Positions 1 to 64,000 of a stretch of DNA of 64,000 nucleotides are shown here, piece after piece. Within the stretch, counting starts at the first letter, position 1. Every line of letters begins with the position of its first letter. Source of the DNA: Streptomyces flaveolus (GTDB lineage Bacteria; Actinomycetota; Actinomycetes; Streptomycetales; Streptomycetaceae); NCBI RefSeq assembly GCF_000716535.1, contig NZ_JNWV01000003.1, positions 62,001 through 126,000 of the forward strand, written 5' to 3'. The notes under the pieces are model-generated. The model did no database searches, was not told where the DNA came from, and saw nothing but the letters and a program-made list of their open reading frames with translations. The position numbers and the translations under genes are program-made.

Positions 1-1
1 G

Positions 2-1210
2 CTCGCGGCCCTCATGCTGGCCGCCTTCACCTTCAACACCGCGGAGAACCTGCCGATCGGCCTCCTGGACCTCATGTCCCACAGCCTCCGGGTGTCGCTG
101 TCCGCGGTCGGGCTGCTGGTCACCGGCTACGGCGTGACGGTGGCCGTCGCCTCCCTGCCGCTCGCCCACGCCCTGCGGGCGGTGCCCCGGCGCCATGTCC
201 TCACGGGGCTGCTGGCCGCCCTGGTCGTGTCCAGCCTGGTCGCGGCCGTGGCCACCTCGTACTGGCTGCTCCTCGGGGCACGAGTGCTGACCGCCCTCGC
301 CCAGGCGCTGTTCTGGGCGGTGATGGGACCGGTCGCGGTGGGCCTGTTCGCCCCTGAGGTGCGCGGGCGTGTGGTCGGGGCCCTGTCCGTCGCCGGTTCG
401 CTCGCCCTCGTGCTCGGCGTCCCCGCGGGGACCTGGCTGGGCCGGCAGCGCGGCTGGCCGGTCCCGGTCGCCTCCCTGGCCGTGCCGGGACTGGTCTGCC
501 TCGTGACGATCGCCGTCCTGCTGCCGACCTCGCGTCCGGACGACGAGCCCGCCGCCTACGGCAGCAGCCCCGACGTCCGCCGGTTCGGTACCGTGCTCGC
601 GGCCGGACTTCTCTCCGCCACCGGGGCGTTCGCGGGATACACCTACCTCGTGACGTTCCTGGACGACGTGAGCGGGTTCGCCCCGGGCACGGTCAGCGCC
701 CTGCTCGCGGCCTTCGGCACCGCGTGTCTGGCGGGGGTGAGCGTCACCGCGGCACTGCTCGACCGCTTCCCGCATGCCGCGCTGCCCACGGCCGTCGCCA
801 CCCAGACGCTCGGCATGCTCGGCCTGTACGCGGCGGGCGACCGTCAGGTCATGGCGGTGGTGTGCCTGGTCCTGACGGGCGGTGCGCTCGGACCGGTGTT
901 CATGACCGCGCAGAACGCGATGCTGCACTGGGCACCGGGCCGCACGGACCTCGCCCTCGCGGCGAACTCCGGTGCGTACAACGCCGGTATCGCGGCGGGC
1001 GCCGCGCTCGGGGGTCTGGTCCTGCCGCACGCCGGTGCGCGGGGGACCTTCCTCGCCGGTGGACTGCTGACGGCCGGGGCCTGCGCGGTGCTGCTGGTCG
1101 GCGGACGTCTGTCGGGGGGCGCGGGGGCGACGCGGAAGCGCGCCGACCAAAATGCTTCGCGCCGGACAGCACGGGGTCGCTACGGTCGCCCCGGCGCGGG
1201 AGACCCGTGA
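2..1210 (+). CDS. MFS efflux permease, 5' end outside window
   Basis: Membrane transporter of the major facilitator superfamily, closest in look to the DHA1 drug or sugar efflux type. The frame is open to the left edge: codons before the first ATG (14) read Leu-Ala-Ala-Leu straight into a membrane segment, so the true start lies outside. About ten to eleven hydrophobic helices are visible, with the basic loop RAVPRRH (about residue 55) where MFS proteins carry loop 2-3 and EVRGRVVG (about 115) as another charged loop. The substrate cannot be read from the sequence. Its stop overlaps a GTG (GTGA at 1207) that opens a decayed acetyltransferase, so the two were once translationally coupled. Confidence 0.85.
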   Translation, partial: LAALMLAAFTFNTAENLPIGLLDLMSHSLRVSLSAVGLLVTGYGVTVAVASLPLAHALRAVPRRHVLTGLLAALVVSSLVAAVATSYWLLLGARVLTALAQALFWAVMGPVAVGLFAPEVRGRVVGALSVAGSLALVLGVPAGTWLGRQRGWPVPVASLAVPGLVCLVTIAVLLPTSRPDDEPAAYGSSPDVRRFGTVLAAGLLSATGAFAGYTYLVTFLDDVSGFAPGTVSALLAAFGTACLAGVSVTAALLDRFPHAALPTAVATQTLGMLGLYAAGDRQVMAVVCLVLTGGALGPVFMTAQNAMLHWAPGRTDLALAANSGAYNAGIAAGAALGGLVLPHAGARGTFLAGGLLTAGACAVLLVGGRLSGGAGATRKRADQNASRRTARGRYGRPGAGDP

Positions 1211-1403
1211 CCACGGAACGCGACCGGATCGGCTACGGAGTCGTGGCGTCCCGTCGCGGCCGGGGCTACGCCACCGAGGCCACCCGGGCCCTGCTGTCGG
1301 ACCCGGCCTCGATCCGTCCTGGAGAAGGCGCGCTTCCACCGGTCGGCCGCGGAAGACCCTGGCCCGCTTCGTGATGCACGACCCGGACCGCTCCCCGCGG
1401 TGA
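1207..1403 (+). pseudogene. GNAT acetyltransferase remnant
   Basis: From GTG 1207 the frame reads IGYGVVASRRGRGYATEATR, the acetyl-CoA binding motif A of RimJ/RimL-type GNAT enzymes. Directly after this the text jumps to ASIR, then in another frame LEKARFHRSA (the usual SxRVLEKxGF motif near the end of the domain), then in a third frame LARFVMHD before a stop. So the first half of the domain and the usual 40 or so residues between the two motifs are missing, and at least two frameshifts are present. It cannot give an active enzyme. The GTGA overlap with the permease upstream suggests the intact ancestor was in its operon. Confidence 0.7.
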
Positions 1404-1416
1404 CCCGGTGACCCTG

Positions 1417-1446
1417 GTGGGGCCGGCGGTGTGCCGCCGGCCCCAC
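1417..1446. terminator. Bidirectional hairpin terminator
   Basis: Perfect 13-bp inverted repeat (1417-1429 with 1434-1446) around a 4-base loop, lying between the convergent permease/GNAT unit and the sigma factor gene. There is no T-run, as is usual in actinobacteria. Confidence 0.7.
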
Positions 1447-1459
1447 TCGGCCGGTCCGC

Positions 1460-2077
1460 TCAGGCGGCCGGTGGCGTGGCGGCCTCTTCCGCCGCGTCGA
1501 GCAGGCCGATCAGGGTCGCCCTCGCGCGGGCCACGCGGGAGCGGACCGTGCCGACGGGACAGTCGCTGACCTCGGCCGCCTCGGCGTAGGGCAGGCCGAG
1601 GAGCTGGGTGAGGACGAACGCCTCGCGGCGCTCGGCCGGCAGCCCTTCGAGCAGGTCCAGCAGCGCGATGCCGTCGTCGAATCCGGGCAGGCCGCGCGGC
1701 TGGGCGAACTCGACCGCCCGTTGCCAGTCCGCCGCGTCGGACAGCCTGGGTCGCGCGGCCGCGTGGCGGTGGCTGTCGGTCACCGCCCGGCGGGCGATGG
1801 ACAGCAGCCAGGCGCGCGCCGAGGAGCGGCCCTCGAAGCGGTGCAGGCTGCCGAGGGCGCGCAGGAAGGTGTCCTGGGCGAGGTCGTCGACGGCCTGGGG
1901 ATCGGCGCAGAGGTGGGCGACGTACCGCTGGACGTCGCGGTGCAGGGCGCGGACGAAGTGCTCGACCGCGCGCGCGTCACCGCGTCGGGCGGCCAGCGCC
2001 CACGCGGTTGCCGACTCGTCGGCGGCTGCCGTCCGGTCGTTGGCGGTCCGTGCTGCGGGCAGGACAGGAGTGATCAC
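1460..2077 (-). CDS. ECF-family RNA polymerase sigma factor
   Basis: Extracytoplasmic-function sigma factor of 205 residues, directing RNA polymerase to a small set of promoters. Region 2 is seen as DDLAQDTFLRAL followed by RAWLLSIARRAV, and region 4 as LPAERREAFVLTQLLGLPYAEAAE with the helix-turn-helix CPVGTVRSRVARAR. The GTG start at 2077 is preferred because AAGGA lies nine bases upstream; the longer frame upstream is arginine/proline-rich and not sigma-like. No anti-sigma gene is adjacent. The gene upstream on the same strand encodes a Met-rich membrane protein, but a hairpin at 2272-2298 separates them, so this gene probably has its own promoter. The inducing signal is unknown; a metal link is only inference from the neighbour. 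Confidence 0.88.
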   Translation of the reverse strand: MITPVLPAARTANDRTAAADESATAWALAARRGDARAVEHFVRALHRDVQRYVAHLCADPQAVDDLAQDTFLRALGSLHRFEGRSSARAWLLSIARRAVTDSHRHAAARPRLSDAADWQRAVEFAQPRGLPGFDDGIALLDLLEGLPAERREAFVLTQLLGLPYAEAAEVSDCPVGTVRSRVARARATLIGLLDAAEEAATPPAA

Positions 2078-2271
2078 CTGGAGTCCTTCTCGGGTCGACC
2101 GTGGCCGGACCGGGGGCACGCCTGGGCACGGCCTGGTCCGGTGCGGGGAAGACGGCCCTACGACGCGCACGGGCAGCGGGACGGCGCGCCCAAACGAGGG
2201 CGCTGAGGTGTGACGGCACCCGGCAGGTGCCGCGAATGGCTGCGGCGCGGTGCGCGGACGTACGACCGTGG

Positions 2272-2298
2272 ACCGAGGCGCTCGGGGGCGGCCTCGGT
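2272..2298 (-). terminator. Hairpin after Met-rich membrane protein gene
   Basis: Inverted repeat ACCGAGGC/GCCTCGGT (8 bp, 11-base loop) beginning 14 bases past the stop of the Met-rich protein gene. Confidence 0.45.
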
Positions 2299-2311
2299 GT
2301 ACCGGCTGTCC

Positions 2312-2956
2312 TCAGACGACAGCGGTCCCCGTGGGCGGCCCGCGCGAGGTGATCGCGTGGATGAGCAGGTCGAGGCTCGGCGCCCGGTCCGAACGGGGCC
2401 GGCGCAGGCGGAGGTCGGGGCGGTCGGCGGCGACGGGCTGGGCCAGCAGCAGGCGCAGCGGCGCGGCCAGCCATCCGGCCACGGCCCGCAGGATGCGGAA
2501 GGCGGCCTGCTCGCCGTACGCCAGCCATAGTCCGGTGAGGAGTGCGGCGAGCAGGTGCGCGGCGAGCATCCCGGACGCGGGCGGGCCGGCCCCGTCCATG
2601 GAGTGCGCCATGTGCCCCATGTTCATGGCGTCCATCGGCATGGATGCCATGTCCATGGACGCGGGGGTCCGCTCGGTCAGCGGGGGTGTGGCGCTCGGGG
2701 AAGCGGTCAGGGCGAGCGAGAACGCCGAGTGCAGGGCCGCCTGGACGGCGACGACAAGCGGCACGATCAGCGCCGGACCCCGCTCACGGCGGGTCAGGCA
2801 CCACCCCGCAGCGCCGGTCGCGGCGAGGCCGGCGGCCAGCGCCCACGCGGGCACGTCACGGCCGGACATCAGGACGTGACCGAGGGCGGCGAGGACGACA
2901 CAGACGGCCGCGAACACCGCGGTACGCACCGTGCGCACACCCCACCCCGCTGTCAT
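2312..2956 (-). CDS. Met/His-rich integral membrane protein, possibly metal-related
   Basis: Integral membrane protein of 214 residues with about four to five hydrophobic segments and no domain I can name. Between the third and fourth segments is an extracytoplasmic-looking loop rich in Met, His and Asp (SMDMASMPMDAMNMGHMAHS), the kind of MxxM/MxH arrangement used by copper-binding proteins. The tail (about 35 residues) is arginine-rich. ATG 2956 is chosen because GAGGA lies upstream; an in-frame ATG at 2977 is possible. The ECF sigma gene lies downstream on the same strand. Role in copper or other soft-metal handling is inference from composition only. Confidence 0.7.
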   Translation of the reverse strand: MTAGWGVRTVRTAVFAAVCVVLAALGHVLMSGRDVPAWALAAGLAATGAAGWCLTRRERGPALIVPLVVAVQAALHSAFSLALTASPSATPPLTERTPASMDMASMPMDAMNMGHMAHSMDGAGPPASGMLAAHLLAALLTGLWLAYGEQAAFRILRAVAGWLAAPLRLLLAQPVAADRPDLRLRRPRSDRAPSLDLLIHAITSRGPPTGTAVV

Positions 2957-3099
2957 GGCCCCCCATCCTCGCATCATGGCCCCGTTCGCCACGGGGAGAT
3001 ACGGAAACCGCCGGCCCCGGTACTCAACGGGCCCCCCGATGGCCTCCCCCGCCCCCGCGGACAGGTGTCGGACCCGGACCCGGGGGCATCCGGCGGTGT

Positions 3100-3945
3100 A
3101 TGGATGCACAGTCATGGGCACTGCGGGGACGGTTCCGGGCGCGGCGCGTGGCGGACAGCCCGGTCATGGCCGCTGCCGCCCGGGCGGGCTTCGCCGCGCG
3201 TGGGCTGATCTACGTACTCGTGGGTGTCATCGCGGTCCGGATCGCCTTCGGCGGTGACGGCGGCGGCCGGCAGGCCGACCGCGGCGGTGCCCTCGGTGAG
3301 CTGGCCGGGCAGCCGTTCGGGTCGGCGCTGCTGTGGATCGTGGGTGTCGCCCTCGCCGGTATGGCGCTGTGGCGGCTCTCCGAGGCGGTGTTCGGCGGCT
3401 ACGGCCCCGACGGGTCCAAGCTCTCCCGGCGGGCGGCGGCCCTGTTCCGTTTCGTCTTCTACTGCTTCGTGTCCTACTCGGTGCTCTCCTACGCGGCCGG
3501 GGACCGGGGCAGCGGCAGCGGTTCCTCCGACCGGCACACCGACGACGTCACCGCACGGGTGCTGGACTGGCCGGGCGGCCAGTGGCTCCTCGGGGTCGCG
3601 GGCGCCGCGGTGGTCGTCGCCGGGGTGTGGATCTCGGTGCAGGCCGTGCGACGGAAGTTCCGCGACAAGCTGCGGACCGACACGATGTCGGCCCGGGTCC
3701 GGCCGGTCGTGGAGGGTCTGGGGGTCACGGGCGGCACGGCCCGTGGCGTCGTCTTCGCCACGGCCGGTGTGTTCGCGCTCGTCGCCGCCGTCCAGCACCA
3801 GCCGGGGAAGGCCAAGGGCATGGACGACACCCTGCGCGCGTTCCGGGATCTGCCGGCCGGGCCCTGGCTGCTCGCCCTGGTGGCGCTCGGCCTGGCCGCG
3901 TTCGGTGTCTTCTCCTGGTGCAACGCGCGCTGGCGCAAGCTCTGA
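3100..3945 (+). CDS. DUF1206 membrane protein
   Basis: Membrane protein of 281 residues made of repeated two-helix units, each starting with a small-residue motif (AARAGFAARGLIYVLVG near residue 24, then GVTGGTARGVVFATAGVFAL near 205), the hallmark of the DUF1206 family, which normally has three such repeats in a six-helix protein. The function of the family is not known. The start is taken as ATG 3100; no strong ribosome site is visible, and later GTG or ATG codons (3145, 3166) are possible. It converges with the LCP gene. Confidence 0.85.
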   Translation: MDAQSWALRGRFRARRVADSPVMAAAARAGFAARGLIYVLVGVIAVRIAFGGDGGGRQADRGGALGELAGQPFGSALLWIVGVALAGMALWRLSEAVFGGYGPDGSKLSRRAAALFRFVFYCFVSYSVLSYAAGDRGSGSGSSDRHTDDVTARVLDWPGGQWLLGVAGAAVVVAGVWISVQAVRRKFRDKLRTDTMSARVRPVVEGLGVTGGTARGVVFATAGVFALVAAVQHQPGKAKGMDDTLRAFRDLPAGPWLLALVALGLAAFGVFSWCNARWRKL

Positions 3946-3952
3946 TCCGACA

Positions 3953-3984
3953 GCCCGACGGCTCGACGGCTCGACGGCTCGACG
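3953..3984. repeat. 8-bp tandem repeat (GCTCGACG)
   Basis: Four head-to-tail copies of an 8-bp unit (GCCCGACG once, GCTCGACG three times) starting eight bases after the DUF1206 stop, in the gap between two convergent genes. No hairpin terminator is evident in this gap. Confidence 0.8.
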
Positions 3985-4006
3985 GCCGGGTTCTCGGTGC
4001 CGCCGC

Positions 4007-5719
4007 TCAGGCGTCGGAGTCCGGCTTGTTCCGTGCCGCCGCGTAGGCCTGGGAGGGTGTCATGGAGACGCCGTCGAACGTGACCGTCCTGTAGGGGCTC
4101 ACCTTGGCGCAGGTCTTGGCCTCGTCGGCGGTGGAGGCGTGGGCGCCTCCGACGGCGGCCTTCGTGTCGGCGGGAGGGGGCGAGGACGAGCCTCCCGGGT
4201 AGCTGGTGCCGCTGGGCCAGTCGCTGCCGATCACCAGGGTCAGGCCGCTGCCGGTGCCCTGCTTCAGATGGGACGGGGGCAGGCCGAGCGCCTTGGCGAC
4301 CGTCTGGGCCGCGCCCTTCTCGCCGGTGCCGTAGGTGAGGGTGGTGCTCCCGGCGGGGCTGGGGGCGTTGGCGGTGGTCGTGGCGGAGCTGAAGCCCTGC
4401 CCGGTGAGGGCGGTCGCGAGGGCGGAGGCGCGGCCGGTGATGCCGGTGCCGTTCTCCACCGTCACCGCGATCTCGGCGGCGGGCACGGCGGAGGCGGTGG
4501 CCTTCGCCTTGGCGGTCGCGGAGGCCGCCGCGGACTTCCCTCCGGAGCCGGTCGTCAGGGACTGGTCGTCCGCGATGGTGGCGAACAGGCTCTTCGCGCC
4601 CGGGCCCACCACCACCCGGTCGCTGTCGCCCGGATCGGGTGCCGTCTGCATGGTGGTGAAGGTGATCCGTTTGGTGGGCACCTTGTTCACGTCGGCGGCG
4701 AGCGAGATCAGTTTCTTCACGGTGCCGAGGCCGTCGTCCACGGTCAGGGCCTTGGTGGCCGCGTCGGCGAGGTCGTAGACCGCGGTGGGGTCGGTGAGCG
4801 TGCCCGCGCTCTTGAACTTGCGGATCATCGCGCTGAGGAAGATGTGCTGCGAGACCGTACGGCCGAGGTCGCTGCCGTCGCCGAAGCCGTGCCGGGAGCG
4901 GACGAACTCTAGAGCCGCGACGCCCTTGAGGGTGTGGGTGCCCTTGGACAGCTTCAGGTGTGAGTAGGTGTCGTAGACGTCGTCGCTGACGCACACGGAG
5001 ACGCCGCCGACCGCGTCGGACATCTTGACGACGCCGGAGAAGTCGAGCTTGACGAAGTGGTCGATGGTGATGCCGGTGAGCTGGTGGACGGTGGCCACCT
5101 GGCAGGCGGGCCCGTACTGCAGCGCGCTGTTGATCTGGCCGTAGTAGCCGTTCGTCGACTGCCCCGACTCACTGTCCTTGCAGGCCGGGACCTTGGTCAT
5201 GGTGTCTCGGGGGATGCTCATCACGGTGGCGTTGGAGCGGTCGGCGGATATGTGCAGGACCATCTCCACGTCCGCGTTGCTGCCGGTCTGCACCCCGGTC
5301 TTCGAGCAGCCGCCGCCGAGTTTGCAGTCCGTCGCACTGGTACGGCCGTCGGAGCCCATGACCAGGATGTTGATGGGGGTGCGGCCGAACGCGTCGGCCT
5401 TCTCCTCACCGCCCTTGCCGTCCAGGGAGACGCTGTGGATGTTGCCGTTCAGGTGCTGGTAGAACCACCAGCCCGCGCCGGCGGTGACCAGGACGAGGAC
5501 GGACAGACCGATCCCGAGGATCTTCAGCACCCGCCTGCCGCGCCGCACCGGACGGGCCCGTCGGGATCGCCTGCCGCCGCGCGCCCGCGAGGCCGCCCGG
5601 GCCGCCGCCCTGCCGCCCGGCGGACGCGCGTCGTCCGGGTCGGCCCCGCGCTGCCGGGGCACCCGCGCGCCGCGGCTGCGTGTGCCCTGGCCGGCCGGCC
5701 CGTCCCACGGGTCGCTCAT
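4007..5719 (-). CDS. LytR-CpsA-Psr (LCP) cell-wall glycopolymer ligase with LytR_C domain
   Basis: Membrane-anchored LCP enzyme of 570 residues that attaches wall glycopolymers from a polyprenyl-phosphate carrier onto peptidoglycan. The order is a 62-residue Arg/Pro/Ala-rich cytoplasmic tail, one membrane helix (65-87), an extracellular LCP domain with INILVMGSDGR and the catalytic-site motif TVMSIPRDT, then VRSRHGFGDGSDLGR, then a Ser/Ala/Lys linker and a C-terminal LytR_C domain. All LCP landmarks are present. ATG 5719 is chosen because AGGGGAG lies seven bases upstream. It is transcribed alone; the next gene upstream is the ArsR gene on the same strand 160 bases away. Confidence 0.93.
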   Translation of the reverse strand: MSDPWDGPAGQGTRSRGARVPRQRGADPDDARPPGGRAAARAASRARGGRRSRRARPVRRGRRVLKILGIGLSVLVLVTAGAGWWFYQHLNGNIHSVSLDGKGGEEKADAFGRTPINILVMGSDGRTSATDCKLGGGCSKTGVQTGSNADVEMVLHISADRSNATVMSIPRDTMTKVPACKDSESGQSTNGYYGQINSALQYGPACQVATVHQLTGITIDHFVKLDFSGVVKMSDAVGGVSVCVSDDVYDTYSHLKLSKGTHTLKGVAALEFVRSRHGFGDGSDLGRTVSQHIFLSAMIRKFKSAGTLTDPTAVYDLADAATKALTVDDGLGTVKKLISLAADVNKVPTKRITFTTMQTAPDPGDSDRVVVGPGAKSLFATIADDQSLTTGSGGKSAAASATAKAKATASAVPAAEIAVTVENGTGITGRASALATALTGQGFSSATTTANAPSPAGSTTLTYGTGEKGAAQTVAKALGLPPSHLKQGTGSGLTLVIGSDWPSGTSYPGGSSSPPPADTKAAVGGAHASTADEAKTCAKVSPYRTVTFDGVSMTPSQAYAAARNKPDSDA

Positions 5720-5878
5720 CTTCCACTCCCCTGAACGGTCGGGCCTGTGGCACATCGGTTGCGTGGTTGCGCAATCTAGCAAACACATCGCCTGAACAGC
5801 ACGGATGCACAGCCGATTCACAGGCGAGGCGTCTCATCGCGGGGCCGTCCGCCTTCGGAGCGGCACGGCAGCGGGAGT

Positions 5879-6250
5879 CTACGTGTCCTTGGTAAGCGTT
5901 CGACGTGAGTCCTGTGCCGGGACGGAGGCGGGGCACGAGCGCGCGGTCGGCCTGCCGACCACGGCGCGGATCAGGGCCACGGCGTCCGGGGCGTCGACGC
6001 GGTAGACCTGCCGCCGGCCCCCGCTGCGGGAGCGGACCAGTCCGGCGAGCTTCAGCTTCGCCAGGTGCTGACTGACGGCGGGCAGCGCACCGCCCACGCG
6101 GTCGGTGAGGTGCGTGACATCGCTCTCGCCCTGCACCGGCGCCCACATCAGACGCAGCCGGGCCGGGGCGACGAGCAGCCCGACGACGGCGGCGGTCGCG
6201 GCGAGCGCCTCGGCGGGCGGGTCCTCGAAGCCCCCGGCCCTCTCCGTCAC
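5879..6250 (-). CDS. ArsR-type winged-helix transcriptional regulator
   Basis: Small regulator of 123 residues with a single winged helix: ALPAVSQHLAKLKLAGLVRSRSGGRRQVYRV contains the recognition helix and wing typical of ArsR proteins. No paired cysteines of a metal site are visible, so it is probably not a metal sensor. GTG 6250 has GGGAG six bases upstream; the longer frame upstream is not protein-like. It lies downstream of, and on the same strand as, the methyltransferase gene, 164 bases after it, so it may be co-transcribed. Confidence 0.82.
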   Translation of the reverse strand: MTERAGGFEDPPAEALAATAAVVGLLVAPARLRLMWAPVQGESDVTHLTDRVGGALPAVSQHLAKLKLAGLVRSRSGGRRQVYRVDAPDAVALIRAVVGRPTARSCPASVPAQDSRRTLTKDT

Positions 6251-6414
6251 AGCCGCTCCCGCCCCACCCTCGTCACGGCCGACGCTCAGCCGCCCACCCG
6301 GTGTGGGTACCCGCCCCGGGCCACCGAGGCAGGCTCTCGCGGGGGCTGACACTCGAGTCCGGTGAGCGGGCGCCCCTTGGTGACGGGCGGACACGCGGGC
6401 AGGCACCCCTGGGC

Positions 6415-7461
6415 CTACGGCCGGATCTCATAGACCACGGTGAAGGGAGTCTGCGCGGCCCGGCGGAACCGGGTGAAGCCGGCCTCGGTGGCCACCTCGC
6501 GGACCGCCGCCTCGCCTGACTGTGCGCCCAGAGCGTAACCGCCCTGTTGGGACAGGGCGTTGGGCACGCACAGAAACGTGGAGCCGCTGTAGTACAGCCG
6601 GCCCACCGGATGGAAGTTCTCCTCGATCCGGTCGGACGCGAGCGGCTCCACGAGAAGCCACGTTCCGTCCGCGGCGAGCGCCTGGCGTACCCGTCGTGCG
6701 GCACCCAGCGGGTCGCCCATGTCGTGCAGGCAGTCGAACATGGCCACCAGGTCGTAGTCCGCTCCCCCGAAGGTCTGCGCGGTGGCCACCTGGAAGCTGA
6801 CCCGCCCGGCGACGCCGGCCTCGGCGGCCCTCTCGCGCGCCAGCGCGATCGACTCGCCGTGGTAGTCGGAGCCCACGACCTCCGTCCGCGGATACGCCTC
6901 GGCCAGCAAGATCGACGACGAGCCGAGACCGCATCCCACGTCGGCGACCCGGGCCCCGGCGCGCAACTTGGCGTCGACCCCGTCCAGCGCCGGGATCCAG
7001 TTCGGGACCAGCTCGGCCTCGTAATTGGGGCGGAAGAAGGCATCGACCCCGACGAACACCTCGTCATCGTGCTCATGCCAGGCAACGCCCTCGCCGGTGC
7101 GGAACGCCTCGGCGATGCGGGGCTCGGCGCGCAGCATTCCGAGGGCGAAGCGGAAGGCAGCGGCGACGTTCGGACCGTTCGGGTCAGCCAGGCAGAACGC
7201 CTGCTCCTCGGACAGCGAGAACCGGCCGGTCGCCGCGTCGTACTCGGCGTATCCGCCGGCGGCCTGGCCGCGCAGCCACTCGGTGAGGTAGCGCGGATGG
7301 CAGTGCGTGCGTTCGGCGAACTCCTCGGGTGTCGCCGGGCCCTCGGCGAGCGCCTGGTAAAGACCGAGCCGGTGCCCCAGCGCGATGGTCCCGGCGGCCT
7401 CGGTCGACGCGAGGTCGGTGACGAAGTGGTCCAGGAACTTGTCGATCCCCTCCTGATCCAT
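6415..7461 (-). CDS. SAM-dependent methyltransferase with N-terminal winged helix
   Basis: Class I methyltransferase of 348 residues. The N-terminal 100 residues form the winged-helix dimerisation region typical of the O-methyltransferase/Rv2258c group (IALGHRLGLYQALAEGPATPEEFAERTHCHPRYLTEWL), followed by SAM motif I ARVADVGCGLGSSSILLA, motif II VVGSDYH and the LLVEPLA strand. ATG 7461 follows a perfect AAGGAGGT ribosome site with six-base spacing. It probably acts on a small molecule, but no substrate clue is nearby. The family includes members annotated as regulators; the intact SAM site argues for an enzyme. Confidence 0.88.
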   Translation of the reverse strand: MDQEGIDKFLDHFVTDLASTEAAGTIALGHRLGLYQALAEGPATPEEFAERTHCHPRYLTEWLRGQAAGGYAEYDAATGRFSLSEEQAFCLADPNGPNVAAAFRFALGMLRAEPRIAEAFRTGEGVAWHEHDDEVFVGVDAFFRPNYEAELVPNWIPALDGVDAKLRAGARVADVGCGLGSSSILLAEAYPRTEVVGSDYHGESIALARERAAEAGVAGRVSFQVATAQTFGGADYDLVAMFDCLHDMGDPLGAARRVRQALAADGTWLLVEPLASDRIEENFHPVGRLYYSGSTFLCVPNALSQQGGYALGAQSGEAAVREVATEAGFTRFRRAAQTPFTVVYEIRP

Positions 7462-7672
7462 CCCGGTACCTCCTTCCCGCCGGCCGGCTGCGGCCGACAC
7501 ACCGGGAAGGCTCAGGGCTCGGCTTGTCACCGTGAAGTTCCCGGCCACATCAGCCTATGTCCGGCACCGGCCCCACGCCCTCCCGGGCCGCGCGGCGCGG
7601 AGTGCGCCGGGTGCGGAGGGCTCGCGCTCCTCGCCGGGGCGGAGGGGTCGCGCCCCACGCCGGGGCGGAGGC

Positions 7673-7708
7673 GGGGCACCGGCCCTCCTGTGCGTGGACC
7701 GGTGCCCC
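7673..7708 (-). terminator. Hairpin terminator after the protease gene
   Basis: Perfect 10-bp stem GGGGCACCGG/CCGGTGCCCC with a 16-base loop, 24 bases past the protease stop. Two copies of CCGGGGCGGAGG lie in the same gap. Confidence 0.55.
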
Positions 7709-7731
7709 CGGTGTCCGGCTCGCTCGCGGGC

Positions 7732-8604
7732 CTACGGCAGCTTCACGAAAGGTGCCAGGAAGGCGCGGGCGCCGGGAGTGTCCAGGCGGTAGGTGACGTT
7801 CGTGGCGTAGCAGGGGGTGTCACCGGTGATGGTCGTGGCGGCGAGGACGTTCTTGCCGCCGATGACGGCGAAGTTGGGCCCGCCGGAGTCGCCGTAGCAG
7901 GCACCGCCGTTGCCCTGCGGGGCCGTCATGCCCAGCCGGGCCCAGGAGTCGTTCAGGGCGTCGAACGTGACCGGAGCCTTCATGCGGACGCCGCCGCCGG
8001 GGTGGGTCTGGCCGCCGGGTCCGTTGACGGCCTCCTGGGTGCCGTACCCGGCGACGAACCAGTCGGTGGAGTTCAGCCCCTGCGGGCCGAGGGCGCCGAG
8101 CTGGTTCGCGGTCGGCAGGGCGGCCGGGGTGAAGGACCAGCGGGCGGCGACCTTCGCGGCGGGCAGTTCGACGACGGCGATGTCGTGCGGGTCCGAGGCG
8201 GGGCCCGGGTAGTCGGGGTGGGTGTGCGCGGTGCCCTGGACGGCGACGGCGCCGGCCTGGGCGGCCGGGTCTTTCGGGTACTTCTTCGCGGCGGCGTCGA
8301 GTCCGGCCTGGACGTCCTGGTCGAGCGAGACGAAGAAGCGGACGCCGGCCGGCCAGTCGCTGGTGCAGTGGGCGGCGGTCAGGAAGGTGTCGGCGTCGAC
8401 CATCGTGCCGGAGCACACCCAGTCGACGCGGTCCGGGGTGGCCGGGTCGCCGTCGTCGTCCCAGGTGGCAACGAGCGCTCCGACCTCGGTGCGCTCGGGC
8501 GCGGGCGTGGCGTTGTACGAGTTGATCGCGGAGGAGGGCAGCGCGGCGGCGAGCACGGTGGCGCAGGCGGCGGCGGTGACGGCGGTGACGCGTACGGCTC
8601 TCAA
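7732..8604 (-). CDS. Secreted trypsin-like serine protease (S1)
   Basis: Exported chymotrypsin-fold protease of about 290 residues. A signal peptide (hydrophobic stretch ending LAAALPSSA) is followed by the triad: His in FLTAAHC, Asp in DPHDIAVVEL, Ser in GACYGDSGGPNF. Cysteines flank the His and Ser as expected for disulphides. The start is unusual: TTG 8604 is preferred because AGGGG sits six bases before it, whereas the in-frame GTG 8619 has no ribosome site; using GTG would add five residues. Monocistronic, divergent from the STAS gene. Confidence 0.88.
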   Translation of the reverse strand: MRAVRVTAVTAAACATVLAAALPSSAINSYNATPAPERTEVGALVATWDDDGDPATPDRVDWVCSGTMVDADTFLTAAHCTSDWPAGVRFFVSLDQDVQAGLDAAAKKYPKDPAAQAGAVAVQGTAHTHPDYPGPASDPHDIAVVELPAAKVAARWSFTPAALPTANQLGALGPQGLNSTDWFVAGYGTQEAVNGPGGQTHPGGGVRMKAPVTFDALNDSWARLGMTAPQGNGGACYGDSGGPNFAVIGGKNVLAATTITGDTPCYATNVTYRLDTPGARAFLAPFVKLP

Positions 8605-8845
8605 GAAGAACCCCTTCACTGGGTGGTGTGGGACAGGTGTTCTCCTGCGGGGGTAGGGAGCATTGAAGTGGGCCGGGCTGCGCGGGACAAGACGGCCGGG
8701 CGCGGCAATCCCCACGCTGTCGACGGTCACCCGGGTGTGCGCCGGGGCACGCCGGGGGTCGACCTGCATCCTCCGGGCGATCCTGGGCAGCCTGTCGGAG
8801 AGGGAAGCTCTGGGCAAGGATCGGGTGAGCGTGGACGAGGGACGC

Positions 8846-9214
8846 GTGGCAGACACGGCAGACACGAACGAACAGGCGGGGCCGGAGCCGCTGGCGGTCA
8901 CCCGGACCGACGTCGGCGGTGCCACCGTCGTCACGGTGACCGGCGAGGTCGACCACCACACCTCCGGCGTGCTCCGCCGGGCCCTCGCCCCCGCGGACCC
9001 CGACGGCGCGCGCACCGTCGCGGACCTCAGCGGTGTGCCGTTCATGGACTCCAGCGGCATCAACGTCCTCATCGCCGCCCATCAGTCCCACGGCCCGGGG
9101 GGCTGGCTGCGCCTGGCGGGCGTACGGCGTCCCGTGCTGCGGACCCTGGAGATCGTCGGCCTCACACCTCTCCTCGCCTGCTACCCCAGCGTCGAGGACG
9201 CCCTGCGGGGCTGA
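8846..9214 (+). CDS. STAS-domain anti-sigma-factor antagonist
   Basis: Anti-anti-sigma protein of 122 residues. The STAS fold is clear: VTVTGEVDHHTSGVLRRAL, then VADLSGVPFMDSSGINVLIAAH, where the Ser of MDSSG is the residue normally phosphorylated by a partner anti-sigma kinase. GTG 8846 is preferred (GAGG five bases upstream); GTG 8825, also with a good AAGGA, would add seven residues. No partner kinase or sigma gene is adjacent, so the target is unknown. Confidence 0.85.
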   Translation: MADTADTNEQAGPEPLAVTRTDVGGATVVTVTGEVDHHTSGVLRRALAPADPDGARTVADLSGVPFMDSSGINVLIAAHQSHGPGGWLRLAGVRRPVLRTLEIVGLTPLLACYPSVEDALRG

Positions 9215-9668
9215 CGGGGGTCGGACGTCCCGCATGCGTGGCCGTTCCCGAAGAGTTCCGAGCCTGTGTATCCGCCGGGACGACACCGGTGCTGCCGAAC
9301 GAGGCGTTGTGTGACGGAGGTTCACCACGGGCCGGCGGTGTTGCGGCCGACGACCGCGTCCGGGCCGGCGTTGTCGGCAAACCCGTGACCCACCACGAGG
9401 TCGCAGCGTGTACGCGGGGCGGCGGACACGTGAAGTCGAGACACGGCTCGCCCCGCTTCGGGGCCAACGGGCGCTCGGCACCGCAGCGTTCACCCTGCCT
9501 TCACCGACCTGACGCGAAGGCCACTTCCGCGCCTCCGTGCGGCCTCCTAGCCTCACGCCGGTCCGAACTCGTCCCGTGATCCGACCTTCGTCGCTGGCCG
9601 AACAACCCGACACCCGGCGCGGGACCGGCCCGGCCCATCTGCCGGAGTGGCTCCCTGAGACACGTCGG

Positions 9669-9699
9669 CGCTCACCGGACGCACCGTCACCGGTGAGCG
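9669..9699. terminator. Hairpin 1 of a tandem pair
   Basis: Perfect 10-bp stem CGCTCACCGG/CCGGTGAGCG with an 11-base loop, located 12 bases from a second equally strong hairpin. Confidence 0.5.
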
Positions 9700-9863
9700 G
9701 GTCCGGCGAAAGGGCGGCACCTCCGCACAGGGGTGCCGCCCGATCCATGTGGCCGGTGCACCGCGGCGGTGACGGGGCGTTGCCGGCCGGTGAGGACCGG
9801 GTCGGCGCCCGTGTCGTCGGCCAGGTACCGCCGGAAGAAAGCAGTGACTACGTGGTGCCCGGG
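9687..9863 (-). pseudogene. Possible C-terminal fragment of a lost gene
   Basis: On the minus strand this stretch reads HHVVTAFFRRYLADDTGADP and then VLTGRQRPVTAAV, which looks like the last helices of an alpha/beta-hydrolase-type protein, but there is no start or upstream domain in any frame; upstream text in a different frame is cut by a stop. The frame runs on through the hairpin at 9712-9741, so the original stop is probably lost. Read as a relic with low confidence. Confidence 0.25.
9712..9741. terminator. Hairpin 2 of a tandem pair
   Basis: Perfect 10-bp stem GGGCGGCACC/GGTGCCGCCC with a 10-base loop. Together with the hairpin at 9669-9699 it separates the convergent STAS and Clp genes. 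Confidence 0.55.
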
Positions 9864-9903
9864 TGATCGCCGACGTGCGGCTCAGCGAGCGCGCAAGCGG
9901 CCC

Positions 9904-12417
9904 TCAGCCCTGCCCGGACGGCGGCTGCCCTGAGTCGCTTCTGTGCACCGTGCAGTGCAGTGAGTCGTCGCGGACGTCGGCGACGATCGTGTCGCCGGGG
10001 TCGGCCTCGCCGCCGAGCAGGAGCGTGGCGATGCGGTTGTCGAGCTCCGCCTGGATCGTGCGGCGCAACGGACGCGCACCGAACTCCGGCTGGTGGCCGT
10101 GGGCGATGAGGAGCTTCTTGGCCGCCTCCGTGACCTCCAGGCCCAGCCCCTGCGCGCGCACCTTGCGCCTGCTCTGGTCCAGCAGGTGGTCCACGATCTG
10201 CCCGAGGTCGTCCTCGGTCAGGGCGTGGAAGATGATGATGTCGTCGATCCGGTTGAGGAACTCCGGCAGGAACCGCGTGCGCAGGTCCTCCATCAACTCG
10301 TCCTTGAGGTCGGAGACATCGCCCTTGTGGTCGAGGATGCGGCGCGCGCCGATGTTGGACGTCATGATGACGACGCAGTGCCGGAAGTCGACGGTGCGGC
10401 CCTGCGCGTCGGTCAGCCGGCCGTCGTCCAGGATCTGCAAGAGGGTGTTGAAGACGTCGGGGTGGGCCTTCTCCACCTCGTCGAAGAGCACCACGCTGTA
10501 GGGCTGGCGGCGGACCTTCTCGGTGAGCTGGCCCGCCTCCTCGTAGCCGACGTATCCGGGAGGCGCGCCGACCAGCCGGGCGACGGTGTGCTTCTCCTGG
10601 AACTCGCTCATGTCGAACCGGATCATCCGGTCCTCCTCGCCGAACAGCAGGGCGGCGAGGGTCTTGGCGAGTTCGGTCTTGCCGACACCGGTCGGGCCGA
10701 GGAAGAGGAAGGAGCCCACGGGCCGGTTGGGGTCGCCCATGCCGGCGCGGTTGCGGCGTACGGCCTGGGAGACCGCGGTGACCGCCTCGTCCTGGCCGAC
10801 GATCCGCGCGTGCATCTCCTCTTCGAGCCGGAGCAGCTTCTCCTTCTCGCTGGCGGTGAGCTGGGAGACCGGGATGCCGGTGCGGCGGGAGACGACGTCG
10901 GCGATGTCGGAGGCCGTGACGGAGACGACGCCCTCGCGGCGCTCCTCGATCCCGGCGAGTTCCCCCTCCACCTCGGCGATGTCCCGCTTCAGCTCCGAGG
11001 CCTTCTCGAAGTCCTCGGCGGAGACGGCCTGTTCGAGCTCACGGCGCAGCTTGGCGATCCGGTCCTCGCGGCTGACGATCTCGGTGGACCGTCCGGCGCC
11101 GCGCAGCCGCACGCGGGCACCGGCCTGGTCCATCACGTCGATCGCCTTGTCCGGCAGGAAGCGGTCGCTGATGTACCGGTCGGACAGTTCGGCCGCGGCC
11201 ACCAGGGCTTCGTCGTCGAAGCGGACTTGGTGGTGCGCCTCGTAGGAGTCGCGGAGCCCCTCGAGGATCTGCACCGTCTCCTCGACGGTGGGCTCGGGGA
11301 CCATCACCGGCTGGAACCGGCGTTCCAGGGCGGCGTCCTTCTCGACGTACTTGCGGTACTCGTCGATGGTCGTGGCGCCCACGACGTGGAGTTCACCGCG
11401 CGCCAGGGCGGGCTTGAGCATGTTGCCGGCGTCCATGGCGCCCTCGCCGGTGGCGCCGGCGCCGACGACCGTGTGCAGTTCGTCGATGAACAGGATGATG
11501 TCGCCGCTCGCCGCCTGGACGTCCTCGATGACCTTCTTGAGCCGTTCCTCGAACTGTCCCCGGTACTGCGCGCCCGCCACCATGCCCGACAGGTCCAGTG
11601 ACACGACCCGTTTGCCCTTCAGGACGTCGGGGACCTCGCCCGCCACGATGCGCTGGGCGAGGCCCTCCACGATGGCGGTCTTGCCGACTCCGGGTTCGCC
11701 GATGAGCACCGGGTTGTTCTTGGAGCGCCGGGAGAGGATCTCGACGGTCTGCTCGATCTCCCCGGCCCGTCCGACCACCGGGTCGAGCTTGCCGGCCTTG
11801 GCCTCCTCCGTCAGGTCTCGGCCGTATTCGTCCAGGGTCGTGGCCGGCTGTTTCCGTTCGGCGGGGGCTCCCTCGGCGCGCGTCGCCGGCTGTTCGGTCA
11901 GGCCCGCGAGGCGCTGGGTGTCCAGGCCCTCGGCGCGCAGCATCCGGGCCGCTCCCGTGTCGCTCTCGCCGAGCAGGGCGCCGAGGATGTGCTCGGGACC
12001 GATGTAGGAGACGCCGGCCGCCTGGGACCGGGCGTAGGCGGCGCCGAGGGTGCGTTTGGCCGCGGGGGTGAGGCCCGGTTGCGCGGAGGGCTCGCCGGAC
12101 TCGCGCGGCAGGATATTGGCCAGCTCGCCGGCGAGGGTGTCGGGGTCGACGCCCACCTGGGAGAGCAGCCGGCGTGAGGGGTCGACCTGGGTGGCCGCCC
12201 AGAGCAGGTGTTCGGTGTCCAGGTCGGAGGTGCCGTCGTCGGCGGCCCGTTGCGCGGCCAGGTTCAGCAGTCGCTGCGACGATTCCGTCAGCAGCCTTCC
12301 GATGGGTACGCGCTGTACTGCGGGGGGTGATGATGCCGGCGACATTCCGAAGAAACGATTCAGCAGCTCATTGAACGCATCCGACGAACCGAACGGCGCA
12401 CCGAACGACATCGACAT
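9904..12417 (-). CDS. Clp/Hsp100 ATPase with UVR middle region but no visible ClpP loop
   Basis: AAA+ unfoldase of 837 residues. Two Clp_N repeats (about 40-85 and 115-160), AAA1 with Walker A GEPGVGKT (240) and Walker B ILFIDE, a short middle region carrying a UVR motif ([17 protein letters not shown], about 468), and AAA2 with GPTGVGKT (574) and [11 protein letters not shown]. This order and the short middle region match ClpC, yet the segment after [11 protein letters not shown] (about 695-705), where ClpC carries its Val-Gly-Phe-like ClpP-docking loop, reads [12 protein letters not shown] instead. It may therefore act without ClpP, like ClpB or ClpL. AGGAG precedes ATG 12417. No HspR-type CTTGAGT repeat is seen upstream. 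Confidence 0.9.
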
Positions 12418-12606
12418 GACAGCTCCTGGTACGGCAGAGAAGCAGCGACCGGAACAAGGCCCCCGAACGGCCCCTACTCACTGAACCCCCGTGGGGACGG
12501 CCCCGCAACCGGAAGGGAACGGCGGCAAATCCGGCCTGCCCGTACCTACACAGGGCCGACGGCACAGTCCGCGCCCGGCCCGCGACACCCCGACCGAGGC
12601 GGTGGT

Positions 12607-12975
12607 TCACACGGGTGTGTGCCCCCGCAGATACGTGCGCACGCTCGCCGGCAGCGGTGTGCCCGCGGTCTCCTCCATCGGTGCCCAGCGCACCTGCTCC
12701 GGTGCGAAGCGGCCGCCGTCCGACGGTGACTCGCTCAGCAACTGGCACACCACGGCCGTCTCCCCCGCTGTGTCCCGCGGCGTCAGCGGTTCCGTGCCGT
12801 CGACCAGGTAACCGGTGAGCTCGTAGACGATCCGCGCCGCCGTGGCCTGGGCCGTCTCGGCCGGTTCCGGGGTGCCCGAGGGCAGCGTCCAGCCCTCTCC
12901 ATCCGGCACCAGCAGCAGCCGCCCGTCGTACACGACGACCGCCCGCACCACACCCTCGGCCTGCTCCAGCGACAT
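12607..12975 (-). CDS. Nudix-like protein with degenerate catalytic box
   Basis: Protein of 122 residues with a Nudix-type fold (AVVVYDGRLLLVPDGEGWTLP then the box). The Nudix box GxxxxxE-x7-REUxEExGU is present in outline as GTPEPAETAQATAARIVYELTGY, but the catalytic REUxEE reads RIVYEL, so two of three metal-binding glutamates are replaced. Hydrolase activity is doubtful; a binding or regulatory role is possible. ATG 12975 follows GGGGAGGGGAG. It lies 62 bases downstream of the lipid kinase gene on the same strand and could be the last gene of that operon. Confidence 0.75.
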   Translation of the reverse strand: MSLEQAEGVVRAVVVYDGRLLLVPDGEGWTLPSGTPEPAETAQATAARIVYELTGYLVDGTEPLTPRDTAGETAVVCQLLSESPSDGGRFAPEQVRWAPMEETAGTPLPASVRTYLRGHTPV

Positions 12976-13037
12976 ATGGCTCCCCTCCCCAGGCACTCCT
13001 TGCCTACCCAGGGGTGCGCGGGTGATGCACGGTGGCG

Positions 13038-13919
13038 TCAGTACAGCACCGGCAGGTCCCCGGGCCGTACCCGCAGCGTGACCGGCAGGGTGGCCTCCAC
13101 CTCGCCGTCGGCGCCGTAGGGGACGGGCCGGGTGGCCTCGATGCGCAGTTCCCTGCCCCGCAGGACGCGCACTTGCGGGCGGTGGATGTGGACGCCCGAC
13201 TTGAGCTCGTTCATCAGGGCGAAGAACAGCCGGCGCGGGGCCTCGCGGATCAGCACGACGTCCAGCAGGCCGTCGTCGACGCGCGCGCCGGGAGCGATGA
13301 GCCGGCCGGAGCCGTAGTAGGGGGAGTTGGCCGCGACGACGGTGTAGCCGCGGTGGGTGTGTTCCTCGCCGTCGACGGTGACGCGGTAGTCGGCCGGTCG
13401 CCAGGTGGTGACGGCGCGCAGGCCGCCCGCGTAGTAGGAGGCGGCGCCGCGCAGCAGCCGGGCGTTGTTGGCGTGCCGGTTGGCCTCCGCGTCGACGCCG
13501 GCGTACACGCTGCCCAGCACCACCGTGCGCGGGTGGACGGCCGACTCCACCTCGATCGTGTCGACGGGCCGGGGTTCGGCGTGCAGCAGGATGCGGGCGA
13601 GCGCGGCCGGGTCTGCGGGCAGGTCGAGCGCACGGGCGAAGTCGTTGCCGCGTCCGGCGGGTACGAGGCCCAGGACGGTTCCGGTGCCGCTGAGCGCGCC
13701 GCCGATGCCGCCCGCGATGCCGTCACCGCCCACGGCCAGGACGATCCGGCCGCGCTCACCGGCCGCGCGGGCGATGTCCTGGGCGTGGGCGAGGCTGCGG
13801 CTGTACTCCGTCTCCAGTTCGGCCCCGGCCTCGCGGAGCAGCCGGGCCAGCCGGAGCAGGGTCGCCGCCCCGGTGGAGCCGCCCGCGGTGGGGTTGACGA
13901 CGGCGGTGAACTGGCGCAT
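13038..13919 (-). CDS. Diacylglycerol kinase-family lipid kinase
   Basis: Lipid kinase of 293 residues, phosphorylating diacylglycerol or a related lipid at the membrane. The DAGK catalytic domain is evident: VVNPTAGG at the N-terminus, the nucleotide loop VLAVGGDGIAGGIGGAL (Ile where most have Thr) and GLVPAGRGNDFARAL, then the C-terminal beta-sandwich ending in VTLRVRPGDLPVLY. ATG 13919 opens 39 bases after the stop of the AGPS-like gene on the same strand, so the two are probably one operon, which hints that the substrate could be an ether or ester glycerolipid made there. Confidence 0.9.
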   Translation of the reverse strand: MRQFTAVVNPTAGGSTGAATLLRLARLLREAGAELETEYSRSLAHAQDIARAAGERGRIVLAVGGDGIAGGIGGALSGTGTVLGLVPAGRGNDFARALDLPADPAALARILLHAEPRPVDTIEVESAVHPRTVVLGSVYAGVDAEANRHANNARLLRGAASYYAGGLRAVTTWRPADYRVTVDGEEHTHRGYTVVAANSPYYGSGRLIAPGARVDDGLLDVVLIREAPRRLFFALMNELKSGVHIHRPQVRVLRGRELRIEATRPVPYGADGEVEATLPVTLRVRPGDLPVLY

Positions 13920-13958
13920 CGGTGGGCCTTTCGAGGCAGGCGGTCGGATCGGGTGGGG

Positions 13959-15551
13959 TCAGTCGGTGGGCAGCAGCACGCCGGGGTTGAGGAGCCCCTC
14001 GGGGTCGAGGCGGCGCTTGACGGCGCGCAGGGCCGAGACGCCGAGCGGGCCGGCCTCGCGGACGTACCAGTCGCGGTGGTCGGTGCCGACCCCGTGGTGG
14101 TGGGAGATGGTGCCGCCGGCGGCGAGCACGGCCTCGTTGGCCGCGTGCTTCGCGGGCGCCCAGTGGGCCACCGGGTCCTCGCCCTGGGCGCTGACGACGG
14201 TGAAGTAGAGCGAGGCGCCGTTCTCGTACACGTGGGAGATGTGGCACATCACGAGGGGCGGGGTGCCGGCCCGGGAGAGGGTGTCCGTGAGCGCCGTGCG
14301 GACGGCCGTGTAGAGATCGGGGATCCGGGACCAGAAGGCCGCGGTCTCCAGCGTCTCGGCGAAGGCGCCGACGTCGAGCAGGGCGTCGCGCAGATAGGGA
14401 GCGGAGTAGCGGCCGTGCGCCCAGCGCTCGCCGGGTTCGGCGCCGGCCGGGGTGCCGCCGCAGGCCGTCAGGACGGCCGCCGCCCGTTCACGGCGGTGCG
14501 CGGTGTCCTCGGCCGTCCCCTCGTATCCGGTGATCGCCAGGCACCCGGCGTCGCTCTGCGCCAAGTCGGCGCCGATCGCCTCGGGTTGGGCGAGGCCGAT
14601 GAGTGTCTCGGTCTCGTCGGACAGGCGCAGCACGGTCGGCCGGGGTCCGTCCTGGGCGAGCCGGCGCAGTGCGGTGGTGCCCTCCTCGAAGGAGCCGAAC
14701 CGCCAGCCCTCGTACACCCGCGTCTCGGGCAGGGGGCGGATCCGTACGGTGACGGAGGTGATGACGCCGAAGGCGCCCTCGGAGCCGAGGATGAGCTGGC
14801 GCAGGTCGGGGCCGGCGGCGGAGCGGGGGGCGCGGCCGGTCTCGATGGTGCCCTCGGGGGTGGCGAGGGTGAGGCCGAGCACCATCTCGTCGAAGCGGCC
14901 GTACCCGGCGGACGCCTGCCCGCTGGAGCGGGCCGCCGCGAAACCGCCGATGGTGGCCCATTCGAAGGACTGCGGGAAGTGGCCGAGGGTGAAGCCGTGT
15001 CCGGCGAGCAGGGCCTCGGCCTCGGGGGCGCGCAGGCCGGGCTGGAGGACGGCGGTGCGCGAGACGGGGTCCAGGTCGAGCAGGCCGTTCATGCGGCGCA
15101 GGTCCAGGGCGACGAACGCGGTGCGCTGCGGGGCGAGTCCGCCCACCACCGAGGTGCCGCCGCCGAAGGGTACGACGGCCAGGCCGTGCGCGGCGCAGGC
15201 GCGCAGGACCGCGAGCACCTCGTCGTGGCCGGCGGGCAGGACGACGGCCTGCGGGACGTCGGTGACGTCGCCCGCGCGGATGCGCAGCAGGTCCGGGGTG
15301 GACTTGCCGCGGGTGTGCCGGACGCGGCTCTCCGAGTCCGTGCGGACGTGCTCCTCGCCACCGACGGCCGCGGCGAGCGCCTTGAGGGCGGCGGGGCTCG
15401 CCGTGGGGGCGGGCAGGCGGATGTCCTCCAGGCCGAGCGCGGGCGTGCTGCGCGGCTTGACGCCGAGCAGGTCGCGCAGCAGCCCGGTCACCGAGTCGGG
15501 CAGCGGCGCCGCCTTGGCCGGGTCGCCCCAGCCGTTCCACAGCATGTCCAT
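13959..15551 (-). CDS. Alkyl-DHAP synthase (AGPS)-like FAD enzyme
   Basis: FAD enzyme of 530 residues in the vanillyl-alcohol oxidase fold. The FAD domain has VVPFGGGTSVVGG (127-139) and HFPQSFEWATIGGFAAARSSG (191-211), and the C-terminal part has CHISHVYENGASLYF and HHHGVG (His484-486). These match alkylglycerone-phosphate synthase, where the HHH group and a Tyr in the HVY..GA.LYF strand belong to the active site; plain glycolate or lactate oxidases lack them. AGPS swaps the acyl chain of acyl-DHAP for a fatty alcohol, the committed step of ether-lipid synthesis. ATG 15551 follows GAGGA. Divergent from TetR-glpD and followed by a lipid kinase. Other FAD-linked oxidase roles are not excluded. 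Confidence 0.8.
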   Translation of the reverse strand: MDMLWNGWGDPAKAAPLPDSVTGLLRDLLGVKPRSTPALGLEDIRLPAPTASPAALKALAAAVGGEEHVRTDSESRVRHTRGKSTPDLLRIRAGDVTDVPQAVVLPAGHDEVLAVLRACAAHGLAVVPFGGGTSVVGGLAPQRTAFVALDLRRMNGLLDLDPVSRTAVLQPGLRAPEAEALLAGHGFTLGHFPQSFEWATIGGFAAARSSGQASAGYGRFDEMVLGLTLATPEGTIETGRAPRSAAGPDLRQLILGSEGAFGVITSVTVRIRPLPETRVYEGWRFGSFEEGTTALRRLAQDGPRPTVLRLSDETETLIGLAQPEAIGADLAQSDAGCLAITGYEGTAEDTAHRRERAAAVLTACGGTPAGAEPGERWAHGRYSAPYLRDALLDVGAFAETLETAAFWSRIPDLYTAVRTALTDTLSRAGTPPLVMCHISHVYENGASLYFTVVSAQGEDPVAHWAPAKHAANEAVLAAGGTISHHHGVGTDHRDWYVREAGPLGVSALRAVKRRLDPEGLLNPGVLLPTD

Positions 15552-15573
15552 TGAACGGTCGTCCTCACAGGTC

Positions 15574-15605
15574 GGTGTGCTCGTCGGGGTGCTCGTCGGG
15601 TGTTC
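15574..15605. repeat. 12-bp direct repeat in the divergent AGPS/TetR promoter region
   Basis: GTGCTCGTCGGG occurs twice head to tail within the 129-base gap between the AGPS-like gene and the TetR gene. Just before the TetR start the AT-richer GTTACACTGTGACAC (15667-15681) is a partial inverted repeat and could be the TetR operator. Confidence 0.4.
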
Positions 15606-15680
15606 TGTCCGCGCGGCTCGGCTGCCGGCTCCGGGGCCTGCTCGCTTCCGCCCGGGCCCCGGGGCGTTACACTGTGACAC

Positions 15681-16292
15681 ATGACGCCCATTCGTCACAA
15701 CGGTTCGGGCAACGGCTCGGACAACGATCACGTGCTCGACGCGGTACGCGACTGCGTGCTGGCCGTCGGCGTACGGCGCACCACGCTCGCCGACGTGGCC
15801 CGCCGCGCCGGCGTCTCCCGGATGACGCTGTACCGGCGCTGGCCGGACCTGCGGAGCCTGGTGGGCGATCTGATGACCCGGGAGTGGATCGACGTGGCCA
15901 CCCGGGCCATACCGGAGCCCGCGCCCGGCACGGCCACACGCACCCGGATCGTGGACGGACTGGTGGCCGGGGTCGAGGCGTTCCGCGCGCACCCGCTCTT
16001 CCGCAAGATCGTCGACGTCGATCCGGAACTGCTCCTCCCCTACGTGCTCGACCGGCGCGGCGCGAGCCAGGAGGCGCTGCTGGCGCTGCTCGCCGACGCG
16101 CTGCGCGAGGGCCACGCGGACGGGTCCGTACGACCCGGCCACGTCGAACGGCAGGCGCGCGTCCTGCTCTTGACCGTGCAGTCCTTCGCCCTGTCCCTGC
16201 GCACGATGACCGACGAGAGCGATCCGGAGCTGGACTCCCCCGCGCTCCTCGGCGAGCTGCGCACCCTTCTGGAGAGGACCCTGACGCCATGA
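15681..16292 (+). CDS. TetR-family regulator of the lipid block
   Basis: TetR repressor of 203 residues. The helix-turn-helix is TTLADVARRAGVSRMTLYRRWPD (about 38-60), followed by a helical ligand domain of low similarity to named members. Its stop overlaps the glpD start (ATGA at 16289), so it is translationally coupled to glpD, and it is divergent from the AGPS-like gene. It most likely controls both units in response to a lipid or glycerol-derived ligand; this is inference from position. Confidence 0.9.
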   Translation: MTPIRHNGSGNGSDNDHVLDAVRDCVLAVGVRRTTLADVARRAGVSRMTLYRRWPDLRSLVGDLMTREWIDVATRAIPEPAPGTATRTRIVDGLVAGVEAFRAHPLFRKIVDVDPELLLPYVLDRRGASQEALLALLADALREGHADGSVRPGHVERQARVLLLTVQSFALSLRTMTDESDPELDSPALLGELRTLLERTLTP

Positions 16293-17869
16293 GTCACACC
16301 GAGGCCGCGCCCGGCTCGTCCCTCAGCGCACACCGGCGCGGCCGGGAACTGGCCGAGGCCGCGGACGGCCGGACGGCCGACGTCCTGGTCGTCGGGCTGG
16401 GCGCCACGGGCGCCGGAGCCGCGCTGGACGCGGCGGCCCGCGGGCTGGACGTCGTGGCGGTGGACGCCCATGACCTGGCCTTCGGCACTTCCCGCTGGAG
16501 TTCCAAGCTCATTCACGGCGGGCTGCGCTATCTGGCCTCCGCGCAGTTCGACGTCGCCCACGAGAGCGCGGTCGAGCGCGGGGTGCTGATGACCCGTACG
16601 GCCCCGCACCTGGTGGCCGCCCAGCCGTTCGTGCTGCCGCTGACCCCGCTGGTGTCCCGGGCGCAGGCCTCGCTGGCGTGGGCCGGCTTCCGGGCCGGGG
16701 ACATGCTGCGGCTGGCCGCCCGGACCCCGCGCCAGGTGCTGCCCGCGCCCCGCCGGATCTCGGCGACGGAGGCCCGGCACCTGGCGCCCTCGGTCCGCGC
16801 GGCCGGGCTGCGCGGCGGGCTGCTGTCCTGGGACGGAAAGGTGACCGACGACGCCCGTCTGGTGACCGCCCTGGCCCGGACCGCCGCCGCGCACGGCGCC
16901 CGGGTGCTGACCCGGGTACGGGTGCTGGAGCTGACCGGCACGGGCGCCCGGATCCGCGACGAACTCACCGGTGAGGAGGGCGAGATCAGGGCCCGCGCCG
17001 TGATCAACGCCACCGGCGTGTGGGCGGGCGCCCTCACCGACGGCATCCGAATACGGCCATCCCGGGGCACCCACCTCGTCCTGCGCTCGGAGCGGCTCGG
17101 CGCCCTGCCGGCCGGCCTGCACATCCCGATCCCCGGGGAGACCAACCGCTTCGTGCTGGTCCTGCCCCAAGGGGACGGCCGGGTCTACGTCGGCCTCACC
17201 GACGAACCGGTCGACGGCGGGATCCCGGACGTGCCGGAGGTCCCCGAGACCGACATCGGCTTCCTCCTGGACGTGCTCGGATCGGTCCTCGACACCCCCG
17301 TGTCCCGGGACGAGGTCGTCGGTGCCTTCGCCGGGCTGCGCCCGCTGCTGGACACCTCCGCGCACGAGGGCGCCGAGGGGGCACCCCGCACGTCCGACAT
17401 CTCCCGCCGGCACGCGGTGCTGACGTCGCCCGACGGTGTGACCACGGTCGTCGGCGGCAAGCTCACCACCTACCGGCGGATGGCGCAGGACGCCGTGGAC
17501 GCCGCGGCCGTGGCCCGCGGCCTGCGCGCCGCCCCCTCCCCCACGGCCGCGCTGCCCCTGATCGGCGCCGCCGCCCCCGAACGCCTGCGGGCGCTGCCCG
17601 CACCGCGCCGCCTGGTCCGCCGCTACGGCACCGAAGCCCTGGCGGTCCACGCCCTCGCCGCCCAGGACCCCGGCCTGGCCGAGCCGGTGCTCCCCGGCCA
17701 CCCGGTCACCCGCGCCGAACTGCTCTGGGCGGTGCGGCACGAGGGCGCCCTGGACGAGTCCGACCTCCTGGACCGCCGTACCCGCATCGGCGTGGTTCCG
17801 GAGGACCGCGTCCGGGCGGTCCCCACGGCCCGGGACATCCTCGCTCGGACGGCGCCGGTGCATCCCTGA
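16289..17869 (+). CDS. glpD: Glycerol-3-phosphate dehydrogenase (GlpD-type)
   Basis: FAD-dependent glycerol-3-phosphate dehydrogenase of 526 residues, oxidising sn-glycerol 3-phosphate to dihydroxyacetone phosphate at the membrane and passing electrons to the quinone pool. The Rossmann start VLVVGLGATGAGAALDAAARG (about 32) is followed by SSKLIHGGLRYL, the GlpD substrate-site signature, by NATGVWA and by VVGGKLTTYRRMA, then the alpha-helical DAO_C domain. Coupled to the TetR gene by ATGA overlap. Its product is the backbone used by an alkyl-DHAP synthase, so it fits the divergent gene. Streptomycetes usually have other glpD copies, so this may be a dedicated paralogue. Confidence 0.9.
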   Translation: MSHTEAAPGSSLSAHRRGRELAEAADGRTADVLVVGLGATGAGAALDAAARGLDVVAVDAHDLAFGTSRWSSKLIHGGLRYLASAQFDVAHESAVERGVLMTRTAPHLVAAQPFVLPLTPLVSRAQASLAWAGFRAGDMLRLAARTPRQVLPAPRRISATEARHLAPSVRAAGLRGGLLSWDGKVTDDARLVTALARTAAAHGARVLTRVRVLELTGTGARIRDELTGEEGEIRARAVINATGVWAGALTDGIRIRPSRGTHLVLRSERLGALPAGLHIPIPGETNRFVLVLPQGDGRVYVGLTDEPVDGGIPDVPEVPETDIGFLLDVLGSVLDTPVSRDEVVGAFAGLRPLLDTSAHEGAEGAPRTSDISRRHAVLTSPDGVTTVVGGKLTTYRRMAQDAVDAAAVARGLRAAPSPTAALPLIGAAAPERLRALPAPRRLVRRYGTEALAVHALAAQDPGLAEPVLPGHPVTRAELLWAVRHEGALDESDLLDRRTRIGVVPEDRVRAVPTARDILARTAPVHP

Positions 17870-17974
17870 CCCGGGTGCCCGGCGGACGCCTGCTGGTCCG
17901 GTAATCGATTGCGCCGGGACCCCCTCCCCGGCATCGTTCGACACATCCCGTGGTCCTTCGAAGGGGGTCCTCCC

Positions 17975-18778
17975 GTGGTGCTCGTTCCCGGTCGTCGTGT
18001 GGCGCTTCTCGGCGGGGGCTTCTCCACGGACGAGGACGGGCTGCTGGACGACTGGCTGCTCCCCCGTGCGAGGAACCCCCGCCCCAGGGTGTGCTTCGTG
18101 CCCACGGCGAGCGGCGACGCGCCCGGGTACGTCGACCAGTTCCTGCGCGCCTTCCGCCCCCGTGACTGCGCACCCGCCGTACTGCCGCTGTTCCGGCGCG
18201 AGTTGGACGACGACGCGCTGCGCGCGTTCGTGCTCGCCCAGGACGTGGTGTACGTCGGCGGCGGCAACACCGCGAACATGCTGGCCGTCTGGCGCGTGCA
18301 CGGCGTGGACCGGCTGCTGCGGGAGGCCTACGACCGGGGGACGGTGCTGTGCGGGATCAGCGCCGGTGCCAACTGCTGGGCCGACGCCTCGCACACCGAC
18401 TCCTTCGGTCCGCTCGCCTCGCTGCGGGACGGGCTGGGCCTGCTGCCGGGTTCCGTCTGCCCGCACTACGACAGCGAGCCGGGCCGCCGCCCCGCCTACC
18501 GGCAAGCCGTCGCCGAGGGGACGCTCCCCGGCGGCTGGGCGCTGGAGGACGGCGTGGGTGCCCTGTTCACGGACGGACACCTGACGGAGGCGGTGACGCG
18601 GAGGCCGGGGGCACGGCTGTACCGGGTGGACCCGGCGACGCCGGGGACGCCGGGGACGCCGGGGACGCCGGGGACGCCGGGGACGCCGGGGACGCCGGGG
18701 ACGCCGGGGACGCCGGGTGAGCATGGAGGCGCCGGCGAGCGCCCGGTGCCCTGTCGCCCGCTCGGGACGGCCGCGTGA
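17975..18778 (+). CDS. Peptidase E (S51) with (Thr-Pro-Gly)9 tail
   Basis: Cytosolic dipeptidase-E type serine peptidase of 267 residues. The glutamine-amidotransferase-like fold shows VALLGGGFSTDEDG, then VVYVGGGNTANMLAVW and the nucleophile elbow CGISAGANCW, with Ser as catalytic residue. GTG 17975 is chosen because GAAGGGGGT lies six bases upstream. After the usual end of the family (about residue 220) comes a run of nine Thr-Pro-Gly triplets encoded by a 9-bp tandem repeat and a short non-conserved tail, so the C-terminus has been extended by repeat growth. It converges on the WGR gene with a 7-base gap. Confidence 0.87.
   Translation: MVLVPGRRVALLGGGFSTDEDGLLDDWLLPRARNPRPRVCFVPTASGDAPGYVDQFLRAFRPRDCAPAVLPLFRRELDDDALRAFVLAQDVVYVGGGNTANMLAVWRVHGVDRLLREAYDRGTVLCGISAGANCWADASHTDSFGPLASLRDGLGLLPGSVCPHYDSEPGRRPAYRQAVAEGTLPGGWALEDGVGALFTDGHLTEAVTRRPGARLYRVDPATPGTPGTPGTPGTPGTPGTPGTPGTPGEHGGAGERPVPCRPLGTAA
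18638..18718 (+). repeat. 9-bp tandem repeat inside peptidase E gene
   Basis: Nine copies of ACGCCGGGG (the last ends in T) in frame, encoding residues 222-248 as collagen-like Thr-Pro-Gly. Eight copies are identical, which suggests recent expansion. Confidence 0.95.
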
Positions 18779-18785
18779 CCCGGCG

Positions 18786-20237
18786 TCAGAGCAGACGGCG
18801 GATGTCGCCGCGGACGCGGTAGAAGCCGCCCGCCGCCGGGTGCAGGGCGTCCACGACGTACCGTGCGCCGGGTTCGCGTATCGCGCGCGGGAACTGGACC
18901 TTCCAGGACGAGTCGTAGCCGTCGGAGACCACGTGGACGCGCAGTCGGCCGCCGTCCTGGACGCACTCGACCACCACCGAGCCCGCGGGCGCCTGGGTGA
19001 CGGTGGCCACCGCGGCGACCGCCGTGGCCGGGGCGTACGTCGGTGTGACGGCGGCGAGCTTGACGTCCCGCACCACCGGCACCGTGCCCTGCTGGGCCGC
19101 CGAGACGGCCGCCTCGCTCGCGTCGACGCACACCAGCGAACCGTCGGTGGTGACCAGGTACAGCCGCTCGTCGCGGTACTGCATCGACAGCGCCGAGCCG
19201 CTGCCCGTGCCGAGCTTCCACAACCGCGTGCCGTCCTGGTCGAAGCAGTAGACGGACGAGGCCGCGTCCCCGGCGAACACGAACCGGCCGCCGGGCGAGG
19301 TGGCGCACGAGTACACCGCGCTGTCGCACGCGTACGTCGCCTCGATGGCGCCGGTGTCCTTGGACAGCCGCTGCACCACGCGGTGCGCGGTGCCCGCGTA
19401 CACCGCGTCCTGTTCCTGCCAGCCGAAGAGCACGCCGCCCTTCGTGGGGGTGTGCCACAGCTCGCCGCCGCCGTCCGGGGCGTAGGCGGTGACGCCCCGG
19501 TGGTGGCCGTGGTAGACGGCCCGGTCGTCGGCGCGGACCATCCAGGCGTGCTCGCCCTGGCTGCGGCGGGACCACTGGTGTTCGTCCTCGTGGTCGATGA
19601 CGGTGAGCCGGCCCGCGCGGTCCGAGACGTCCAGGACGCCCTCGTGGATGTCCAGCCAGAAGATGTCGACGTCGGCGGCGATGTCGTAGGCGGCGAAGGG
19701 GAGTTTGGAGGACAGGTCGTAGACCTTGCCGTCGTCGCAGCCGGCGTAGATCCAGAAGTCGTCCGCGACCAGGCACTTCACCCCGTCGGGCAGGCTGAAC
19801 CGGGCCAGGACGGCGCCCTGGTGGTCCAGGGTGTAGACGTCTCCGGCCTGGTTGCCCACCCAGCAGCGGTCGTCGTCGACATGGATGCCGAACGCGGCGG
19901 AGCCGGTGCGGAAGCGCCAGAGCACCGGGGCCACGGCACGGGCCGTGGACGGCGCGGAGCTGACCTGACGGCGGGTCACCGCGCGGGGCGCCCGCTGACC
20001 CCGCACCGCCGGGGCGTAGCCCTTGCGGACCTTCTCCCCCACCTTCCTCGCGGCGGCGGCCCGCGCCTTCTCCGCGGTCGGGAACGTCGTCGTCTGCGTC
20101 TGTCCGGCCGCGCCGATCCTGCCGTACCGCACCGTCACCACCTGTCCGTCGACGGTGACTTCGTAGAACTTGTGGGCGCCGTCGCCCTCCTGCGACAGCT
20201 CCAGGTACGTCGTCGACACCGCGGACGCCGTGGACAT
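18786..20237 (-). CDS. WGR domain fused to a PQQ-type beta-propeller
   Basis: Protein of 483 residues. The N-terminus is a WGR domain (FYEVTVDGQVVTVRYGRIGAAGQTQ, then an Ala/Lys-rich helix), the module found in PARPs and MolR-like proteins where it binds nucleic acid or partner domains. From about residue 100 a run of short beta-repeats (AAFGIHVDDDRCWVGN, FWIYAGCDDGKVYDL, RLYLVTTDGSLVCVD) forms a seven-bladed-type propeller like PQQ/WD proteins. A C-terminal strand-rich part (from about 410) is unassigned. No signal peptide, so it is cytoplasmic. A strong GGGGGAGGGG ribosome site precedes ATG 20237. Function unknown; probably a scaffold or sensor. Confidence 0.8.
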   Translation of the reverse strand: MSTASAVSTTYLELSQEGDGAHKFYEVTVDGQVVTVRYGRIGAAGQTQTTTFPTAEKARAAAARKVGEKVRKGYAPAVRGQRAPRAVTRRQVSSAPSTARAVAPVLWRFRTGSAAFGIHVDDDRCWVGNQAGDVYTLDHQGAVLARFSLPDGVKCLVADDFWIYAGCDDGKVYDLSSKLPFAAYDIAADVDIFWLDIHEGVLDVSDRAGRLTVIDHEDEHQWSRRSQGEHAWMVRADDRAVYHGHHRGVTAYAPDGGGELWHTPTKGGVLFGWQEQDAVYAGTAHRVVQRLSKDTGAIEATYACDSAVYSCATSPGGRFVFAGDAASSVYCFDQDGTRLWKLGTGSGSALSMQYRDERLYLVTTDGSLVCVDASEAAVSAAQQGTVPVVRDVKLAAVTPTYAPATAVAAVATVTQAPAGSVVVECVQDGGRLRVHVVSDGYDSSWKVQFPRAIREPGARYVVDALHPAAGGFYRVRGDIRRLL

Positions 20238-20367
20238 GGCACACCCCTCCCCCAGACGGACCCGCGGCCGTTCCAGCAGGTCCTCAACTGCTTCTCACCG
20301 TAAGGGCACCCACTGACAATCACCCCGGGCCCCGGGACCGGCCCGGGACCGGGAGCGCAGGTGTCCG

Positions 20368-21972
20368 TCAGGCAAGGGCAACGAGGTCGCGGTAGTCCTC
20401 GTTCCAGAGGTCCTCGTCCGCGTCCGGCAGGAGCAGCACCCGGTCCGGTCGCAGCGCGTCGACGGCGCCCTCGTCGTGCGTGACCATCACGATCGCGCCG
20501 GGGTAGGAGCCGACCGCCGTCAGCACCTCGTCGCGGGAGGCAGGGTCGAGGTTGTTCGTCGGCTCGTCCAGCAGCAGGACGTTCGCCCCGGAGTGGACCA
20601 GGGCGGCCAGCGCCAGCCGGGTCTTCTCGCCGCCGGACAGCACACCGGCCGGCTTGTCGGCGTCGTCGCCGCCGAAGAGGAAGGCGCCGAGGACCCGCCG
20701 CGCCTCGCCGGGGGCCAGGTGTGGCGCCGCCAGGGTGAGGTTGTCCAGGACCGTACGGCCGGTGTCCAGCGTGTCGTGCTCCTGGGCGAAGTAGCCGAGG
20801 CGCAGTCCGTGCCCGTGCACCACCCGTCCCCCGTCCGGCCGTTCGGAGCCGGCCAGGATGCGCAACAGCGTGGTCTTGCCCGCGCCGTTGAGGCCGAGCA
20901 CGACCAGCCGGCTGCCCCGGTCCACCGCCAGGTCCACCCCGTCGAGGACGCGGTGGCCGCCGTAGGACTTGGTGAGGCCGATCGCGCCGAGCGGGGTCCG
21001 CCCGCACGGCGCGGGCTCGGGCAGCCGGATCCGCGCGGTCCTCTCGGTGCGCCGGGCCGGTTCCAGCCCGGCCAGCATCCGGTCGGCGCGCCGGGACATG
21101 CTCCGGGCCATGGTGGCGGTGGCGGAGCGGGCCTTCATCCGGTCGGCCTGGGCGTGCAGCGCGGCGGCCTTGCGCTCGGCGCTCGCCCGCTCGCGGGTGC
21201 GGCGTCGCTCGTCCGCGTCCCGCCGGCTCAGGTAGGTCCGCCAGCCCGTGTTGTGGATGTCGATCGTCGCCCGGGTGGCGTCCAGGTGGAAGACGCGGTT
21301 GACGGCGTCGGCGAGCAGGGCGGTGTCGTGGCTGATCACCACGAGGCCGCCCTGGTGGCCCTGGAGGAAGGCGCGCAGCCAGGCGAGCGAGTCGGCGTCG
21401 AGGTGGTTGGTCGGCTCGTCCAGCAGCAGGGTGCGGTCGGTTCCGGCGAACAGGATGCGGGCGAGTTCCACACGGCGTTTCTGTCCGCCGGAGAGGGCGC
21501 CGACCGGCTCGTCCAGCACCCGTTCGGGCAGCCCGAGCCCGGCCGCGACCCGGGCCGCCTCGGCCTCGGCGGCATATCCGCCGGCGGTCTGGAAGGCGGC
21601 TTCGGCGCGGGCGTAGGCACCCATCGCCCGTTCCAGCGCGGTCGCGTCGGCGGCGTCGGCCATCGCCGCCTCCGCTTGGCGCAGGGCGCGCAGCGCGCTG
21701 TCGAGACCGCGGACGGACAGGATCCGGTCGGTGACGGTCACGGCCGGGTCGGTGGCGCGCGAGTCCTGCGCCAGGAATCCGACCGGACTGGTGCGGGTGA
21801 TGACGCCGGCAGCCGGCCTGGACCGCCCGGCGAGGGCGGTCAGCAGGGTGGTCTTGCCGGCGCCGTTGCGGCCCACCAGGCCGATCCGGTCCCCGGGCGA
21901 GACGGTGAAGGAGACTCCGGAGAGCAGGAGGCGGGCGCCGGCACGCAGCTCGGCATCACGAACGGTGATCAT
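20368..21972 (-). CDS. ABC-F subfamily ATPase (ribosome-protection/translation factor type)
   Basis: Soluble tandem-ATPase protein of 534 residues without membrane segments. First cassette: GLVGRNGAGKTTLL, LSGGQKRR and LLLDEPTNHLDADS; a charged linker of about 80 residues (RDADERRRTRERASAERKAA onward) between the cassettes; second cassette: VLGLNGAGKTTLL, LSGGEKTRLA and LLLDEPTNNLD. This is ABC-F, a family that rescues ribosomes or confers resistance to ribosome-targeting antibiotics. The linker length and the regulated leader ahead of it are consistent with the resistance branch, but the drug cannot be predicted. ATG 21972 has GGAG nine bases upstream, and that GGAG can be hidden in a stem with the leader ORF. 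Confidence 0.9.
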   Translation of the reverse strand: MITVRDAELRAGARLLLSGVSFTVSPGDRIGLVGRNGAGKTTLLTALAGRSRPAAGVITRTSPVGFLAQDSRATDPAVTVTDRILSVRGLDSALRALRQAEAAMADAADATALERAMGAYARAEAAFQTAGGYAAEAEAARVAAGLGLPERVLDEPVGALSGGQKRRVELARILFAGTDRTLLLDEPTNHLDADSLAWLRAFLQGHQGGLVVISHDTALLADAVNRVFHLDATRATIDIHNTGWRTYLSRRDADERRRTRERASAERKAAALHAQADRMKARSATATMARSMSRRADRMLAGLEPARRTERTARIRLPEPAPCGRTPLGAIGLTKSYGGHRVLDGVDLAVDRGSRLVVLGLNGAGKTTLLRILAGSERPDGGRVVHGHGLRLGYFAQEHDTLDTGRTVLDNLTLAAPHLAPGEARRVLGAFLFGGDDADKPAGVLSGGEKTRLALAALVHSGANVLLLDEPTNNLDPASRDEVLTAVGSYPGAIVMVTHDEGAVDALRPDRVLLLPDADEDLWNEDYRDLVALA

Positions 21973-21979
21973 GCGGAAA

Positions 21980-22047
21980 CGCTCCGAATCAGCGAGAGGA
22001 CACACTTCTGGCGTGGAAGCGGGTCCTCGGCTAGGAGATTCGGGGCG
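21980..22047 (-). promoter_or_regulatory. Predicted attenuator stem hiding the ABC-F ribosome site
   Basis: In the transcript, CGCCCCGAATC (22047-22037, inside the leader ORF) can pair with GATTCGGAGCG (21990-21980, which includes the GGAG ribosome site of the ABC-F gene): ten of eleven positions pair. Within the loop GAGGAC and GTCCTC (22028-22023 and 22001-21996) form a second 6-bp stem. A ribosome on the leader would open the outer stem and free the ribosome site. The structure is read by eye, not folded. Confidence 0.6.
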
Positions 22048-22054
22048 TCGACAT
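22031..22054 (-). CDS. Leader peptide MSTPRIS ahead of ABC-F gene
   Basis: Short open frame of seven codons (ATG TCG ACG CCC CGA ATC TCC, stop TAG), ending 58 bases before the ABC-F start. Codons 3-6 make up one arm of the stem that covers the ABC-F ribosome site. A TACCGT -10-like box ends six bases before its ATG, so the messenger may start at or near the A of ATG and be leaderless. It resembles the short regulatory peptides ahead of erm and ABC-F resistance genes. Confidence 0.55.
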   Translation of the reverse strand: MSTPRIS

Positions 22055-22059
22055 GCGGT

Positions 22060-22100
22060 CACGGTAACGGAGAGGCCCGCCCCGGCGCATGCCGTTTTCC
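22060..22100 (-). promoter_or_regulatory. Candidate promoter of the ABC-F unit
   Basis: On the minus strand TACCGT (22066-22061) is a good -10 box. No good -35 hexamer lies 17-18 bases upstream; instead a GAAAAC tract, rare in this G+C-rich sequence, sits just upstream of that position (about 22094-22099). This layout, weak -35 with an A tract before it, resembles WhiB7/WblC-activated promoters. Confidence 0.4.
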
Positions 22101-22140
22101 GGCAGGGCCGACGCGGGCGTTCACCGACGGCGCGGGGCGG

Positions 22141-22262
22141 GTCCGCCAGGGGGTGGGCGACTCCGGGGCAAGCCGCCAGGGGCGGACGACTCCGGGGCAA
22201 GCCGCCAGGGGCGGACGGTTCCGGACGAGGCCGCCAAGAGGGCGGACGGCAGTAACTAGGCC
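22141..22262. repeat. About 29-bp imperfect tandem repeat with internal hairpins
   Basis: Four units and a partial fifth, each starting GCCGCCAGGGGCGGAC or similar and ending ACTCCGGGGCAA or a variant. Each unit can form a short CCGCC/GGCGG hairpin. The array begins over the last codons of the SDR gene and fills the gap to the ABC-F leader, so it may terminate SDR transcription. Confidence 0.7.
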
Positions 22263-22960
22263 GCCAGTTGGGGGTACATCGCGGCCAGGTCTCCGGAGAG
22301 GCCCGCCTTGACCTGCCGGCTGATGTCATCCGCCAGCACCTCGTACGCCCCGGCCTCGACGCCGTCGAGGGCGAGCGCGGCGACGTCCCCGGGGGCGGAC
22401 TTGGGCCCGTCCACGTGGGCCGCCATGTCGGTGTCGACGTAGCCGACGTGCAGGCCGGTGACCCCGATGCCCCGGGCGCCCAGCTCCAGGCGGAGCGAGT
22501 TGGTCTGCGACCACAGGGCCGCCTTGGTGGCGCTGTAGGAGCCGGCGAGCGCGATCCAGGAAAGCACGGAGTGGACGTTGAGGAGGTGTCCGCCGCCGTT
22601 GCGCTCGATGGCCGGCACGAAGGCGCGGGTGACCAGCAGGGGTCCGTAGAAGTTGGTCTCGAACTCCCGGCGTACGTCCTCCACCGCGGCGTCCAGGAAG
22701 GAGTGCGCGCCGACCGAGATGCCGGCGTTGTTGATCAGGACGGTGACGTCCTGGGCCTGCGCCGCCGCGGCCGCGACGGACGCGGGGTCGGTGACCTCCA
22801 GCGCGAGGGGTACGGCGTCGGGGTGCGTGACGCTGCGCGGGTCGCGGGCCGTGGCGTACACCTTGGACGCGCCACGCGCGTACAGCTCCTCCACCAGCGC
22901 CTTGCCCAGGCCGCGGCTGCCTCCGGTGACCAGCGCGACAGAGTTCTTGATCGCCGTCAT
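22256..22960 (-). CDS. Short-chain dehydrogenase/reductase
   Basis: Classical SDR of 234 residues. NAD(P) site TGGSRGLGKAL (about 12), NNAG as LINNAGISVG, catalytic Ser in HSVLSWIALAGSYSATKAAL with the YxxxK pair, and the usual G-x-V-D-T-D-M strand. ATG 22960 is chosen (GGGAG six bases upstream); the ATG at 22966 abuts the ribosome site. The substrate is unknown. The promoter region carries two tandem palindromes typical of TetR control, but no TetR gene is adjacent. Confidence 0.9.
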   Translation of the reverse strand: MTAIKNSVALVTGGSRGLGKALVEELYARGASKVYATARDPRSVTHPDAVPLALEVTDPASVAAAAAQAQDVTVLINNAGISVGAHSFLDAAVEDVRREFETNFYGPLLVTRAFVPAIERNGGGHLLNVHSVLSWIALAGSYSATKAALWSQTNSLRLELGARGIGVTGLHVGYVDTDMAAHVDGPKSAPGDVAALALDGVEAGAYEVLADDISRQVKAGLSGDLAAMYPQLAA

Positions 22961-22973
22961 ATCCATCTCCCAA

Positions 22974-23017
22974 GTCGGAAACCGATCGGTTTCCGACCAC
23001 TGTAAACCGATCGGTTT
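22974..23017. promoter_or_regulatory. Two tandem palindromic operators before the SDR gene
   Basis: A perfect 24-bp palindrome (22974-22997, half-site GTCGGAAACCGA) is followed 25 bp centre to centre by a second palindrome with the 14-bp core AAACCGATCGGTTT (23004-23017). The shared core and helical spacing suggest two cooperating TetR-type dimers. Confidence 0.8.
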
Positions 23018-23525
23018 CCAGCGGCAAGCCGTCATTCGCGTCGCTTATGAGCGTGAACGGCAAGGACGGACGGGCGGAGACGCCGCTGCCCGCAGGACGG
23101 GACCGGGCGGTGTGACCGGGCGGTGTCCGGCGGGGAGGTGTCCGGCGGGGCGGGGAACGGCCCGAGCGCATGGATTAACCGTTCCCCGCTCCCGCCGGTC
23201 GGCCCGTCACCGCCGCGCGGCTGAGCGACGTGCCGGTCTGTGGGGGTGCGCCCTCGGGCGGACGTGTCCGGATCCCGATCCTGTTCCGACCCTGCGACGC
23301 CGGGCCCGCGCGGGCCATCCGAAGGGGTCCGGCCGGGTGAGGCGACGCACGGACGGCGCAGCCTCGGCACGGATGCCCCACCCCCACACTGGCGGTCCGC
23401 GCGTCACGCCAGGTCGGCGGCCTGCGGGAACTCCCGACGCGGCCACGGGAGTTGAGTGCTATGTGGGAAGCTGTGCCCGGCCGTGCGCGGACCGAGGCCG
23501 TGACGGTCGTCGAGAGGAGCTCAGC
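23018..23525. other. Intergenic region between SDR and methyltransferase genes
   Basis: About 500 bases with no gene I can support. It holds short direct repeats near 23104-23155 (ACCGGGCGGTGT twice, then GGTGTCCGGCGGGG twice) and presumably the promoter of the methyltransferase gene; no convincing -10/-35 pair was picked. Confidence 0.5.
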
Positions 23526-24323
23526 GTGGTACAGGACGGCTTCGAGGCCGTGAACATCGACACCAGCAAACCGCATCCCGCGCGGATCTACGACTATCTG
23601 CTGGGCGGCAAGGACAACTACGAGGTGGACCAGCAGGCCGGTGACCAACTCGCCGCCGCGGCGCCCGAGGCGCGGATCGGTGTGCGGGCCAACCGGGCCT
23701 TCCTGCGGCGCGCCGTCCGGTACGTCGTCGGCAGCGGGGTCCGCCAGATCCTGGACATCGGCACCGGGCTGCCCACCTCGCCGAACGTGCACGAGGTCGC
23801 GCAGTCGGTGGCTCCGGACGTCCGCGTGGCCTACGTCGACAACGACCCGATCGTGGCCGCGCACGGCAACGCCCTGCTCAGCCGGTCCGGCACGACCCGC
23901 ATCATCCTCGGCGACCTGCGGGAACCGCGGTCCGTCCTGGACCACCCCGACGTCCGCCACCTCATCGACTTCGACCAGCCGGTCGCCCTGTTCCTCGTCG
24001 CCGTCCTGCACTTCCTCACCGACGCGGACCGGCCCGCCGAGATCGTCGCCACGCTGCGCGACGCGTTGCCCGAGGGCAGCTTCCTGGTGCTCTCGCACGC
24101 CACCGGCGACTTCGCCGACCGCAGCGCCGCGCAGGCCGTGTACTCGAACGCCACCGCCTCCCTGAACCTGCGCACCCACTCGGAGGTGGAGCGGTTCTTC
24201 GAGGGCTTCGACCTCGTCGAGCCCGGCCTGGCCCAGGTCCCGTTCTGGCGCCCGGACACCCCGCCGCCGCCCCACTCGACGGAGATCGGCTTCTACGGCG
24301 GCGTGGCCCGCAAGACCGCCTGA
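23526..24323 (+). CDS. DUF574-type SAM-dependent methyltransferase (Methyltransf_19)
   Basis: Protein of 265 residues from the streptomycete-typical DUF574 family. Family marks are NIDTSKPHPARIYDYLLGGKDNYEVD near the N-terminus, the SAM motif QILDIGTGLPTSPNVHEVA, then VAYVDNDPIVAAHGNALL, and the C-terminal HSTEIGFYGGVARK. GTG 23526 follows AGGAG with seven-base spacing. The substrates of this family, which occurs in many copies per genome, are not known. Single gene with a strong terminator. Confidence 0.9.
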   Translation: MVQDGFEAVNIDTSKPHPARIYDYLLGGKDNYEVDQQAGDQLAAAAPEARIGVRANRAFLRRAVRYVVGSGVRQILDIGTGLPTSPNVHEVAQSVAPDVRVAYVDNDPIVAAHGNALLSRSGTTRIILGDLREPRSVLDHPDVRHLIDFDQPVALFLVAVLHFLTDADRPAEIVATLRDALPEGSFLVLSHATGDFADRSAAQAVYSNATASLNLRTHSEVERFFEGFDLVEPGLAQVPFWRPDTPPPPHSTEIGFYGGVARKTA

Positions 24324-24334
24324 CCGACGGACCC

Positions 24335-24369
24335 GCGCCCGGTCCCCGCGGCGCGCGGGGACCGGGCGC
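24335..24369. terminator. Strong hairpin terminator after the methyltransferase gene
   Basis: Perfect 15-bp stem (24335-24349 with 24355-24369) around a 5-base loop, 11 bases past the stop. More GC-only inverted repeats follow to about 24415. Confidence 0.75.
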
Positions 24370-24512
24370 CGCGGGGACCGGGCCCGCGGCGCGCGGGCCC
24401 GCGGCGCGCGGGCCGACGGCACGGAGGCGGCCGCCCCGATGCCTCGCCGTGGGCTCGGGGAGGATGCCGGGCGGACGGATCGGCCGGGGGCCCGGCCTGG
24501 TTCACCGGCGCT

Positions 24513-24567
24513 CCCGTCGGCCCGTCGACCCGTCGCCCGTCGCCCCGTCGCCCCGTCGCCCCGTCGG
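24513..24567. repeat. 7-8-bp tandem repeat (CCCGTCG)
   Basis: About seven head-to-tail copies of CCCGTCG or CCCCGTCG with small spacing changes, in the gap before the ligase gene. Confidence 0.8.
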
Positions 24568-24652
24568 CAGGTCTCTCCCGTTCGCTTGGTGGCCGTCCGC
24601 CGCTGGTGCCACGCTGGGGGGAGAGGTGTCCGATGAGGGAGCTGGAGGGTCG

Positions 24653-26131
24653 ATGGGGCGTGACGTCCCGGCGCTCGTCTTCACCCGCGAGGACCGCCGC
24701 CGGTACCGGATCAAGATGCAGGAGTGCCTGGACGCCTTCGCGCAGATGCTGCGTGAGGCACGGTTCGAGTCGGAGCGGCCACAGGTCGGCCTGGAGATCG
24801 AGCTGAACCTGGTCGACGACGACGCCGAGCCGGCGATGCGGAACACCGATGTGCTGGAGGCGATCTCCGACCCGGCCTGGGCCACCGAGCTGGGCCGGTT
24901 CAACCTGGAGATCAACGTACCGCCCCGGCGGCTGACGGCGGGCGGTCCCGACGCCTGGGAGTCGGAGATCCGGGCCGCGTTGAACCATGCCGACCAGCGG
25001 GCCCGTTCGGTCGGCACCCGGCTGCTCATGGTCGGGATCCTGCCCACCCTGCGGCAGGAGGACATCGGCGAGGACACCCTGTCGGAGAACCCCCGCTACC
25101 GCCTGCTCAACGACCAGGTCTTCGCGGCCCGCGGCGAGGACCTGCGCATTGAGATCGACGGAGGGGACCGGCTGCGCACGTACGCGGACACGATCACCCC
25201 GGAGGCCGCGTGCACGAGCACGCAGTTCCATCTGCAGGTGTCGCCGGAGGAGTTCGCCGACTACTGGAACGCGGCGCAGGCGATCGCCGGGGTGCAGGTG
25301 GCACTCGCGGCCAACTCCCCGTTCCTGTTCGGCAAGGAGCTGTGGCACGAGACACGGATCCCGCTGTTCGAGCAGGCCACGGACACCCGCCCGGAGGAGA
25401 TCAAGGTGCAGGGGGTACGGCCCCGGGTGTGGTTCGGGGAGCGGTGGATCAACAGCGTCTTCGACCTGTTCGAGGAGAACCTGCGGTACTTCCCGGCCCT
25501 CCTGCCCCTCTGCGACGAGCAGGACCCGGCGGAGACGCTGGACCGCGGCGACACCCCCGAGCTGTCCGAACTGACCCTGCATAACGGCACGATCTACCGC
25601 TGGAACCGGCCGGTCTACGCCGTCGCGAACGACCTGCCGCACGTCCGGGTGGAGAACCGGGTGCTGCCCGCCGGCCCGACCGTGGCCGACACCCTCGCCA
25701 ACGGCGCCTTCTACTACGGCCTCACCCGGGCCCTGGTGGAGGAGGACCGGCCGGTGTGGTCGCGGATGTCCTTCTCGGCCGCCGAGGACAACCTGCACGC
25801 CGCCGCCCGGCACGGCATCGACGCGCTGCTGTACTGGCCCGGGATGGGCGAGGTGCCGGTGCCCGAGCTGGTGCTGCGACGGCTGCTGCCGCTCGCGCAC
25901 CGCGGCCTGGAGCGCTCGGGCATGGACGCGGCGTGGCGGGAGCCGCTGCTCGGCGTCATCGAGCAGCGCTGCGTCACGGCACGCAACGGCGCGGTGTGGC
26001 AGAAGGAGATGTTCCATCACCTCGCCGGGACCACGCACGCCGGCCGGCACGAGGCACTGCGCCGGATGACCCAGGTGTACATCGACTACATGCACCTCAA
26101 CGCGCCGGTGCACACCTGGCCGGTGGACTGA
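24653..26131 (+). CDS. GCS2-type carboxylate-amine ligase (glutamate-cysteine ligase family)
   Basis: ATP-dependent ligase of 492 residues from the GCS2 group. The ATP/metal motif VGLEIELNLVD (about 42) and the FNLEINVPPR strand that follows are diagnostic, with later motifs STQFHLQVSPEEFADYWNA, AANSPFLFGKELW and RVENRVLPAGPTVADTLAN. It would join glutamate or a similar acid to an amine. ATG 24653 has GGAGG five bases upstream; GTG 24626 would add nine residues. Single gene; the exact product (gamma-glutamylcysteine or another amide) cannot be stated. Actinobacteria make mycothiol rather than glutathione, so a different role is quite possible. Confidence 0.85.
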   Translation: MGRDVPALVFTREDRRRYRIKMQECLDAFAQMLREARFESERPQVGLEIELNLVDDDAEPAMRNTDVLEAISDPAWATELGRFNLEINVPPRRLTAGGPDAWESEIRAALNHADQRARSVGTRLLMVGILPTLRQEDIGEDTLSENPRYRLLNDQVFAARGEDLRIEIDGGDRLRTYADTITPEAACTSTQFHLQVSPEEFADYWNAAQAIAGVQVALAANSPFLFGKELWHETRIPLFEQATDTRPEEIKVQGVRPRVWFGERWINSVFDLFEENLRYFPALLPLCDEQDPAETLDRGDTPELSELTLHNGTIYRWNRPVYAVANDLPHVRVENRVLPAGPTVADTLANGAFYYGLTRALVEEDRPVWSRMSFSAAEDNLHAAARHGIDALLYWPGMGEVPVPELVLRRLLPLAHRGLERSGMDAAWREPLLGVIEQRCVTARNGAVWQKEMFHHLAGTTHAGRHEALRRMTQVYIDYMHLNAPVHTWPVD

Positions 26132-26263
26132 CGAGGCGTTGAGCCGCCGGGGCGCCGGGCGATCACCGGTCAGGCGTAGGACGGTCCTCGCCGCGGGACG
26201 GTCATCGCGGTGTGCGCCGTAGAGGACCCGTGACGGGTGTGGGGGCGGCCGCTCCCGGCTCCG

Positions 26264-26653
26264 CTAGCCGCGCGCCCCGGCCGGCCGTTCCAGGTTCTCG
26301 GTGCAGCCCGAGACGACCGGCAGATAGGTCTTGGCCCACTCCCCCAGTTTGCGCAGGGCGGGTTCCAGGGCGGCGCCGGACTCGGTCAGCCGGTAGGACA
26401 CGCGCAGCGGGGGACCCTCGTCGACCTCGCGCAGGACGAGGCCGGCCGCGCCGAGCTCGGCGAGCCGGTCGGAGAGCATGCGTTCGCTGATGCCGGGGAT
26501 GGCCCGCCGCAGGTCGGCGAAGTACGCGGGCTGTTCGACGAGGACGGCCACGATCGGGCCGCTCCAACGTTTTCCGAGCAACTGGAAGACACGCGTGATG
26601 CCGTCGTCCACCCGTTTGCATGCCGCGCTGTCGTGGTTCTGCTCCGCCGCCAT
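26264..26653 (-). CDS. HxlR-family regulator, probably redox-sensing
   Basis: Winged-helix regulator of 129 residues of the HxlR/YodB type: CKRVDDGITRVFQLLGKRWSGPIVAVL then the recognition helix ISERMLSDRLAELGAAGLV. A single Cys at residue 12, at the position used by redox-active HxlR members, precedes the helix. It is divergent from the azoreductase gene with a 133-base shared promoter region, so it probably represses that gene and responds to quinones or other electrophiles; this is inference from family and position. ATG 26653 follows AGGGG. Confidence 0.88.
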   Translation of the reverse strand: MAAEQNHDSAACKRVDDGITRVFQLLGKRWSGPIVAVLVEQPAYFADLRRAIPGISERMLSDRLAELGAAGLVLREVDEGPPLRVSYRLTESGAALEPALRKLGEWAKTYLPVVSGCTENLERPAGARG

Positions 26654-26661
26654 GCCCCTAG

Positions 26662-26698
26662 CTTACTACCCCACCGTAGGGGGCTGAAGAAAAGTAAG
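26662..26698. promoter_or_regulatory. Candidate HxlR operator between hxlR-like and azoR genes
   Basis: Inverted repeat CTTACT (26662-26667) and AGTAAG (26693-26698) in an A+T-richer patch next to the regulator's start. Arms are short, so the call is tentative. Confidence 0.45.
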
Positions 26699-26786
26699 TC
26701 GATGTGTTAAACATAGCTCTGTACGAAACGTGAGCCGCCGCTTTCGGGCGTCCGGCCGTCCTGCCCTATTTCAGGAGAAATCCCCC

Positions 26787-27437
26787 ATGCCCACCCTGCT
26801 GCACATCGACTCGTCCGTGTTCTCGACCGAAGCGTCGGCTTCCCGTGCCGTGACGGAGGCCTTCCGCAAGCACTGGAAGGAGGAGCACCCGCAGGGCACG
26901 GTCGTCTACCGCGACCTGGCGGCGGCACCCGTGCCGCACCTCTCGGCGGAGGCGCACCTCGCCGGCTTCGTCCCCCCGTCCGCGCACACGCCCGAGCAGG
27001 CCGCCGTCTTCGCGGAGCGCGTCAAGCTGATCGAGGAGCTGGAGCAGGCCGACGCGGTGCTGATCGGCGCCCCGATGTACAACTACACGATCCCCTCGAC
27101 CCTGAAGGCCTGGCTGGACAACGTGATCCTGTTCGGCCGCACCGCGGGCGAGACCCCGTCGGCCAAGGGCACCCCGGTGACCGTCGTGGCCAGCCGCGGC
27201 GGCTCCTACGCGCCGGGCACCCCGCGCGAGGGGTACGAGTACGTCCAGAACTACCTCACGGCCGTCCTCGCCGACGCGCTGGGCATGGACCTGGACTTCA
27301 TCGTCCCGGAGCTGACCATGGCCCCGCAGAACCCGGCGATGGCCGAGCTGATCCCGCTGTACGAGGCCTCCCGCGACCAGGCCCTGGAGGCCGCGGCCAG
27401 CAAGGCCAAGCGGCTCGCGGAGCGCCTCGCGGCCTGA
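26787..27437 (+). CDS. azoR: FMN-dependent NADH azoreductase
   Basis: Flavodoxin-like quinone/azo reductase of 216 residues. N-terminal phosphate-binding LLHIDSSVFSTEASASRAV, then the family motif GAPMYNYTIPSTLKAWLDNV (about 96-115) and ASRGGSYAPGTPREGYEYV. It reduces azo dyes and quinones by two electrons with NADH, protecting against thiol-reactive quinones. ATG 26787 follows AGGAG. Divergent from the HxlR regulator, a common pairing in which the regulator controls the reductase. Confidence 0.92.
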   Translation: MPTLLHIDSSVFSTEASASRAVTEAFRKHWKEEHPQGTVVYRDLAAAPVPHLSAEAHLAGFVPPSAHTPEQAAVFAERVKLIEELEQADAVLIGAPMYNYTIPSTLKAWLDNVILFGRTAGETPSAKGTPVTVVASRGGSYAPGTPREGYEYVQNYLTAVLADALGMDLDFIVPELTMAPQNPAMAELIPLYEASRDQALEAAASKAKRLAERLAA

Positions 27438-27457
27438 CTCCTGCCGTACCGCACGAC

Positions 27458-27483
27458 GGACCCCGGGCGCGGGCGCCCGGGGT
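27458..27483. terminator. Bidirectional terminator between azoR and cache gene
   Basis: Perfect 11-bp stem GACCCCGGGCG/CGCCCGGGGTC with a 4-base loop between convergent genes. Confidence 0.7.
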
Positions 27484-27510
27484 CGCGCGCGCGTGGGGCC
27501 GCCGAAACGC

Positions 27511-28272
27511 TCAGGCCAGGACCAGCACCAGCGGCACGCCCGGGCACGGCACCAGCCGCAGGCCGTCGTACCCACCGGGCCGTCCGGCGGTGAGGAGCGC
27601 GCCGAAGTCCGGGCCCTTGGTGAGGGAGCCCGCCAGGTGGGCGGGGTCGGCGGAGGCGGCGACCCGGCCGCGGGCGTTCACCAGATGGGCCGGCCGGGAC
27701 AGGCCCCGCAGCAGCGGGAGCACGGCCGCCTCGAAGTGCCGCAGGTACACGTCGGCCGCCGCCACCCCGGCGAACCGCCCCTGGAACCGCACCGGTTCGG
27801 ACAGGGTGAGGCTGTACTCGTCGGAGCAGAGGTAGTCCACGTAGGGTCCGGCCACGGCGCGGCGCCCGGTGTCGCGGGGCAGCGCGAACCAGTCCCAGTG
27901 CGTGTAGTCGGAGTAGGCCGACCGGCCGGGGTCGAGATCGAGGAGGAGGGGGCGTACGGCGCCGTCGGCGCCCGCCTGCCACCACTCCAGCCAGGCCGGT
28001 ACGTCGGCCAGCAGACCGGGGGCCGCGACGAAGCCGGCACCGGAGACCAGTTCCTCGTGGTGCAGGCGCAGATGGAGGCCCGGGCGCAGGGCGGCGAGGT
28101 CGCGGCTGGCGGGCCGGCGCCCCTCGGCGGCCACTCGGTCCAGCAGGGCCGCGGTGTCGGCACGGGTCGCCGCGACCGACGCGAAGACGGCCTCCAGCGC
28201 GCCGCACACCCGGGCGGCCACCCATGCCTCCGGGTCCGTCGCGACGGTGGCGAGCCCGGCGCTGACGCCCAT
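27511..28272 (-). CDS. Free-standing cytoplasmic cache-domain protein
   Basis: Protein of 253 residues with a single cache (PAS-like ligand-binding) domain. SAYSDYTHWDWFALPRDTG, then AGPYVDYL, then VRFQGRFAGVAAADVYLRHFE match the pocket region of double-cache sensors that bind amino acids or amines. There is no signal peptide, membrane helix or output domain, so the protein appears cytosolic. ATG 28272 follows GGAGG. It lies 38 bases after the FadR-type regulator gene on the same strand and divergent from a polyamine-type importer, so it probably binds the imported compound or a derivative and acts with the regulator. That role is inference. Confidence 0.8.
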   Translation of the reverse strand: MGVSAGLATVATDPEAWVAARVCGALEAVFASVAATRADTAALLDRVAAEGRRPASRDLAALRPGLHLRLHHEELVSGAGFVAAPGLLADVPAWLEWWQAGADGAVRPLLLDLDPGRSAYSDYTHWDWFALPRDTGRRAVAGPYVDYLCSDEYSLTLSEPVRFQGRFAGVAAADVYLRHFEAAVLPLLRGLSRPAHLVNARGRVAASADPAHLAGSLTKGPDFGALLTAGRPGGYDGLRLVPCPGVPLVLVLA

Positions 28273-28310
28273 CGTGTCCTCCAGCGGACGAAGAACCGGA
28301 CGCGGCGCGG

Positions 28311-29060
28311 TCAGAGGGTGAGACGTACGGCAACGAGCCGCGCCGTCGACTCCCTGACGCACCGCTCGGCCAGCGTGCCGGCCGTTTCGTGCGCCCCATC
28401 TTGCACGGCGGAGATGACAGCGCGGTGACGGTCCGCAACTTCTTCACGATATGCGTCGTCGGCGAGGACGAGACAGAGCAGGGCGCCCACCTCGCTCTGC
28501 AGGGCGACCTGTTCGCGGGTGAGCCGGGCGGACTGCGCGGCGGCGGCGAGTTCGACGTGGAAGCGGCCGTACAGCCGGCTGCGCGCCGCCGCGTCCTCGG
28601 CGTGCGCCAGTTCCTCGGCCGTACGGCGCAGGGGCTGGAGGTCCGCGGGTTCGGTGCGCTGGGCGGCGAGCCGGGCGGCGGCGCCGGACAGGGCTGCCCA
28701 GTGGTCGCCGAGGTCGCGCAGCTCCTCGGTGCTCCAGCCGCGCAGCCGTGCCCTGAGCCGGTCGTCGGCGGGGACCTCGGGCAGGGAGACGAAGCTGCCG
28801 CCGCCGCGACCCCGGCGGGTGGTGACCAGGCCCTGCTGCCGCAGCGCCATGAGCGCCTCCCGCAGGGTGACCGTGGAGACGCCGAGGTGTCCGGCCAGTT
28901 CGGTCTCGCCGGGGAGCTGCTCGCCGTCGGCGAGGAGGCCCAGCTCTATGGCGTCGCCGAGGCGGCGGACGACCGCGTCCACACGGGCCCGGCTGTCCAC
29001 CGGGCTGAAGACCGCCTTGCGGGCGCCTCCGTCGATCTCGTGCTGCCTCACGGTCACCAC
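28311..29060 (-). CDS. GntR/FadR-family transcriptional regulator (FCD domain)
   Basis: Regulator of 249 residues. N-terminal winged helix: LPGETELAGHLGVSTVTLREALMALRQQGLVTTRRGRGGGSFV; C-terminal all-helical FCD ligand domain of about 130 residues with His in GRFHVEL and ADRHRAV at metal-site positions. GTG 29060 is used, but GTG 29051 with GAGG upstream is equally good. It is divergent from the ABC importer genes and in operon with the cache protein; it most likely represses the importer until the substrate is present. Confidence 0.9.
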   Translation of the reverse strand: MVTVRQHEIDGGARKAVFSPVDSRARVDAVVRRLGDAIELGLLADGEQLPGETELAGHLGVSTVTLREALMALRQQGLVTTRRGRGGGSFVSLPEVPADDRLRARLRGWSTEELRDLGDHWAALSGAAARLAAQRTEPADLQPLRRTAEELAHAEDAAARSRLYGRFHVELAAAAQSARLTREQVALQSEVGALLCLVLADDAYREEVADRHRAVISAVQDGAHETAGTLAERCVRESTARLVAVRLTL

Positions 29061-29161
29061 CTCGTGCGTTGACTCAAGCTTTACCTTAAGGGGACCTTGA
29101 GCTATGACCTATGACTTCATATGTTTACGGTTAACGTTCAGCGCGCCAGAAAGGTTCCCGT
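29061..29161. promoter_or_regulatory. Divergent promoter region with repeats (regulator/importer)
   Basis: A 101-base A+T-richer gap with CTCAAG (29073-29078) and CTTGAG (29096-29101) as an inverted repeat flanking the palindrome CCTTAAGG (29084-29091), then TATGAC twice (29103-29115). These are candidate sites for the FadR-type regulator. Confidence 0.5.
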
Positions 29162-30193
29162 ATGGAGGGAGTGGCGATCCGGCTCCAGGGCCTCGCCAAG
29201 TCGTTCGGCGGCACCACCGCCGTCGACGGGGTCGACCTGGAGATCCGGGACGGCGAGTTCTTCTCGATGCTCGGGCCGTCCGGCTCCGGGAAAACGACGG
29301 TGCTGCGGCTCGTCGCCGGTTTCGAGACCCCCGACCAGGGCCGGATCGAACTCGCCGGGCAGGAGGTCACCGGTCTCGCCCCGTTCGAACGGGACGTGCA
29401 CACCGTCTTCCAGGACTACGCCCTGTTCCCGCACATGACGGTCGAACAGAACGTCGCCTACGGGTTGAGGATCCGCCGGATACCCAAGGCGGAACGCCTG
29501 GTCCGCGCCCGCAAGGCGCTGGCCGAGGTCCGCCTCGAAGGCTACGGACAGCGGCGGCCCGCCCAGCTCTCCGGCGGGCAGCGCCAACGCGTCGCACTCG
29601 CCCGCGCGCTCGTCGGCCGCCCCCGTGTCCTGCTCCTGGACGAGCCGCTCGGCGCGCTCGACCTGAAGCTGCGCGAGCAGATGCAGGTCGAACTCAAGGC
29701 CATCCAGCGGGAAGTGGGCATCACCTTCGTCTTCGTCACCCACGACCAGGAGGAGGCCCTGACGATGAGCGACCGGATCGCCGTCTTCGACCAGGGCCGC
29801 ATCGCCCAGGTCGGCACCCCCGCGGAGATCTACGAACGCCCCGCGACCCCCTTCGTCGCCTCCTTCGTCGGCACCTCCAACCTGCTCGAAGGCGAGGCCG
29901 CGCACCGGATCACCGGCTCCGCCGGCACGTACAACATCCGCCCGGAGAAGATCCGCGTCCTGAAGGAGTCCGCCGAGGCCGACGAGCCCGAGCACGCCAC
30001 GGCCACCGGCACCGTCGCCGAGGTCGTCTACCTCGGCGACGCCACCCGCTTCCTGGTCGACCTGGACGGCGGCGGCCGGCTCACCGCGCTCCAGCAGAAC
30101 CTGGAGACCTCCTCGGCGGACGTCGCCGCCTACCGCGGCACCCGGGTCCGCCTCCAGTGGCACCGCCGGCACGCCGTCCGGCTCCCCTCCTGA
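29162..30193 (+). CDS. ABC importer ATPase, polyamine type (PotA-like)
   Basis: ATPase subunit of 343 residues. Walker A MLGPSGSGKTT, Q-loop VFQDYALFPHMTVEQNV, signature LSGGQRQRVALARAL, Walker B VLLLDEPLGALD and switch FVFVTHDQEEA are all intact, followed by a C-terminal TOBE domain (NIRPEKIRVL onward). The set of four genes that follows (binding protein, two permeases) completes the importer. ATG 29162 follows AAAGG. Confidence 0.93.
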   Translation: MEGVAIRLQGLAKSFGGTTAVDGVDLEIRDGEFFSMLGPSGSGKTTVLRLVAGFETPDQGRIELAGQEVTGLAPFERDVHTVFQDYALFPHMTVEQNVAYGLRIRRIPKAERLVRARKALAEVRLEGYGQRRPAQLSGGQRQRVALARALVGRPRVLLLDEPLGALDLKLREQMQVELKAIQREVGITFVFVTHDQEEALTMSDRIAVFDQGRIAQVGTPAEIYERPATPFVASFVGTSNLLEGEAAHRITGSAGTYNIRPEKIRVLKESAEADEPEHATATGTVAEVVYLGDATRFLVDLDGGGRLTALQQNLETSSADVAAYRGTRVRLQWHRRHAVRLPS

Positions 30194-30221
30194 CACCGTC
30201 CCCCTCCCCCTGGAGAACGTC

Positions 30222-31421
30222 GTGCGTCTCACCCGTACCCTGCGCGCCTCTGCCGTCTGCGCCGCCGCGCTGCTGCTCGCCGCCGCCTGCGACTCCTCCG
30301 GCTCCGGCGGTACGTCCGCCACCGGCCTCAACCCGCCCGACCTCAAGGCCCCCACGAAGCTCGGAAAGACCGAAGGCCAGGTCAACCTCATCGCCTGGGC
30401 CGGCTACGTCGAGGACGGCTCCAACGACCCCAAGACGGACTGGGTCTCCGGCTTCGAGAAGCAGACGGGGTGCCAGGTCCACTCCAAGGTCGCCGCCAGC
30501 TCCGACGAGATGGTCAAGCTGATGAAGACCGGCGAGTACGACGCCGTCTCCGCCTCCGGCGACGCCTCGCTGCGCCTGATCGCCTCCGGTGACGCGGCCC
30601 CCGTCAACACCGACCTGGTCCCCAACTACAAGGACATCTTCGGCGGGTTGAAGAACGGCGCCTGGAACTCCGTCAAGGGGAAGATGTACGGCATCCCGCA
30701 CGGCCGCGGCGCCAACCTCCTGATGTACGACACGGCGAAGGTCAAGCCCGCGCCCACCTCCTGGTCCGCCGTCTTCGACGACGCCGCGCGGTACAAGGGG
30801 CACGTCACCGCGTACGACTCGCCGATCTACATCGCCGACGCGGCCCTGTATCTGAAGGCCACCAAGCCCGAGTTGAAGATCAAGGACCCGTACGCGCTCG
30901 ACCAGAAGCAGTTCGACGCGGCCGTGGCGCTGCTGAAACAGCAGAACGCCAACGTCGGCGAGTACTGGAGCGACTACCTCAAGGAGGTCTCCGCCTTCAA
31001 GAGCGGGGACTCGGTCGTCGGCACGACCTGGCAGGTCATCGCCAACCTCGCCGCCTCCGAGGGCGCGAAGGTCAAGGCGCTGGTCCCGAAGGAGGGTTCG
31101 ACGGGCTGGTCGGACACCTGGATGGTCTCCGCCAAGGCCAAGCACCCCAACTGCGCCTACAAGTGGCTGGACTGGATCGTCTCCCCCAAGGTCAACGCCC
31201 AGGTCGCCGAGTACTTCGGCGAGGCCCCCGCCAACTCCAAGGCGTGCGCCGAGACCAGCGACAAGAACTTCTGCACGGTCTACCACGCCACAGACGAGGA
31301 CTACTGGAAGAAGATCGCCTTCTGGAACACGCCCATCGAGCAGTGCCTCGACGGCCGCAAGGACGTCCGTTGCGTCCCGTACGCCAAGTGGGTGCAGGCC
31401 TGGACCGAGATCAAGGGCTGA
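30222..31421 (+). CDS. Lipoprotein substrate-binding protein of polyamine-type ABC importer
   Basis: Secreted binding lipoprotein of 399 residues; the signal peptide ends in the lipobox LLAAACDSS (Cys about 24). The mature part belongs to the PotD/PotF-like group (NLIAWAGYVEDGS, SAGDASLRLIASGDAAPVN region, GIPHGRGANLLMYDT, then TWMVSAKAKHPNCAYKWLDWIVSPKVNAQVAEYFGEAP). Four cysteines late in the protein may form disulphides. GTG start 28 bases after the ATPase gene. The ligand is probably a polyamine or related amine; a putrescine/spermidine choice cannot be made. Confidence 0.9.
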   Translation: MRLTRTLRASAVCAAALLLAAACDSSGSGGTSATGLNPPDLKAPTKLGKTEGQVNLIAWAGYVEDGSNDPKTDWVSGFEKQTGCQVHSKVAASSDEMVKLMKTGEYDAVSASGDASLRLIASGDAAPVNTDLVPNYKDIFGGLKNGAWNSVKGKMYGIPHGRGANLLMYDTAKVKPAPTSWSAVFDDAARYKGHVTAYDSPIYIADAALYLKATKPELKIKDPYALDQKQFDAAVALLKQQNANVGEYWSDYLKEVSAFKSGDSVVGTTWQVIANLAASEGAKVKALVPKEGSTGWSDTWMVSAKAKHPNCAYKWLDWIVSPKVNAQVAEYFGEAPANSKACAETSDKNFCTVYHATDEDYWKKIAFWNTPIEQCLDGRKDVRCVPYAKWVQAWTEIKG

Positions 31422-31424
31422 GCC

Positions 31425-32318
31425 GTGACGACCGATCTGCCGACCGCCGCCGGCCGGGGCACCGTCCGGCGGCTCGCCGGAACCCTGCACCGCAGACCCC
31501 GGCTGCGGCTGGCCCTCCTGCTCACCGCCCCGCTGCTCTGGCTCGCCGTCCTCTACCTCGGCTCGCTCGCGGTGCTGTTCGTCTCCGCCTTCTGGACGAC
31601 GGACTCCTTCACCTCCCAGGTGGTGAAGGTCTGGTCGACGGACAACTTCCACGCGCTGTTCACGACTCCGGTCTTCCGTCAGGTGATCCTGCGCAGCGTC
31701 GGGGTGGCCCTCGCGGTGACCGCGCTGTGCGCGGTGATCGCCTTCCCGGTCGCCTTCTACACCGCCCGCGTGGCCCGGCCCAAGTGGCGTCCGCTGCTCG
31801 TCGTGGCCATCCTCACCCCGCTGTGGGCGAGCTACCTGGTCAAGGTGTACGCCTGGCGGCTGATCCTCTCCGAGGGCGGCCTCGCCGACTGGATGCTCGC
31901 GCCGTTCGGGCTGAGCGGCCCCGGCTACGGCCTGCCCGCCACGGTCCTCACCCTGACCTACCTCTGGCTGCCGTACATGATCCTGCCGATCCACACGGCG
32001 CTGGAACAGCTCCCGGCCAACCTGCTCGACGCCTCCGCCGACCTCGGCGCACGGCCGGGACGGACCTTCCGTTCGGTCGTCCTGCCCATGGTGCTGCCCT
32101 CGGTCGCCGCCGGCTCGGTGTTCACCTTCTCGCTCAGCCTCGGCGACTACATCACCGTGCAGATCGTCGGCGGCAAGACCCAGCTGATCGGCAACCTCGT
32201 CTACTCCAACATCGAACTCAACCTGCCCATGGCCGCCGCCCTCGGCACCGTGCCCGTGGCCGTGATCGTCCTGTACCTGCTGGCGATCCGCCGCACGGGC
32301 GCCCTGAACAGCCTGTAG
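31425..32318 (+). CDS. ABC importer permease 1 (PotB-like)
   Basis: Inner-membrane subunit of 297 residues with six hydrophobic segments and the EAA-type coupling loop DASADLGARPGRTFRSVVLP (about 203-222). GTG start 3 bases after the binding-protein stop, so tightly coupled. Confidence 0.92.
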   Translation: MTTDLPTAAGRGTVRRLAGTLHRRPRLRLALLLTAPLLWLAVLYLGSLAVLFVSAFWTTDSFTSQVVKVWSTDNFHALFTTPVFRQVILRSVGVALAVTALCAVIAFPVAFYTARVARPKWRPLLVVAILTPLWASYLVKVYAWRLILSEGGLADWMLAPFGLSGPGYGLPATVLTLTYLWLPYMILPIHTALEQLPANLLDASADLGARPGRTFRSVVLPMVLPSVAAGSVFTFSLSLGDYITVQIVGGKTQLIGNLVYSNIELNLPMAAALGTVPVAVIVLYLLAIRRTGALNSL

Positions 32319-32358
32319 CCCGCCCGCACACCCGGAGAACTCGGAGAAGAAGGCCGCC

Positions 32359-33174
32359 ATGCACCTCAGCCGCACCGCGCGCATCGCCCTGCGCATCGGC
32401 GCCGGGCTCGGCTTCGCGGTGATCTACGTCCCGCTGCTGCTCGTCCTGGTCAACTCCCTCAACCCGGACCGCAGCGCGAGCTGGCCGCCGCCGGGCCTCA
32501 CCGTGCGCTGGTGGTCGGTGGCCGCGCACAACTCCGGTGCCCGCGAAGCCCTGTGGGTGTCGGTGAAGGCGGGGCTGGGCGCGACCGCCGTCGCGCTGGT
32601 CCTCGGCACGCTGATCGCGTTCGCCGTGGCCCGGCACCGCTTCTTCGGCCGGGACACGGTGTCCTTCGTCGTGGTGCTGCCGATCGCGCTGCCCGGCATC
32701 GTCACGGGGATCGCCCTCAACTCGGCCTTCAGCACGGTGCTGGAGCCGCTCGGTGTGGGGCTCGGCCTGTTCACCGTGATCGTCGGGCACGCCACCTTCT
32801 GCATCGTCGTGGTCTTCAACAACGTGGTGGCCCGGCTCCGCCGTACGGCCCGCTCGTACGAGGAGGCGGCCATGGACCTCGGCGCGACCACCTTCCGCGC
32901 CTTCGTGGACATCACCTTCCCGCTGGTCCGCTCCGCGCTGCTGGCGGGCGGCCTGCTCGCCTTCGCCCTGTCCTTCGACGAGATCGTGGTCACCACGTTC
33001 ACCGCGGGGCCGGGCATCGAGACGCTGCCCATCTGGATCTTCGACAACATGACCCGGCCGCAGCAGGCGCCGGTGGTGAACGTCGTGGCCGCCGTCCTCG
33101 TCCTGCTGTCGGTGATCCCGATCTACCTCGCCCAGCGGCTGTCGGCGGACACGGCGACGTCCAGCCGGGTGTGA
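32359..33174 (+). CDS. ABC importer permease 2 (PotC-like)
   Basis: Second permease of 271 residues, six hydrophobic segments, coupling loop EEAAMDLGATTFRAFVDITF (about 172-191). Starts 40 bases after permease 1 with GAGAAG upstream of ATG 32359. Completes the four-gene importer, which is under the divergent FadR-type regulator. Confidence 0.92.
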   Translation: MHLSRTARIALRIGAGLGFAVIYVPLLLVLVNSLNPDRSASWPPPGLTVRWWSVAAHNSGAREALWVSVKAGLGATAVALVLGTLIAFAVARHRFFGRDTVSFVVVLPIALPGIVTGIALNSAFSTVLEPLGVGLGLFTVIVGHATFCIVVVFNNVVARLRRTARSYEEAAMDLGATTFRAFVDITFPLVRSALLAGGLLAFALSFDEIVVTTFTAGPGIETLPIWIFDNMTRPQQAPVVNVVAAVLVLLSVIPIYLAQRLSADTATSSRV

Positions 33175-33235
33175 ACGGCGACGACACCCGCGCGGTGCGG
33201 GCCCCCCGGGTCCGGGCTGATGCAAACCTGCGCCC

Positions 33236-33517
33236 ATGAAGAACCCTCCCGCCATCACCCGTTACGTCGACCGGGTCACCGCCGGCCCGGGCGGCGCGAT
33301 GACCGACGAGGCCGGCGTCATCACCGGCGATCTCACCGTCGCGACCATCCTGAGCCCCGACGGCCACAGCGTGCGCGTCGCCATCCAGCACTCCGGCAGC
33401 GACACCTGGTACACGCTCGCCGGCAGTCCCGCCCCGGTGCCCGCCGGGCAGCTCGCGGCCTACCACCGTGACCTGCTCGGCCGGATCCGCCGTGGGGGCG
33501 GCACCCGGGCCACCTGA
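33236..33517 (+). CDS. Small protein of unknown function
   Basis: 93 residues, soluble, beta-rich in the middle (ATILSPDGHSVRVAIQHSGSDTWYTLAGSP). No family recognised. It starts 61 bases after the importer operon with no clear ribosome site; coding is supported by codon usage and lack of a competing frame. Confidence 0.6.
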   Translation: MKNPPAITRYVDRVTAGPGGAMTDEAGVITGDLTVATILSPDGHSVRVAIQHSGSDTWYTLAGSPAPVPAGQLAAYHRDLLGRIRRGGGTRAT

Positions 33518-33580
33518 GCCGGCGCGCCCCGGGCAGGCCGGCCCGTCCCCGGGTTTCGGCGCGGGCCCCCGGGGGAGTCG

Positions 33581-34369
33581 GTGCGCGTGGTCTCGTACGG
33601 AGCGGAACAGCGCGTGTACCTGCCCGCGCTCAGTGCCGGCTGGCTGACCCAGACCTTCGTGCACTGGGCGTACTCGCCCGACCAGGTGCAGCGCCTGCTG
33701 CCCGACGGTCTGGTGGTGGACACGTTCGACGGCGCCGCGTGGGTGAGCCTCACCCCGTTCGTCATGGCCGACGTGCGCCCGCCCGGGTTCCCCCTCGCCC
33801 TGCCCTCGTTCCCCGAGACCAACCTGCGGACCTATGTGCGCGACCGGAACGGCCGGGACGGGCTCTGGTTCCTGTCCATCGAGGTGTCCTCCCCGGTGAT
33901 GCTGGCCGCCCGCGCCGTCGGGGTGCCATACCACGTCGGCCGGCTGGAGGTGGCGCGGCGCGGGGACGCCGTGGTCTACACAGGCGCCCGGCGGGGCGGC
34001 GGGCCCTCCTACGAGGTGGCCGTCCGCCCGGGCGAGCCGGTCCGTCCCGGCCCCCGGGACGTCTGGCTGACCTCGCGCTGGCGGGCGTTCACCCGGCGGC
34101 TCGGCGCGCTCTGGGAGACGCCCGTCGAGCACGCGCCCTGGCCGGTGCGCGAGGCACGGCTCGGCACCGTCGAGGAGACCCTCACCCGGGCGGCGGGGTT
34201 GCCGCCGCCCACGACCGCACCGCTGGTGCACTACTCGGACGGCCTGCACAAGGTGCGCCTGGGCCTCTCGCACCCCGTACGGCCGGCTCGCGGCCGGGGT
34301 TCGGGCGACGGCCCGCCGGCCACACCGCATCCACGACCCCACTGCACGAACGAAGGAGGCGCGCGATGA
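33581..34369 (+). CDS. DUF2071 (YqjF-like) protein
   Basis: Protein of 262 residues of the DUF2071 family, a beta-barrel fold of the acetoacetate-decarboxylase type with unknown role. Recognised from FVHWAYSPDQVQRLLPDGLVVDTFDGAAWVSLTPFVM near the start, ETNLRTYVRDRNGRDGLWFLSIE, and LVHYSDGLHKVRLG near the end. The C-terminal 40 residues are low complexity. GTG 33581 follows GGGGGAG. The stop overlaps the next gene (ATGA). Confidence 0.85.
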   Translation: MRVVSYGAEQRVYLPALSAGWLTQTFVHWAYSPDQVQRLLPDGLVVDTFDGAAWVSLTPFVMADVRPPGFPLALPSFPETNLRTYVRDRNGRDGLWFLSIEVSSPVMLAARAVGVPYHVGRLEVARRGDAVVYTGARRGGGPSYEVAVRPGEPVRPGPRDVWLTSRWRAFTRRLGALWETPVEHAPWPVREARLGTVEETLTRAAGLPPPTTAPLVHYSDGLHKVRLGLSHPVRPARGRGSGDGPPATPHPRPHCTNEGGAR

Positions 34370-34908
34370 ACCGTCCCGCCACACCCCGGCCCCAGAGCAC
34401 GGGCGGCGCCGACATGAAGCTGCTCGGCATCTACCTCAACGACCACCTCGCCGGTGCCACGGCGGGGACCCAGCGGATCGGCCACCTGGTGCGGTCCACC
34501 CGGGGTTCCGCGCTCGGCAGAGCCCTCCGGCCGGTCGCCGTGGAGATCGGCGAGGACCGTGCGGCACTGCTGGACATCATGCGGGACCTGGACGTGCCGG
34601 TGCGGCGCGCCAAGGTCTGCGCCGGCTGGACGGCCGAGAAGGTGGCGCGCCTGAAGCTGAACGGCCGTCTGGTACGGCGTTCTCCGCTCAGTACGGTGCT
34701 GGAGCTGGAGGCGATGCGGCTGGCGGTCGAGGGCAAGGCGGCGGGGTGGCTCACCCTGCGCCGGCTCGCCACGACCGACAAGCGTCTGGACCCCGGCCGG
34801 CTCGACACCCTTCTGGAACGGGCCCGGCGTCAGCAGGACACCGTGGAGGAGTGGCGCCTGCGCCAGGCGGACACGGCGCTGCGCACGGCCGCCCCGGCCC
34901 CGGCGTGA
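34366..34908 (+). CDS. Conserved helical protein of unknown function
   Basis: 180 residues, predicted mostly helical, with a conserved-looking core LLGIYLNDHLAGATAGTQRIGHLV and LSTVLELEAMRLAVEGKAAGW. No enzyme motifs are seen; the layout of acidic residues on helices recalls ferritin-like bundles, but metal ligands are not convincing. ATG 34366 follows a perfect AAGGAGG and overlaps the DUF2071 stop, so the two proteins are made together. Confidence 0.75.
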   Translation: MNRPATPRPQSTGGADMKLLGIYLNDHLAGATAGTQRIGHLVRSTRGSALGRALRPVAVEIGEDRAALLDIMRDLDVPVRRAKVCAGWTAEKVARLKLNGRLVRRSPLSTVLELEAMRLAVEGKAAGWLTLRRLATTDKRLDPGRLDTLLERARRQQDTVEEWRLRQADTALRTAAPAPA

Positions 34909-34969
34909 CCTCCGGTCCCCGCCCGGCGAACCCGACCACCGGCCGACCCCTCCGCCGAGCGACCGGCCC

Positions 34970-35262
34970 CCTGCACCGGCCTGGCCGGCCCCGGCACCGA
35001 CCAGCACGCCCCGAGCCGCGACCAAGCAGACCCCAGCCACTGACGAGGACACCTCGACCCCTGACCGGCAGACCCCGGCACCGACCGGAACCACACGGAC
35101 ACCGGCCGGCAGACCACAAACACCGACCAGCACGCCCCAGGCACCGACCAGCACGTCCTCGCGGAGCGATCGACCGGCACGCCGCGAGCCCCGACCGGCA
35201 CACCCCGAACCCCGACCAGCACGCCCCGCGGAGCGACCGGCACGCCCCGGCGCGGGGAGGCA
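34970..35262. repeat. Degenerate 21-bp minisatellite
   Basis: Some twelve units of about 21 bases, typified by ACCAGCACGCCCCGCGGAGCG and ACCGGCACACCCCGAACCCC, fill most of the 440-base gap before the DMT transporter gene. A few units are 26 bases or diverged. No gene is supported on either strand here. Confidence 0.8.
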
Positions 35263-35351
35263 CCGGTCGACCCGCGGCGGGCCCTGCCGTTCCGTAGCCT
35301 GAGAAGGCCCGAAGCTCCTCCGGGAGACCGACCCGCAGGCAGGAGACGGTC

Positions 35352-36233
35352 GTGATCGAACTGGCCGCGGCGTTCGCCGTCGCGGGAGCGGCGAGCAACG
35401 CCGTGGGCACCGCCTTCCAGCGCAAGGCGGCGTCCGTCTCCCGGGGCAGCGGGGTCCGGCTGGTCGCGGAGCTGGCACGCCGGCCGGTCTGGCTGATCGG
35501 CATGGCCGGGGTGGTCTGCGCCGCGCTGTTCCAGAGCCTGGCCCTGGTCAACGGCCCGCTCGCGCTGGTCCAGCCGCTCTTCATCCTGGAGCTGCCCTTC
35601 GCGCTGCTCGTCGCCGCCCCGCTGATGCACCGGCGGCTGCCGTCCTGGGGCTGGTGGGGGGTGGGCGGCTGCGTGGCCGGGCTCGCCCTCCTGCTGGTCG
35701 CCGCCGCCCCGCACGGCGCCGCCGACCAGGCGCGGCTCGTCCGCTGGATCCCGGCCCTGTGTCTGTGTCTCGGCGCGATGGCCGTGGCCGTCCTGCTGGC
35801 CGGCCGGGGGCGTCCGCCGGCCCGGCGCGCCGCGCTGCTGGCGGGCGCGTCCGCGACGGGCAACGCCCTGACCGCCGCCCTGCTGAAGTCGGCCTCCGGC
35901 ACGTTCGCCGACCACGGCTTCGCGGCGTTCCTGCGGTCGTGGCAGACGTACGGCTTCGCGCTGGCCGGGGTGGCCGCCGTGATCCTGCTGGAGAACGCGC
36001 TCCAGGCCGGGCCGCTGGCCGCCGCGCAACCCGCGCTGACCATCGGCGACGCGGTGGTGAGCCTGGCCCTGGGCGTCTTCCTGTTCGGGGAGCGGATCCG
36101 GACGGGCTGGTGGCTCGTACCGGAGGCGTGCGGGGCCCTGATGATCGTGGCGGGCGTGCTGGTCCTCAGCCGGGCCGTCCAGCGCATCGTCATACTGCCG
36201 GTCCCGGCCGAGGAACGGCACCCCGCGACGTGA
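35352..36233 (+). CDS. DMT-superfamily transporter (EamA-like)
   Basis: Integral membrane protein of 293 residues with nine to ten helices in two halves, e.g. AAAFAVAGAASNAVGTAFQRKAA at the start and AAQPALTIGDAVVSLALGVFLFGE in the second half, as in EamA/DMT permeases. The family exports or imports small metabolites; the substrate is unknown. GTG 35352 follows AGGAG. Confidence 0.85.
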   Translation: MIELAAAFAVAGAASNAVGTAFQRKAASVSRGSGVRLVAELARRPVWLIGMAGVVCAALFQSLALVNGPLALVQPLFILELPFALLVAAPLMHRRLPSWGWWGVGGCVAGLALLLVAAAPHGAADQARLVRWIPALCLCLGAMAVAVLLAGRGRPPARRAALLAGASATGNALTAALLKSASGTFADHGFAAFLRSWQTYGFALAGVAAVILLENALQAGPLAAAQPALTIGDAVVSLALGVFLFGERIRTGWWLVPEACGALMIVAGVLVLSRAVQRIVILPVPAEERHPAT

Positions 36234-36270
36234 GGTCGTTCAGCGGCCCCCGGTCACTCGGAGGCCTCCC

Positions 36271-36663
36271 TCAGCCCTCGACGGGGCGGCGGGCGTAGAC
36301 CTCGATCTCGATCTTCATGCGGGGGTCGGACAGACCGCACTGCAGCATGGTGGCGGCCGGGCGGACGTCACCGAAGCGGCGGCGCAGCACCGGCCAGCAG
36401 GGCTCGAAGTCGGCGCGGTCCGGCAGCAGGTAGCGCACGCGCACCACGTCGGCGAAGGTGCACCCCGCCTCGGCCAGCGCGGCCCCGATGTTGCGCAGAC
36501 ACTGCTCGGCCTGCTCCACCACGTCCTCGGATATCGTCATGGTGGTGTAGTCGAACCCGGTGGTCCCGGAGACATGCACCCGGTCGCCGTCGACCACGGC
36601 ACGGGCGTAACCGATCTGTTCCTCGAAGGTGGAGCCGCTGAGGATCGCGCGTCGTTCCGTCAT
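36271..36663 (-). CDS. RidA (YjgF/YER057c) family protein
   Basis: 130 residues. Family motifs VHVSGTTGFDY and C-terminal MKIEIEVYARRP, with the acidic residue at the end. The usual active RidA Arg in the R-x-x-x-V position is seen in ADVVRVRYLLPD. Members hydrolyse reactive enamine/imine intermediates. ATG 36663 is chosen; no strong ribosome site is visible. Convergent with the DMT gene. Confidence 0.85.
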   Translation of the reverse strand: MTERRAILSGSTFEEQIGYARAVVDGDRVHVSGTTGFDYTTMTISEDVVEQAEQCLRNIGAALAEAGCTFADVVRVRYLLPDRADFEPCWPVLRRRFGDVRPAATMLQCGLSDPRMKIEIEVYARRPVEG

Positions 36664-36723
36664 GGGCCGCACGCTAGGTGATCGGCGTTCGGCACGTCCA
36701 ACAGTCCGTGCGCCGCGGCCGTC

Positions 36724-37206
36724 TCACTGCTCGGCCCGCACCCGGTGCCGGCTCATGACGGAGACCCGGTTGAAGGCGTTGATGGTGACGGCCACCCAGA
36801 TCACCGCGGATATCTGGTCCTCGGTGAGGACGTCCCGCGCCGCCGCGTAGGCGGCGTCCTGCGCGGCGGTTCCGGTCGCGTCCGTGGTCGCCTCGGCGAG
36901 GGCCAGGGCGGCTCGCTCGGCGGGCGTGAAGAGGTCGGTGTCGCGCCAGGCGGCGAGCACGCCGAGGCGCTGCGGGGTGTCTCCCGCGCGCAGCGCCGCC
37001 CGGGTGTGCAGGTGCAGGCAGTAGGCGCAGCCGTTCATCTGGGACACACGGAGGTTGACCAGTTCGACCAGCACGCGGTCCAGGCCCGCGTCGGCGGTGA
37101 CGGCGCGCACCGCCTCGGACGTCTGCACCAGCGCGTGGTACGCCTTCGGGCTCTGCTTGTCGATGTAGATCCGCCGGTCGGCGCCGGCCGGGACGGGACT
37201 GGTCAA
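36724..37206 (-). CDS. AhpD-like carboxymuconolactone decarboxylase-family protein
   Basis: 160 residues. The AhpD core LVNLRVSQMNGCAYCLHLHTRAAL carries the redox CxxC pair and the following His, and the C-terminal helix VIWVAVTINAFNRVSV is conserved. Probably a peroxidase-type protein that uses the cysteine pair. TTG 37206 is the start, as a strong GGAGGAG sits seven bases upstream and no ATG or GTG fits. Confidence 0.9.
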   Translation of the reverse strand: MTSPVPAGADRRIYIDKQSPKAYHALVQTSEAVRAVTADAGLDRVLVELVNLRVSQMNGCAYCLHLHTRAALRAGDTPQRLGVLAAWRDTDLFTPAERAALALAEATTDATGTAAQDAAYAAARDVLTEDQISAVIWVAVTINAFNRVSVMSRHRVRAEQ

Positions 37207-37282
37207 CCTGGGCTCCTCCGCACGGCAGCTTTGTTGAACGTGAAACTATCACGACCGGCCCGGAGGTGCGGAGGCGGCAGGG

Positions 37283-37348
37283 CTACCAGGTGACCGGGAG
37301 TTCGCGGGCACAGTGGATCACCGCGCCGAGCTCGCCCAGGGACGCCCG
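37283..37348 (-). pseudogene. C-terminal fragment of a second cytochrome P450
   Basis: The last 21 codons before a TAG read RASLGELGAVIHCARELPVTW; the end RELPVTW is identical to that of the intact P450 located 110 bases upstream, with different surrounding codons. Nothing like the heme motif precedes it. It looks like the tail left from a lost P450 gene or from a partial duplication. Confidence 0.45.
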
Positions 37349-37394
37349 ACACGGCGGCGAGGCAGTGGTCCAGGCCGCGCAGGACCCGGCGCGG

Positions 37395-38645
37395 TCACCA
37401 CGTCACCGGGAGTTCCCGCAGCGGCCGGGTCAACAGGCCGTCCACGACCCGGAGTTCACCGGGCGGCACGGCGAGTTCGAGACCGGGCAGGCGGCGCAGC
37501 AGGACGCCGAGCACGGTCTGCATCTCGATGCGGGCCAGGGCCTGCCCCAGGCAGGAGTGCGGGCCGGCCCCGAAGGCGAGGTGGGGGTTGGGCGTGCGCG
37601 CGACGTCCAGGTCGTGGGCGTCGGCGAAGGCGCTCTCGTCGCGGTTGGCCGCGGCCATGTTGCACACCACCGTCGCGCCGCGCGGTACGACCGTGTCGCC
37701 GGCCTCGAAGTCCTCGTGGACGTACCGGATCATGCCGAAGCCGGCGCCGTTGGGGTCGAAGCGGAGCACCTCCTCCACGGCCGGACGGATCAGCGAGGGG
37801 TCGGCGAGCACACGCTCCCACCGGCCGGGCCGGTCGGCCAGCAGATGGGCGACCATCGCCGTGATGAAGCCGGCGGTCGTCTCGTGTCCGGCGATGAGCA
37901 GCGCCTGCCCGGTGGCGGTGAGCGCGGCGTCGGACATGGGCCGGCCCTCCGCGTCCGTCGCCGTGATGAGCAGGGTGAGCAGGTCCGCGTCGCCCTCGGC
38001 CGGCTCCCCCGCCCGCACCGCCGCGCGCTTGTCCGCGATCAGGCCGGCCATGTGGTCGGCGAACGCGGTGTAGGCGGCCTCGATCTCCTGCCGCGTGTAC
38101 CTCGTCATGCTCAGGAACGTGTCGGACCAGCGTTTGAACCGGTCCCGGTCCCGCTCCGGGACGCCGAGCATCGAGCAGATCACGAAGACCGGCAGCGGGA
38201 AGGCCAGGTGGGTGAGGAGGTCGGCGGGCCGCCCGGCCGCCAGCATGCCGTCGATCAGCCGGTCGGACATGGCCTCGATCCGCGGCCCGAGGGCACGCAT
38301 GCGGGGCGCGGTGAACCAGCGGCCGAGCATCCGCCGCCAGCGTTCGTGCCCTTCGGCGTTGAGCGTCCGGGCCATCGGGCTGGTGAAGATGCTCGACTCG
38401 CCCTCGGCGACGCGGGCCGCGCCGGGGCTGTTCGCGCCCTCACGGCTCAGCCGGGGGTCGCTGAGCGCGCGCCGGACGTCGGCGTAGCGGGTCAGCAGGG
38501 TCGCCTCGTCCCCGCTGGGCAGCGTCACCCTCGCCACGGGGCACCGCTGCCGCAGCTCCGCCCACCGGGCGGGCGGTTCCAGTGCGGCGGGGCCGGTCAG
38601 CGGATAGCGGAAGGGCGGTGTGTCCTGTTCCCGCACCTCGGTCAT
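37395..38645 (-). CDS. Cytochrome P450 monooxygenase
   Basis: Soluble bacterial P450 of 416 residues with all signature parts: I-helix LLIAGHETTAGF (proton-relay Thr present), K-helix ExxR in EEVLRF, and the heme loop FGAGPHSCLGQALAR with ligand Cys365. ATG 38645 follows GGAGG. No ferredoxin gene is adjacent, so redox partners are elsewhere, and the substrate is unknown. The promoter region carries an A+T-rich palindrome. Confidence 0.95.
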   Translation of the reverse strand: MTEVREQDTPPFRYPLTGPAALEPPARWAELRQRCPVARVTLPSGDEATLLTRYADVRRALSDPRLSREGANSPGAARVAEGESSIFTSPMARTLNAEGHERWRRMLGRWFTAPRMRALGPRIEAMSDRLIDGMLAAGRPADLLTHLAFPLPVFVICSMLGVPERDRDRFKRWSDTFLSMTRYTRQEIEAAYTAFADHMAGLIADKRAAVRAGEPAEGDADLLTLLITATDAEGRPMSDAALTATGQALLIAGHETTAGFITAMVAHLLADRPGRWERVLADPSLIRPAVEEVLRFDPNGAGFGMIRYVHEDFEAGDTVVPRGATVVCNMAAANRDESAFADAHDLDVARTPNPHLAFGAGPHSCLGQALARIEMQTVLGVLLRRLPGLELAVPPGELRVVDGLLTRPLRELPVTW

Positions 38646-38697
38646 GCGTGCCTCCAGGGGGCGGCCGGTCCAAGCGGACTCTCGACCTCCACTAAAG

Positions 38698-38715
38698 TTA
38701 AAGCACATGCTTTAA
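38698..38715. promoter_or_regulatory. Palindromic operator candidate before the P450 gene
   Basis: TTAAAGCA and TGCTTTAA separated by two bases, a perfect 8-bp inverted repeat in an otherwise G+C-rich region 53-70 bases before the P450 start. Typical of a MarR- or TetR-like site; no such regulator gene is adjacent. Confidence 0.6.
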
Positions 38716-38763
38716 GCAAGCGCCTGACGGAGTGAGGCGGGTGGAGAGTCCGGGAAGCGGGAG

Positions 38764-38798
38764 CGTCGGTCCGCGCCCCGGCGGAGCGCGGACCGACG
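38764..38798 (-). terminator. Terminator after the secreted hydrolase pair
   Basis: Perfect 13-bp stem (38764-38776 with 38786-38798) around a 9-base loop, 13 bases past the stop. Confidence 0.7.
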
Positions 38799-38811
38799 GG
38801 CGACCCGGTGG

Positions 38812-40371
38812 TCAGCCGGTGGGGCAGATCAGGTCGGCGGGCGGGAGGTGGCCGGTCGCCAAATAGCGGTTGACCGCGCCGTCCACGCACCGGCTGCCGA
38901 AGACTCCGTACACCGCGTGCTGGTCCGCTCCGCGCAGCGTCACCAGGCGGGAGCTGGGCCAGTTGCGGCGCACCGCCTCGGCCATGGGGTAGACCGTGCG
39001 CGGATCGCCGGTGGCGTTGACGAGCAGGGTGGGCAGGTCGTCGCGGACCGTCGTCGGGCGTTCGCGCGGCGGCGCCCAGAACGCGCACGCGTTGATGTTG
39101 TTCGTGACGGGCGCGAACAGCGTGTCCCGGCTGCCGGCACGCCGGAGATCGCGCCAGTACGTCTCCGGGTCGCGCGGCGCGGCCACGTCCCCGCACAGGA
39201 TGGCGGTCTGTGCGCTGCCGTAGGAGGACTCGTGCCCGGTCAGCACGAACTCCAGCGCCGAGGCCAGCCACGGCGAGGGGGTGACCCGCCGGCCGTCGGC
39301 GGCCCGTCGCAGGTCCCGCACGCCCCGGGCGAAGTCGCCGTACGCCGTGGGGTCGTCCTGCGAGAGACCGTTGAAGACGATGACGGGCAGGACGTGGTCG
39401 TCCACCCGGTACCCGCCGACACGCAGGGGCGTGCGGGCGGCCGCCGACCGGACCGCCTCCACGGTGGCCAGTACAGCGGTCCCGGTGCGCCCGAGTCCGT
39501 AGGTCGCGTGGTGGGCGGCGGTCCAGTCGGCCCAGTCGCGCAGGGCGTGCCGGTTGGCCTCCTCCGTGCCCCGCAGCAGCCGCGGACCGTAGCGGGCGGG
39601 GTCGGCCACGCCGTCCAGGACGACCCGGTCGGTGCGCCAGGGGAACATCGTCGCGTACACCTGACCGAGGTAGGTGCCGTAGGAGTAGCCGAGGTAGGAG
39701 ATCCTGCGCTCGCCCAGCGCCGCCCGGATGACGTCCATGTCGCGCGCGGTGTTCCGGGTGGTGGCGTACGGCAACAGGTCACCGGCGTGGGTGCGGCAGC
39801 GGCGGGCGAGGTCGGCGGAGAGGGCGACCGTGCGCTCGAAGCCGGCGCGGCCGGTGCCGGCGCCGCGGATCATGCTGCCGGTGGGCCAGTGGCAGTCCAG
39901 CGTGGTGCTGCGGCCGACGAAGCGGGGGTCCACGCCGACCACGTCGTAGCGTTCGGCGACGTCCTTCATGGCCTTGCGCACCCACGGCGGATCACCGAGC
40001 GTCTGTCCGCCCGGCCCGCCGCTGTTGAGCAAAAGCGCGCCGACGCGGTGGGCGGTGTCGGTGCCCCGGATCCGGGATATCGCGACGGTGATCGTACGGC
40101 CGTAGGGGCGCTTGTAGTCCAACGGCACGGTGACGTCGGCGCATTGGGCGCCGGCCTGTTCGAGTTCCTTGCCGGTGGCGTCGTCGGGGCCGAGGCGGCA
40201 GCTCTTCCAGTGCAGGTGCTGGTGGTGGTAGCGGGCGAGGGGGTCCGCGGCCGGCCGGGCCGAGGCGGCCGACGCGGGGGCGGTGCCCAGGGCCAGGGCG
40301 CCCGCGAGGGACAGGGCGACGGCCGCCGGGCCGCGGGAGAGGAGGCGACGTGGACGGGTCGCGTGGGTCAT
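38812..40371 (-). CDS. Secreted alpha/beta hydrolase, tripeptidyl-aminopeptidase type (S33)
   Basis: Exported hydrolase of 519 residues. Signal peptide (RRLLSRGPAAVALSLAGALA to PASAAS), then an alpha/beta-hydrolase domain with oxyanion motif LLLNSGGPGGQ and nucleophile YLGYSYGTYLGQ, and a C-terminal TAP-like domain with Asp in VNATGDPRT and His in LRGADQHAVYG. Streptomycete members trim tripeptides or hydrolyse esters outside the cell. ATG 40371 overlaps the stop of the S12 gene (ATGA), so its translation is coupled to that gene. AAGGA lies eight bases upstream. Confidence 0.88.
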   Translation of the reverse strand: MTHATRPRRLLSRGPAAVALSLAGALALGTAPASAASARPAADPLARYHHQHLHWKSCRLGPDDATGKELEQAGAQCADVTVPLDYKRPYGRTITVAISRIRGTDTAHRVGALLLNSGGPGGQTLGDPPWVRKAMKDVAERYDVVGVDPRFVGRSTTLDCHWPTGSMIRGAGTGRAGFERTVALSADLARRCRTHAGDLLPYATTRNTARDMDVIRAALGERRISYLGYSYGTYLGQVYATMFPWRTDRVVLDGVADPARYGPRLLRGTEEANRHALRDWADWTAAHHATYGLGRTGTAVLATVEAVRSAAARTPLRVGGYRVDDHVLPVIVFNGLSQDDPTAYGDFARGVRDLRRAADGRRVTPSPWLASALEFVLTGHESSYGSAQTAILCGDVAAPRDPETYWRDLRRAGSRDTLFAPVTNNINACAFWAPPRERPTTVRDDLPTLLVNATGDPRTVYPMAEAVRRNWPSSRLVTLRGADQHAVYGVFGSRCVDGAVNRYLATGHLPPADLICPTG

Positions 40372-41615
40372 GCGGGGTTCCTTTCGGTGGACGGGCCCTC
40401 GCAGAGGGCTGTGTCGACGACGTCGAGGAAGTCCTGTTCGGCCTGGAGCGTGGCGGGCACCTCGTTCAGGGCGACGGCTGCGGCGCGGCCGTCCGGGCCG
40501 GTCGCGACCAGCGCCCGGTGGCCGCCGGGCACGGTCCCGGCGTGCCCCCACCAGCTGCCGCCGCAGGACAGCGGTGAGGAGATCAGGCCGAGCCCGTAGC
40601 GGGCGCCGGGCCAGAGCCGGTCGGGGTCGGCGGCCACCGTGCGCCGCATCTCGGCGCGTTGTGCCGCGGGCAGCAGCCGGCCGGTGAGCAGCGCGCGGGC
40701 GAACCGGCTCAGGTCGGCCGGCGTGGACACCAGGGCCCCGCCGACCCCGCCGAAGGTCGTGTTCCAGGCGGTGCCGTCCACCCGGCGGCCGTCGTCCGCG
40801 GTGAAGTAGCTGTGCGAGTGCGGGCCCCGGATGCGGGTGTCGTCTCCGGGCCAGTACGTGTCGCGCAGCCCCAGGGGCGCGATGATCCGGCGGGTGATCT
40901 CCGTCTCCGGACTGTGGCCGGTGACCTCGCGCACGATCATTCCGGCGACGAGGTAGTTCGTGGTCGCGTAGTGCCAGGTCTGCTCCGGGCGCGGCAGCCG
41001 CAGGGCGCGGGCGATGAGCCGGCGCGGCTCGAAGTGGCGGTACCGCAGTCGTTCGATGTGCTGCCACTCGGGTGCGTCGAGGTAGTCGGGCAGCCCGCTG
41101 GTGTGCTGGAGGAGCTGCCGTACGGTGATCCGGCGGCCGTCGTACCCGCCGGTGCGGATCAGGCCCGGCAGGTAGCATGCGACGGGCGCGTCCAGGGACA
41201 GCCGCCGCTCGGCGGCGAGTTGCAGCACGACCGTCGCGGTGAACGTCTTGGTGACGCTGCCGACGCGCAGCCGGTCGGTGGCGTTCATGGGGCGGCCGGT
41301 GCGCAGCTCGGCCACGCCGTCGGCCGCCGTCCAGCGGGCGCAGGGGGCGTCCGGGTCGGTGCCGGTGACCAGGACCGCGGCGCCGGCGATCCGGTCGTGT
41401 GCCACGAGGTGGTGCACGGACCGGTTGAGCGCCGGGTGCGGGCCGCAGGCGCGGGGCGCGTCGCGGGGCGGCTGCGCGGCGGCGGCCGGGGCGACGGCCA
41501 CCAGGCAGGCGGTGACCAGGGCCGCGAGGCCGGTGCGCCGACGCAATGCGGAACGCGGTGGTCGGGAGGCGGAACCCGGTGGACGGGCTGCGGGGCTCGA
41601 TAAGGAGATCGCCAT
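40368..41615 (-). CDS. Secreted serine beta-lactamase-fold hydrolase (S12) with a TTA codon
   Basis: Exported penicillin-binding-fold enzyme of 415 residues, D,D-peptidase or esterase type. Signal segment GLAALVTACLVAVAPAAAA, then SxxK as GSVTKTFTA, YxN as YATTNYLVAG and HxG as GHAGTVPGG. Codon 5 is TTA (41601-41603), very rare in streptomycetes and read only by the bldA tRNA, so production should depend on developmental stage. Its stop overlaps the start of the S33 gene. GGGGG precedes ATG 41615. Confidence 0.9.
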   Translation of the reverse strand: MAISLSSPAARPPGSASRPPRSALRRRTGLAALVTACLVAVAPAAAAQPPRDAPRACGPHPALNRSVHHLVAHDRIAGAAVLVTGTDPDAPCARWTAADGVAELRTGRPMNATDRLRVGSVTKTFTATVVLQLAAERRLSLDAPVACYLPGLIRTGGYDGRRITVRQLLQHTSGLPDYLDAPEWQHIERLRYRHFEPRRLIARALRLPRPEQTWHYATTNYLVAGMIVREVTGHSPETEITRRIIAPLGLRDTYWPGDDTRIRGPHSHSYFTADDGRRVDGTAWNTTFGGVGGALVSTPADLSRFARALLTGRLLPAAQRAEMRRTVAADPDRLWPGARYGLGLISSPLSCGGSWWGHAGTVPGGHRALVATGPDGRAAAVALNEVPATLQAEQDFLDVVDTALCEGPSTERNPA

Positions 41616-41843
41616 GCCCCCTGACGCTAGGCACCGCCCGGGCCGCCCTCACTCCGGCGGGCAGGCGATTGCGGGCGGGGGACAGCACCAGCGCGCACCC
41701 GGTGGCGAGCCCCCGTACGCGCCTCACACCCCTCGGACATCCGTACCAAGGGTGAACGGCGGGCGTTGTGCCGTATCCGGAACCCGGGGCTGACACCCTG
41801 GACGGGACGAGGGGGTCCGCTCATCGCTGCGGGGGGGGCAGGC

Positions 41844-42590
41844 GTGACGGTTGAGGGCAGCGGCTCCGCCCGGAGGGTGCCGCGGCACGTGGCCTGTGTG
41901 ATGGACGGCAACGGCCGCTGGGCGGCGCGGCGTTCACTGCCGCGTACGTCGGGTCACCGCGCGGCGGAGACGACGGTGATCGACGTCATCGAGGCGGCAC
42001 GGACGGCGGGCGTGGAGTGGCTGAGCCTGTACGCGTTCTCCACCGAGAACTGGCAGCGCCCGATTGCCGAGGTCGACTTCCTGATGCGGCTGGTCCGCCG
42101 CGTGGTGCGCAAGCACGCCGCGCTGCTGCACGCGCGCGGGATCCGCTGCCGGTTCCTCGGGGTGGCGGATCCGCGCATCCCCCCGGCGCTGGCCCGGGAC
42201 TTCGCCGATCTGATGACGCTGACCGGCGAGAACCGGGGCATGACGCTGACCGTCGCCTTCGACCACGGCGGGCGCCGGGACATCGTGGCGGCGGCACGGT
42301 CCCTGATCCGCAGCGGGGTGCCTGCCGAGGCCGTGGACGAGCGGAGCTTCGCCGCTCATCTGCCCTTCCCCGACACCCCCGACGTGGACCTCGTCATCCG
42401 GACCTCCGGGGAACAGCGCATCTCCAACTTCATGCTCTGGCAGGTCGCCTACGCGGAGTGGATGTTCCCGCCGGTGCTCTGGCCCGACTTCCGCGCGCCG
42501 CACTTCGCGGAGTGCCTGCGCGCCTACCAGCAGCGCGACCGTCGCTTCGGCGGCGTGACGCCCGACGCGAACGGAGAACGACGACCGTGA
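41844..42590 (+). CDS. cis-Prenyltransferase (UppS family)
   Basis: Polyprenyl diphosphate synthase of 248 residues that adds isopentenyl units in cis configuration. Motifs in order: HVACVMDGNGRWA (catalytic Asp), SGHRAAE, SLYAFSTENW, and DLVIRTSGEQRISNFMLWQ with AYAEWMFPP, all intact. GTG 41844 follows a G-rich ribosome site. Its stop overlaps the start of the next gene (GTGA), so it is translated together with an MpaB-type oxygenase. Streptomycetes have a core UppS for wall synthesis; this may be a dedicated paralogue whose chain length cannot be told. Confidence 0.93.
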   Translation: MTVEGSGSARRVPRHVACVMDGNGRWAARRSLPRTSGHRAAETTVIDVIEAARTAGVEWLSLYAFSTENWQRPIAEVDFLMRLVRRVVRKHAALLHARGIRCRFLGVADPRIPPALARDFADLMTLTGENRGMTLTVAFDHGGRRDIVAAARSLIRSGVPAEAVDERSFAAHLPFPDTPDVDLVIRTSGEQRISNFMLWQVAYAEWMFPPVLWPDFRAPHFAECLRAYQQRDRRFGGVTPDANGERRP

Positions 42591-44065
42591 CGGACACGGG
42601 CAGCAACGAGCCCAGGAACACCGGCACCGAGGCCGGGGTCGGCCGACTCTTCGGCGAGGGGGGTCAGTTCCACGCGTTCTTCAACGATCCGCGCTGGGCT
42701 CTGGCCATCATCCGGGGGACCGTGCTGGAGGCCGCGCACCCGCAGATCGGCGGGGCCCTGATCGACAACTCCACGTTCGTGACGCACCCGTGGCGACGGC
42801 TGCGCAACACGGTCGTGAGCCTGCAGCGCATGTTCGGACCCGACGACGAGGTACGGCGCAGGGAGGCGGCCCGGCTCAACCGGCTGCACTCCCGGCTCAG
42901 CGGCACCGACGCGCACGACCGGCCCTACGACGCGATGGACCCCGGGGTGCGGGCCTGGGTGGTCGCGACGCTCTTCGAGAGCAGCGTCACGATGTGCCGC
43001 CTGAGCGGACAGCCCCTGGAGCAGGACGCCATCGAGCGGCTCTACGCCGAATTCCGGGCCTACCTCGCCCTGTTGGACGGTGACGCCGGTCATCTTCCGC
43101 CCACGGTCCAGGAGTTCTGGTCGTACTACGACCGGGTGGTCGAGGAGCAGTTGGAGAACACGGAGGCGATGCGGGTCATCCTCTACCGGCTCTTCGACCA
43201 TCTGCCCGCGCCGCCGCTGCTGCACGGTCTGCCCACGCTGTGGGCGGCCGGCCGCGCGCTCGTCGGCCCGCTCATCGGTGTGATCACCGTGGCGTCCCTC
43301 CCGGAGGCCTTCCGGCGGCGGGCGGGGCTGCCCGAGCTGCCCGGCGCCCAGACCCTGATGCAGAGCGCCTACCTGACCGTCGGCCTCGCCCGGTTCCTCC
43401 CCGACGGTCTGATCCGGACCGACGCCGTCGTCGACCTGCTCTCCCTCTCCCTCTCCTCCGACAGCGACGACCCCCGGGCCCGGACGATCAGCGCGCTGCG
43501 GGACCGGATGAAGCGGGCCGGGGCCCTGGTCCGGCTGATCACACCCCTGCCGCCGGAGGAACCGGACCCCGACGCGGGGGGCGCGGCGCGGCGGGGTGCG
43601 GAGGAGTTCTTCGCGGCGGTGCTGGACCAGACCGGGGACGGCTATCTGGACTGGCCCGACCTCGCCGCCATGGCCCGGGAACTCGCCGGCCGTCTCGACC
43701 TGGACGAGCCGGAGGAGACGCGGCTCTACGACGCCTTCGCCGACTGGTGGCGGGAGCTCCAGGCGGCCCTCGACACCGACGGCGACGGCCGCGTCAGCGC
43801 TCAGGAGTACGCGGCGGCCGTGCCGTCGCTCGCCGGGCCCGCGCTGATCAGGGTCGCCGAGGTCCTCTTCGACGTCACAGACGCGAACGGCGACCAGCGC
43901 GTCGACGCGGACGAGTACCGGGCGCTGTTCCGCACCGGGTTCCGGCGGGACATGGCCGGCGCCGACGGCACGTACGCGCGGGGCGCCTTCGTGCGGGACT
44001 TCCTGGCCTTCATGTCGGGCCGGGAGCGCTCCACGCCGTACGACCCGCTGCTCGCCGACGCCTGA
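42587..44065 (+). CDS. MpaB/DUF2236-type oxygenase fused to three EF-hands
   Basis: Protein of 492 residues. Residues 25-270 are the DUF2236 domain (rubber-oxygenase/MpaB group): NSTFVTHPWRRLRNT, LSGTDAHDRPYDAMDPGVRAW, and a helical end. This family is heme-containing and cleaves prenyl or isoprenoid chains in known members. Residues 340-470 hold three EF-hand loops with intact calcium ligands: DQTGDGYLDWPD (347), DTDGDGRVSAQE (396) and DANGDQRVDADE (432). No signal peptide. It starts inside the stop of the cis-prenyltransferase gene (GTGA). A Ca-responsive enzyme acting on that product is the likely reading; function untested. Confidence 0.85.
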   Translation: MTDTGSNEPRNTGTEAGVGRLFGEGGQFHAFFNDPRWALAIIRGTVLEAAHPQIGGALIDNSTFVTHPWRRLRNTVVSLQRMFGPDDEVRRREAARLNRLHSRLSGTDAHDRPYDAMDPGVRAWVVATLFESSVTMCRLSGQPLEQDAIERLYAEFRAYLALLDGDAGHLPPTVQEFWSYYDRVVEEQLENTEAMRVILYRLFDHLPAPPLLHGLPTLWAAGRALVGPLIGVITVASLPEAFRRRAGLPELPGAQTLMQSAYLTVGLARFLPDGLIRTDAVVDLLSLSLSSDSDDPRARTISALRDRMKRAGALVRLITPLPPEEPDPDAGGAARRGAEEFFAAVLDQTGDGYLDWPDLAAMARELAGRLDLDEPEETRLYDAFADWWRELQAALDTDGDGRVSAQEYAAAVPSLAGPALIRVAEVLFDVTDANGDQRVDADEYRALFRTGFRRDMAGADGTYARGAFVRDFLAFMSGRERSTPYDPLLADA

Positions 44066-44092
44066 CCATCGGCCCCGGTGCGGCGGCGCCCG

Positions 44093-44965
44093 TCAGCCGA
44101 GGCCGAGGACGTTCAGGGTGTGTTCGGCCATGCGCCGCTCGCCGAGGGCGTTGGGGTGGACCGGGACGACGTTCTGCCCGAACAGCAGCGGCTCGATCCA
44201 CCGGGTGCCGACGGCCTGACAGGCGTCGTGCCCGGCCGAGACCTCGGAGAAGTCCACATAGGTGGCCCCCGTCTCCTCGGCGGCGCGCCGGACCACGGCG
44301 TTGAGGTGCGCCTGGAGTGCGTGCAGGTAGGGCACGTCGCCGGTGGCGACCGGCAGTCTGACGAAGCAGGACGGGTCGGCGGTGGCGGGCGTGATCCACG
44401 GGTAGCCCAGCACCGCCACCCGGGCTTGCGGGGCCTTGGCGCGGACGCTGCGGAGGGCGGTCTTCAGCGCGGGATAGGTGTGGGCGTCGATCTCGTCGTC
44501 GAAGGACGTGCCGTACCGGTCCTCGCAGGGACTGCCCTTGCCGCCGCTGAGGACTCCGGCGGTGCCGCAGGCGGTGATGGCGTTGATGAAGGTGCCGTTG
44601 TCGTTGCCGCCGATGGTGAGGGTCACCAGGTCGGTGTCGGCGGTGACCGCGTCGGCCTGGGGGGCGACGCCGGGGTACTGGGCCTCGGTGAAGTCCTTGG
44701 TCTGGGCGGCGCCACAGGTCACGTCCGTCAGCCGGGCCGCGGTCCGGGCGGCGATGACGTGGGGATAGTTGGCCGTGGAGCGCAGGCAGAGCGGACTGGT
44801 GAGGTCGACGGGGAGGACACCGGAGGCGGCACTGTAACTGTCCCCGAGGGCGGCGTAGTTCAGGGGGGTGGTGGCCTGGGCGGGGGCCGTGGCGAGGCCG
44901 AGGACCAGTGCGCCGACGGCCGCGGAGGTCGCGGTGAGGACTCGGCGCAGGGTGGGTACGGGCAT
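44093..44965 (-). CDS. Secreted SGNH/GDSL esterase-lipase
   Basis: Exported hydrolase of 290 residues with a signal peptide ending APAQA. Block I YAALGDSYSAASG (Ser), block III TIGGNDNGTF and C-terminal His in VPVHPNALGERRMA. The usual Asp of DxxH is absent, as in the Streptomyces scabies esterase group that works with a Ser-His pair. Six cysteines fit the three disulphides of that group. ATG 44965 has GGGGAG upstream. Convergent with the oxygenase gene 27 bases away. Confidence 0.9.
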   Translation of the reverse strand: MPVPTLRRVLTATSAAVGALVLGLATAPAQATTPLNYAALGDSYSAASGVLPVDLTSPLCLRSTANYPHVIAARTAARLTDVTCGAAQTKDFTEAQYPGVAPQADAVTADTDLVTLTIGGNDNGTFINAITACGTAGVLSGGKGSPCEDRYGTSFDDEIDAHTYPALKTALRSVRAKAPQARVAVLGYPWITPATADPSCFVRLPVATGDVPYLHALQAHLNAVVRRAAEETGATYVDFSEVSAGHDACQAVGTRWIEPLLFGQNVVPVHPNALGERRMAEHTLNVLGLG

Positions 44966-45377
44966 GCGGTGCTCTCCCCTCTCGGGACAGGACGGGGGCG
45001 GACGGGCATGGCGGTGCCGTGGGCATGGCGGTGCCGTGGCATGGCGGTGCCGTGGCATGGCGGTGCCGTGGGCGTGCCGGCGTGCCGGCGCACGAGAACG
45101 GGACGGCTCGATCGAGCCGAGGGCGTGCGGGACGACGCGGAGGGCTGGGGCGTGGGGCGTGCAGGACGACGCGAGGACGTACGGGACGGCCGCGAGATGC
45201 GGGCCGTGGGGTGACGGCGGGGTTACCGCGGGGTACTACCGCTAGGTAATGTGAGGCCGCCGCATCGCGGAGTCAACATTGTCGACAGAACTTCTTGAAA
45301 GTCGGAGCGGACTGATAGTGCGGGCGTTTAGGGGGCACTCGTAGGCAAGGAGCCCCGTCATCAGCTGGAGGCACGCC
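44966..45377. other. Intergenic region with repeats between SGNH and DUF6131 genes
   Basis: 412 bases without a supported gene. The left half is repeats (17-bp array, then imperfect GCGTGCGGGACGACGCGGAGG-like pairs near 45122-45180); the right half is A+T-richer and probably holds the DUF6131 promoter, with GTTT...GGCAAG as a weak candidate for a stress-sigma site at about 45328-45355. Confidence 0.5.
45006..45073. repeat. 17-bp minisatellite (GCATGGCGGTGCCGTGG)
   Basis: Four head-to-tail copies with one-base length changes just upstream of the SGNH gene. Confidence 0.9.
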
Positions 45378-45533
45378 ATGATCGCCCTCGGCATCATCCT
45401 GCTCATCATCGGCTTCATCACCGGCATCTCGATCCTGTGGACCATCGGCGTCATCCTGCTGGTGGTGGGAGCCATCCTGTGGATCATGGGGTCCATGGGA
45501 CACGCGGTCGCCGGCCGCCGTCACTACTGGTGA
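45378..45533 (+). CDS. Small hydrophobic membrane protein (DUF6131-like)
   Basis: 51 residues, below the size usually tracked: MIALGIILLIIGFITG, then ILWTIGVILLVVGAILWIMG and a polar His/Arg tail. Two membrane helices joined by a Gly/Ser turn. ATG 45378 follows GGAGG with seven-base spacing. This type is common in streptomycetes; the role is unknown. Confidence 0.85.
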   Translation: MIALGIILLIIGFITGISILWTIGVILLVVGAILWIMGSMGHAVAGRRHYW

Positions 45534-45570
45534 GCGGCCGCTCCGGACGAGCGGCCACCAATGATCCGTC

Positions 45571-45595
45571 CCGGCGGGCGCTGAGCGCTCGCCGG
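45571..45595. terminator. Bidirectional terminator
   Basis: 11-bp stem with one G-U pair (CCGGCGGGCGC/GCGCTCGCCGG) and a 3-base loop between the convergent DUF6131 and iminopeptidase genes. Confidence 0.6.
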
Positions 45596-45726
45596 GCGGC
45601 GCATGCGGTCCTGGGCGCCCGAGGCGGCCAGGACCGCGACATCGGAACGTGACGGCGTCCCGCCGGATGTCACGGTTCGTCACCAGCGCGCCGTAGCGGC
45701 GGGCACCGCCGCTCCCTCGGCGCCGG

Positions 45727-46734
45727 TCACCGGCGGGCGCGCCTCGCGTACGTGTCCGTCGCCGCGACCAGCGCTTCCGCCATGCCGGCGGCCCGGACGG
45801 CGTGGCCGACGTCGTCCGCGATCACCAGCTCGCTGCCCGGCCAGGCGTGGTGGAGCCGCCAGACGATGCCGAGAAGGTTGCCGAAGTCGAGGCTGCCCTG
45901 GACGAGGGTGCCGGGAATGCCCTTGAGCCGGCGGGCATCGCGGAGCACCACGCCGTCGCGGTCCCGCTCCCCCGACTTCACTCCGTCCTCGGAGTTCCCG
46001 CCGTCGCCGAGGAAGTGGCCGTTGCCCCAGTAGTGCGTGACGGTGCGGGCGAAGCCCTGGCGGAAGACGGGGTCCTCGAAGCGCTCGACGGAGCGTGGGG
46101 GCGCGGGGATCGTGGCCGTCTCCCAGTCGGTCCAGGCCCGCGCGGCCCGCTCCCGCACGTCGGGGTCGGGGGATTCGAGCAGCCGGTTGTAGGCCGCGGC
46201 GAGGTTGCCGTTCCGGTCCTCGGCCGACAGGCCGGACAGGAAGGCCTCGAAGGCCGCCGGGAACAGTCTGCCCAGTCCCCGGGTCAGGAGTTCCACCTCG
46301 GCGTCGGACCCGGTGGCGACCCCCGTCAGGACCAGTTCGGAGACGACACCGGGGTGCGTCTGGGCGTAGCGCAGCGCGAGGACGGAGCCCCAGGACACGC
46401 CCCACACCAGCCATCGTTCGATGCCCAGGTGCCGGCGCAGCAGTTCCAGGTCGGCCAGGAGGTGGGCCGTCGTGTTGACGCCCATGTCGGTGTCGTGGTG
46501 GCTCGCGTGCGGGGTGGACCGGCCGCTGCCGCGCTGGTCGAGCAGGACGATCCGGTAGGCGGCCGGGTCGAACAGGCGGCGGGCGTACGGGGTGCAGCCG
46601 GAGCCCGGTCCGCCGTGCAGGACGAGCGCGGGCTTGCCGTCGGGGTTGCCGCAGGTCTCCCAGTGGATGTGGTTGCCGTCGCCGACGGCGAGCAGTCCCT
46701 GCGCGTACGGCTCGATCTCCGGATAGAGGGGCAT
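45727..46734 (-). CDS. pip: Prolyl iminopeptidase
   Basis: Cytosolic alpha/beta hydrolase of 335 residues releasing N-terminal proline from peptides. LVLHGGPGSG (oxyanion), LLDQRGSGRSTPH, nucleophile GVSWGSVLALRYAQ, acid in VQGSLDF and His in DDVGHAVRA, all at the positions of S33 iminopeptidases. ATG 46734; ribosome site weak. Divergent from the deacetylase gene. Confidence 0.93.
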   Translation of the reverse strand: MPLYPEIEPYAQGLLAVGDGNHIHWETCGNPDGKPALVLHGGPGSGCTPYARRLFDPAAYRIVLLDQRGSGRSTPHASHHDTDMGVNTTAHLLADLELLRRHLGIERWLVWGVSWGSVLALRYAQTHPGVVSELVLTGVATGSDAEVELLTRGLGRLFPAAFEAFLSGLSAEDRNGNLAAAYNRLLESPDPDVRERAARAWTDWETATIPAPPRSVERFEDPVFRQGFARTVTHYWGNGHFLGDGGNSEDGVKSGERDRDGVVLRDARRLKGIPGTLVQGSLDFGNLLGIVWRLHHAWPGSELVIADDVGHAVRAAGMAEALVAATDTYARRARR

Positions 46735-46990
46735 GCGGGCACCGTAGCGTCCGGGCCGGGACGGTGTCCGCCGGGATCGCACGCCGCGGGCGGAGAGGCG
46801 ATCTTTCCGTTGCGAGACGGCCGGCGGTTGCCGGTGCCGGCGTCGGGCGACTGTTCCGGACGCGCCCCGGAACTGTCCGTGATCCGTAACAGACGGATCC
46901 TTCGCTCAACCCCGGCCGTCCTGCCAGGTGCAACGGGTGCGCAGAGCACCGGCACGGCACAGGCATCGGCACGGCAGGGGGCGGACGGAC

Positions 46991-47764
46991 ATGGCGCGGC
47001 ACGGTGGACGGGCATGGTACGGCAGGGTGGTCGCGGCGGCGGTCGGGGTCACGGCGGTGGCCGCCGCCACCTCGGTGTGGACGGCGCAGGCCGGCCAGAC
47101 CGGCGGCGGGTCGGCCGCACCGGGAGCCTCCGCCCGGGCCGCCGCGCCCAAGGCACACTCCGTGTCCGCCACCATCGCCCACTCCTCCGACCGGGGCCAG
47201 CACGCGGTGAACATCACCATCGACGACGGCCCGGACCCGGTCTGGACCCCGCAGGTGCTCCAAGTGCTGCGTGACAACGGCGTGAAGGCGACGTTCTGCA
47301 TGGTCGGCACCCAGGCCCAGGCGCAGCCGGAGCTGGTCCGGCAGGTGGTGGCCGCCGGGCACCGGCTCTGCGACCACACGGTGTCGCACGACACCACCAT
47401 GGACACCAAGTCGCAGGCTTACCAGGCGCAGCAGATCGAGGACGCCGAGCGGCAGATCACCAAGGCGTCGGGCGGGGTACGGCCGATGTACTACCGGGCG
47501 CCGGGCGGCGCGTTCACCCCGTACAGCCGGAAGCTCGCGGCCTCGCACGGGATGCGGCCGCTCGGCTGGAACGTCGACTCCAAGGACTTCGAGCGGCCGG
47601 GCAGCGACGCGATCATCGCGACCGTCGAGCGGGAGCTGCCGGGCGGTCCCACGATCCTCTTCCACGACGCGGGCGGCGACCGCTCCCAGACGGTGACGGC
47701 CCTGCGCACCCTGCTGCCGTGGCTGAAGCAGCAGGGGTACGCCTTCGGCTTCCCGGTGCGCTGA
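46991..47764 (+). CDS. Secreted NodB-type polysaccharide deacetylase
   Basis: Exported esterase of 257 residues, signal-anchor AAAVGVTAVAAATSVWTAQA. NodB motifs: NITIDDGPDP (metal Asp), DHTVSHDTTM (metal His pair), YRAPGGAF and LFHDAGG. Removes acetyl groups from peptidoglycan, chitin or xylan; which one cannot be told. ATG 46991 after AGGGGG. It lies directly upstream of a sugar importer with a candidate DasR site, which would fit amino-sugar turnover. Confidence 0.9.
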   Translation: MARHGGRAWYGRVVAAAVGVTAVAAATSVWTAQAGQTGGGSAAPGASARAAAPKAHSVSATIAHSSDRGQHAVNITIDDGPDPVWTPQVLQVLRDNGVKATFCMVGTQAQAQPELVRQVVAAGHRLCDHTVSHDTTMDTKSQAYQAQQIEDAERQITKASGGVRPMYYRAPGGAFTPYSRKLAASHGMRPLGWNVDSKDFERPGSDAIIATVERELPGGPTILFHDAGGDRSQTVTALRTLLPWLKQQGYAFGFPVR

Positions 47765-47821
47765 CCACCCAACCACTCCATGGGCGGCGGGCGTTGCACG
47801 GAGTGCGTCCGGCGGTCACAG

Positions 47822-47837
47822 AGTGGTGGAGACCTCT
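47822..47837 (+). promoter_or_regulatory. Candidate DasR-responsive element
   Basis: AGTGGTGGAGACCTCT matches the palindromic dre consensus AGTGGTCTAGACCACT at 13 of 16 positions and lies about 95 bases before the binding-protein start. DasR is the GntR-type repressor of GlcNAc/chitobiose uptake in streptomycetes. Confidence 0.55.
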
Positions 47838-47931
47838 TGTGGCGTGTTCATGCAGTCCCTAGCCTCCGATGTGTTGTGCACAGCGAAACCGCCATTGCGC
47901 ATGTTGCAACGCCTCATCGGAGGAGCACTGC

Positions 47932-49230
47932 ATGAAGCTGTCCGTCCGTATCGTCGGGCTCACCGCGCTCGCCACCGCCCTCGTCGCCGCCTGCGCGCCC
48001 CAGACCTCCGGCACCTCCGCCTCCGACAAGGACGAGAAGACCGGCACCGTGCGCGTCTGGCTCTTCCAGGAGGTCGACAACCAGCCCAAGCAGCACGTCG
48101 TCGACGCGGTGATCGCCGGCTTCGAGAAGGCACACCGGGGCACCGACGTCACCGTCGAGTACATCCCGGTGGAAACCCGTGCCCAGCGCGTCAAGGCCGC
48201 CTTCAACGACCCGAAGTCCGCGCCCGACGTGATCGAGTACGGCAACACCGACACCGCCGGCTATGTGAAGGACGGCGGACTCGCGGACGTCACCCGGGAG
48301 TTCGACGCCTGGAACGAGGCGAAGGACACCGACCCGACCGCCCGGCAGTCGGTCACCGTGGACGGCAAGGTCTACGGGGCGCCGTACTTCGTCGGTGTCC
48401 GGGCGCTGTACTACCGCACCGACGTCTTCCGCGAACTCGGCCTGCGCGCACCGAAGTCGCAGGCCGAGCTGATCTCCACCGCGAAGAGGATCCGGGCCGC
48501 GAAACCCGGCCTGTACGGCCTCGCCGTCGGCGGCGCCTACACCTACGGCGCGATGCCGTTCATCTGGGCCAACGGCGGTGACCTGGCCACCGGCAAGGGG
48601 GGTGCGTACGCCTCCGCCATCGACAGCCCGGCCGCCCGGAAGGGCATCGAGGCGTACACCTCCCTCTTCGGCGACGACAACTGTCCCGCCGCCAAGTGCG
48701 CGGGCATGGGCGGCAACGACACCGTGACGGCGTTCGCCTCCGGGAAGGCGGCCATGGCCATCGGCGGCGATTTCAGCCACGCCGCCGTGGAGGCCGGGAA
48801 GGTCAAGGGGAAGTACGCGGTGGTGCCACTGCCGGGGATCAAGCCCGGCTCGATCGCGCCGGCGTTCGCGGGCGGCAACAACATCGGCGTCCTGAAGAGC
48901 ACGTCACACCGCACGCTCGCCGTGGACCTGATGAAGCGGCTCGCCTCGAAGAAGACGCAAGGGGAACTCTTCGACGCGATGGGCTTCCTGCCCACCTTCA
49001 CGGACGTACGGCAGCAGGCCGCGGCCGAGAAGCCGTACGTGAAGCCGTTCGTCCAGACCCTCGCCGCCGGCACCAGGTTCGTACCCGCCTCGCCCGCCTG
49101 GGCCCAGATCGACTCCTCGCTGGTGCTGCCGACCATGTTCCAGGAGATCGTCAGCGGCAAGAAGGACGTGGCGGCGGCTTCCGAGGACGCGGCGAAGAAG
49201 ATGGACGACGCGTTCGGAACCGCCAGGTGA
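47932..49230 (+). CDS. Sugar ABC importer binding lipoprotein (DasA/NgcE-like)
   Basis: Lipoprotein of 432 residues; signal ends ALVAACAPQ with lipobox Cys at about 21. SBP_bac_1 fold: VRVWLFQEVDNQPKQHVVDAVIAGFEKAHRGTDV, then SAPDVIEYGNTDTAGYVKDGGLADV, similar to DasA and NgcE of streptomycetes that bind chitobiose or GlcNAc. ATG 47932 follows GGAGGAG. First gene of a three-gene importer; no ATPase gene is present, as in systems served by the shared ATPase MsiK. Ligand inferred from similarity and a DasR-like site. Confidence 0.88.
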   Translation: MKLSVRIVGLTALATALVAACAPQTSGTSASDKDEKTGTVRVWLFQEVDNQPKQHVVDAVIAGFEKAHRGTDVTVEYIPVETRAQRVKAAFNDPKSAPDVIEYGNTDTAGYVKDGGLADVTREFDAWNEAKDTDPTARQSVTVDGKVYGAPYFVGVRALYYRTDVFRELGLRAPKSQAELISTAKRIRAAKPGLYGLAVGGAYTYGAMPFIWANGGDLATGKGGAYASAIDSPAARKGIEAYTSLFGDDNCPAAKCAGMGGNDTVTAFASGKAAMAIGGDFSHAAVEAGKVKGKYAVVPLPGIKPGSIAPAFAGGNNIGVLKSTSHRTLAVDLMKRLASKKTQGELFDAMGFLPTFTDVRQQAAAEKPYVKPFVQTLAAGTRFVPASPAWAQIDSSLVLPTMFQEIVSGKKDVAAASEDAAKKMDDAFGTAR

Positions 49231-50219
49231 GCCGGGTGACGGCGCCTTCGGAGCCGGGACTCGCGGACCGTCGTCGCGTGCGGGCGGTTCGTGGCTCGTC
49301 ACGCCCGCGCAGCGGTAGCCGCACATCGAACGCGGCCCCGCGCCCCTCGGGTGGATGGACACCCTGGCTCTATCTGGCACCCGCTCTGCTCGTCCTGGGT
49401 GGCCTGCTGGTCTACCCCGTCTACCAGCTCGGCCTGATCTCGTTCCTGGAGTACACCCAGGCCCAGGTCAGCGGCGGGGAACCCACCCGCTTCCGGGGCC
49501 TGGCCAACTACACCGAACTGTTCGGCGACGACCAGTTCTGGCAGGTGCTACTGACGACGGTCGGCTTCGCGGCGGCCTGCGTGGTCTCCACACTGGCGGT
49601 GGGCTGCGCGCTCGCCGTCCTGCTCACCCGCGTCCGCGCGGTCCCGCGGCTCGCTCTCATGCTGGCCGCGCTGGGAGCGTGGGCCACACCGACCGTCACC
49701 GGCTCGACGGTCTGGCTGTTCCTCTTCGACCCCGACTTCGGCCCGGTCAACCGCCTCCTGGGCATCGGCGACTTCTCCTGGACGTACGGCCGTTACAGCG
49801 CCTTCCTCCTGGTCCTGCTCGAAGTGGTGTGGTGCTCCTTCCCGTTCGTGATGGTCACCGTCTACGCCGGCATCCGCGCGGTGCCGGCCGAGATCCTGGA
49901 GGCCGCCGCCCTGGACGGCGCCTCGCAGTGGCGGATCTGGCGCTCGGTCCTGGCGCCGGTCCTGAGACCGATCCTGGTCATCGTCACCGTCCAGTCGGTG
50001 ATCTGGGACTTCAAGGTCTTCACCCAGATCTACGTGATGACGGGCGGCGGCGGCATCGCCGGGCAGAACCTGGTCCTGAACGTGTACGCCTATCAGAAGG
50101 CCTTCGCTTCCTCGCAGTACAGCCTCGGGTCCGCGATCGGCGTCGTGATGCTGCTGATCCTGCTCGCGATCACGCTCGGATATCTGCGGCTGCTGCGCCG
50201 CCAAGAGGAGGAGCTGTGA
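49227..50219 (+). CDS. Sugar ABC importer permease 1
   Basis: Permease of 330 residues with an Arg/Ser-rich cytoplasmic start of about 45 residues, six membrane helices and the coupling loop LEAAALDGASQWRIWRSVLA. GTG 49227 overlaps the binding-protein stop (GTGA). Confidence 0.9.
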   Translation: MSRVTAPSEPGLADRRRVRAVRGSSRPRSGSRTSNAAPRPSGGWTPWLYLAPALLVLGGLLVYPVYQLGLISFLEYTQAQVSGGEPTRFRGLANYTELFGDDQFWQVLLTTVGFAAACVVSTLAVGCALAVLLTRVRAVPRLALMLAALGAWATPTVTGSTVWLFLFDPDFGPVNRLLGIGDFSWTYGRYSAFLLVLLEVVWCSFPFVMVTVYAGIRAVPAEILEAAALDGASQWRIWRSVLAPVLRPILVIVTVQSVIWDFKVFTQIYVMTGGGGIAGQNLVLNVYAYQKAFASSQYSLGSAIGVVMLLILLAITLGYLRLLRRQEEEL

Positions 50220-51064
50220 GTCTCGTACGCGGTACGGCGGTACGGCGGCCCTGGCGGCTCGCCGCCGAGGCGACCGCGCTGCTGATCGCGGGGGTCGTCG
50301 CCTTCCCCCTCTACTGGATGCTGCTCGGCGCGTTCAGACCGGCCGGGGAGATCGAGTCCACCGAGCCGAGGCCCTGGACGGCGTCGCCTTCGCTGAACTC
50401 CTTCCGGCGCGTGTTCGAACAGCAGGAATTCGGCCGGTACTTCGTCAACAGCCTCGTCGTCGCACTGAGTGTGGTGATCGCTTCCGCGCTGATCGCCTTC
50501 CTCGCCGCGACCGCGGTGACGCGGTTCCGGTTCCGCTTCCGGACCACCCTGCTCATCATGTTCCTGGTGGCCCAGATGGTGCCGGTGGAGGCGCTCACCA
50601 TCCCCTTGTTCTTCCTCATGCGGGACCTCGGTCAGCTCAACACCCTGGGTTCGCTGATCCTGCCGCACATCGCCTTCTCCCTGCCGTTCGCGATCTGGAT
50701 GCTGCGCGGGTTCGTGAAGGCCGTTCCGGAGTCCCTGGAGGAGGCCGCGTACCTCGACGGGGCGAGCCGCGCGCGCTTCCTGTGGCAGATCCTCCTCCCG
50801 CTGGTGCTGCCGGGCCTGGTGGCCACGAGCGTGTTCTCCTTCATCTCCGCCTGGAACGACTTCCTGTTCGCCAAGTCGTTCATCATCAGCGACACCTCGC
50901 AGTCCACCCTGCCGATGGCCCTGCTGGTCTTCTACAAGCCCGACGAACCGGACTGGGGCGGAGTCATGGCCGCGTCGACGGTGATGACCGTTCCGGTCCT
51001 GGTGTTCTTCGTGCTCGTGCAACGACGACTGGTCTCCGGGCTGGGCGGAGCGGTGAAGGACTGA
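50216..51064 (+). CDS. Sugar ABC importer permease 2
   Basis: Permease of 282 residues, six helices, coupling loop EEAAYLDGASRARFLWQILL. GTG 50216 overlaps the stop of permease 1 and has an excellent AAGAGGAGGAG upstream. Last gene of the importer. Confidence 0.92.
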   Translation: MSLVRGTAVRRPWRLAAEATALLIAGVVAFPLYWMLLGAFRPAGEIESTEPRPWTASPSLNSFRRVFEQQEFGRYFVNSLVVALSVVIASALIAFLAATAVTRFRFRFRTTLLIMFLVAQMVPVEALTIPLFFLMRDLGQLNTLGSLILPHIAFSLPFAIWMLRGFVKAVPESLEEAAYLDGASRARFLWQILLPLVLPGLVATSVFSFISAWNDFLFAKSFIISDTSQSTLPMALLVFYKPDEPDWGGVMAASTVMTVPVLVFFVLVQRRLVSGLGGAVKD

Positions 51065-51221
51065 CCCGATCCGGCCCTTCACCGTCGGCATGTTGAAACG
51101 GCAATCAAGAAACACCACAAAACGCCACTAAGCGGACATACCTCTCGGCAAACCGGGCAATCGGGTGGGTGTCGAAGCGACTGCAACCACCCGCACACCG
51201 GCATGTGACCTGGAGCACGAC

Positions 51222-51500
51222 ATGATCATCAAGAAGATGCACGAGATGGGCATCCGCAGCGAGCACGCCTACATGGCCGGGATGGCCTCCATCGGGCTCA
51301 CGCTGGCCGCCTGGATAGGCTCCCTGAAGATGGAACCCGGCACCGGCCTCGACCGCGCCGACCGCTGGGGCATCTTCGTCGGCGAATGGGCACCCACCTT
51401 CTTCGGCCTGGGTCTCGCCCTCTCCCACTACGAACAGCAGGACGGCACCCTCACCGCGGCCAACGTCCACGAGCTCCGCGAACGGCAGAAGGCCGTCTGA
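51222..51500 (+). CDS. Small conserved membrane-associated protein
   Basis: 92 residues beginning MIIKKMHEMGIRSEHAYMAG, with one to two hydrophobic stretches and a conserved-looking ADRWGIFVGEWAPTFF. No function known. ATG 51222 follows GGAG with seven-base spacing; the leader upstream (51065-51221) is A+T-richer and probably holds the promoter. Confidence 0.75.
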   Translation: MIIKKMHEMGIRSEHAYMAGMASIGLTLAAWIGSLKMEPGTGLDRADRWGIFVGEWAPTFFGLGLALSHYEQQDGTLTAANVHELRERQKAV

Positions 51501-51622
51501 ACGCTTCGAAGGCAGCGCCGCCACAGCGGGGCGGCGCTGTCCCGGCGCCATCGCCCGACGGCGGGAACCGCTGATCAACGCGGGGACATCGAGTCCGACC
51601 GCCGACGTGGGAAGATGGGGAG

Positions 51623-52426
51623 ATGGGCATCCTCCGCAGGAACAACGTGCGGGTCATCGGGCCGGAAACCGGCCGGCCCATGATCCTCGCGCACGGCTTC
51701 GGCTGTGATCAGAACCTGTGGCGCCTGGTGACGCCCGGCCTGGCGCGGCACTTCCGCGTCGTGCTGTTCGACTACGTCGGCTCCGGCCGCTCCGACCTCA
51801 CCGCCTGGCAGGAGGAGCGCTACGCGACCCTGGACGGCTACGCCTGGGACGTGGTGGAGGTGTGCGAGGAGCTGGACCTGCGGGACGCCGTGTTCGTGGG
51901 CCACTCGGTCAGCGCCATGGTCGGCGTCCTGGCCGCCACGGCGGTACCGGACCGGATCGGCTCCCTGGTGATGGTGTGCCCCTCCCCGTCCTACATCGAC
52001 GAGGAGGACTATCGCGGCGGCTTCACGGCGGCGGACATCCACGAGCTGCTGGACTCGCTGGAAGCCAATTACCTCGGATGGTCCGCGACCATGGCCCCGG
52101 TCATCATGGGCAACCCCGACCGGCCGGAACTGGGCGAGGAACTGGCCAACAGCTTCTGCGCCACCGACCCGGACATCGCGCGCGTCTTCGCACGCACCAC
52201 GTTCCTCTCCGACACCCGTCACGACCTGAAGACGGTGACCGTCCCCACCCTGGTCCTCGAATGCGAGCAGGACGTCATCGCGCCCCGGGAGGTCGGAGCG
52301 TACGTCCACGCCGCCATCCCCGGCAGCCGCCTGATCACGTTGGCCGCCACCGGCCACTGCCCGCAACTGAGCGCTCCGGAAGCCACCGCGCAGGCGATCA
52401 CCACGTTCGTGGAAGACCTGGGCTGA
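51623..52426 (+). CDS. RsbQ-like alpha/beta hydrolase
   Basis: Alpha/beta hydrolase of 267 residues of the RsbQ/KAI2 group: ILAHGFGCDQNLWRLVTP, LFDYVGSGRSDL, nucleophile VGHSVSAMVGVLAA, Asp in ECEQDVIAP and His in ATGHCPQLSAP. In Bacillus subtilis RsbQ is needed for energy-stress activation of the phosphatase RsbP. Its stop and the next start share a base (TGATG), as in that operon, so the pair is probably a signal module. Confidence 0.88.
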   Translation: MGILRRNNVRVIGPETGRPMILAHGFGCDQNLWRLVTPGLARHFRVVLFDYVGSGRSDLTAWQEERYATLDGYAWDVVEVCEELDLRDAVFVGHSVSAMVGVLAATAVPDRIGSLVMVCPSPSYIDEEDYRGGFTAADIHELLDSLEANYLGWSATMAPVIMGNPDRPELGEELANSFCATDPDIARVFARTTFLSDTRHDLKTVTVPTLVLECEQDVIAPREVGAYVHAAIPGSRLITLAATGHCPQLSAPEATAQAITTFVEDLG

Positions 52427-53709
52427 TGTCCGGCTCCGGCCCAGCCCCCCGCTCCCCCGGCAAGGCCTGGCCACCCATCGGTACGGATGTCACCGCCCTG
52501 CTGGAGGACAGCACGGAGGAGCTGTACGAGTCCGCCCCCTGCGGTTACCTGTCCACCCTGATGGACGGCACCGTCGTCAAGGTCAACAAGACGCTGTTGG
52601 GCTGGCTCGGTCTCTCCCGCGAGGAGGTCGTGTACCGCCGGCACTTCGCGGACCTGCTGACCGTGGGCGGCAAGCTGTACCACGAGACCCACTTCGCACC
52701 GCTGTTGCGCATGCAGGGTCATGTGGGTGGCATAGCGCTGGAGATGAAGGTCGCCGACGGATCCCGGCTTCCGGTGCTGATCACCTCGACCGTGAAGCGC
52801 GGTGCCGACGGCCGCCCCCTGCTGATCCGCACGACCGTCTTCGATGCCACCGACCGGCGTGCCTACGAGACAGAGCTGCTGCGCGCCCGGCGCGCGGCCG
52901 AGGAGGCCCGCCGCCAGGCGGAGGCCGACCATGAGCAGCTGCGCGAGGCACTGGCCGTACTCCAGCAGAGCCTGCTCCCCACCGGTCTTCCGGCGGTGCC
53001 CGGCGTGGAGACCGCCGCCTACTACCACACGGCCTCCCCGATGGAGCTGGGTGGTGACTTCTACGACCTGTTCCCCCTCGGCGACGACCGCTTCGCGTTC
53101 TTCCTCGGAGACATCTGCGGAAAGGGACCGAAGGCCGCGGCAGCGACCTCCCTCGCCCGCTACACCCTGCGTGCCGCGGCCCTGCACGGGCTCGCTCCCG
53201 AAGCCGTTCTGTCCACCCTCAACTCCGCGCTGATCGAACGCTACGCAGACGGCGACCCGCGCTACTGCACCGCCGTCTTCGGCATCCTCGAAAGCGCGGG
53301 GCGCAGCGTCCGCGTGCTCCTGGCCTCCGGTGGACACCCGCCCGCGCTGCTCCTGCGGGCGGACGGCCGGGCCGAGTACCTGCCGACGCCCGGTGGACTG
53401 CTGATCGGGGCCTTCCCCCAAGCCTCCTTCACGACGATCCGCACCGCCCTCCACCCGGGCGACACGCTGTTGCTCTACACCGACGGCCTCACCGAGGCAC
53501 GCACGGGGGAGAAGAGCGACCTGTACGGCTACGACGCGCTGCAGTCGTTCGCCACCGAGCTCGCCCCCGCGGACCCGCGCACCGTGATCGACGCCCTGAT
53601 CCGGCTGCTCGTCAGCTTCGGCGACGGACTCGACGACGACACGGCCCTCCTCGCCCTGGGGCGCCCGCGGCACTCCGGCACCGCACCGACCGGGACCGTG
53701 GCCGGGTGA
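52426..53709 (+). CDS. PAS/SpoIIE (PP2C) phosphatase, RsbP-like
   Basis: Regulatory phosphatase of 427 residues. PAS domain (about 30-150, [29 protein letters not shown]), coiled coil (about 150-185, [20 protein letters not shown]), then a PP2C/SpoIIE domain with [25 protein letters not shown] and [13 protein letters not shown], all metal Asp residues present. Dephosphorylates STAS-type antagonists to free a sigma factor. The partner STAS protein is not next door; the one at 8.8 kb is a possible but unproven target. Confidence 0.9.
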
Positions 53710-54305
53710 ACGGCTACGCGGCTTCCGGCGGGGCCGAGCCGGCGGACGCGCTCAGGGTGGCGCCGACGCCGCGGACCGCGGTGGCGTGGCTGCCGCCGCC
53801 GGAGCTCTGGCCGGCGATCCAGGAGATCCGCTGGGAGCACGATCCGCAGGTACGCCGGTGGCCGCCGCACGTGAATCTGCTGTTCGGCTTCGTACCGGAA
53901 GAGGAGTTCGAGCGGGCCGTACCCCTGCTGTCCGCCGCGGCGGCGGGGAGTACGGCGTTCACGGCGCGCCTGGCCGGGGTGCGCCACTTCCGGCACCGGC
54001 ACTACGCCACGGTGTGGCTCGACCCGGCCGCGTTCGACCCGGCGCCCTGGGCCCGTCTCCACCGGGAGCTGAGGCGGCGGTTCCCGTTCTGTCAGGGACG
54101 CGGGGAACGTTTTACCCCGCATCTGTCCCTCGGCCGCACCCAGGACCCGAACCGCCTGGCCGCCGAGTGTGCCGTGCGGCTCGGAGCGCTGTCGGCGGTG
54201 GTCGAGGAGGTGGTCCTGCTCTCCCGGCGCGACGACGGGCCCATGCGCCCGCGGGCCGTGATCACCCTGGGCACGGGCGAGGTGCACCGGACACAGGAGT
54301 ACTGA
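53706..54305 (+). CDS. 2'-5' RNA ligase-like 2H phosphoesterase
   Basis: 199 residues of the 2H superfamily. The two His motifs are [10 protein letters not shown] and TPHLSLGRT; the first has HVN instead of the usual HxT/S, the second is intact. Possible roles are RNA end or cyclic phosphate processing. GTG start overlaps the phosphatase stop (GTGA), so it is translated with the RsbQ/RsbP pair. Confidence 0.8.
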
Positions 54306-54322
54306 GGTGCCGTCCCGGCGTC

Positions 54323-54347
54323 CCGGGCCGATGCCTGCCCGGCCCGG
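54323..54347 (+). terminator. Hairpin after the RsbQ/RsbP operon
   Basis: 8-bp stem CCGGGCCG/CGGCCCGG, 9-base loop, 17 bases after the last stop. Confidence 0.4.
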
Positions 54348-54487
54348 CTGGTGAGGCGGGTCGATCCCCTCGCGGACCACGGCGGCCGGGCGGCGTCGGG
54401 GGAAACCGCTGGCCGGACCGATCGGCTCGAGGCCGGGATGGGCCGATGCGAGGGGATGCGAGACCGCTCCCCGCGGCGGGGCGCCGG

Positions 54488-55378
54488 TCAGGGCAGCGGG
54501 GTGCCGCCGGTCGCGTTGAGGATCTCGGCCGTGATGAAGCTCGCCTGGGGCGAGGCGAGATACACGTAGGCGGGGGCCAGTTCGGCGGGCTGGGCCGGGC
54601 GGCCGAGGGGGCTCTGCTTGCCGAACTCCGCCGTGTCGGGCATGGTCGACGGGATGAGCGGGGTCCACACCGGTCCCGGCGCGACGGCGTTGACCCGGAT
54701 CCCGCGTTCGGCGAGCATCTGGGCCAGCCCCTGGGTGAAGGTGACGATCGCGCCCTTGGTCATCGCGTAGTCCAGCAGGTGCGGGCTGGGCTTGTACGCC
54801 TGCACCGACGTGGAGTTGATGACGCAGCCCCCGGCCGGGATGTGCGGCAGGGCGAACTTGGTCAGCCAGAACATCCCGTACAGGTTCGTCCGCATCACCC
54901 GGTCGAACTGCTCGGTGCTGATCGCCTCGATGCCGTCGGGCTGGGACATCTGGTAGGCGGCGTTGTTGACGAGGACGTCGATGCGGCCGAACTCGGCGAC
55001 CGCCCGGTCGATCAGCGACCGGCAGTTCTCCTCGTCGCGGATGTCGCAGGACACGGCCACCGCCTTGCGGCCCGCGTCCTCCACCAGCCGGGACGTCTCG
55101 CGGGCGTCCTCCTCCTCGTCGGCGAGATAGGTGAAGAGCACGTCGGCGCCCTCGCGGGCGAAGGCGAGCGCCACCGCCCGGCCGATGCCGGAGTCCCCTC
55201 CCGTGATCACGGTCTTGCGGCCGTCGAGACGGCCGGCGCCGCGGTACGACTCCTCGCCGTGGTCGGGCGGCGGGTCCATCGGGCCGGTCCAGCCCGGGTG
55301 CGGCTGGTCCTGGGAGGGGAAGTCGGGGCGGGCGTGCTGTGTGACCGGGTTCGGGCGGTCACCCTGCTGGTCCGTCAC
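54488..55378 (-). CDS. SDR oxidoreductase of the stress-associated YhdF/YghA type
   Basis: 296 residues. An N-terminal polar extension of 50 residues (PDFPSQDQPHPGWTGPM) typical of this group, then TGGDSGIGRAVALAF, NNAAYQMS, the STSVQAY...YAMTKGA catalytic Ser-Tyr-Lys region and the C-terminal GGTPLP. Substrate unknown; members are induced by general stress in other bacteria. GTG 55378 follows AGGAGG. Confidence 0.9.
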   Translation of the reverse strand: MTDQQGDRPNPVTQHARPDFPSQDQPHPGWTGPMDPPPDHGEESYRGAGRLDGRKTVITGGDSGIGRAVALAFAREGADVLFTYLADEEEDARETSRLVEDAGRKAVAVSCDIRDEENCRSLIDRAVAEFGRIDVLVNNAAYQMSQPDGIEAISTEQFDRVMRTNLYGMFWLTKFALPHIPAGGCVINSTSVQAYKPSPHLLDYAMTKGAIVTFTQGLAQMLAERGIRVNAVAPGPVWTPLIPSTMPDTAEFGKQSPLGRPAQPAELAPAYVYLASPQASFITAEILNATGGTPLP

Positions 55379-55457
55379 GGTGTCCTCCTGCGTCTCGGGG
55401 GACGGAACAGGTCACCGGGTTCCCTCATGGCGGCGGGCGAAAAGCGGCCCTCGCCGG

Positions 55458-55718
<261 letters not shown>

Positions 55719-55861
55719 TTACTGGCGGTACTGGGAAACCCGTACCGCGGTCTTTCACTCCGGCGGGGCCGAAGCCGAAATTCCGCTTCCTCGTTGTCCC
55801 AGGTGACCCGGTACGCACGGCCGGCGAACCAGGCGAATGGCGCCGCACCTCAGGCACGTCC

Positions 55862-56069
55862 GCAACGGCGGCCGGCGCCGCGAGGTGACCGTCGCCGTGC
55901 GCGACACCCGCTCCGAGCCCGAGGCCGCCCGGCTGCGGTGCGCGCGCTGGCGGTCGGGGTCGGCGCCCGCATCGTGCTCACCATGGCCGGGACCCAGGTG
56001 CTGCCGGCCGTGACCGACGCCTGCGAGAGGGCGGCGGTGCCGTGCGTGTCCACGACGTTCCCCTGGCCG
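55862..56069 (+). pseudogene. Remnant of an ABC-type periplasmic binding protein (Peripla_BP_6)
   Basis: The stretch reads VTVAVRDTRSEPEAAR and then, after a one-base deletion at about 55932, VRALAVGVGARIVLTMAGTQ, VLPAVTDACERAAVPCVSTT and FPW. This is the middle of branched-chain-amino-acid-type binding proteins. The start, the signal peptide and the second half are missing, so only about 60 codons remain. Confidence 0.6.
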
Positions 56070-56346
56070 TGCTGGCGACGGCCCGCCGGCCCGAGGGCGC
56101 GGCGGCGCGGCGGCCGGGGGCCTCACGGCGACGCAGGCGCTGGATGGCTGTACCAGCCATGCGGTGGCCGCCGCCGGTGAGGCCGACGTCGCCGGCCGGA
56201 TCGCGCCCGGCCGCCGTGCCGACCTCACCGCGCTGTCCGTCGACCCCGTGCAGGCGTCCGCCGGCGAACTCGCCGACGCGCCGGTGGTGTTGACGGTGAC
56301 GGGTGGCCATGTGGTGCACCAGGGGCCGTCGGCGCCGGGGCGGTAA
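56063..56346 (+). pseudogene. Remnant of an amidohydrolase C-terminus
   Basis: Begins in the frame LAVLATARRPEGA, shifts frame near 56100, then reads LTATQALDG and AGRIAPGRRADLTAL and SVDP...VVLTVTGGHVV to a stop at 56344. These are the closing motifs of YtcJ-type amidohydrolases. The metal-binding barrel is absent. It abuts the binding-protein remnant, so the junction is a deletion point. Confidence 0.65.
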
Positions 56347-56431
56347 GATCGTCGTACGGCATCGCGTGTCGGTCACCGGCCGGGTGAGGCATGGAGGTGC
56401 CCGTGAGATTGCCCTCGGAGGCATTCCACTC

Positions 56432-56833
56432 ATGTCAGTCGAGCTGAACCACACCATCGTCCACGCCCGGGACAACCGGGAGTCCGCCGCGTTCCTGGCC
56501 CACGTCCTGGGGCTGGAGGTCGGGCCCGAGTGGGGCCCGTTCGTCCCGGTCGCCACCGGCAACGGGGTGACCCTGGACTTCGCCACCGTCCCGGCGGAGT
56601 CGATCGTCATGCAGCACTACGCCTTCCTCGTCTCCGACGAGGAGTTCGACGCCGCCTTCGCCCGCATCCGGCAGGCGGGGATCACGTACTACGCCGATCC
56701 GCACGGAAAGCAGCCGGGCGAGATCAACCACCACCACGGCGGCCGGGGCGTGTACTTCATGGATCCGGCCGGACACGGCATGGAGATCATCACCCGTCCC
56801 TACGGCAGCCACTCGCAGCCGGCCGAGTCCTGA
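56432..56833 (+). CDS. VOC (glyoxalase-fold) protein
   Basis: 133 residues with the beta-alpha-beta-beta-beta repeats of the vicinal oxygen chelate fold: ELNHTIVHARDNRESAAFLAHVLGL at the start and GVYFMDPAGHGMEIITRP at the end, with His and Glu at metal-ligand positions. Function within the family is open (dioxygenase, lyase or resistance type). ATG 56432 follows GGAGG. Confidence 0.88.
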   Translation: MSVELNHTIVHARDNRESAAFLAHVLGLEVGPEWGPFVPVATGNGVTLDFATVPAESIVMQHYAFLVSDEEFDAAFARIRQAGITYYADPHGKQPGEINHHHGGRGVYFMDPAGHGMEIITRPYGSHSQPAES

Positions 56834-56838
56834 GCAGG

Positions 56839-56872
56839 CGGGCGGGCCGGGGTCTCGGTCCCGGCCCGCCCG
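56839..56872 (+). terminator. Strong terminator after the VOC gene
   Basis: Perfect 13-bp stem (56839-56851 with 56860-56872) and an 8-base loop, beginning six bases after the stop. Confidence 0.7.
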
Positions 56873-56910
56873 GTCGGCCGCTCCCGGCGGCGGCACGGCA
56901 GACTGTGGGG

Positions 56911-57633
56911 GTGAACGACCACCCTCTGCTCGACCAGGACCCCGCTCCGGAGTGGTACGGCCGGCTGCGGGTGCGGACCGACGACCTCTCCCCCGCCGAC
57001 TGGCTGACCGGATCGGGACAGGGCGCGTTCGGCACCGTGGCGGGCGTCGCCGCGCCGGGCTTCGCCGCCTACGCACGGATCCTGCATCCGGCCCGGCTGG
57101 ACGAGCGGCCGGTGCGCTGGTCGACGGTGGCCGCCGCCCATGGCACGCGCGTCACACCGGTCACCCGCTGGCACGAGGTCATCGGGGCGGACGACGCCTA
57201 CGCCGACCGCTCCGACCACGGCCTGCCCGGCGTGTGGGACGAGCATCCCGAGGAGGGGCCGACCCCGCCGGATGTCGCGCGGGCGCTGCTGCCCGTCCTG
57301 GCCCGGCACACGGGGACCGCGGACCGGTGCTGGTTCGGACTGTGGTGCGGGTACGGCCGCTGGGACTGGGGCCGGTTCCCGACGTTCGAGACGCCGGGCC
57401 GGGACGAGGTCCTGCTGGCCGGCCGGCTGGCCGACGCCGGCTCCCCCGTGACGCTGGACGAGTTCGCCGAGCTCCCCGACCTGTGGTGGCCGCAGGACCG
57501 CGCCTGGATCGTCGGCGGAGACGTGGATCTGGTCAGCACGTATGTCGGCGGTTCACCGGAGCTGGTCGCCGACCTGCTGGCCGCGGCGGAGCTGGAGACC
57601 CATCCGGTGTCCCCCGACGACCCGGTCGGCTGA
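56911..57633 (+). CDS. Conserved protein of unknown function
   Basis: 240 residues, soluble. Tryptophan-rich mid region (CWFGLWCGYGRWDWGRFP) and ELPDLWWPQDRAWIVGGDVDLVSTYVGG are striking and look conserved, but I cannot name the family with certainty. GTG 56911 has a weak ribosome site. It converges with the pectate lyase gene across a strong terminator. Confidence 0.7.
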   Translation: MNDHPLLDQDPAPEWYGRLRVRTDDLSPADWLTGSGQGAFGTVAGVAAPGFAAYARILHPARLDERPVRWSTVAAAHGTRVTPVTRWHEVIGADDAYADRSDHGLPGVWDEHPEEGPTPPDVARALLPVLARHTGTADRCWFGLWCGYGRWDWGRFPTFETPGRDEVLLAGRLADAGSPVTLDEFAELPDLWWPQDRAWIVGGDVDLVSTYVGGSPELVADLLAAAELETHPVSPDDPVG

Positions 57634-57654
57634 GCACGCTACGACCGGACGGAA

Positions 57655-57683
57655 GCGGGAGGCCGCCGACGGCGGCCTCCCGC
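57655..57683. terminator. Bidirectional terminator
   Basis: Perfect 13-bp stem GCGGGAGGCCGCC/GGCGGCCTCCCGC with a GAC loop between convergent genes. Confidence 0.85.
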
Positions 57684-57706
57684 GTTCCCTCGCCGGGGAG
57701 CAGTGG

Positions 57707-59275
57707 CTACGGCGTCACGACGCTGCCGCCGAAGGTCACCACCAGGTGGCCGTCGGAGGCGAAGGACCAGCCGAGGGCGCCCGCGTACGAGGAGCAACGG
57801 GAGCCGTTGCCGCCGGTCCAGAACTGGTTGGAGCCGTCGGCGTTCCCGACGGTCTTGTCGTTGGACCCGCTGACGGCGAAGCGGCAGGAGGTGTTCGTCC
57901 GGAACACCGAAGTCCCCGCGTCGAAGGAGAAGTTGCGCTCGGCGTTGTCGACGCCGACGTTGTCGGAGATCGTCATCGTGCCGGGGTTGCTGTTGTAGGT
58001 GAACCCGTGGTGGCCGTTCCTGTAGGCGATGCTGTGCCGGACGACGTGGTTCACCGCGATGTCGTCGCCGCCGAGCTTGTAGCCGTTGCGGTCGCCGTTG
58101 GAGTTGACGGTGCCGTCGCTCAGCGTGCCGTTGCCGTAGGACAGGGAGTACTCGATGGTCACCGGGCCGATGGCACCGGTGTCGGTCTTGGCGTACAGGT
58201 CCCAGCCGTCGTCGATGTTGTGGTGTGAGACGTCGTAGCGGAAGACGTTCCCGGTGCCGGTCGTGAGCTTCGCGGCGAAGCCGTCGGCGTCCTCGCCGTC
58301 GGAGTCGGCGTTGTCGTGCGACTCGGAGCTGACGATCAGGTTGCTCGAAGGCCACTGGGAGCTGGGGGTGGTGGAGGCGATCCGGCCGAGCTGAAGCCCG
58401 GTGTCCCGGTTGTAGGCGGTCACCACCCGCTCCACGATGTTGTTGCTGCCGCCGACGTAGATCCCGTTGTCCCCGGCGTGCTCGACCGTGAGGCCGTACA
58501 GCCGCCAGTAGTCGGCGAAGAGCTGGATACCCCGGTTGGACGAACTCTCGCTCTGAGCCGAGAAGTTCAGCACGGGCTTCTCGCCCGGGTAGGCGGACAA
58601 CGTGGTGCGGGCACTGGCGGTGCCGTTGCTGCCCGCCGGGATGGTGATCGTGGAGGAGTAGCCGTACGTCCCGCCGCGCAGGTAGATCGTGCCGCCGGGG
58701 GTGATCCGGCTGATGGCCGAGGTGAGCGTGGTCGGGGCCGACTCCGTGCCGGCCGCGCCGTCGGTACCGGCCGGTGACACGTAGAGCACGGCGCCGGTGG
58801 CCGCCGTGGCCACGTCGACGTCGAGACAGTCGAGGTTGGGCAGGCCGTCGGCGGTGGTCGGAGTGAGGCGGATCGTGTTGCTGCCCGCCTTGACCGGCAC
58901 GGTGAGCGTCTTGGTCGTCCAGGTGGTCCAGGCACCGGTGGCCTCGAACGACGCGGTCGCGGCCGTCGAGCCGTTGACCGCGACGGTGGCCGGCCGCGCG
59001 GTGGCCGTGCCGTTGGCGAAGCGGACGCCCAGGGTCGCGGTGCCCGCACTGGCGGCGTTCACCGTGAACTGGGCGTAGGCGCCGGAGGCGTTGGTGCCGT
59101 TGCAGAACCCGCTGCCGGAATAGCCGGTCCAGTCGGAGTCGATGGTGCCGGTGCAGACCGCGGTCGAACTCTCGGCCTCGTACCTGGTCGTGGCGGCCTG
59201 GGCCGTGGTGCCGGACAGCGCTACGAGCGCGCCGGCGAGCAGACCGGCGCATGCGAGGGCTGGTCTCAGGAACAT
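57707..59275 (-). CDS. Secreted pectate lyase, family PL9, with CBM35-like domain
   Basis: Exported enzyme of 522 residues. Signal peptide ends TTAQAA; residues 33-160 are a CBM35/CBM6-like beta-sandwich (YEAESSTAVCTGTIDSDWTGY), then a right-handed parallel beta-helix. PL9 marks are GEDADGFAAKL, HHNIDDGWDLYAK (calcium Asp residues) and NGYKLGGDD, whose Lys is the catalytic base of this family. It would cut polygalacturonate or rhamnogalacturonan in plant material. AGGGAG precedes ATG 59275. A LacI-type operator lies about 100 bases upstream. Confidence 0.88.
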   Translation of the reverse strand: MFLRPALACAGLLAGALVALSGTTAQAATTRYEAESSTAVCTGTIDSDWTGYSGSGFCNGTNASGAYAQFTVNAASAGTATLGVRFANGTATARPATVAVNGSTAATASFEATGAWTTWTTKTLTVPVKAGSNTIRLTPTTADGLPNLDCLDVDVATAATGAVLYVSPAGTDGAAGTESAPTTLTSAISRITPGGTIYLRGGTYGYSSTITIPAGSNGTASARTTLSAYPGEKPVLNFSAQSESSSNRGIQLFADYWRLYGLTVEHAGDNGIYVGGSNNIVERVVTAYNRDTGLQLGRIASTTPSSQWPSSNLIVSSESHDNADSDGEDADGFAAKLTTGTGNVFRYDVSHHNIDDGWDLYAKTDTGAIGPVTIEYSLSYGNGTLSDGTVNSNGDRNGYKLGGDDIAVNHVVRHSIAYRNGHHGFTYNSNPGTMTISDNVGVDNAERNFSFDAGTSVFRTNTSCRFAVSGSNDKTVGNADGSNQFWTGGNGSRCSSYAGALGWSFASDGHLVVTFGGSVVTP

Positions 59276-59369
59276 CGGCTTGTCTCCCTGCGGGTTGGCT
59301 CGGCTATCGGATGCGAGTGGTCCAGGGGGGTGAACCCGGCGACCGGTCATGGCATGGTGAGCGGTGACG

Positions 59370-59384
59370 GTAAGCGCTTTCCCC
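59370..59384. promoter_or_regulatory. LacI-type operator before the pectate lyase gene
   Basis: Sequence GGTAAGCGCTTTCC, centred on the palindrome AAGCGCTT (59372-59379), has the central-CG form of LacI/GalR sites. Presumed sugar-responsive repression; no LacI gene is in the window. Confidence 0.6.
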
Positions 59385-59481
59385 TGGACCTTCCCGACGG
59401 TAGGGAGACGTCATGCACACGTCAACAGTCGTGTACATGATTCCTATTCAGATGAGTGAATCCCTGGAGGGGGGTGGGGAA

Positions 59482-60411
59482 TTACTCGCCAGGGGCGAGG
59501 GTGCGGGCCACGACGGCCGCCGCGTCGGCGATCAGCGCCTCGTCCACCGGCGCGTCCGGGGTGGTCCTGCTGGACAGGACCACCAGCACGAGAGGGGTCC
59601 GCCGGGTCGTCCAGGCCACGCCGATGTCGTTGGCGGTCGCGTAGTCGCCGGTACCGGTCTTGTCCGCCACCACCCACTCCCTCGGCAGCCCCTTGCGGAA
59701 CCGTGCCGAACTGGTGGTGTTGCCCTTCAGCCAGCCGACGAACCGCTCACGGTCGGCGCGGGCCAGCGCCCGGCCCAGGGTGACGCGCTCCAGGCTCGCG
59801 GCGATCGCCTCCGGAGTGGTCGTGTCGCGCGGATCCCCGGGGATGGCGGTGTTGAGCTCCGGCTCCCAGCGGTCGAGCCGGCTCACCTCGTCGCCGAGCG
59901 ACCGGTAGAAACGGGTGAGACCGGCCGGGCCGCCCAGTTCCCGGAGCAGCAGGTTGCCGGCCGCGTTGTCGCTGTACTGGATCGCCGCCGCACAGAGGTC
60001 GGCCACGGTCATGCCGGTCGCCAGATTCTCCTCCGTCCGCGGCGAGTTGGGCAGGATGTCGTGCGGCGGGTAGTGCACCACCCGGTCCATCGGCGCGCAG
60101 TCGGCCTGGTCGCGCAGGACCGCCGCCGCGGCGAACGCCTTGAACGTGGAGCACATCGCGAACCGCTCCCCCGCCCGGTGGGACACGGTCCGCCCGGTGC
60201 GGACGTTGCGCGCGTACACGCCGAGCCGGGCGCCGTAGCGCCGCTCCAGCTCGGCCAGTTCGGCGTGTCCGGCGGGCGACTCGGCGTGCGGGGCGGCGGA
60301 GGCGGCGGGTGCGGACAGCGCGGTGGTGGTCATGGCGGCGCCGGTGAACGCGAGGCCGGCCTTGATCAGGCGGCGGCGCGGCAGCCGGACGGGGCGGTCG
60401 GCGTTGGTCAT
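59482..60411 (-). CDS. blaL: Class A beta-lactamase, Tat-exported
   Basis: Serine beta-lactamase of 309 residues. A twin-arginine signal (PRRRLIKAGLAF, then ALSAPAASA) precedes the four active-site elements: CSTFK (Ser70-x-x-Lys73), SDN in YSDNAAG (130), ExxLN in RWEPELN (166) and KTG in VADKTGTGDY (234). All catalytic residues are intact. GGAGG lies upstream of ATG 60411. It is divergent from a LysR gene followed by a second beta-lactamase-fold gene, the order known for blaL-blaA-blaB of Streptomyces cacaoi. Confidence 0.92.
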   Translation of the reverse strand: MTNADRPVRLPRRRLIKAGLAFTGAAMTTTALSAPAASAAPHAESPAGHAELAELERRYGARLGVYARNVRTGRTVSHRAGERFAMCSTFKAFAAAAVLRDQADCAPMDRVVHYPPHDILPNSPRTEENLATGMTVADLCAAAIQYSDNAAGNLLLRELGGPAGLTRFYRSLGDEVSRLDRWEPELNTAIPGDPRDTTTPEAIAASLERVTLGRALARADRERFVGWLKGNTTSSARFRKGLPREWVVADKTGTGDYATANDIGVAWTTRRTPLVLVVLSSRTTPDAPVDEALIADAAAVVARTLAPGE

Positions 60412-60550
60412 GAGTGAGGTCCTCCAGGTCGGTCCGTCATCGGGGTGGTCTTCGGCGTCGGTTCCGGCGCGGGTCTTCGCCGGCGGTCGTCGACGGTGAC
60501 AGCGAAACAGCGGGAGCCCACTCATGTCCAAGAGAGAACTTTGAAGGTCC

Positions 60551-60567
60551 CATACCGTATTGATATG
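60551..60567. promoter_or_regulatory. LysR-type site between blaL and blaA
   Basis: CATACCGTATTGATATG has an interrupted dyad (CATA-N9-TATG) with the T-N11-A form that LysR regulators bind. It lies nine bases before blaA. Confidence 0.6.
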
Positions 60568-60575
60568 AGTGCGGG

Positions 60576-61553
60576 GTGGATCTCCTGGCACACCTAGAGG
60601 CGTATGTGGCGACGGCCGACGAGGCGAGCTTCTCCCGGGCGGCCGATCGGCTCGGGATCGCCCAGCCGCTGCTCAGCCGCCGTATCAAGGTGCTGGAGGA
60701 GCACTTCGGCGGCTCGCTCTTCGACCGGTCCCGGCGGCAGATCGCCACCACCGAGCTGGGGATGCTGCTGCTCCCGTACGCCCGGGACGTGCTGGACCGG
60801 ACCCAGCGGTTGCGGCAGGTCGCCCGCTCGGCCCGGCGGTCCCGCGTGTGCGCCGTCGGAGTGCCCGCGGACTGCGCCCCGGCCGCGCTGGCCCGCGCCA
60901 TCCGCGCCGGCGCCGAGCACGGGATCACCCTGGGCATGCGGGAACTGCCGCCCCGGGAGCGGGCCTCCGGGGTGGCCGACGGTTCGCTCGGGTACGCGCT
61001 GGTGCGGGCCGCTCCGGAACAGGCCGCGTTCCGGGTGCCGTTGGGGCTGGCGTCCGCGCCGGGACCGGAGGGCGGCGCGAGCGGGGCTCCACCGCGTACG
61101 GTCCACCTCGAAGAGCTACGGCCACGCCGCGGTCGCACCGCCGGGGCCGCCGCCCCGCCGCCCCTGCTGCTCCTCGGGGAGGACCAGGTGCCGTACTTCG
61201 AGGATCGGTTGTACCGGGCAGCCGCGCGCGCCGGACTGCCCGAGAGCCGGATCCGGCCGGCCGGGCCGGCGGCCACCGCGCTCGCCGAGACACTGGCCGG
61301 GAGCGCGCTGCTGCTGTGTGCCGAGCCGTTCGCGCGACAGCACGGGGCCCATTGGAGACCCCTCGCCGACCGCGCCCTGCACCGGGGGTACGACGTGAGC
61401 GCCGCCCCGGGCCACGCCGGCACGGGAGCCGCCCCGGGCTGGCTGACCTCGCTGCTCACGTCGGCCGTGGGCGCGGTGCCCGCCCGGCGCGGTGGGCCGG
61501 GGCCGGGGGCCGGGGACGAGGACGCTCGCACACGGCTGGCGGCTCGCGGGTGA
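60576..61553 (+). CDS. blaA: LysR-family activator of the beta-lactamase
   Basis: LysR regulator of 325 residues. N-terminal helix-turn-helix: ASFSRAADRLGIAQPLLSRRIKVLEEHFG (about 17-45), then a weakly conserved effector domain. GTG 60576 is the start; the ribosome site is poor. Divergent from blaL and upstream of blaB. By analogy with the S. cacaoi system it activates blaL when beta-lactams are present. Confidence 0.88.
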   Translation: MDLLAHLEAYVATADEASFSRAADRLGIAQPLLSRRIKVLEEHFGGSLFDRSRRQIATTELGMLLLPYARDVLDRTQRLRQVARSARRSRVCAVGVPADCAPAALARAIRAGAEHGITLGMRELPPRERASGVADGSLGYALVRAAPEQAAFRVPLGLASAPGPEGGASGAPPRTVHLEELRPRRGRTAGAAAPPPLLLLGEDQVPYFEDRLYRAAARAGLPESRIRPAGPAATALAETLAGSALLLCAEPFARQHGAHWRPLADRALHRGYDVSAAPGHAGTGAAPGWLTSLLTSAVGAVPARRGGPGPGAGDEDARTRLAARG

Positions 61554-61900
61554 GCGGGGTCTGGGGCTCGTGGATGGGTGGGACAGAGGGCTTGCGGATG
61601 AGCGGGGTGGAGGGCTCGCGGATGATCACGGCAGGCGGCTCGCGGGGGAACACGGCAGGTGGCTCGCGGGGGAACACGGCAGGTTGCTCGCGGGGGAACA
61701 CGGCAGGCTGTTCGCCGATGCATCCCGGCAGGCGGCTCGCGGATGGACACAGCGGGCAGCTCACCGATGAACCGGCAGGCAGCTCACCGATGAACCCGGG
61801 AGGCAGCTCACCGATCAACACAGCAGGCGGCTCACCGAGAGGCACGACGGGTCGATGAACACGGCAAACCGCTCAACGATCGGCACGGCAGCGGCGCACC
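61545..61900 (+). repeat. 24-bp minisatellite from the end of blaA into blaB
   Basis: About fifteen units of roughly 24 bases: a first group of GGGCTCGCGGATGAGC type, three near-identical GGCTCGCGGGGGAACACGGC units, then GCAGCTCACCGATGAACCCG units. It covers the last codons of blaA, the 300-base gap and the first ten or so codons of blaB. A third frame reads as an 8-residue repeat (NTAGGSRG), but no gene starts there. Confidence 0.9.
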
Positions 61901-62814
61901 GGCCGGTGTACGTCGGCGACGACAGTGCCCTCCTCGACGTCGCCGAGGCCATCGCCGCGGACTGGGCGGCGCTCGGTGTCCGCGGCTCCTTCCTCGCCCG
62001 TAACCTCGACACCGGCGAGCAACTCGGCTTCGACGCCGAGGAGTCGACACCCCTGGCGTCGGTGGTGAAGGTCCCGCTGGCCCTGGTCGTGCTGGACCGG
62101 ATCGCGAACGGGGACCTCGACCCGGCGCACCCGGTCACGGTGGACCCCGGCGCCAGCAGCGTCGGCCCCACCGGGCTCGCCGCCTTCCGGTACCCGGCCA
62201 CCGTGGCCGTCGGCGACCTGCTCACGCTCATGCTGTCGGTGAGCGACAACGCCGCCGCGGACGCGCTGCTCGACCTGGTGCCGGTGGCGGACGTCGACGC
62301 GCGGCTGCGCACCTGGGGCTGCGACGGGATCCGGATGCGGCACCGGATGAACCACCTGTACGAGTGCGCCGCCGGTGCCGCGGGCAACGACTTCTCCCTC
62401 GCGCTGGAGCTGGCCGTCCGGGACGAGCGGGCGGGCCGGCACACCATCGAGACCCTGGACCCGGCTCATGCCAACGCCGGCTCGGCCGCGGCGCTCGTCG
62501 GCCTGCTGGAGCGCGTGTGGTGCGATCGGATCGCCGGTCCCGGGGCGACGGCGGAGCTGCGGCGGCTGATGGGGCTCCAGGTGTTCACGCAGCGGCTGGC
62601 GAGCGAGTTGCGGACGGACACGCTGCGGTGGAGCGGGAAGACGGGCACGTTCCTGCATCTCCGGCATGAGATCGGGGTCGTCGAGGCCGAGTCCGGGGAG
62701 CGGGTGGCGATCGCCGCGCTGACCCGTGCGGGGCGCCGAGCGGGGCTGGCACCGGACATCGACCTCGCAATCGGGGTGGCGGGGCGGGAGGCGTTCGAAG
62801 CGTTGCGGAAGTAG
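61855..62814 (+). CDS. blaB: Beta-lactamase-fold regulatory protein BlaB-like
   Basis: Penicillin-interactive-fold protein of 319 residues with ASVVKVPLAL (SxxK), VSDNAAADALL (SDN) and RWSGKTGTF (KTG), but without the Glu166-type loop. No signal peptide is seen, so it should stay in the cytoplasm or on its membrane face, as reported for BlaB of S. cacaoi, which is required for blaL induction. ATG 61855 lies in the minisatellite, so the first 13 residues (MNTANRSTIGTAA) are repeat-derived; a later start is conceivable. Confidence 0.82.
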   Translation: MNTANRSTIGTAAAHRPVYVGDDSALLDVAEAIAADWAALGVRGSFLARNLDTGEQLGFDAEESTPLASVVKVPLALVVLDRIANGDLDPAHPVTVDPGASSVGPTGLAAFRYPATVAVGDLLTLMLSVSDNAAADALLDLVPVADVDARLRTWGCDGIRMRHRMNHLYECAAGAAGNDFSLALELAVRDERAGRHTIETLDPAHANAGSAAALVGLLERVWCDRIAGPGATAELRRLMGLQVFTQRLASELRTDTLRWSGKTGTFLHLRHEIGVVEAESGERVAIAALTRAGRRAGLAPDIDLAIGVAGREAFEALRK

Positions 62815-62952
62815 GTGCCGGGCGCGCCGGCGCCATACGGCGACAGGTCGTCACGCGACCGCCGGCTTTCCCGCGGCCAGGCGCATCGGCGCCATGCGAC
62901 GGCGAGCGCCCCTTGCCGGGCGTCTGTCCGGGTCGGCGTTCCGTGGCATCGG

Positions 62953-63504
62953 TCAGGTCAGCAGGCGTTGTTCCTTCGCCACCGCCACTGCGCCCGCCCG
63001 CGTGTCCACGCCGAGCTTGTCGTAGACGCGGCGCAGGTGGGTCTTCACCGTGGCCTCGCTGATGTAGAGGGCGCGGGCGATGGCGTGGTTGGAGAGGCCG
63101 CGCGAGAGGTGGGTGAGGATGTCCAGTTCGCGGGGTGTCAGCGTGGGGCGGGGGTTGCGGAGACGGGACATGACGCGGTCGGCGACCGGGGGCGAGAGGG
63201 CCGGGCGGCCCTGGGCGGCGGCGTGGATCGCGGTGAACAGGTCCTCGGCGCGCTCGGCCTTCAGCAGATAGCCTGTGGCGCCCGCGTCGACGGCACGGGT
63301 GACGTCGGCGTCGGTGTCGTACGTGGTGAGGACCAGGACGTAGAGCGCGGCCAGCAGCACGGACAGGGCGATCACCCAGGGGGTGTGCGGTCCGTCGGCG
63401 TGCCGGGCCAGGTAGCGGGCGACGGACGCGGACAGCAGCACGAAGAACGCCGTGTGCATGACGACGGTGAGGGCACGCGTGTCGTCGCGTTCGGGTACGG
63501 GCAC
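62953..63504 (-). CDS. Sensor-kinase N-terminus fused in frame to a response-regulator C-terminus
   Basis: 183 residues. Residues 1-60 are two membrane helices (ALTVVMHTAFFVLLSASVAR and PWVIALSVLLAALYV), as at the start of NarL-system histidine kinases. Residues 60-105 are the last half of a receiver domain (LVLTTYDTDADVTRAVDAGA, then GYLLKAERAEDL), and 120-183 a LuxR/GerE helix-turn-helix (LTPRELDILTHLSRGLSN...). Kinase domains and the receiver's phospho-Asp are gone. GTG 63504 follows GGAGG. The gene is divergent from an HbpS-like gene, the place of senS-senR in other streptomycetes, so it is probably that pair after an in-frame deletion. Confidence 0.75.
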   Translation of the reverse strand: MPVPERDDTRALTVVMHTAFFVLLSASVARYLARHADGPHTPWVIALSVLLAALYVLVLTTYDTDADVTRAVDAGATGYLLKAERAEDLFTAIHAAAQGRPALSPPVADRVMSRLRNPRPTLTPRELDILTHLSRGLSNHAIARALYISEATVKTHLRRVYDKLGVDTRAGAVAVAKEQRLLT

Positions 63505-63572
63505 CGCGGGCACCTCCCTCTCCGCGCTGAACTGGGCAAACACCCTCCATTGTGCCCACCCCCAGCCCCTCC

Positions 63573-63596
63573 GGGGTCATCCGATCGGATGACCCC
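63573..63596. promoter_or_regulatory. 24-bp perfect palindrome in the divergent fusion/hbpS gap
   Basis: A perfect dyad with half-site GGGGTCATCCGA, midway between the two divergent genes. Candidate operator for the LuxR domain of the fusion or another regulator. Confidence 0.75.
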
Positions 63597-63700
63597 ACAG
63601 GCAACCGGTCCGGCGACGGAACCCGGCCCGTCCGGGGCCGAGGATCGGTTCCGGGAGCGACTCCGCCCCCGCCCCCGCCCCTACCGGAAGGTTCCGCACC

Positions 63701-64000
63701 ATGCCCAGCCGTAAGAAGCCGTCCCTCCGTGCCCGCGTCCTGGTGGGCGGCGCCGCCCTGGCCGTCGCCGGTGCCGGTGTCGTCGGCACGGTCGCCGCCA
63801 ACGCCGCCGATTCCACGGACGCCACGCCCGACGCCGCTCCCGTCGCGGCCCGGAACGGCGAGCTGACCCAGAGCACGCATCTCACCCTGGACGCCGCGAC
63901 GAAGGCGGCGCGCGCCGCGGTCGAGGCCGCCGAGAAGGACGGCCGGCACGTCTCCGTGGCCGTCGTCGACCGGAACGGCAACACGCTGGTCACCCTGCGC
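63701..64000 (+). CDS. HbpS/GlcG-like extracellular heme-binding protein, 3' end outside window
   Basis: First 100 codons of a secreted protein. Signal peptide (RKKPSLRARVLVGGAALAVAG to NAAD), then ELTQSTHLTLDAATKAARAAVEAAEKDGRHVSVAVVDRNG, the start of the GlcG/HbpS (DUF336) fold. In Streptomyces reticuli HbpS senses heme and redox stress with the kinase SenS. ATG 63701 has AGG nearby. The right edge cuts the gene. Confidence 0.85.
   Translation, partial: MPSRKKPSLRARVLVGGAALAVAGAGVVGTVAANAADSTDATPDAAPVAARNGELTQSTHLTLDAATKAARAAVEAAEKDGRHVSVAVVDRNGNTLVTLR

What the first reader, a model, noticed from the sequence alone, without database searches (positions are those of the whole stretch)
62953..63600. 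Two-component system collapsed into a membrane-anchored LuxR protein beside an HbpS-like gene
One continuous frame joins the two N-terminal membrane helices of a sensor kinase to the second half of a response-regulator receiver and its DNA-binding domain; the kinase core and the phospho-acceptor Asp are missing. Seen directly: the motif order and intact frame with a good ribosome site. Known: HbpS acts with SenS-SenR in streptomycetes. Inferred: an in-frame deletion of senS-senR made a phosphorylation-independent, membrane-tethered regulator, which could still bind the 24-bp palindrome next door.
Basis: partly seen in the sequence, partly recalled or inferred. Interest (0 to 1): 0.75.

Follow-up and report, generated by a model that had tools for sequence, protein, structure and literature searches.

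The report
Deletion-born SenS–SenR fusion gene
In one soil bacterium a small natural deletion has welded the membrane anchor of a stress-sensing enzyme onto the DNA-binding half of its partner switch protein, and several related strains have lost the same sensor in other ways, so this may be either a decaying leftover or a newborn regulator.

Summary
Window 62953-63543 (minus strand; likely start GTG 63504, 183 aa) encodes the first two membrane helices of SenS joined in frame to strand 4 onward of the SenR receiver plus the complete GerE/LuxR DNA-binding domain. Kinase core and phospho-acceptor Asp are absent, and no other SenS or SenR orthologue was found in the genome. The two nearest relatives have open, full-length senS and senR. 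Against both, the change is one 1286-bp deletion at a 7-bp repeat, ACGTCCT. Four of 17 other cpeB-linked loci carry different senS/senR lesions, so the system is lost repeatedly; only this lesion left an open chimera. The 24-bp palindrome next door has a core conserved across the genus upstream of senS, also at loci without hbpS beside it and near SenR-like paralogues: probably the SenR-family operator. Best reading: a recent deletion ended HbpS-SenS-SenR signalling, and the chimera is more likely a young remnant than a selected regulator, though start site, membrane anchor, DNA-binding domain and operator remain. A precedent exists: gonococcal Rsp, a PilS/PilR-type chimera. Assembly error is unlikely but not excluded without reads.

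The parts
62953..63504 (-). senS::senR chimeric gene (183 aa from GTG 63504; open from GTG 63543, 196 aa)
63400..63483 (-). membrane helix 1, from SenS
   Evidence: hydropathy; AlphaFold helix 8-35 (low to moderate confidence); coordinates
63322..63384 (-). membrane helix 2, from SenS, running through the junction into former receiver strand 4
   Evidence: hydropathy; AlphaFold helix 41-61; coordinates
63335..63341 (-). deletion junction inside 7-bp direct repeat ACGTCCT
63187..63339 (-). second half of the SenR receiver (strand 4 to helix 5); keeps the conserved Thr and Lys, lacks the phospho-acceptor Asp and the acidic pair (residue roles from knowledge of the family)
   Evidence: Response_reg 71-110/111; alignment; mostly low confidence in the model
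62977..63144 (-). complete GerE/LuxR-type DNA-binding domain
   Evidence: pLDDT blocks about 76-95
63573..63596 (.). perfect 24-bp palindrome, core TCAnCCGATCGGnTGA; probable SenR-family operator
63701..64000 (+). hbpS, divergent, open (continues past the window end; genome C3:125701-126261)

Best explanation
A recent 1286-bp deletion, arising by recombination or slippage between two 7-bp repeats (ACGTCCT), joined helix 2 of the histidine kinase SenS to strand 4 of the receiver of SenR. [shown by comparison] The kinase core, the first half of the receiver and the phosphorylation site are gone and were found nowhere else in the genome, so HbpS-to-SenS-to-SenR phosphosignalling should be dead in this strain. 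[shown for the genes, inferred for the signalling] The remaining frame would give a two-helix membrane hairpin, a disordered linker from the half receiver, and an intact cytoplasmic LuxR-type DNA-binding domain. [predicted] The chimera is most likely an early stage in the loss of a locus that is decaying repeatedly in this clade, not a selected regulator. If made, it should be blind to phosphorylation and could still sit, tethered, on the palindrome in its own promoter. [inferred]
For: Junction and 1286-bp length against both nearest relatives. No other orthologue found in G000: the best-scoring other matches are 33% (SenS) and 40% (SenR) identical. A junction repeat of 7 bp or more has a chance of about 0.0014 at a random join of this composition. 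Of 18 distinct loci with a cpeB match, 13 have SenS and SenR nearly full length without a stop in the best match and 5 do not: the window; G325, about 1.2-kb deletion with broken frame; G266, senS and senR gone; S. filipinensis, hbpS and senS gone and a stop in senR; G032, frame-breaking insertion at the SenS H-box. More distant: S. chattanoogensis, SenS-to-SenR deletion out of frame plus an IS605-type tnpB. Among the 120 listed of 7,999 scored protein hits, only P0001 covers the SenS part; it is on 3 contigs.
Against: The frame is fully open. On the tip branch the retained parts show 7 silent and 2 replacing changes, against 72% replacing sites (P about 0.003 under full neutrality); this may only mean that the deletion is younger than most of the branch, and the test ignores mutation bias. 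Operator, start site and DNA-binding domain are intact. The 18 loci were not a random sample: G325 and G266 were fetched because they lacked a SenS orthologue.
Confidence: 0.58

Rival explanations
1. The chimera is a working one-component regulator. Tethered by two SenS helices, it binds the palindrome (and perhaps the furS-cpeB operator) regardless of phosphorylation. It would mimic unphosphorylated SenR, holding furS-cpeB down and no longer activating hbpS, perhaps still touched by HbpS through the short outer loop.
For: Open frame, intact DNA-binding domain, intact start site and perfect operator. The palindrome tracks SenR-type genes genus-wide. A review states that unphosphorylated SenR represses furS-cpeB and SenR~P activates hbpS (passages of PMC3184428). 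Membrane-bound regulators are widespread, and one known case, Rsp, is a kinase/regulator chimera (passages of PMC10269533).
Against: Seen in one species-level genome. The other lesions found at this locus gave broken genes. The half receiver is modelled with low confidence (blocks 44-50), so the normal dimer interface may be missing. [quoted passage not shown] The published SenR site III (CCGGGCCGCGTCCCGT; section of PMC4991794) is not this palindrome.
Confidence: 0.32
2. The junction is an assembly or library artefact and the strain has normal senS and senR.
For: Draft assembly of 232 contigs; no reads could be examined.
Against: The junction lies inside a 266-kb contig. A 7-bp repeat is too short to mislead usual assemblers (general knowledge). 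The missing part has no orthologue-level match elsewhere in the genome, which is 99.98% complete by its listed estimate. P0001 is on 3 contigs, the longest 266,337 bases against 266,284 here, though these may be assemblies of one strain.
Confidence: 0.06
3. The open frame is coincidental and translation is negligible; only the intact hbpS, cpeB and furS matter, now under other control.
For: A one-in-three chance of staying in frame at a random junction; most of hbpS is kept without senS in G266.
Against: The senS start region and the promoter-side palindrome are conserved.
Confidence: 0.04

Closest known systems
Rsp of Neisseria gonorrhoeae (fusion of the nps/npa, PilS/PilR-type, two-component genes)
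   Same: Membrane part of a sensor kinase joined to the DNA-binding end of its partner regulator, where relatives have the two genes (passages of PMC10269533, and PMC6528607).
   Different: Its parent regulator is linked to RpoN, not NarL/LuxR type; different pathway. [quoted passage not shown] The original paper (Carrick 2000) was seen only as a reference.
HbpS-SenS-SenR with furS-cpeB (Streptomyces reticuli; S. coelicolor)
   Same: Neighbourhood of hbpS with senS-senR parts, cpeB and furS (sections of PMC4991794; passages of PMC3754957).
   Different: Kinase core and phosphorylation site missing; two genes fused into one.
Transmembrane transcription regulators, including 'hybrid' ones with two-component domains
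   Same: Membrane helices and a DNA-binding domain in one chain (passages of PMC10269533).
   Different: Two helices at the N-terminus and a LuxR-type domain at the C-terminus; only half a receiver. Membrane location untested.
NarL/FixJ response regulators (best solved match of the intact SenR of S. olivaceoviridis: ChrA, 4yn8)
   Same: GerE DNA-binding domain and the second half of the receiver.
   Different: First half of the receiver, with the Asp, replaced by SenS helices.

Membership tests
[quoted passage not shown]
   Same neighbours as in G016, S. olivaceoviridis and G134, plus cpeB and furS
HbpS-SenS-SenR three-component system | SenS kinase core with phospho-accepting His | tested here: not met
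   Only SenS 1-72 matched at the locus; no orthologue-level match elsewhere in G000
HbpS-SenS-SenR three-component system | SenR receiver with phospho-acceptor Asp | tested here: not met
   SenR present from about residue 88 on only
NarL/FixJ response regulator | GerE/LuxR-type DNA-binding domain | tested here: met
   PF00196 62.6 bits against cut-off 23.5
NarL/FixJ response regulator | complete receiver | tested here: not met
   PF00072 22.8 bits against cut-off 30.2, profile positions 71-110 of 111
Transmembrane transcription regulator | membrane helices plus a DNA-binding domain in one open frame | tested here: met
   Hydropathy, model, Pfam (prediction level)
Transmembrane transcription regulator | membrane localisation and control of target genes | not testable with these tools
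   Needs fractionation, binding and expression assays
Rsp-like kinase/regulator chimera | kinase membrane part fused to the DNA-binding end of its own partner regulator, intact pair in near relatives | tested here: met

The most novel reading that the evidence does not exclude
A two-component system caught, within one species-level branch, turning into a membrane-tethered one-component LuxR-type regulator by a single microhomology deletion, with HbpS and the operator still in place, so that the strain's redox circuit is locked in one state or reads HbpS directly.
Probability: 0.28. Interest if true: 0.68.

Novelty: new member of a known kind. Interest (0 to 1): 0.42.

Why it matters
It is a base-resolved, recent example of how a two-component system can collapse into a single membrane-bound DNA-binding protein, a route proposed for transmembrane transcription regulators (passage of PMC10269533). 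Near relatives with intact genes make a natural before/after pair. The survey also gives two testable side results: SenS-SenR is lost repeatedly while hbpS or cpeB stay, and a genus-wide palindrome is the likely operator of SenR-type regulators.

Tried and rejected
Considered and set aside: a chance open frame (identities and gene order exclude it); an ancient divergent gene (nearest relatives intact); a second senS-senR copy elsewhere (none found); selection inferred from tip-branch counts (9 changes, too few, and the deletion may be younger than the branch); an in-frame fusion in G325 or S. chattanoogensis (broken or out of frame). The first protein alignment for folding (A1) misplaced the SenS fragments and was not used; A2, with SenR rows only, was folded, so the membrane part was modelled without homologues. 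SenS positions from 70 on for L041 are an overlap artefact and were ignored. Not counted as lesions: L095 (S. sp. col6; rearranged, but with a run of N), L078 (S. flavofungini; SenS match split, not resolved), L062, L101 and L131 (SenS missing or short on short locus pieces), and the S. collinus fragment P0049 (named partial). The reversed-pattern control contains CTAG, which is often rare in bacteria (recalled), so it is a weak control; a base-composition estimate is 0.02 sites per genome of this size. Listings of searches showed no report of a SenS-SenR fusion or of this palindrome; the 2007 SenR footprinting paper and Carrick 2000 could not be read, so the palindrome may already be described there.

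Full report
What is there. On the minus strand an open frame runs from 63543 to 62953. GTG 63504, preceded by AGGGAGG ending 8 nt upstream, is the better start and gives 183 aa; a database protein P0001 of the same length starts there. Pfam finds a complete GerE domain (62.6 bits, cut-off 23.5) and only the last 40 positions of the receiver profile. Hydropathy gives two membrane stretches, at residues 11-29 and 43-61. SenS of relative G016 has five such stretches, and the first two are those kept here.

Origin. In G016 the order is furS, cpeB, hbpS (divergent), senS, senR. The chimera's N-terminus matches SenS 1-72 at 92% and residues 60-195 match SenR at 90%. In the nearest relatives the SenS side reads CTCTACGTCCTCGGC and the SenR side CCGCACGTCCTGGTC; the window reads CTCTACGTCCTGGTC, so the break lies in a shared ACGTCCT. 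A repeat this long is expected at about 0.14% of random joins of this composition. A tree of cpeB, hbpS and furS places the window beside S. olivaceoviridis (L058) and G134 (L144), at 97.1 and 97.5% identity (support of the grouping 0.92). Both have nearly full-length senS and senR without stops, and against either the missing stretch is 1286 bp. The event is therefore recent and most likely on this tip. No other orthologue was found in the genome: the best-scoring other matches are 33% (SenS) and 40% (SenR) identical; a few lower-scoring ones reach 43% for SenS and 51% for SenR over short parts.

Surroundings. HbpS is open (PF03928), and CpeB and FurS match over their whole length at 92 and 99%.

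Is the locus decaying? I compared the window's locus, 96 fetched loci (16 from unnamed relatives, 80 named ones found with the chimera as query) and 11 more fetched later, 108 in all, some of them the same genome twice. In 97 of 108, SenS (350 residues or more) and SenR (190 or more) match without a stop in the best match; 11 fail. Of the 11, L062, L101 and L131 are short pieces, L078 is unresolved and L095 has a run of N; six are real lesions. They are the window; G325, which lost about 1.2 kb from SenS to SenR and has a further frame break; G266, which lost senS and senR but keeps hbpS from residue 18 on, and cpeB; S. filipinensis, which lost hbpS and senS and has a stop in senR; G032, whose SenS frame is broken by an insertion at the H-box; and S. 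chattanoogensis, with an out-of-frame SenS-to-SenR deletion ending at the same SenR segment and an IS605-type tnpB beside it. A protein from Streptomyces sp. NPDC004561 (P0020) joins what reads as antisense hbpS sequence (22 of 25 residues) to the same SenR half. Of the 18 distinct loci with a cpeB match (19 rows, L061 and L143 being the same sequence), 5 are disrupted, the window included. The sample is not random: G325 and G266 were fetched for lacking a SenS orthologue, and the 80 named loci came from a search that needs the SenR half. None of the other lesions was seen to leave an open chimera. An intact frame has a one-in-three chance and is no proof of selection.

Selection. Changes unique to this tip in the retained parts are 7 silent and 2 replacing (I194V and P217T in SenR numbering). 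Against site proportions this is unlike neutrality (P about 0.003), but the count is small, mutation bias is ignored, and most changes may predate the deletion.

The palindrome. 63573-63596 is a perfect 24-bp palindrome. All 18 aligned rows of the clade carry its 16-bp core, three of them with one change. Of 96 loci, 89 had the senS 5' end and enough flank; in 79 of these TCAnCCGATCGGnTGA lies within about 350 bp upstream of senS with at most one mismatch (45 exact), and in 10 it has two or more mismatches there. Seven were dropped: four without the 5' end or flank, three without a SenS match. Of the 10 without hbpS divergent within 1.5 kb, 6 have it with at most one mismatch. Random 350-bp windows from the same loci, some of which overlap the true site, gave 56 of 1,920. 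In 392 genus genomes the exact pattern occurs in 247 and the reversed pattern in none of the rows shown; the reversed pattern contains CTAG and is a weak control, but base composition predicts only 0.02 sites per genome. The window's genome has one such site; two others within two mismatches break the core. Of 18 regions fetched around sites chosen from the partial listing (two of them senS loci themselves), 14 contain a SenR-like match and 4 do not. Among the 14, L175 has its regulator pair on the other side of the site and L182 only a DNA-binding half; among the 4, L174 has a SenS-like match at its edge, so its regulator may lie outside. This suggests an operator read by SenR-type regulators. 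G266, without senS and senR, has no such site upstream of hbpS. Against a strict link, S. chattanoogensis keeps a two-mismatch form beside hbpS although its senS is destroyed. The palindrome differs from the published S. reticuli site III (section of PMC4991794). Papers report SenR action on hbpS, senS and senR as well as furS-cpeB (passages of PMC3754957; PMC3184428), which fits an autoregulatory site; they differ on whether SenR~P activates furS-cpeB or merely lets go of it.

Structure. AlphaFold (16 rows, mean pLDDT 64) is confident only for the DNA-binding domain (blocks about 76-95), gives two long helices for the membrane part (blocks about 53-66), and leaves residues 61-120, mostly the half receiver, at 44-50. 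The product would be a membrane hairpin, a floppy linker and a DNA-binding head. Without a proper dimer interface its binding could be weak; NarL-type heads alone can bind in other systems (recalled, no call).

Known kinds. Membrane-bound transcription regulators are widespread, and some contain two-component domains (passages of PMC10269533). The same paper describes Rsp of N. [quoted passage not shown] The window's gene is a new case of that kind in the NarL/LuxR class.

Verdict. The function is open; I favour a young remnant of a locus under repeated loss (0.58) over a working tethered regulator (0.32), with assembly artefact at 0.06.

Noticed in passing
window 61536-61838: Tandem array of a 24-bp unit (best row 61613-61833, 9.2 copies, 81% matches) just upstream of the gene at 61855.
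   Followed up: partly
window 59482-62814: Beta-lactamase-family gene (59482-60591, minus), divergent LysR-type regulator (60576-61553) and a second Beta-lactamase2-family gene (61855-62814), an AmpR-like arrangement; G016 has the same regulator and second gene beside senR.
   Followed up: partly
L171-L173, L179, L183-L185, L187, L188: The TCAnCCGATCGGnTGA palindrome also lies about 3 kb upstream of a second family of SenS/SenR-like pairs (49-53% SenR identity), suggesting a shared operator code.
   Followed up: partly
L176, L177, L178: Three palindrome sites with no SenS- or SenR-like match in the fetched 6.5-7 kb; what reads them is unknown.
   Followed up: no
L043 about 6676-6723: SenS of G032 is broken by an insertion just at the phospho-accepting His motif while SenR stays full length.
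   Followed up: partly
L086 4174-5016: IS605-type tnpB beside the S. chattanoogensis senS/senR deletion.
   Followed up: partly
window 57707-59350: Protein with a carbohydrate-binding module and a weak beta-helix match, possibly a polysaccharide lyase.
   Followed up: no
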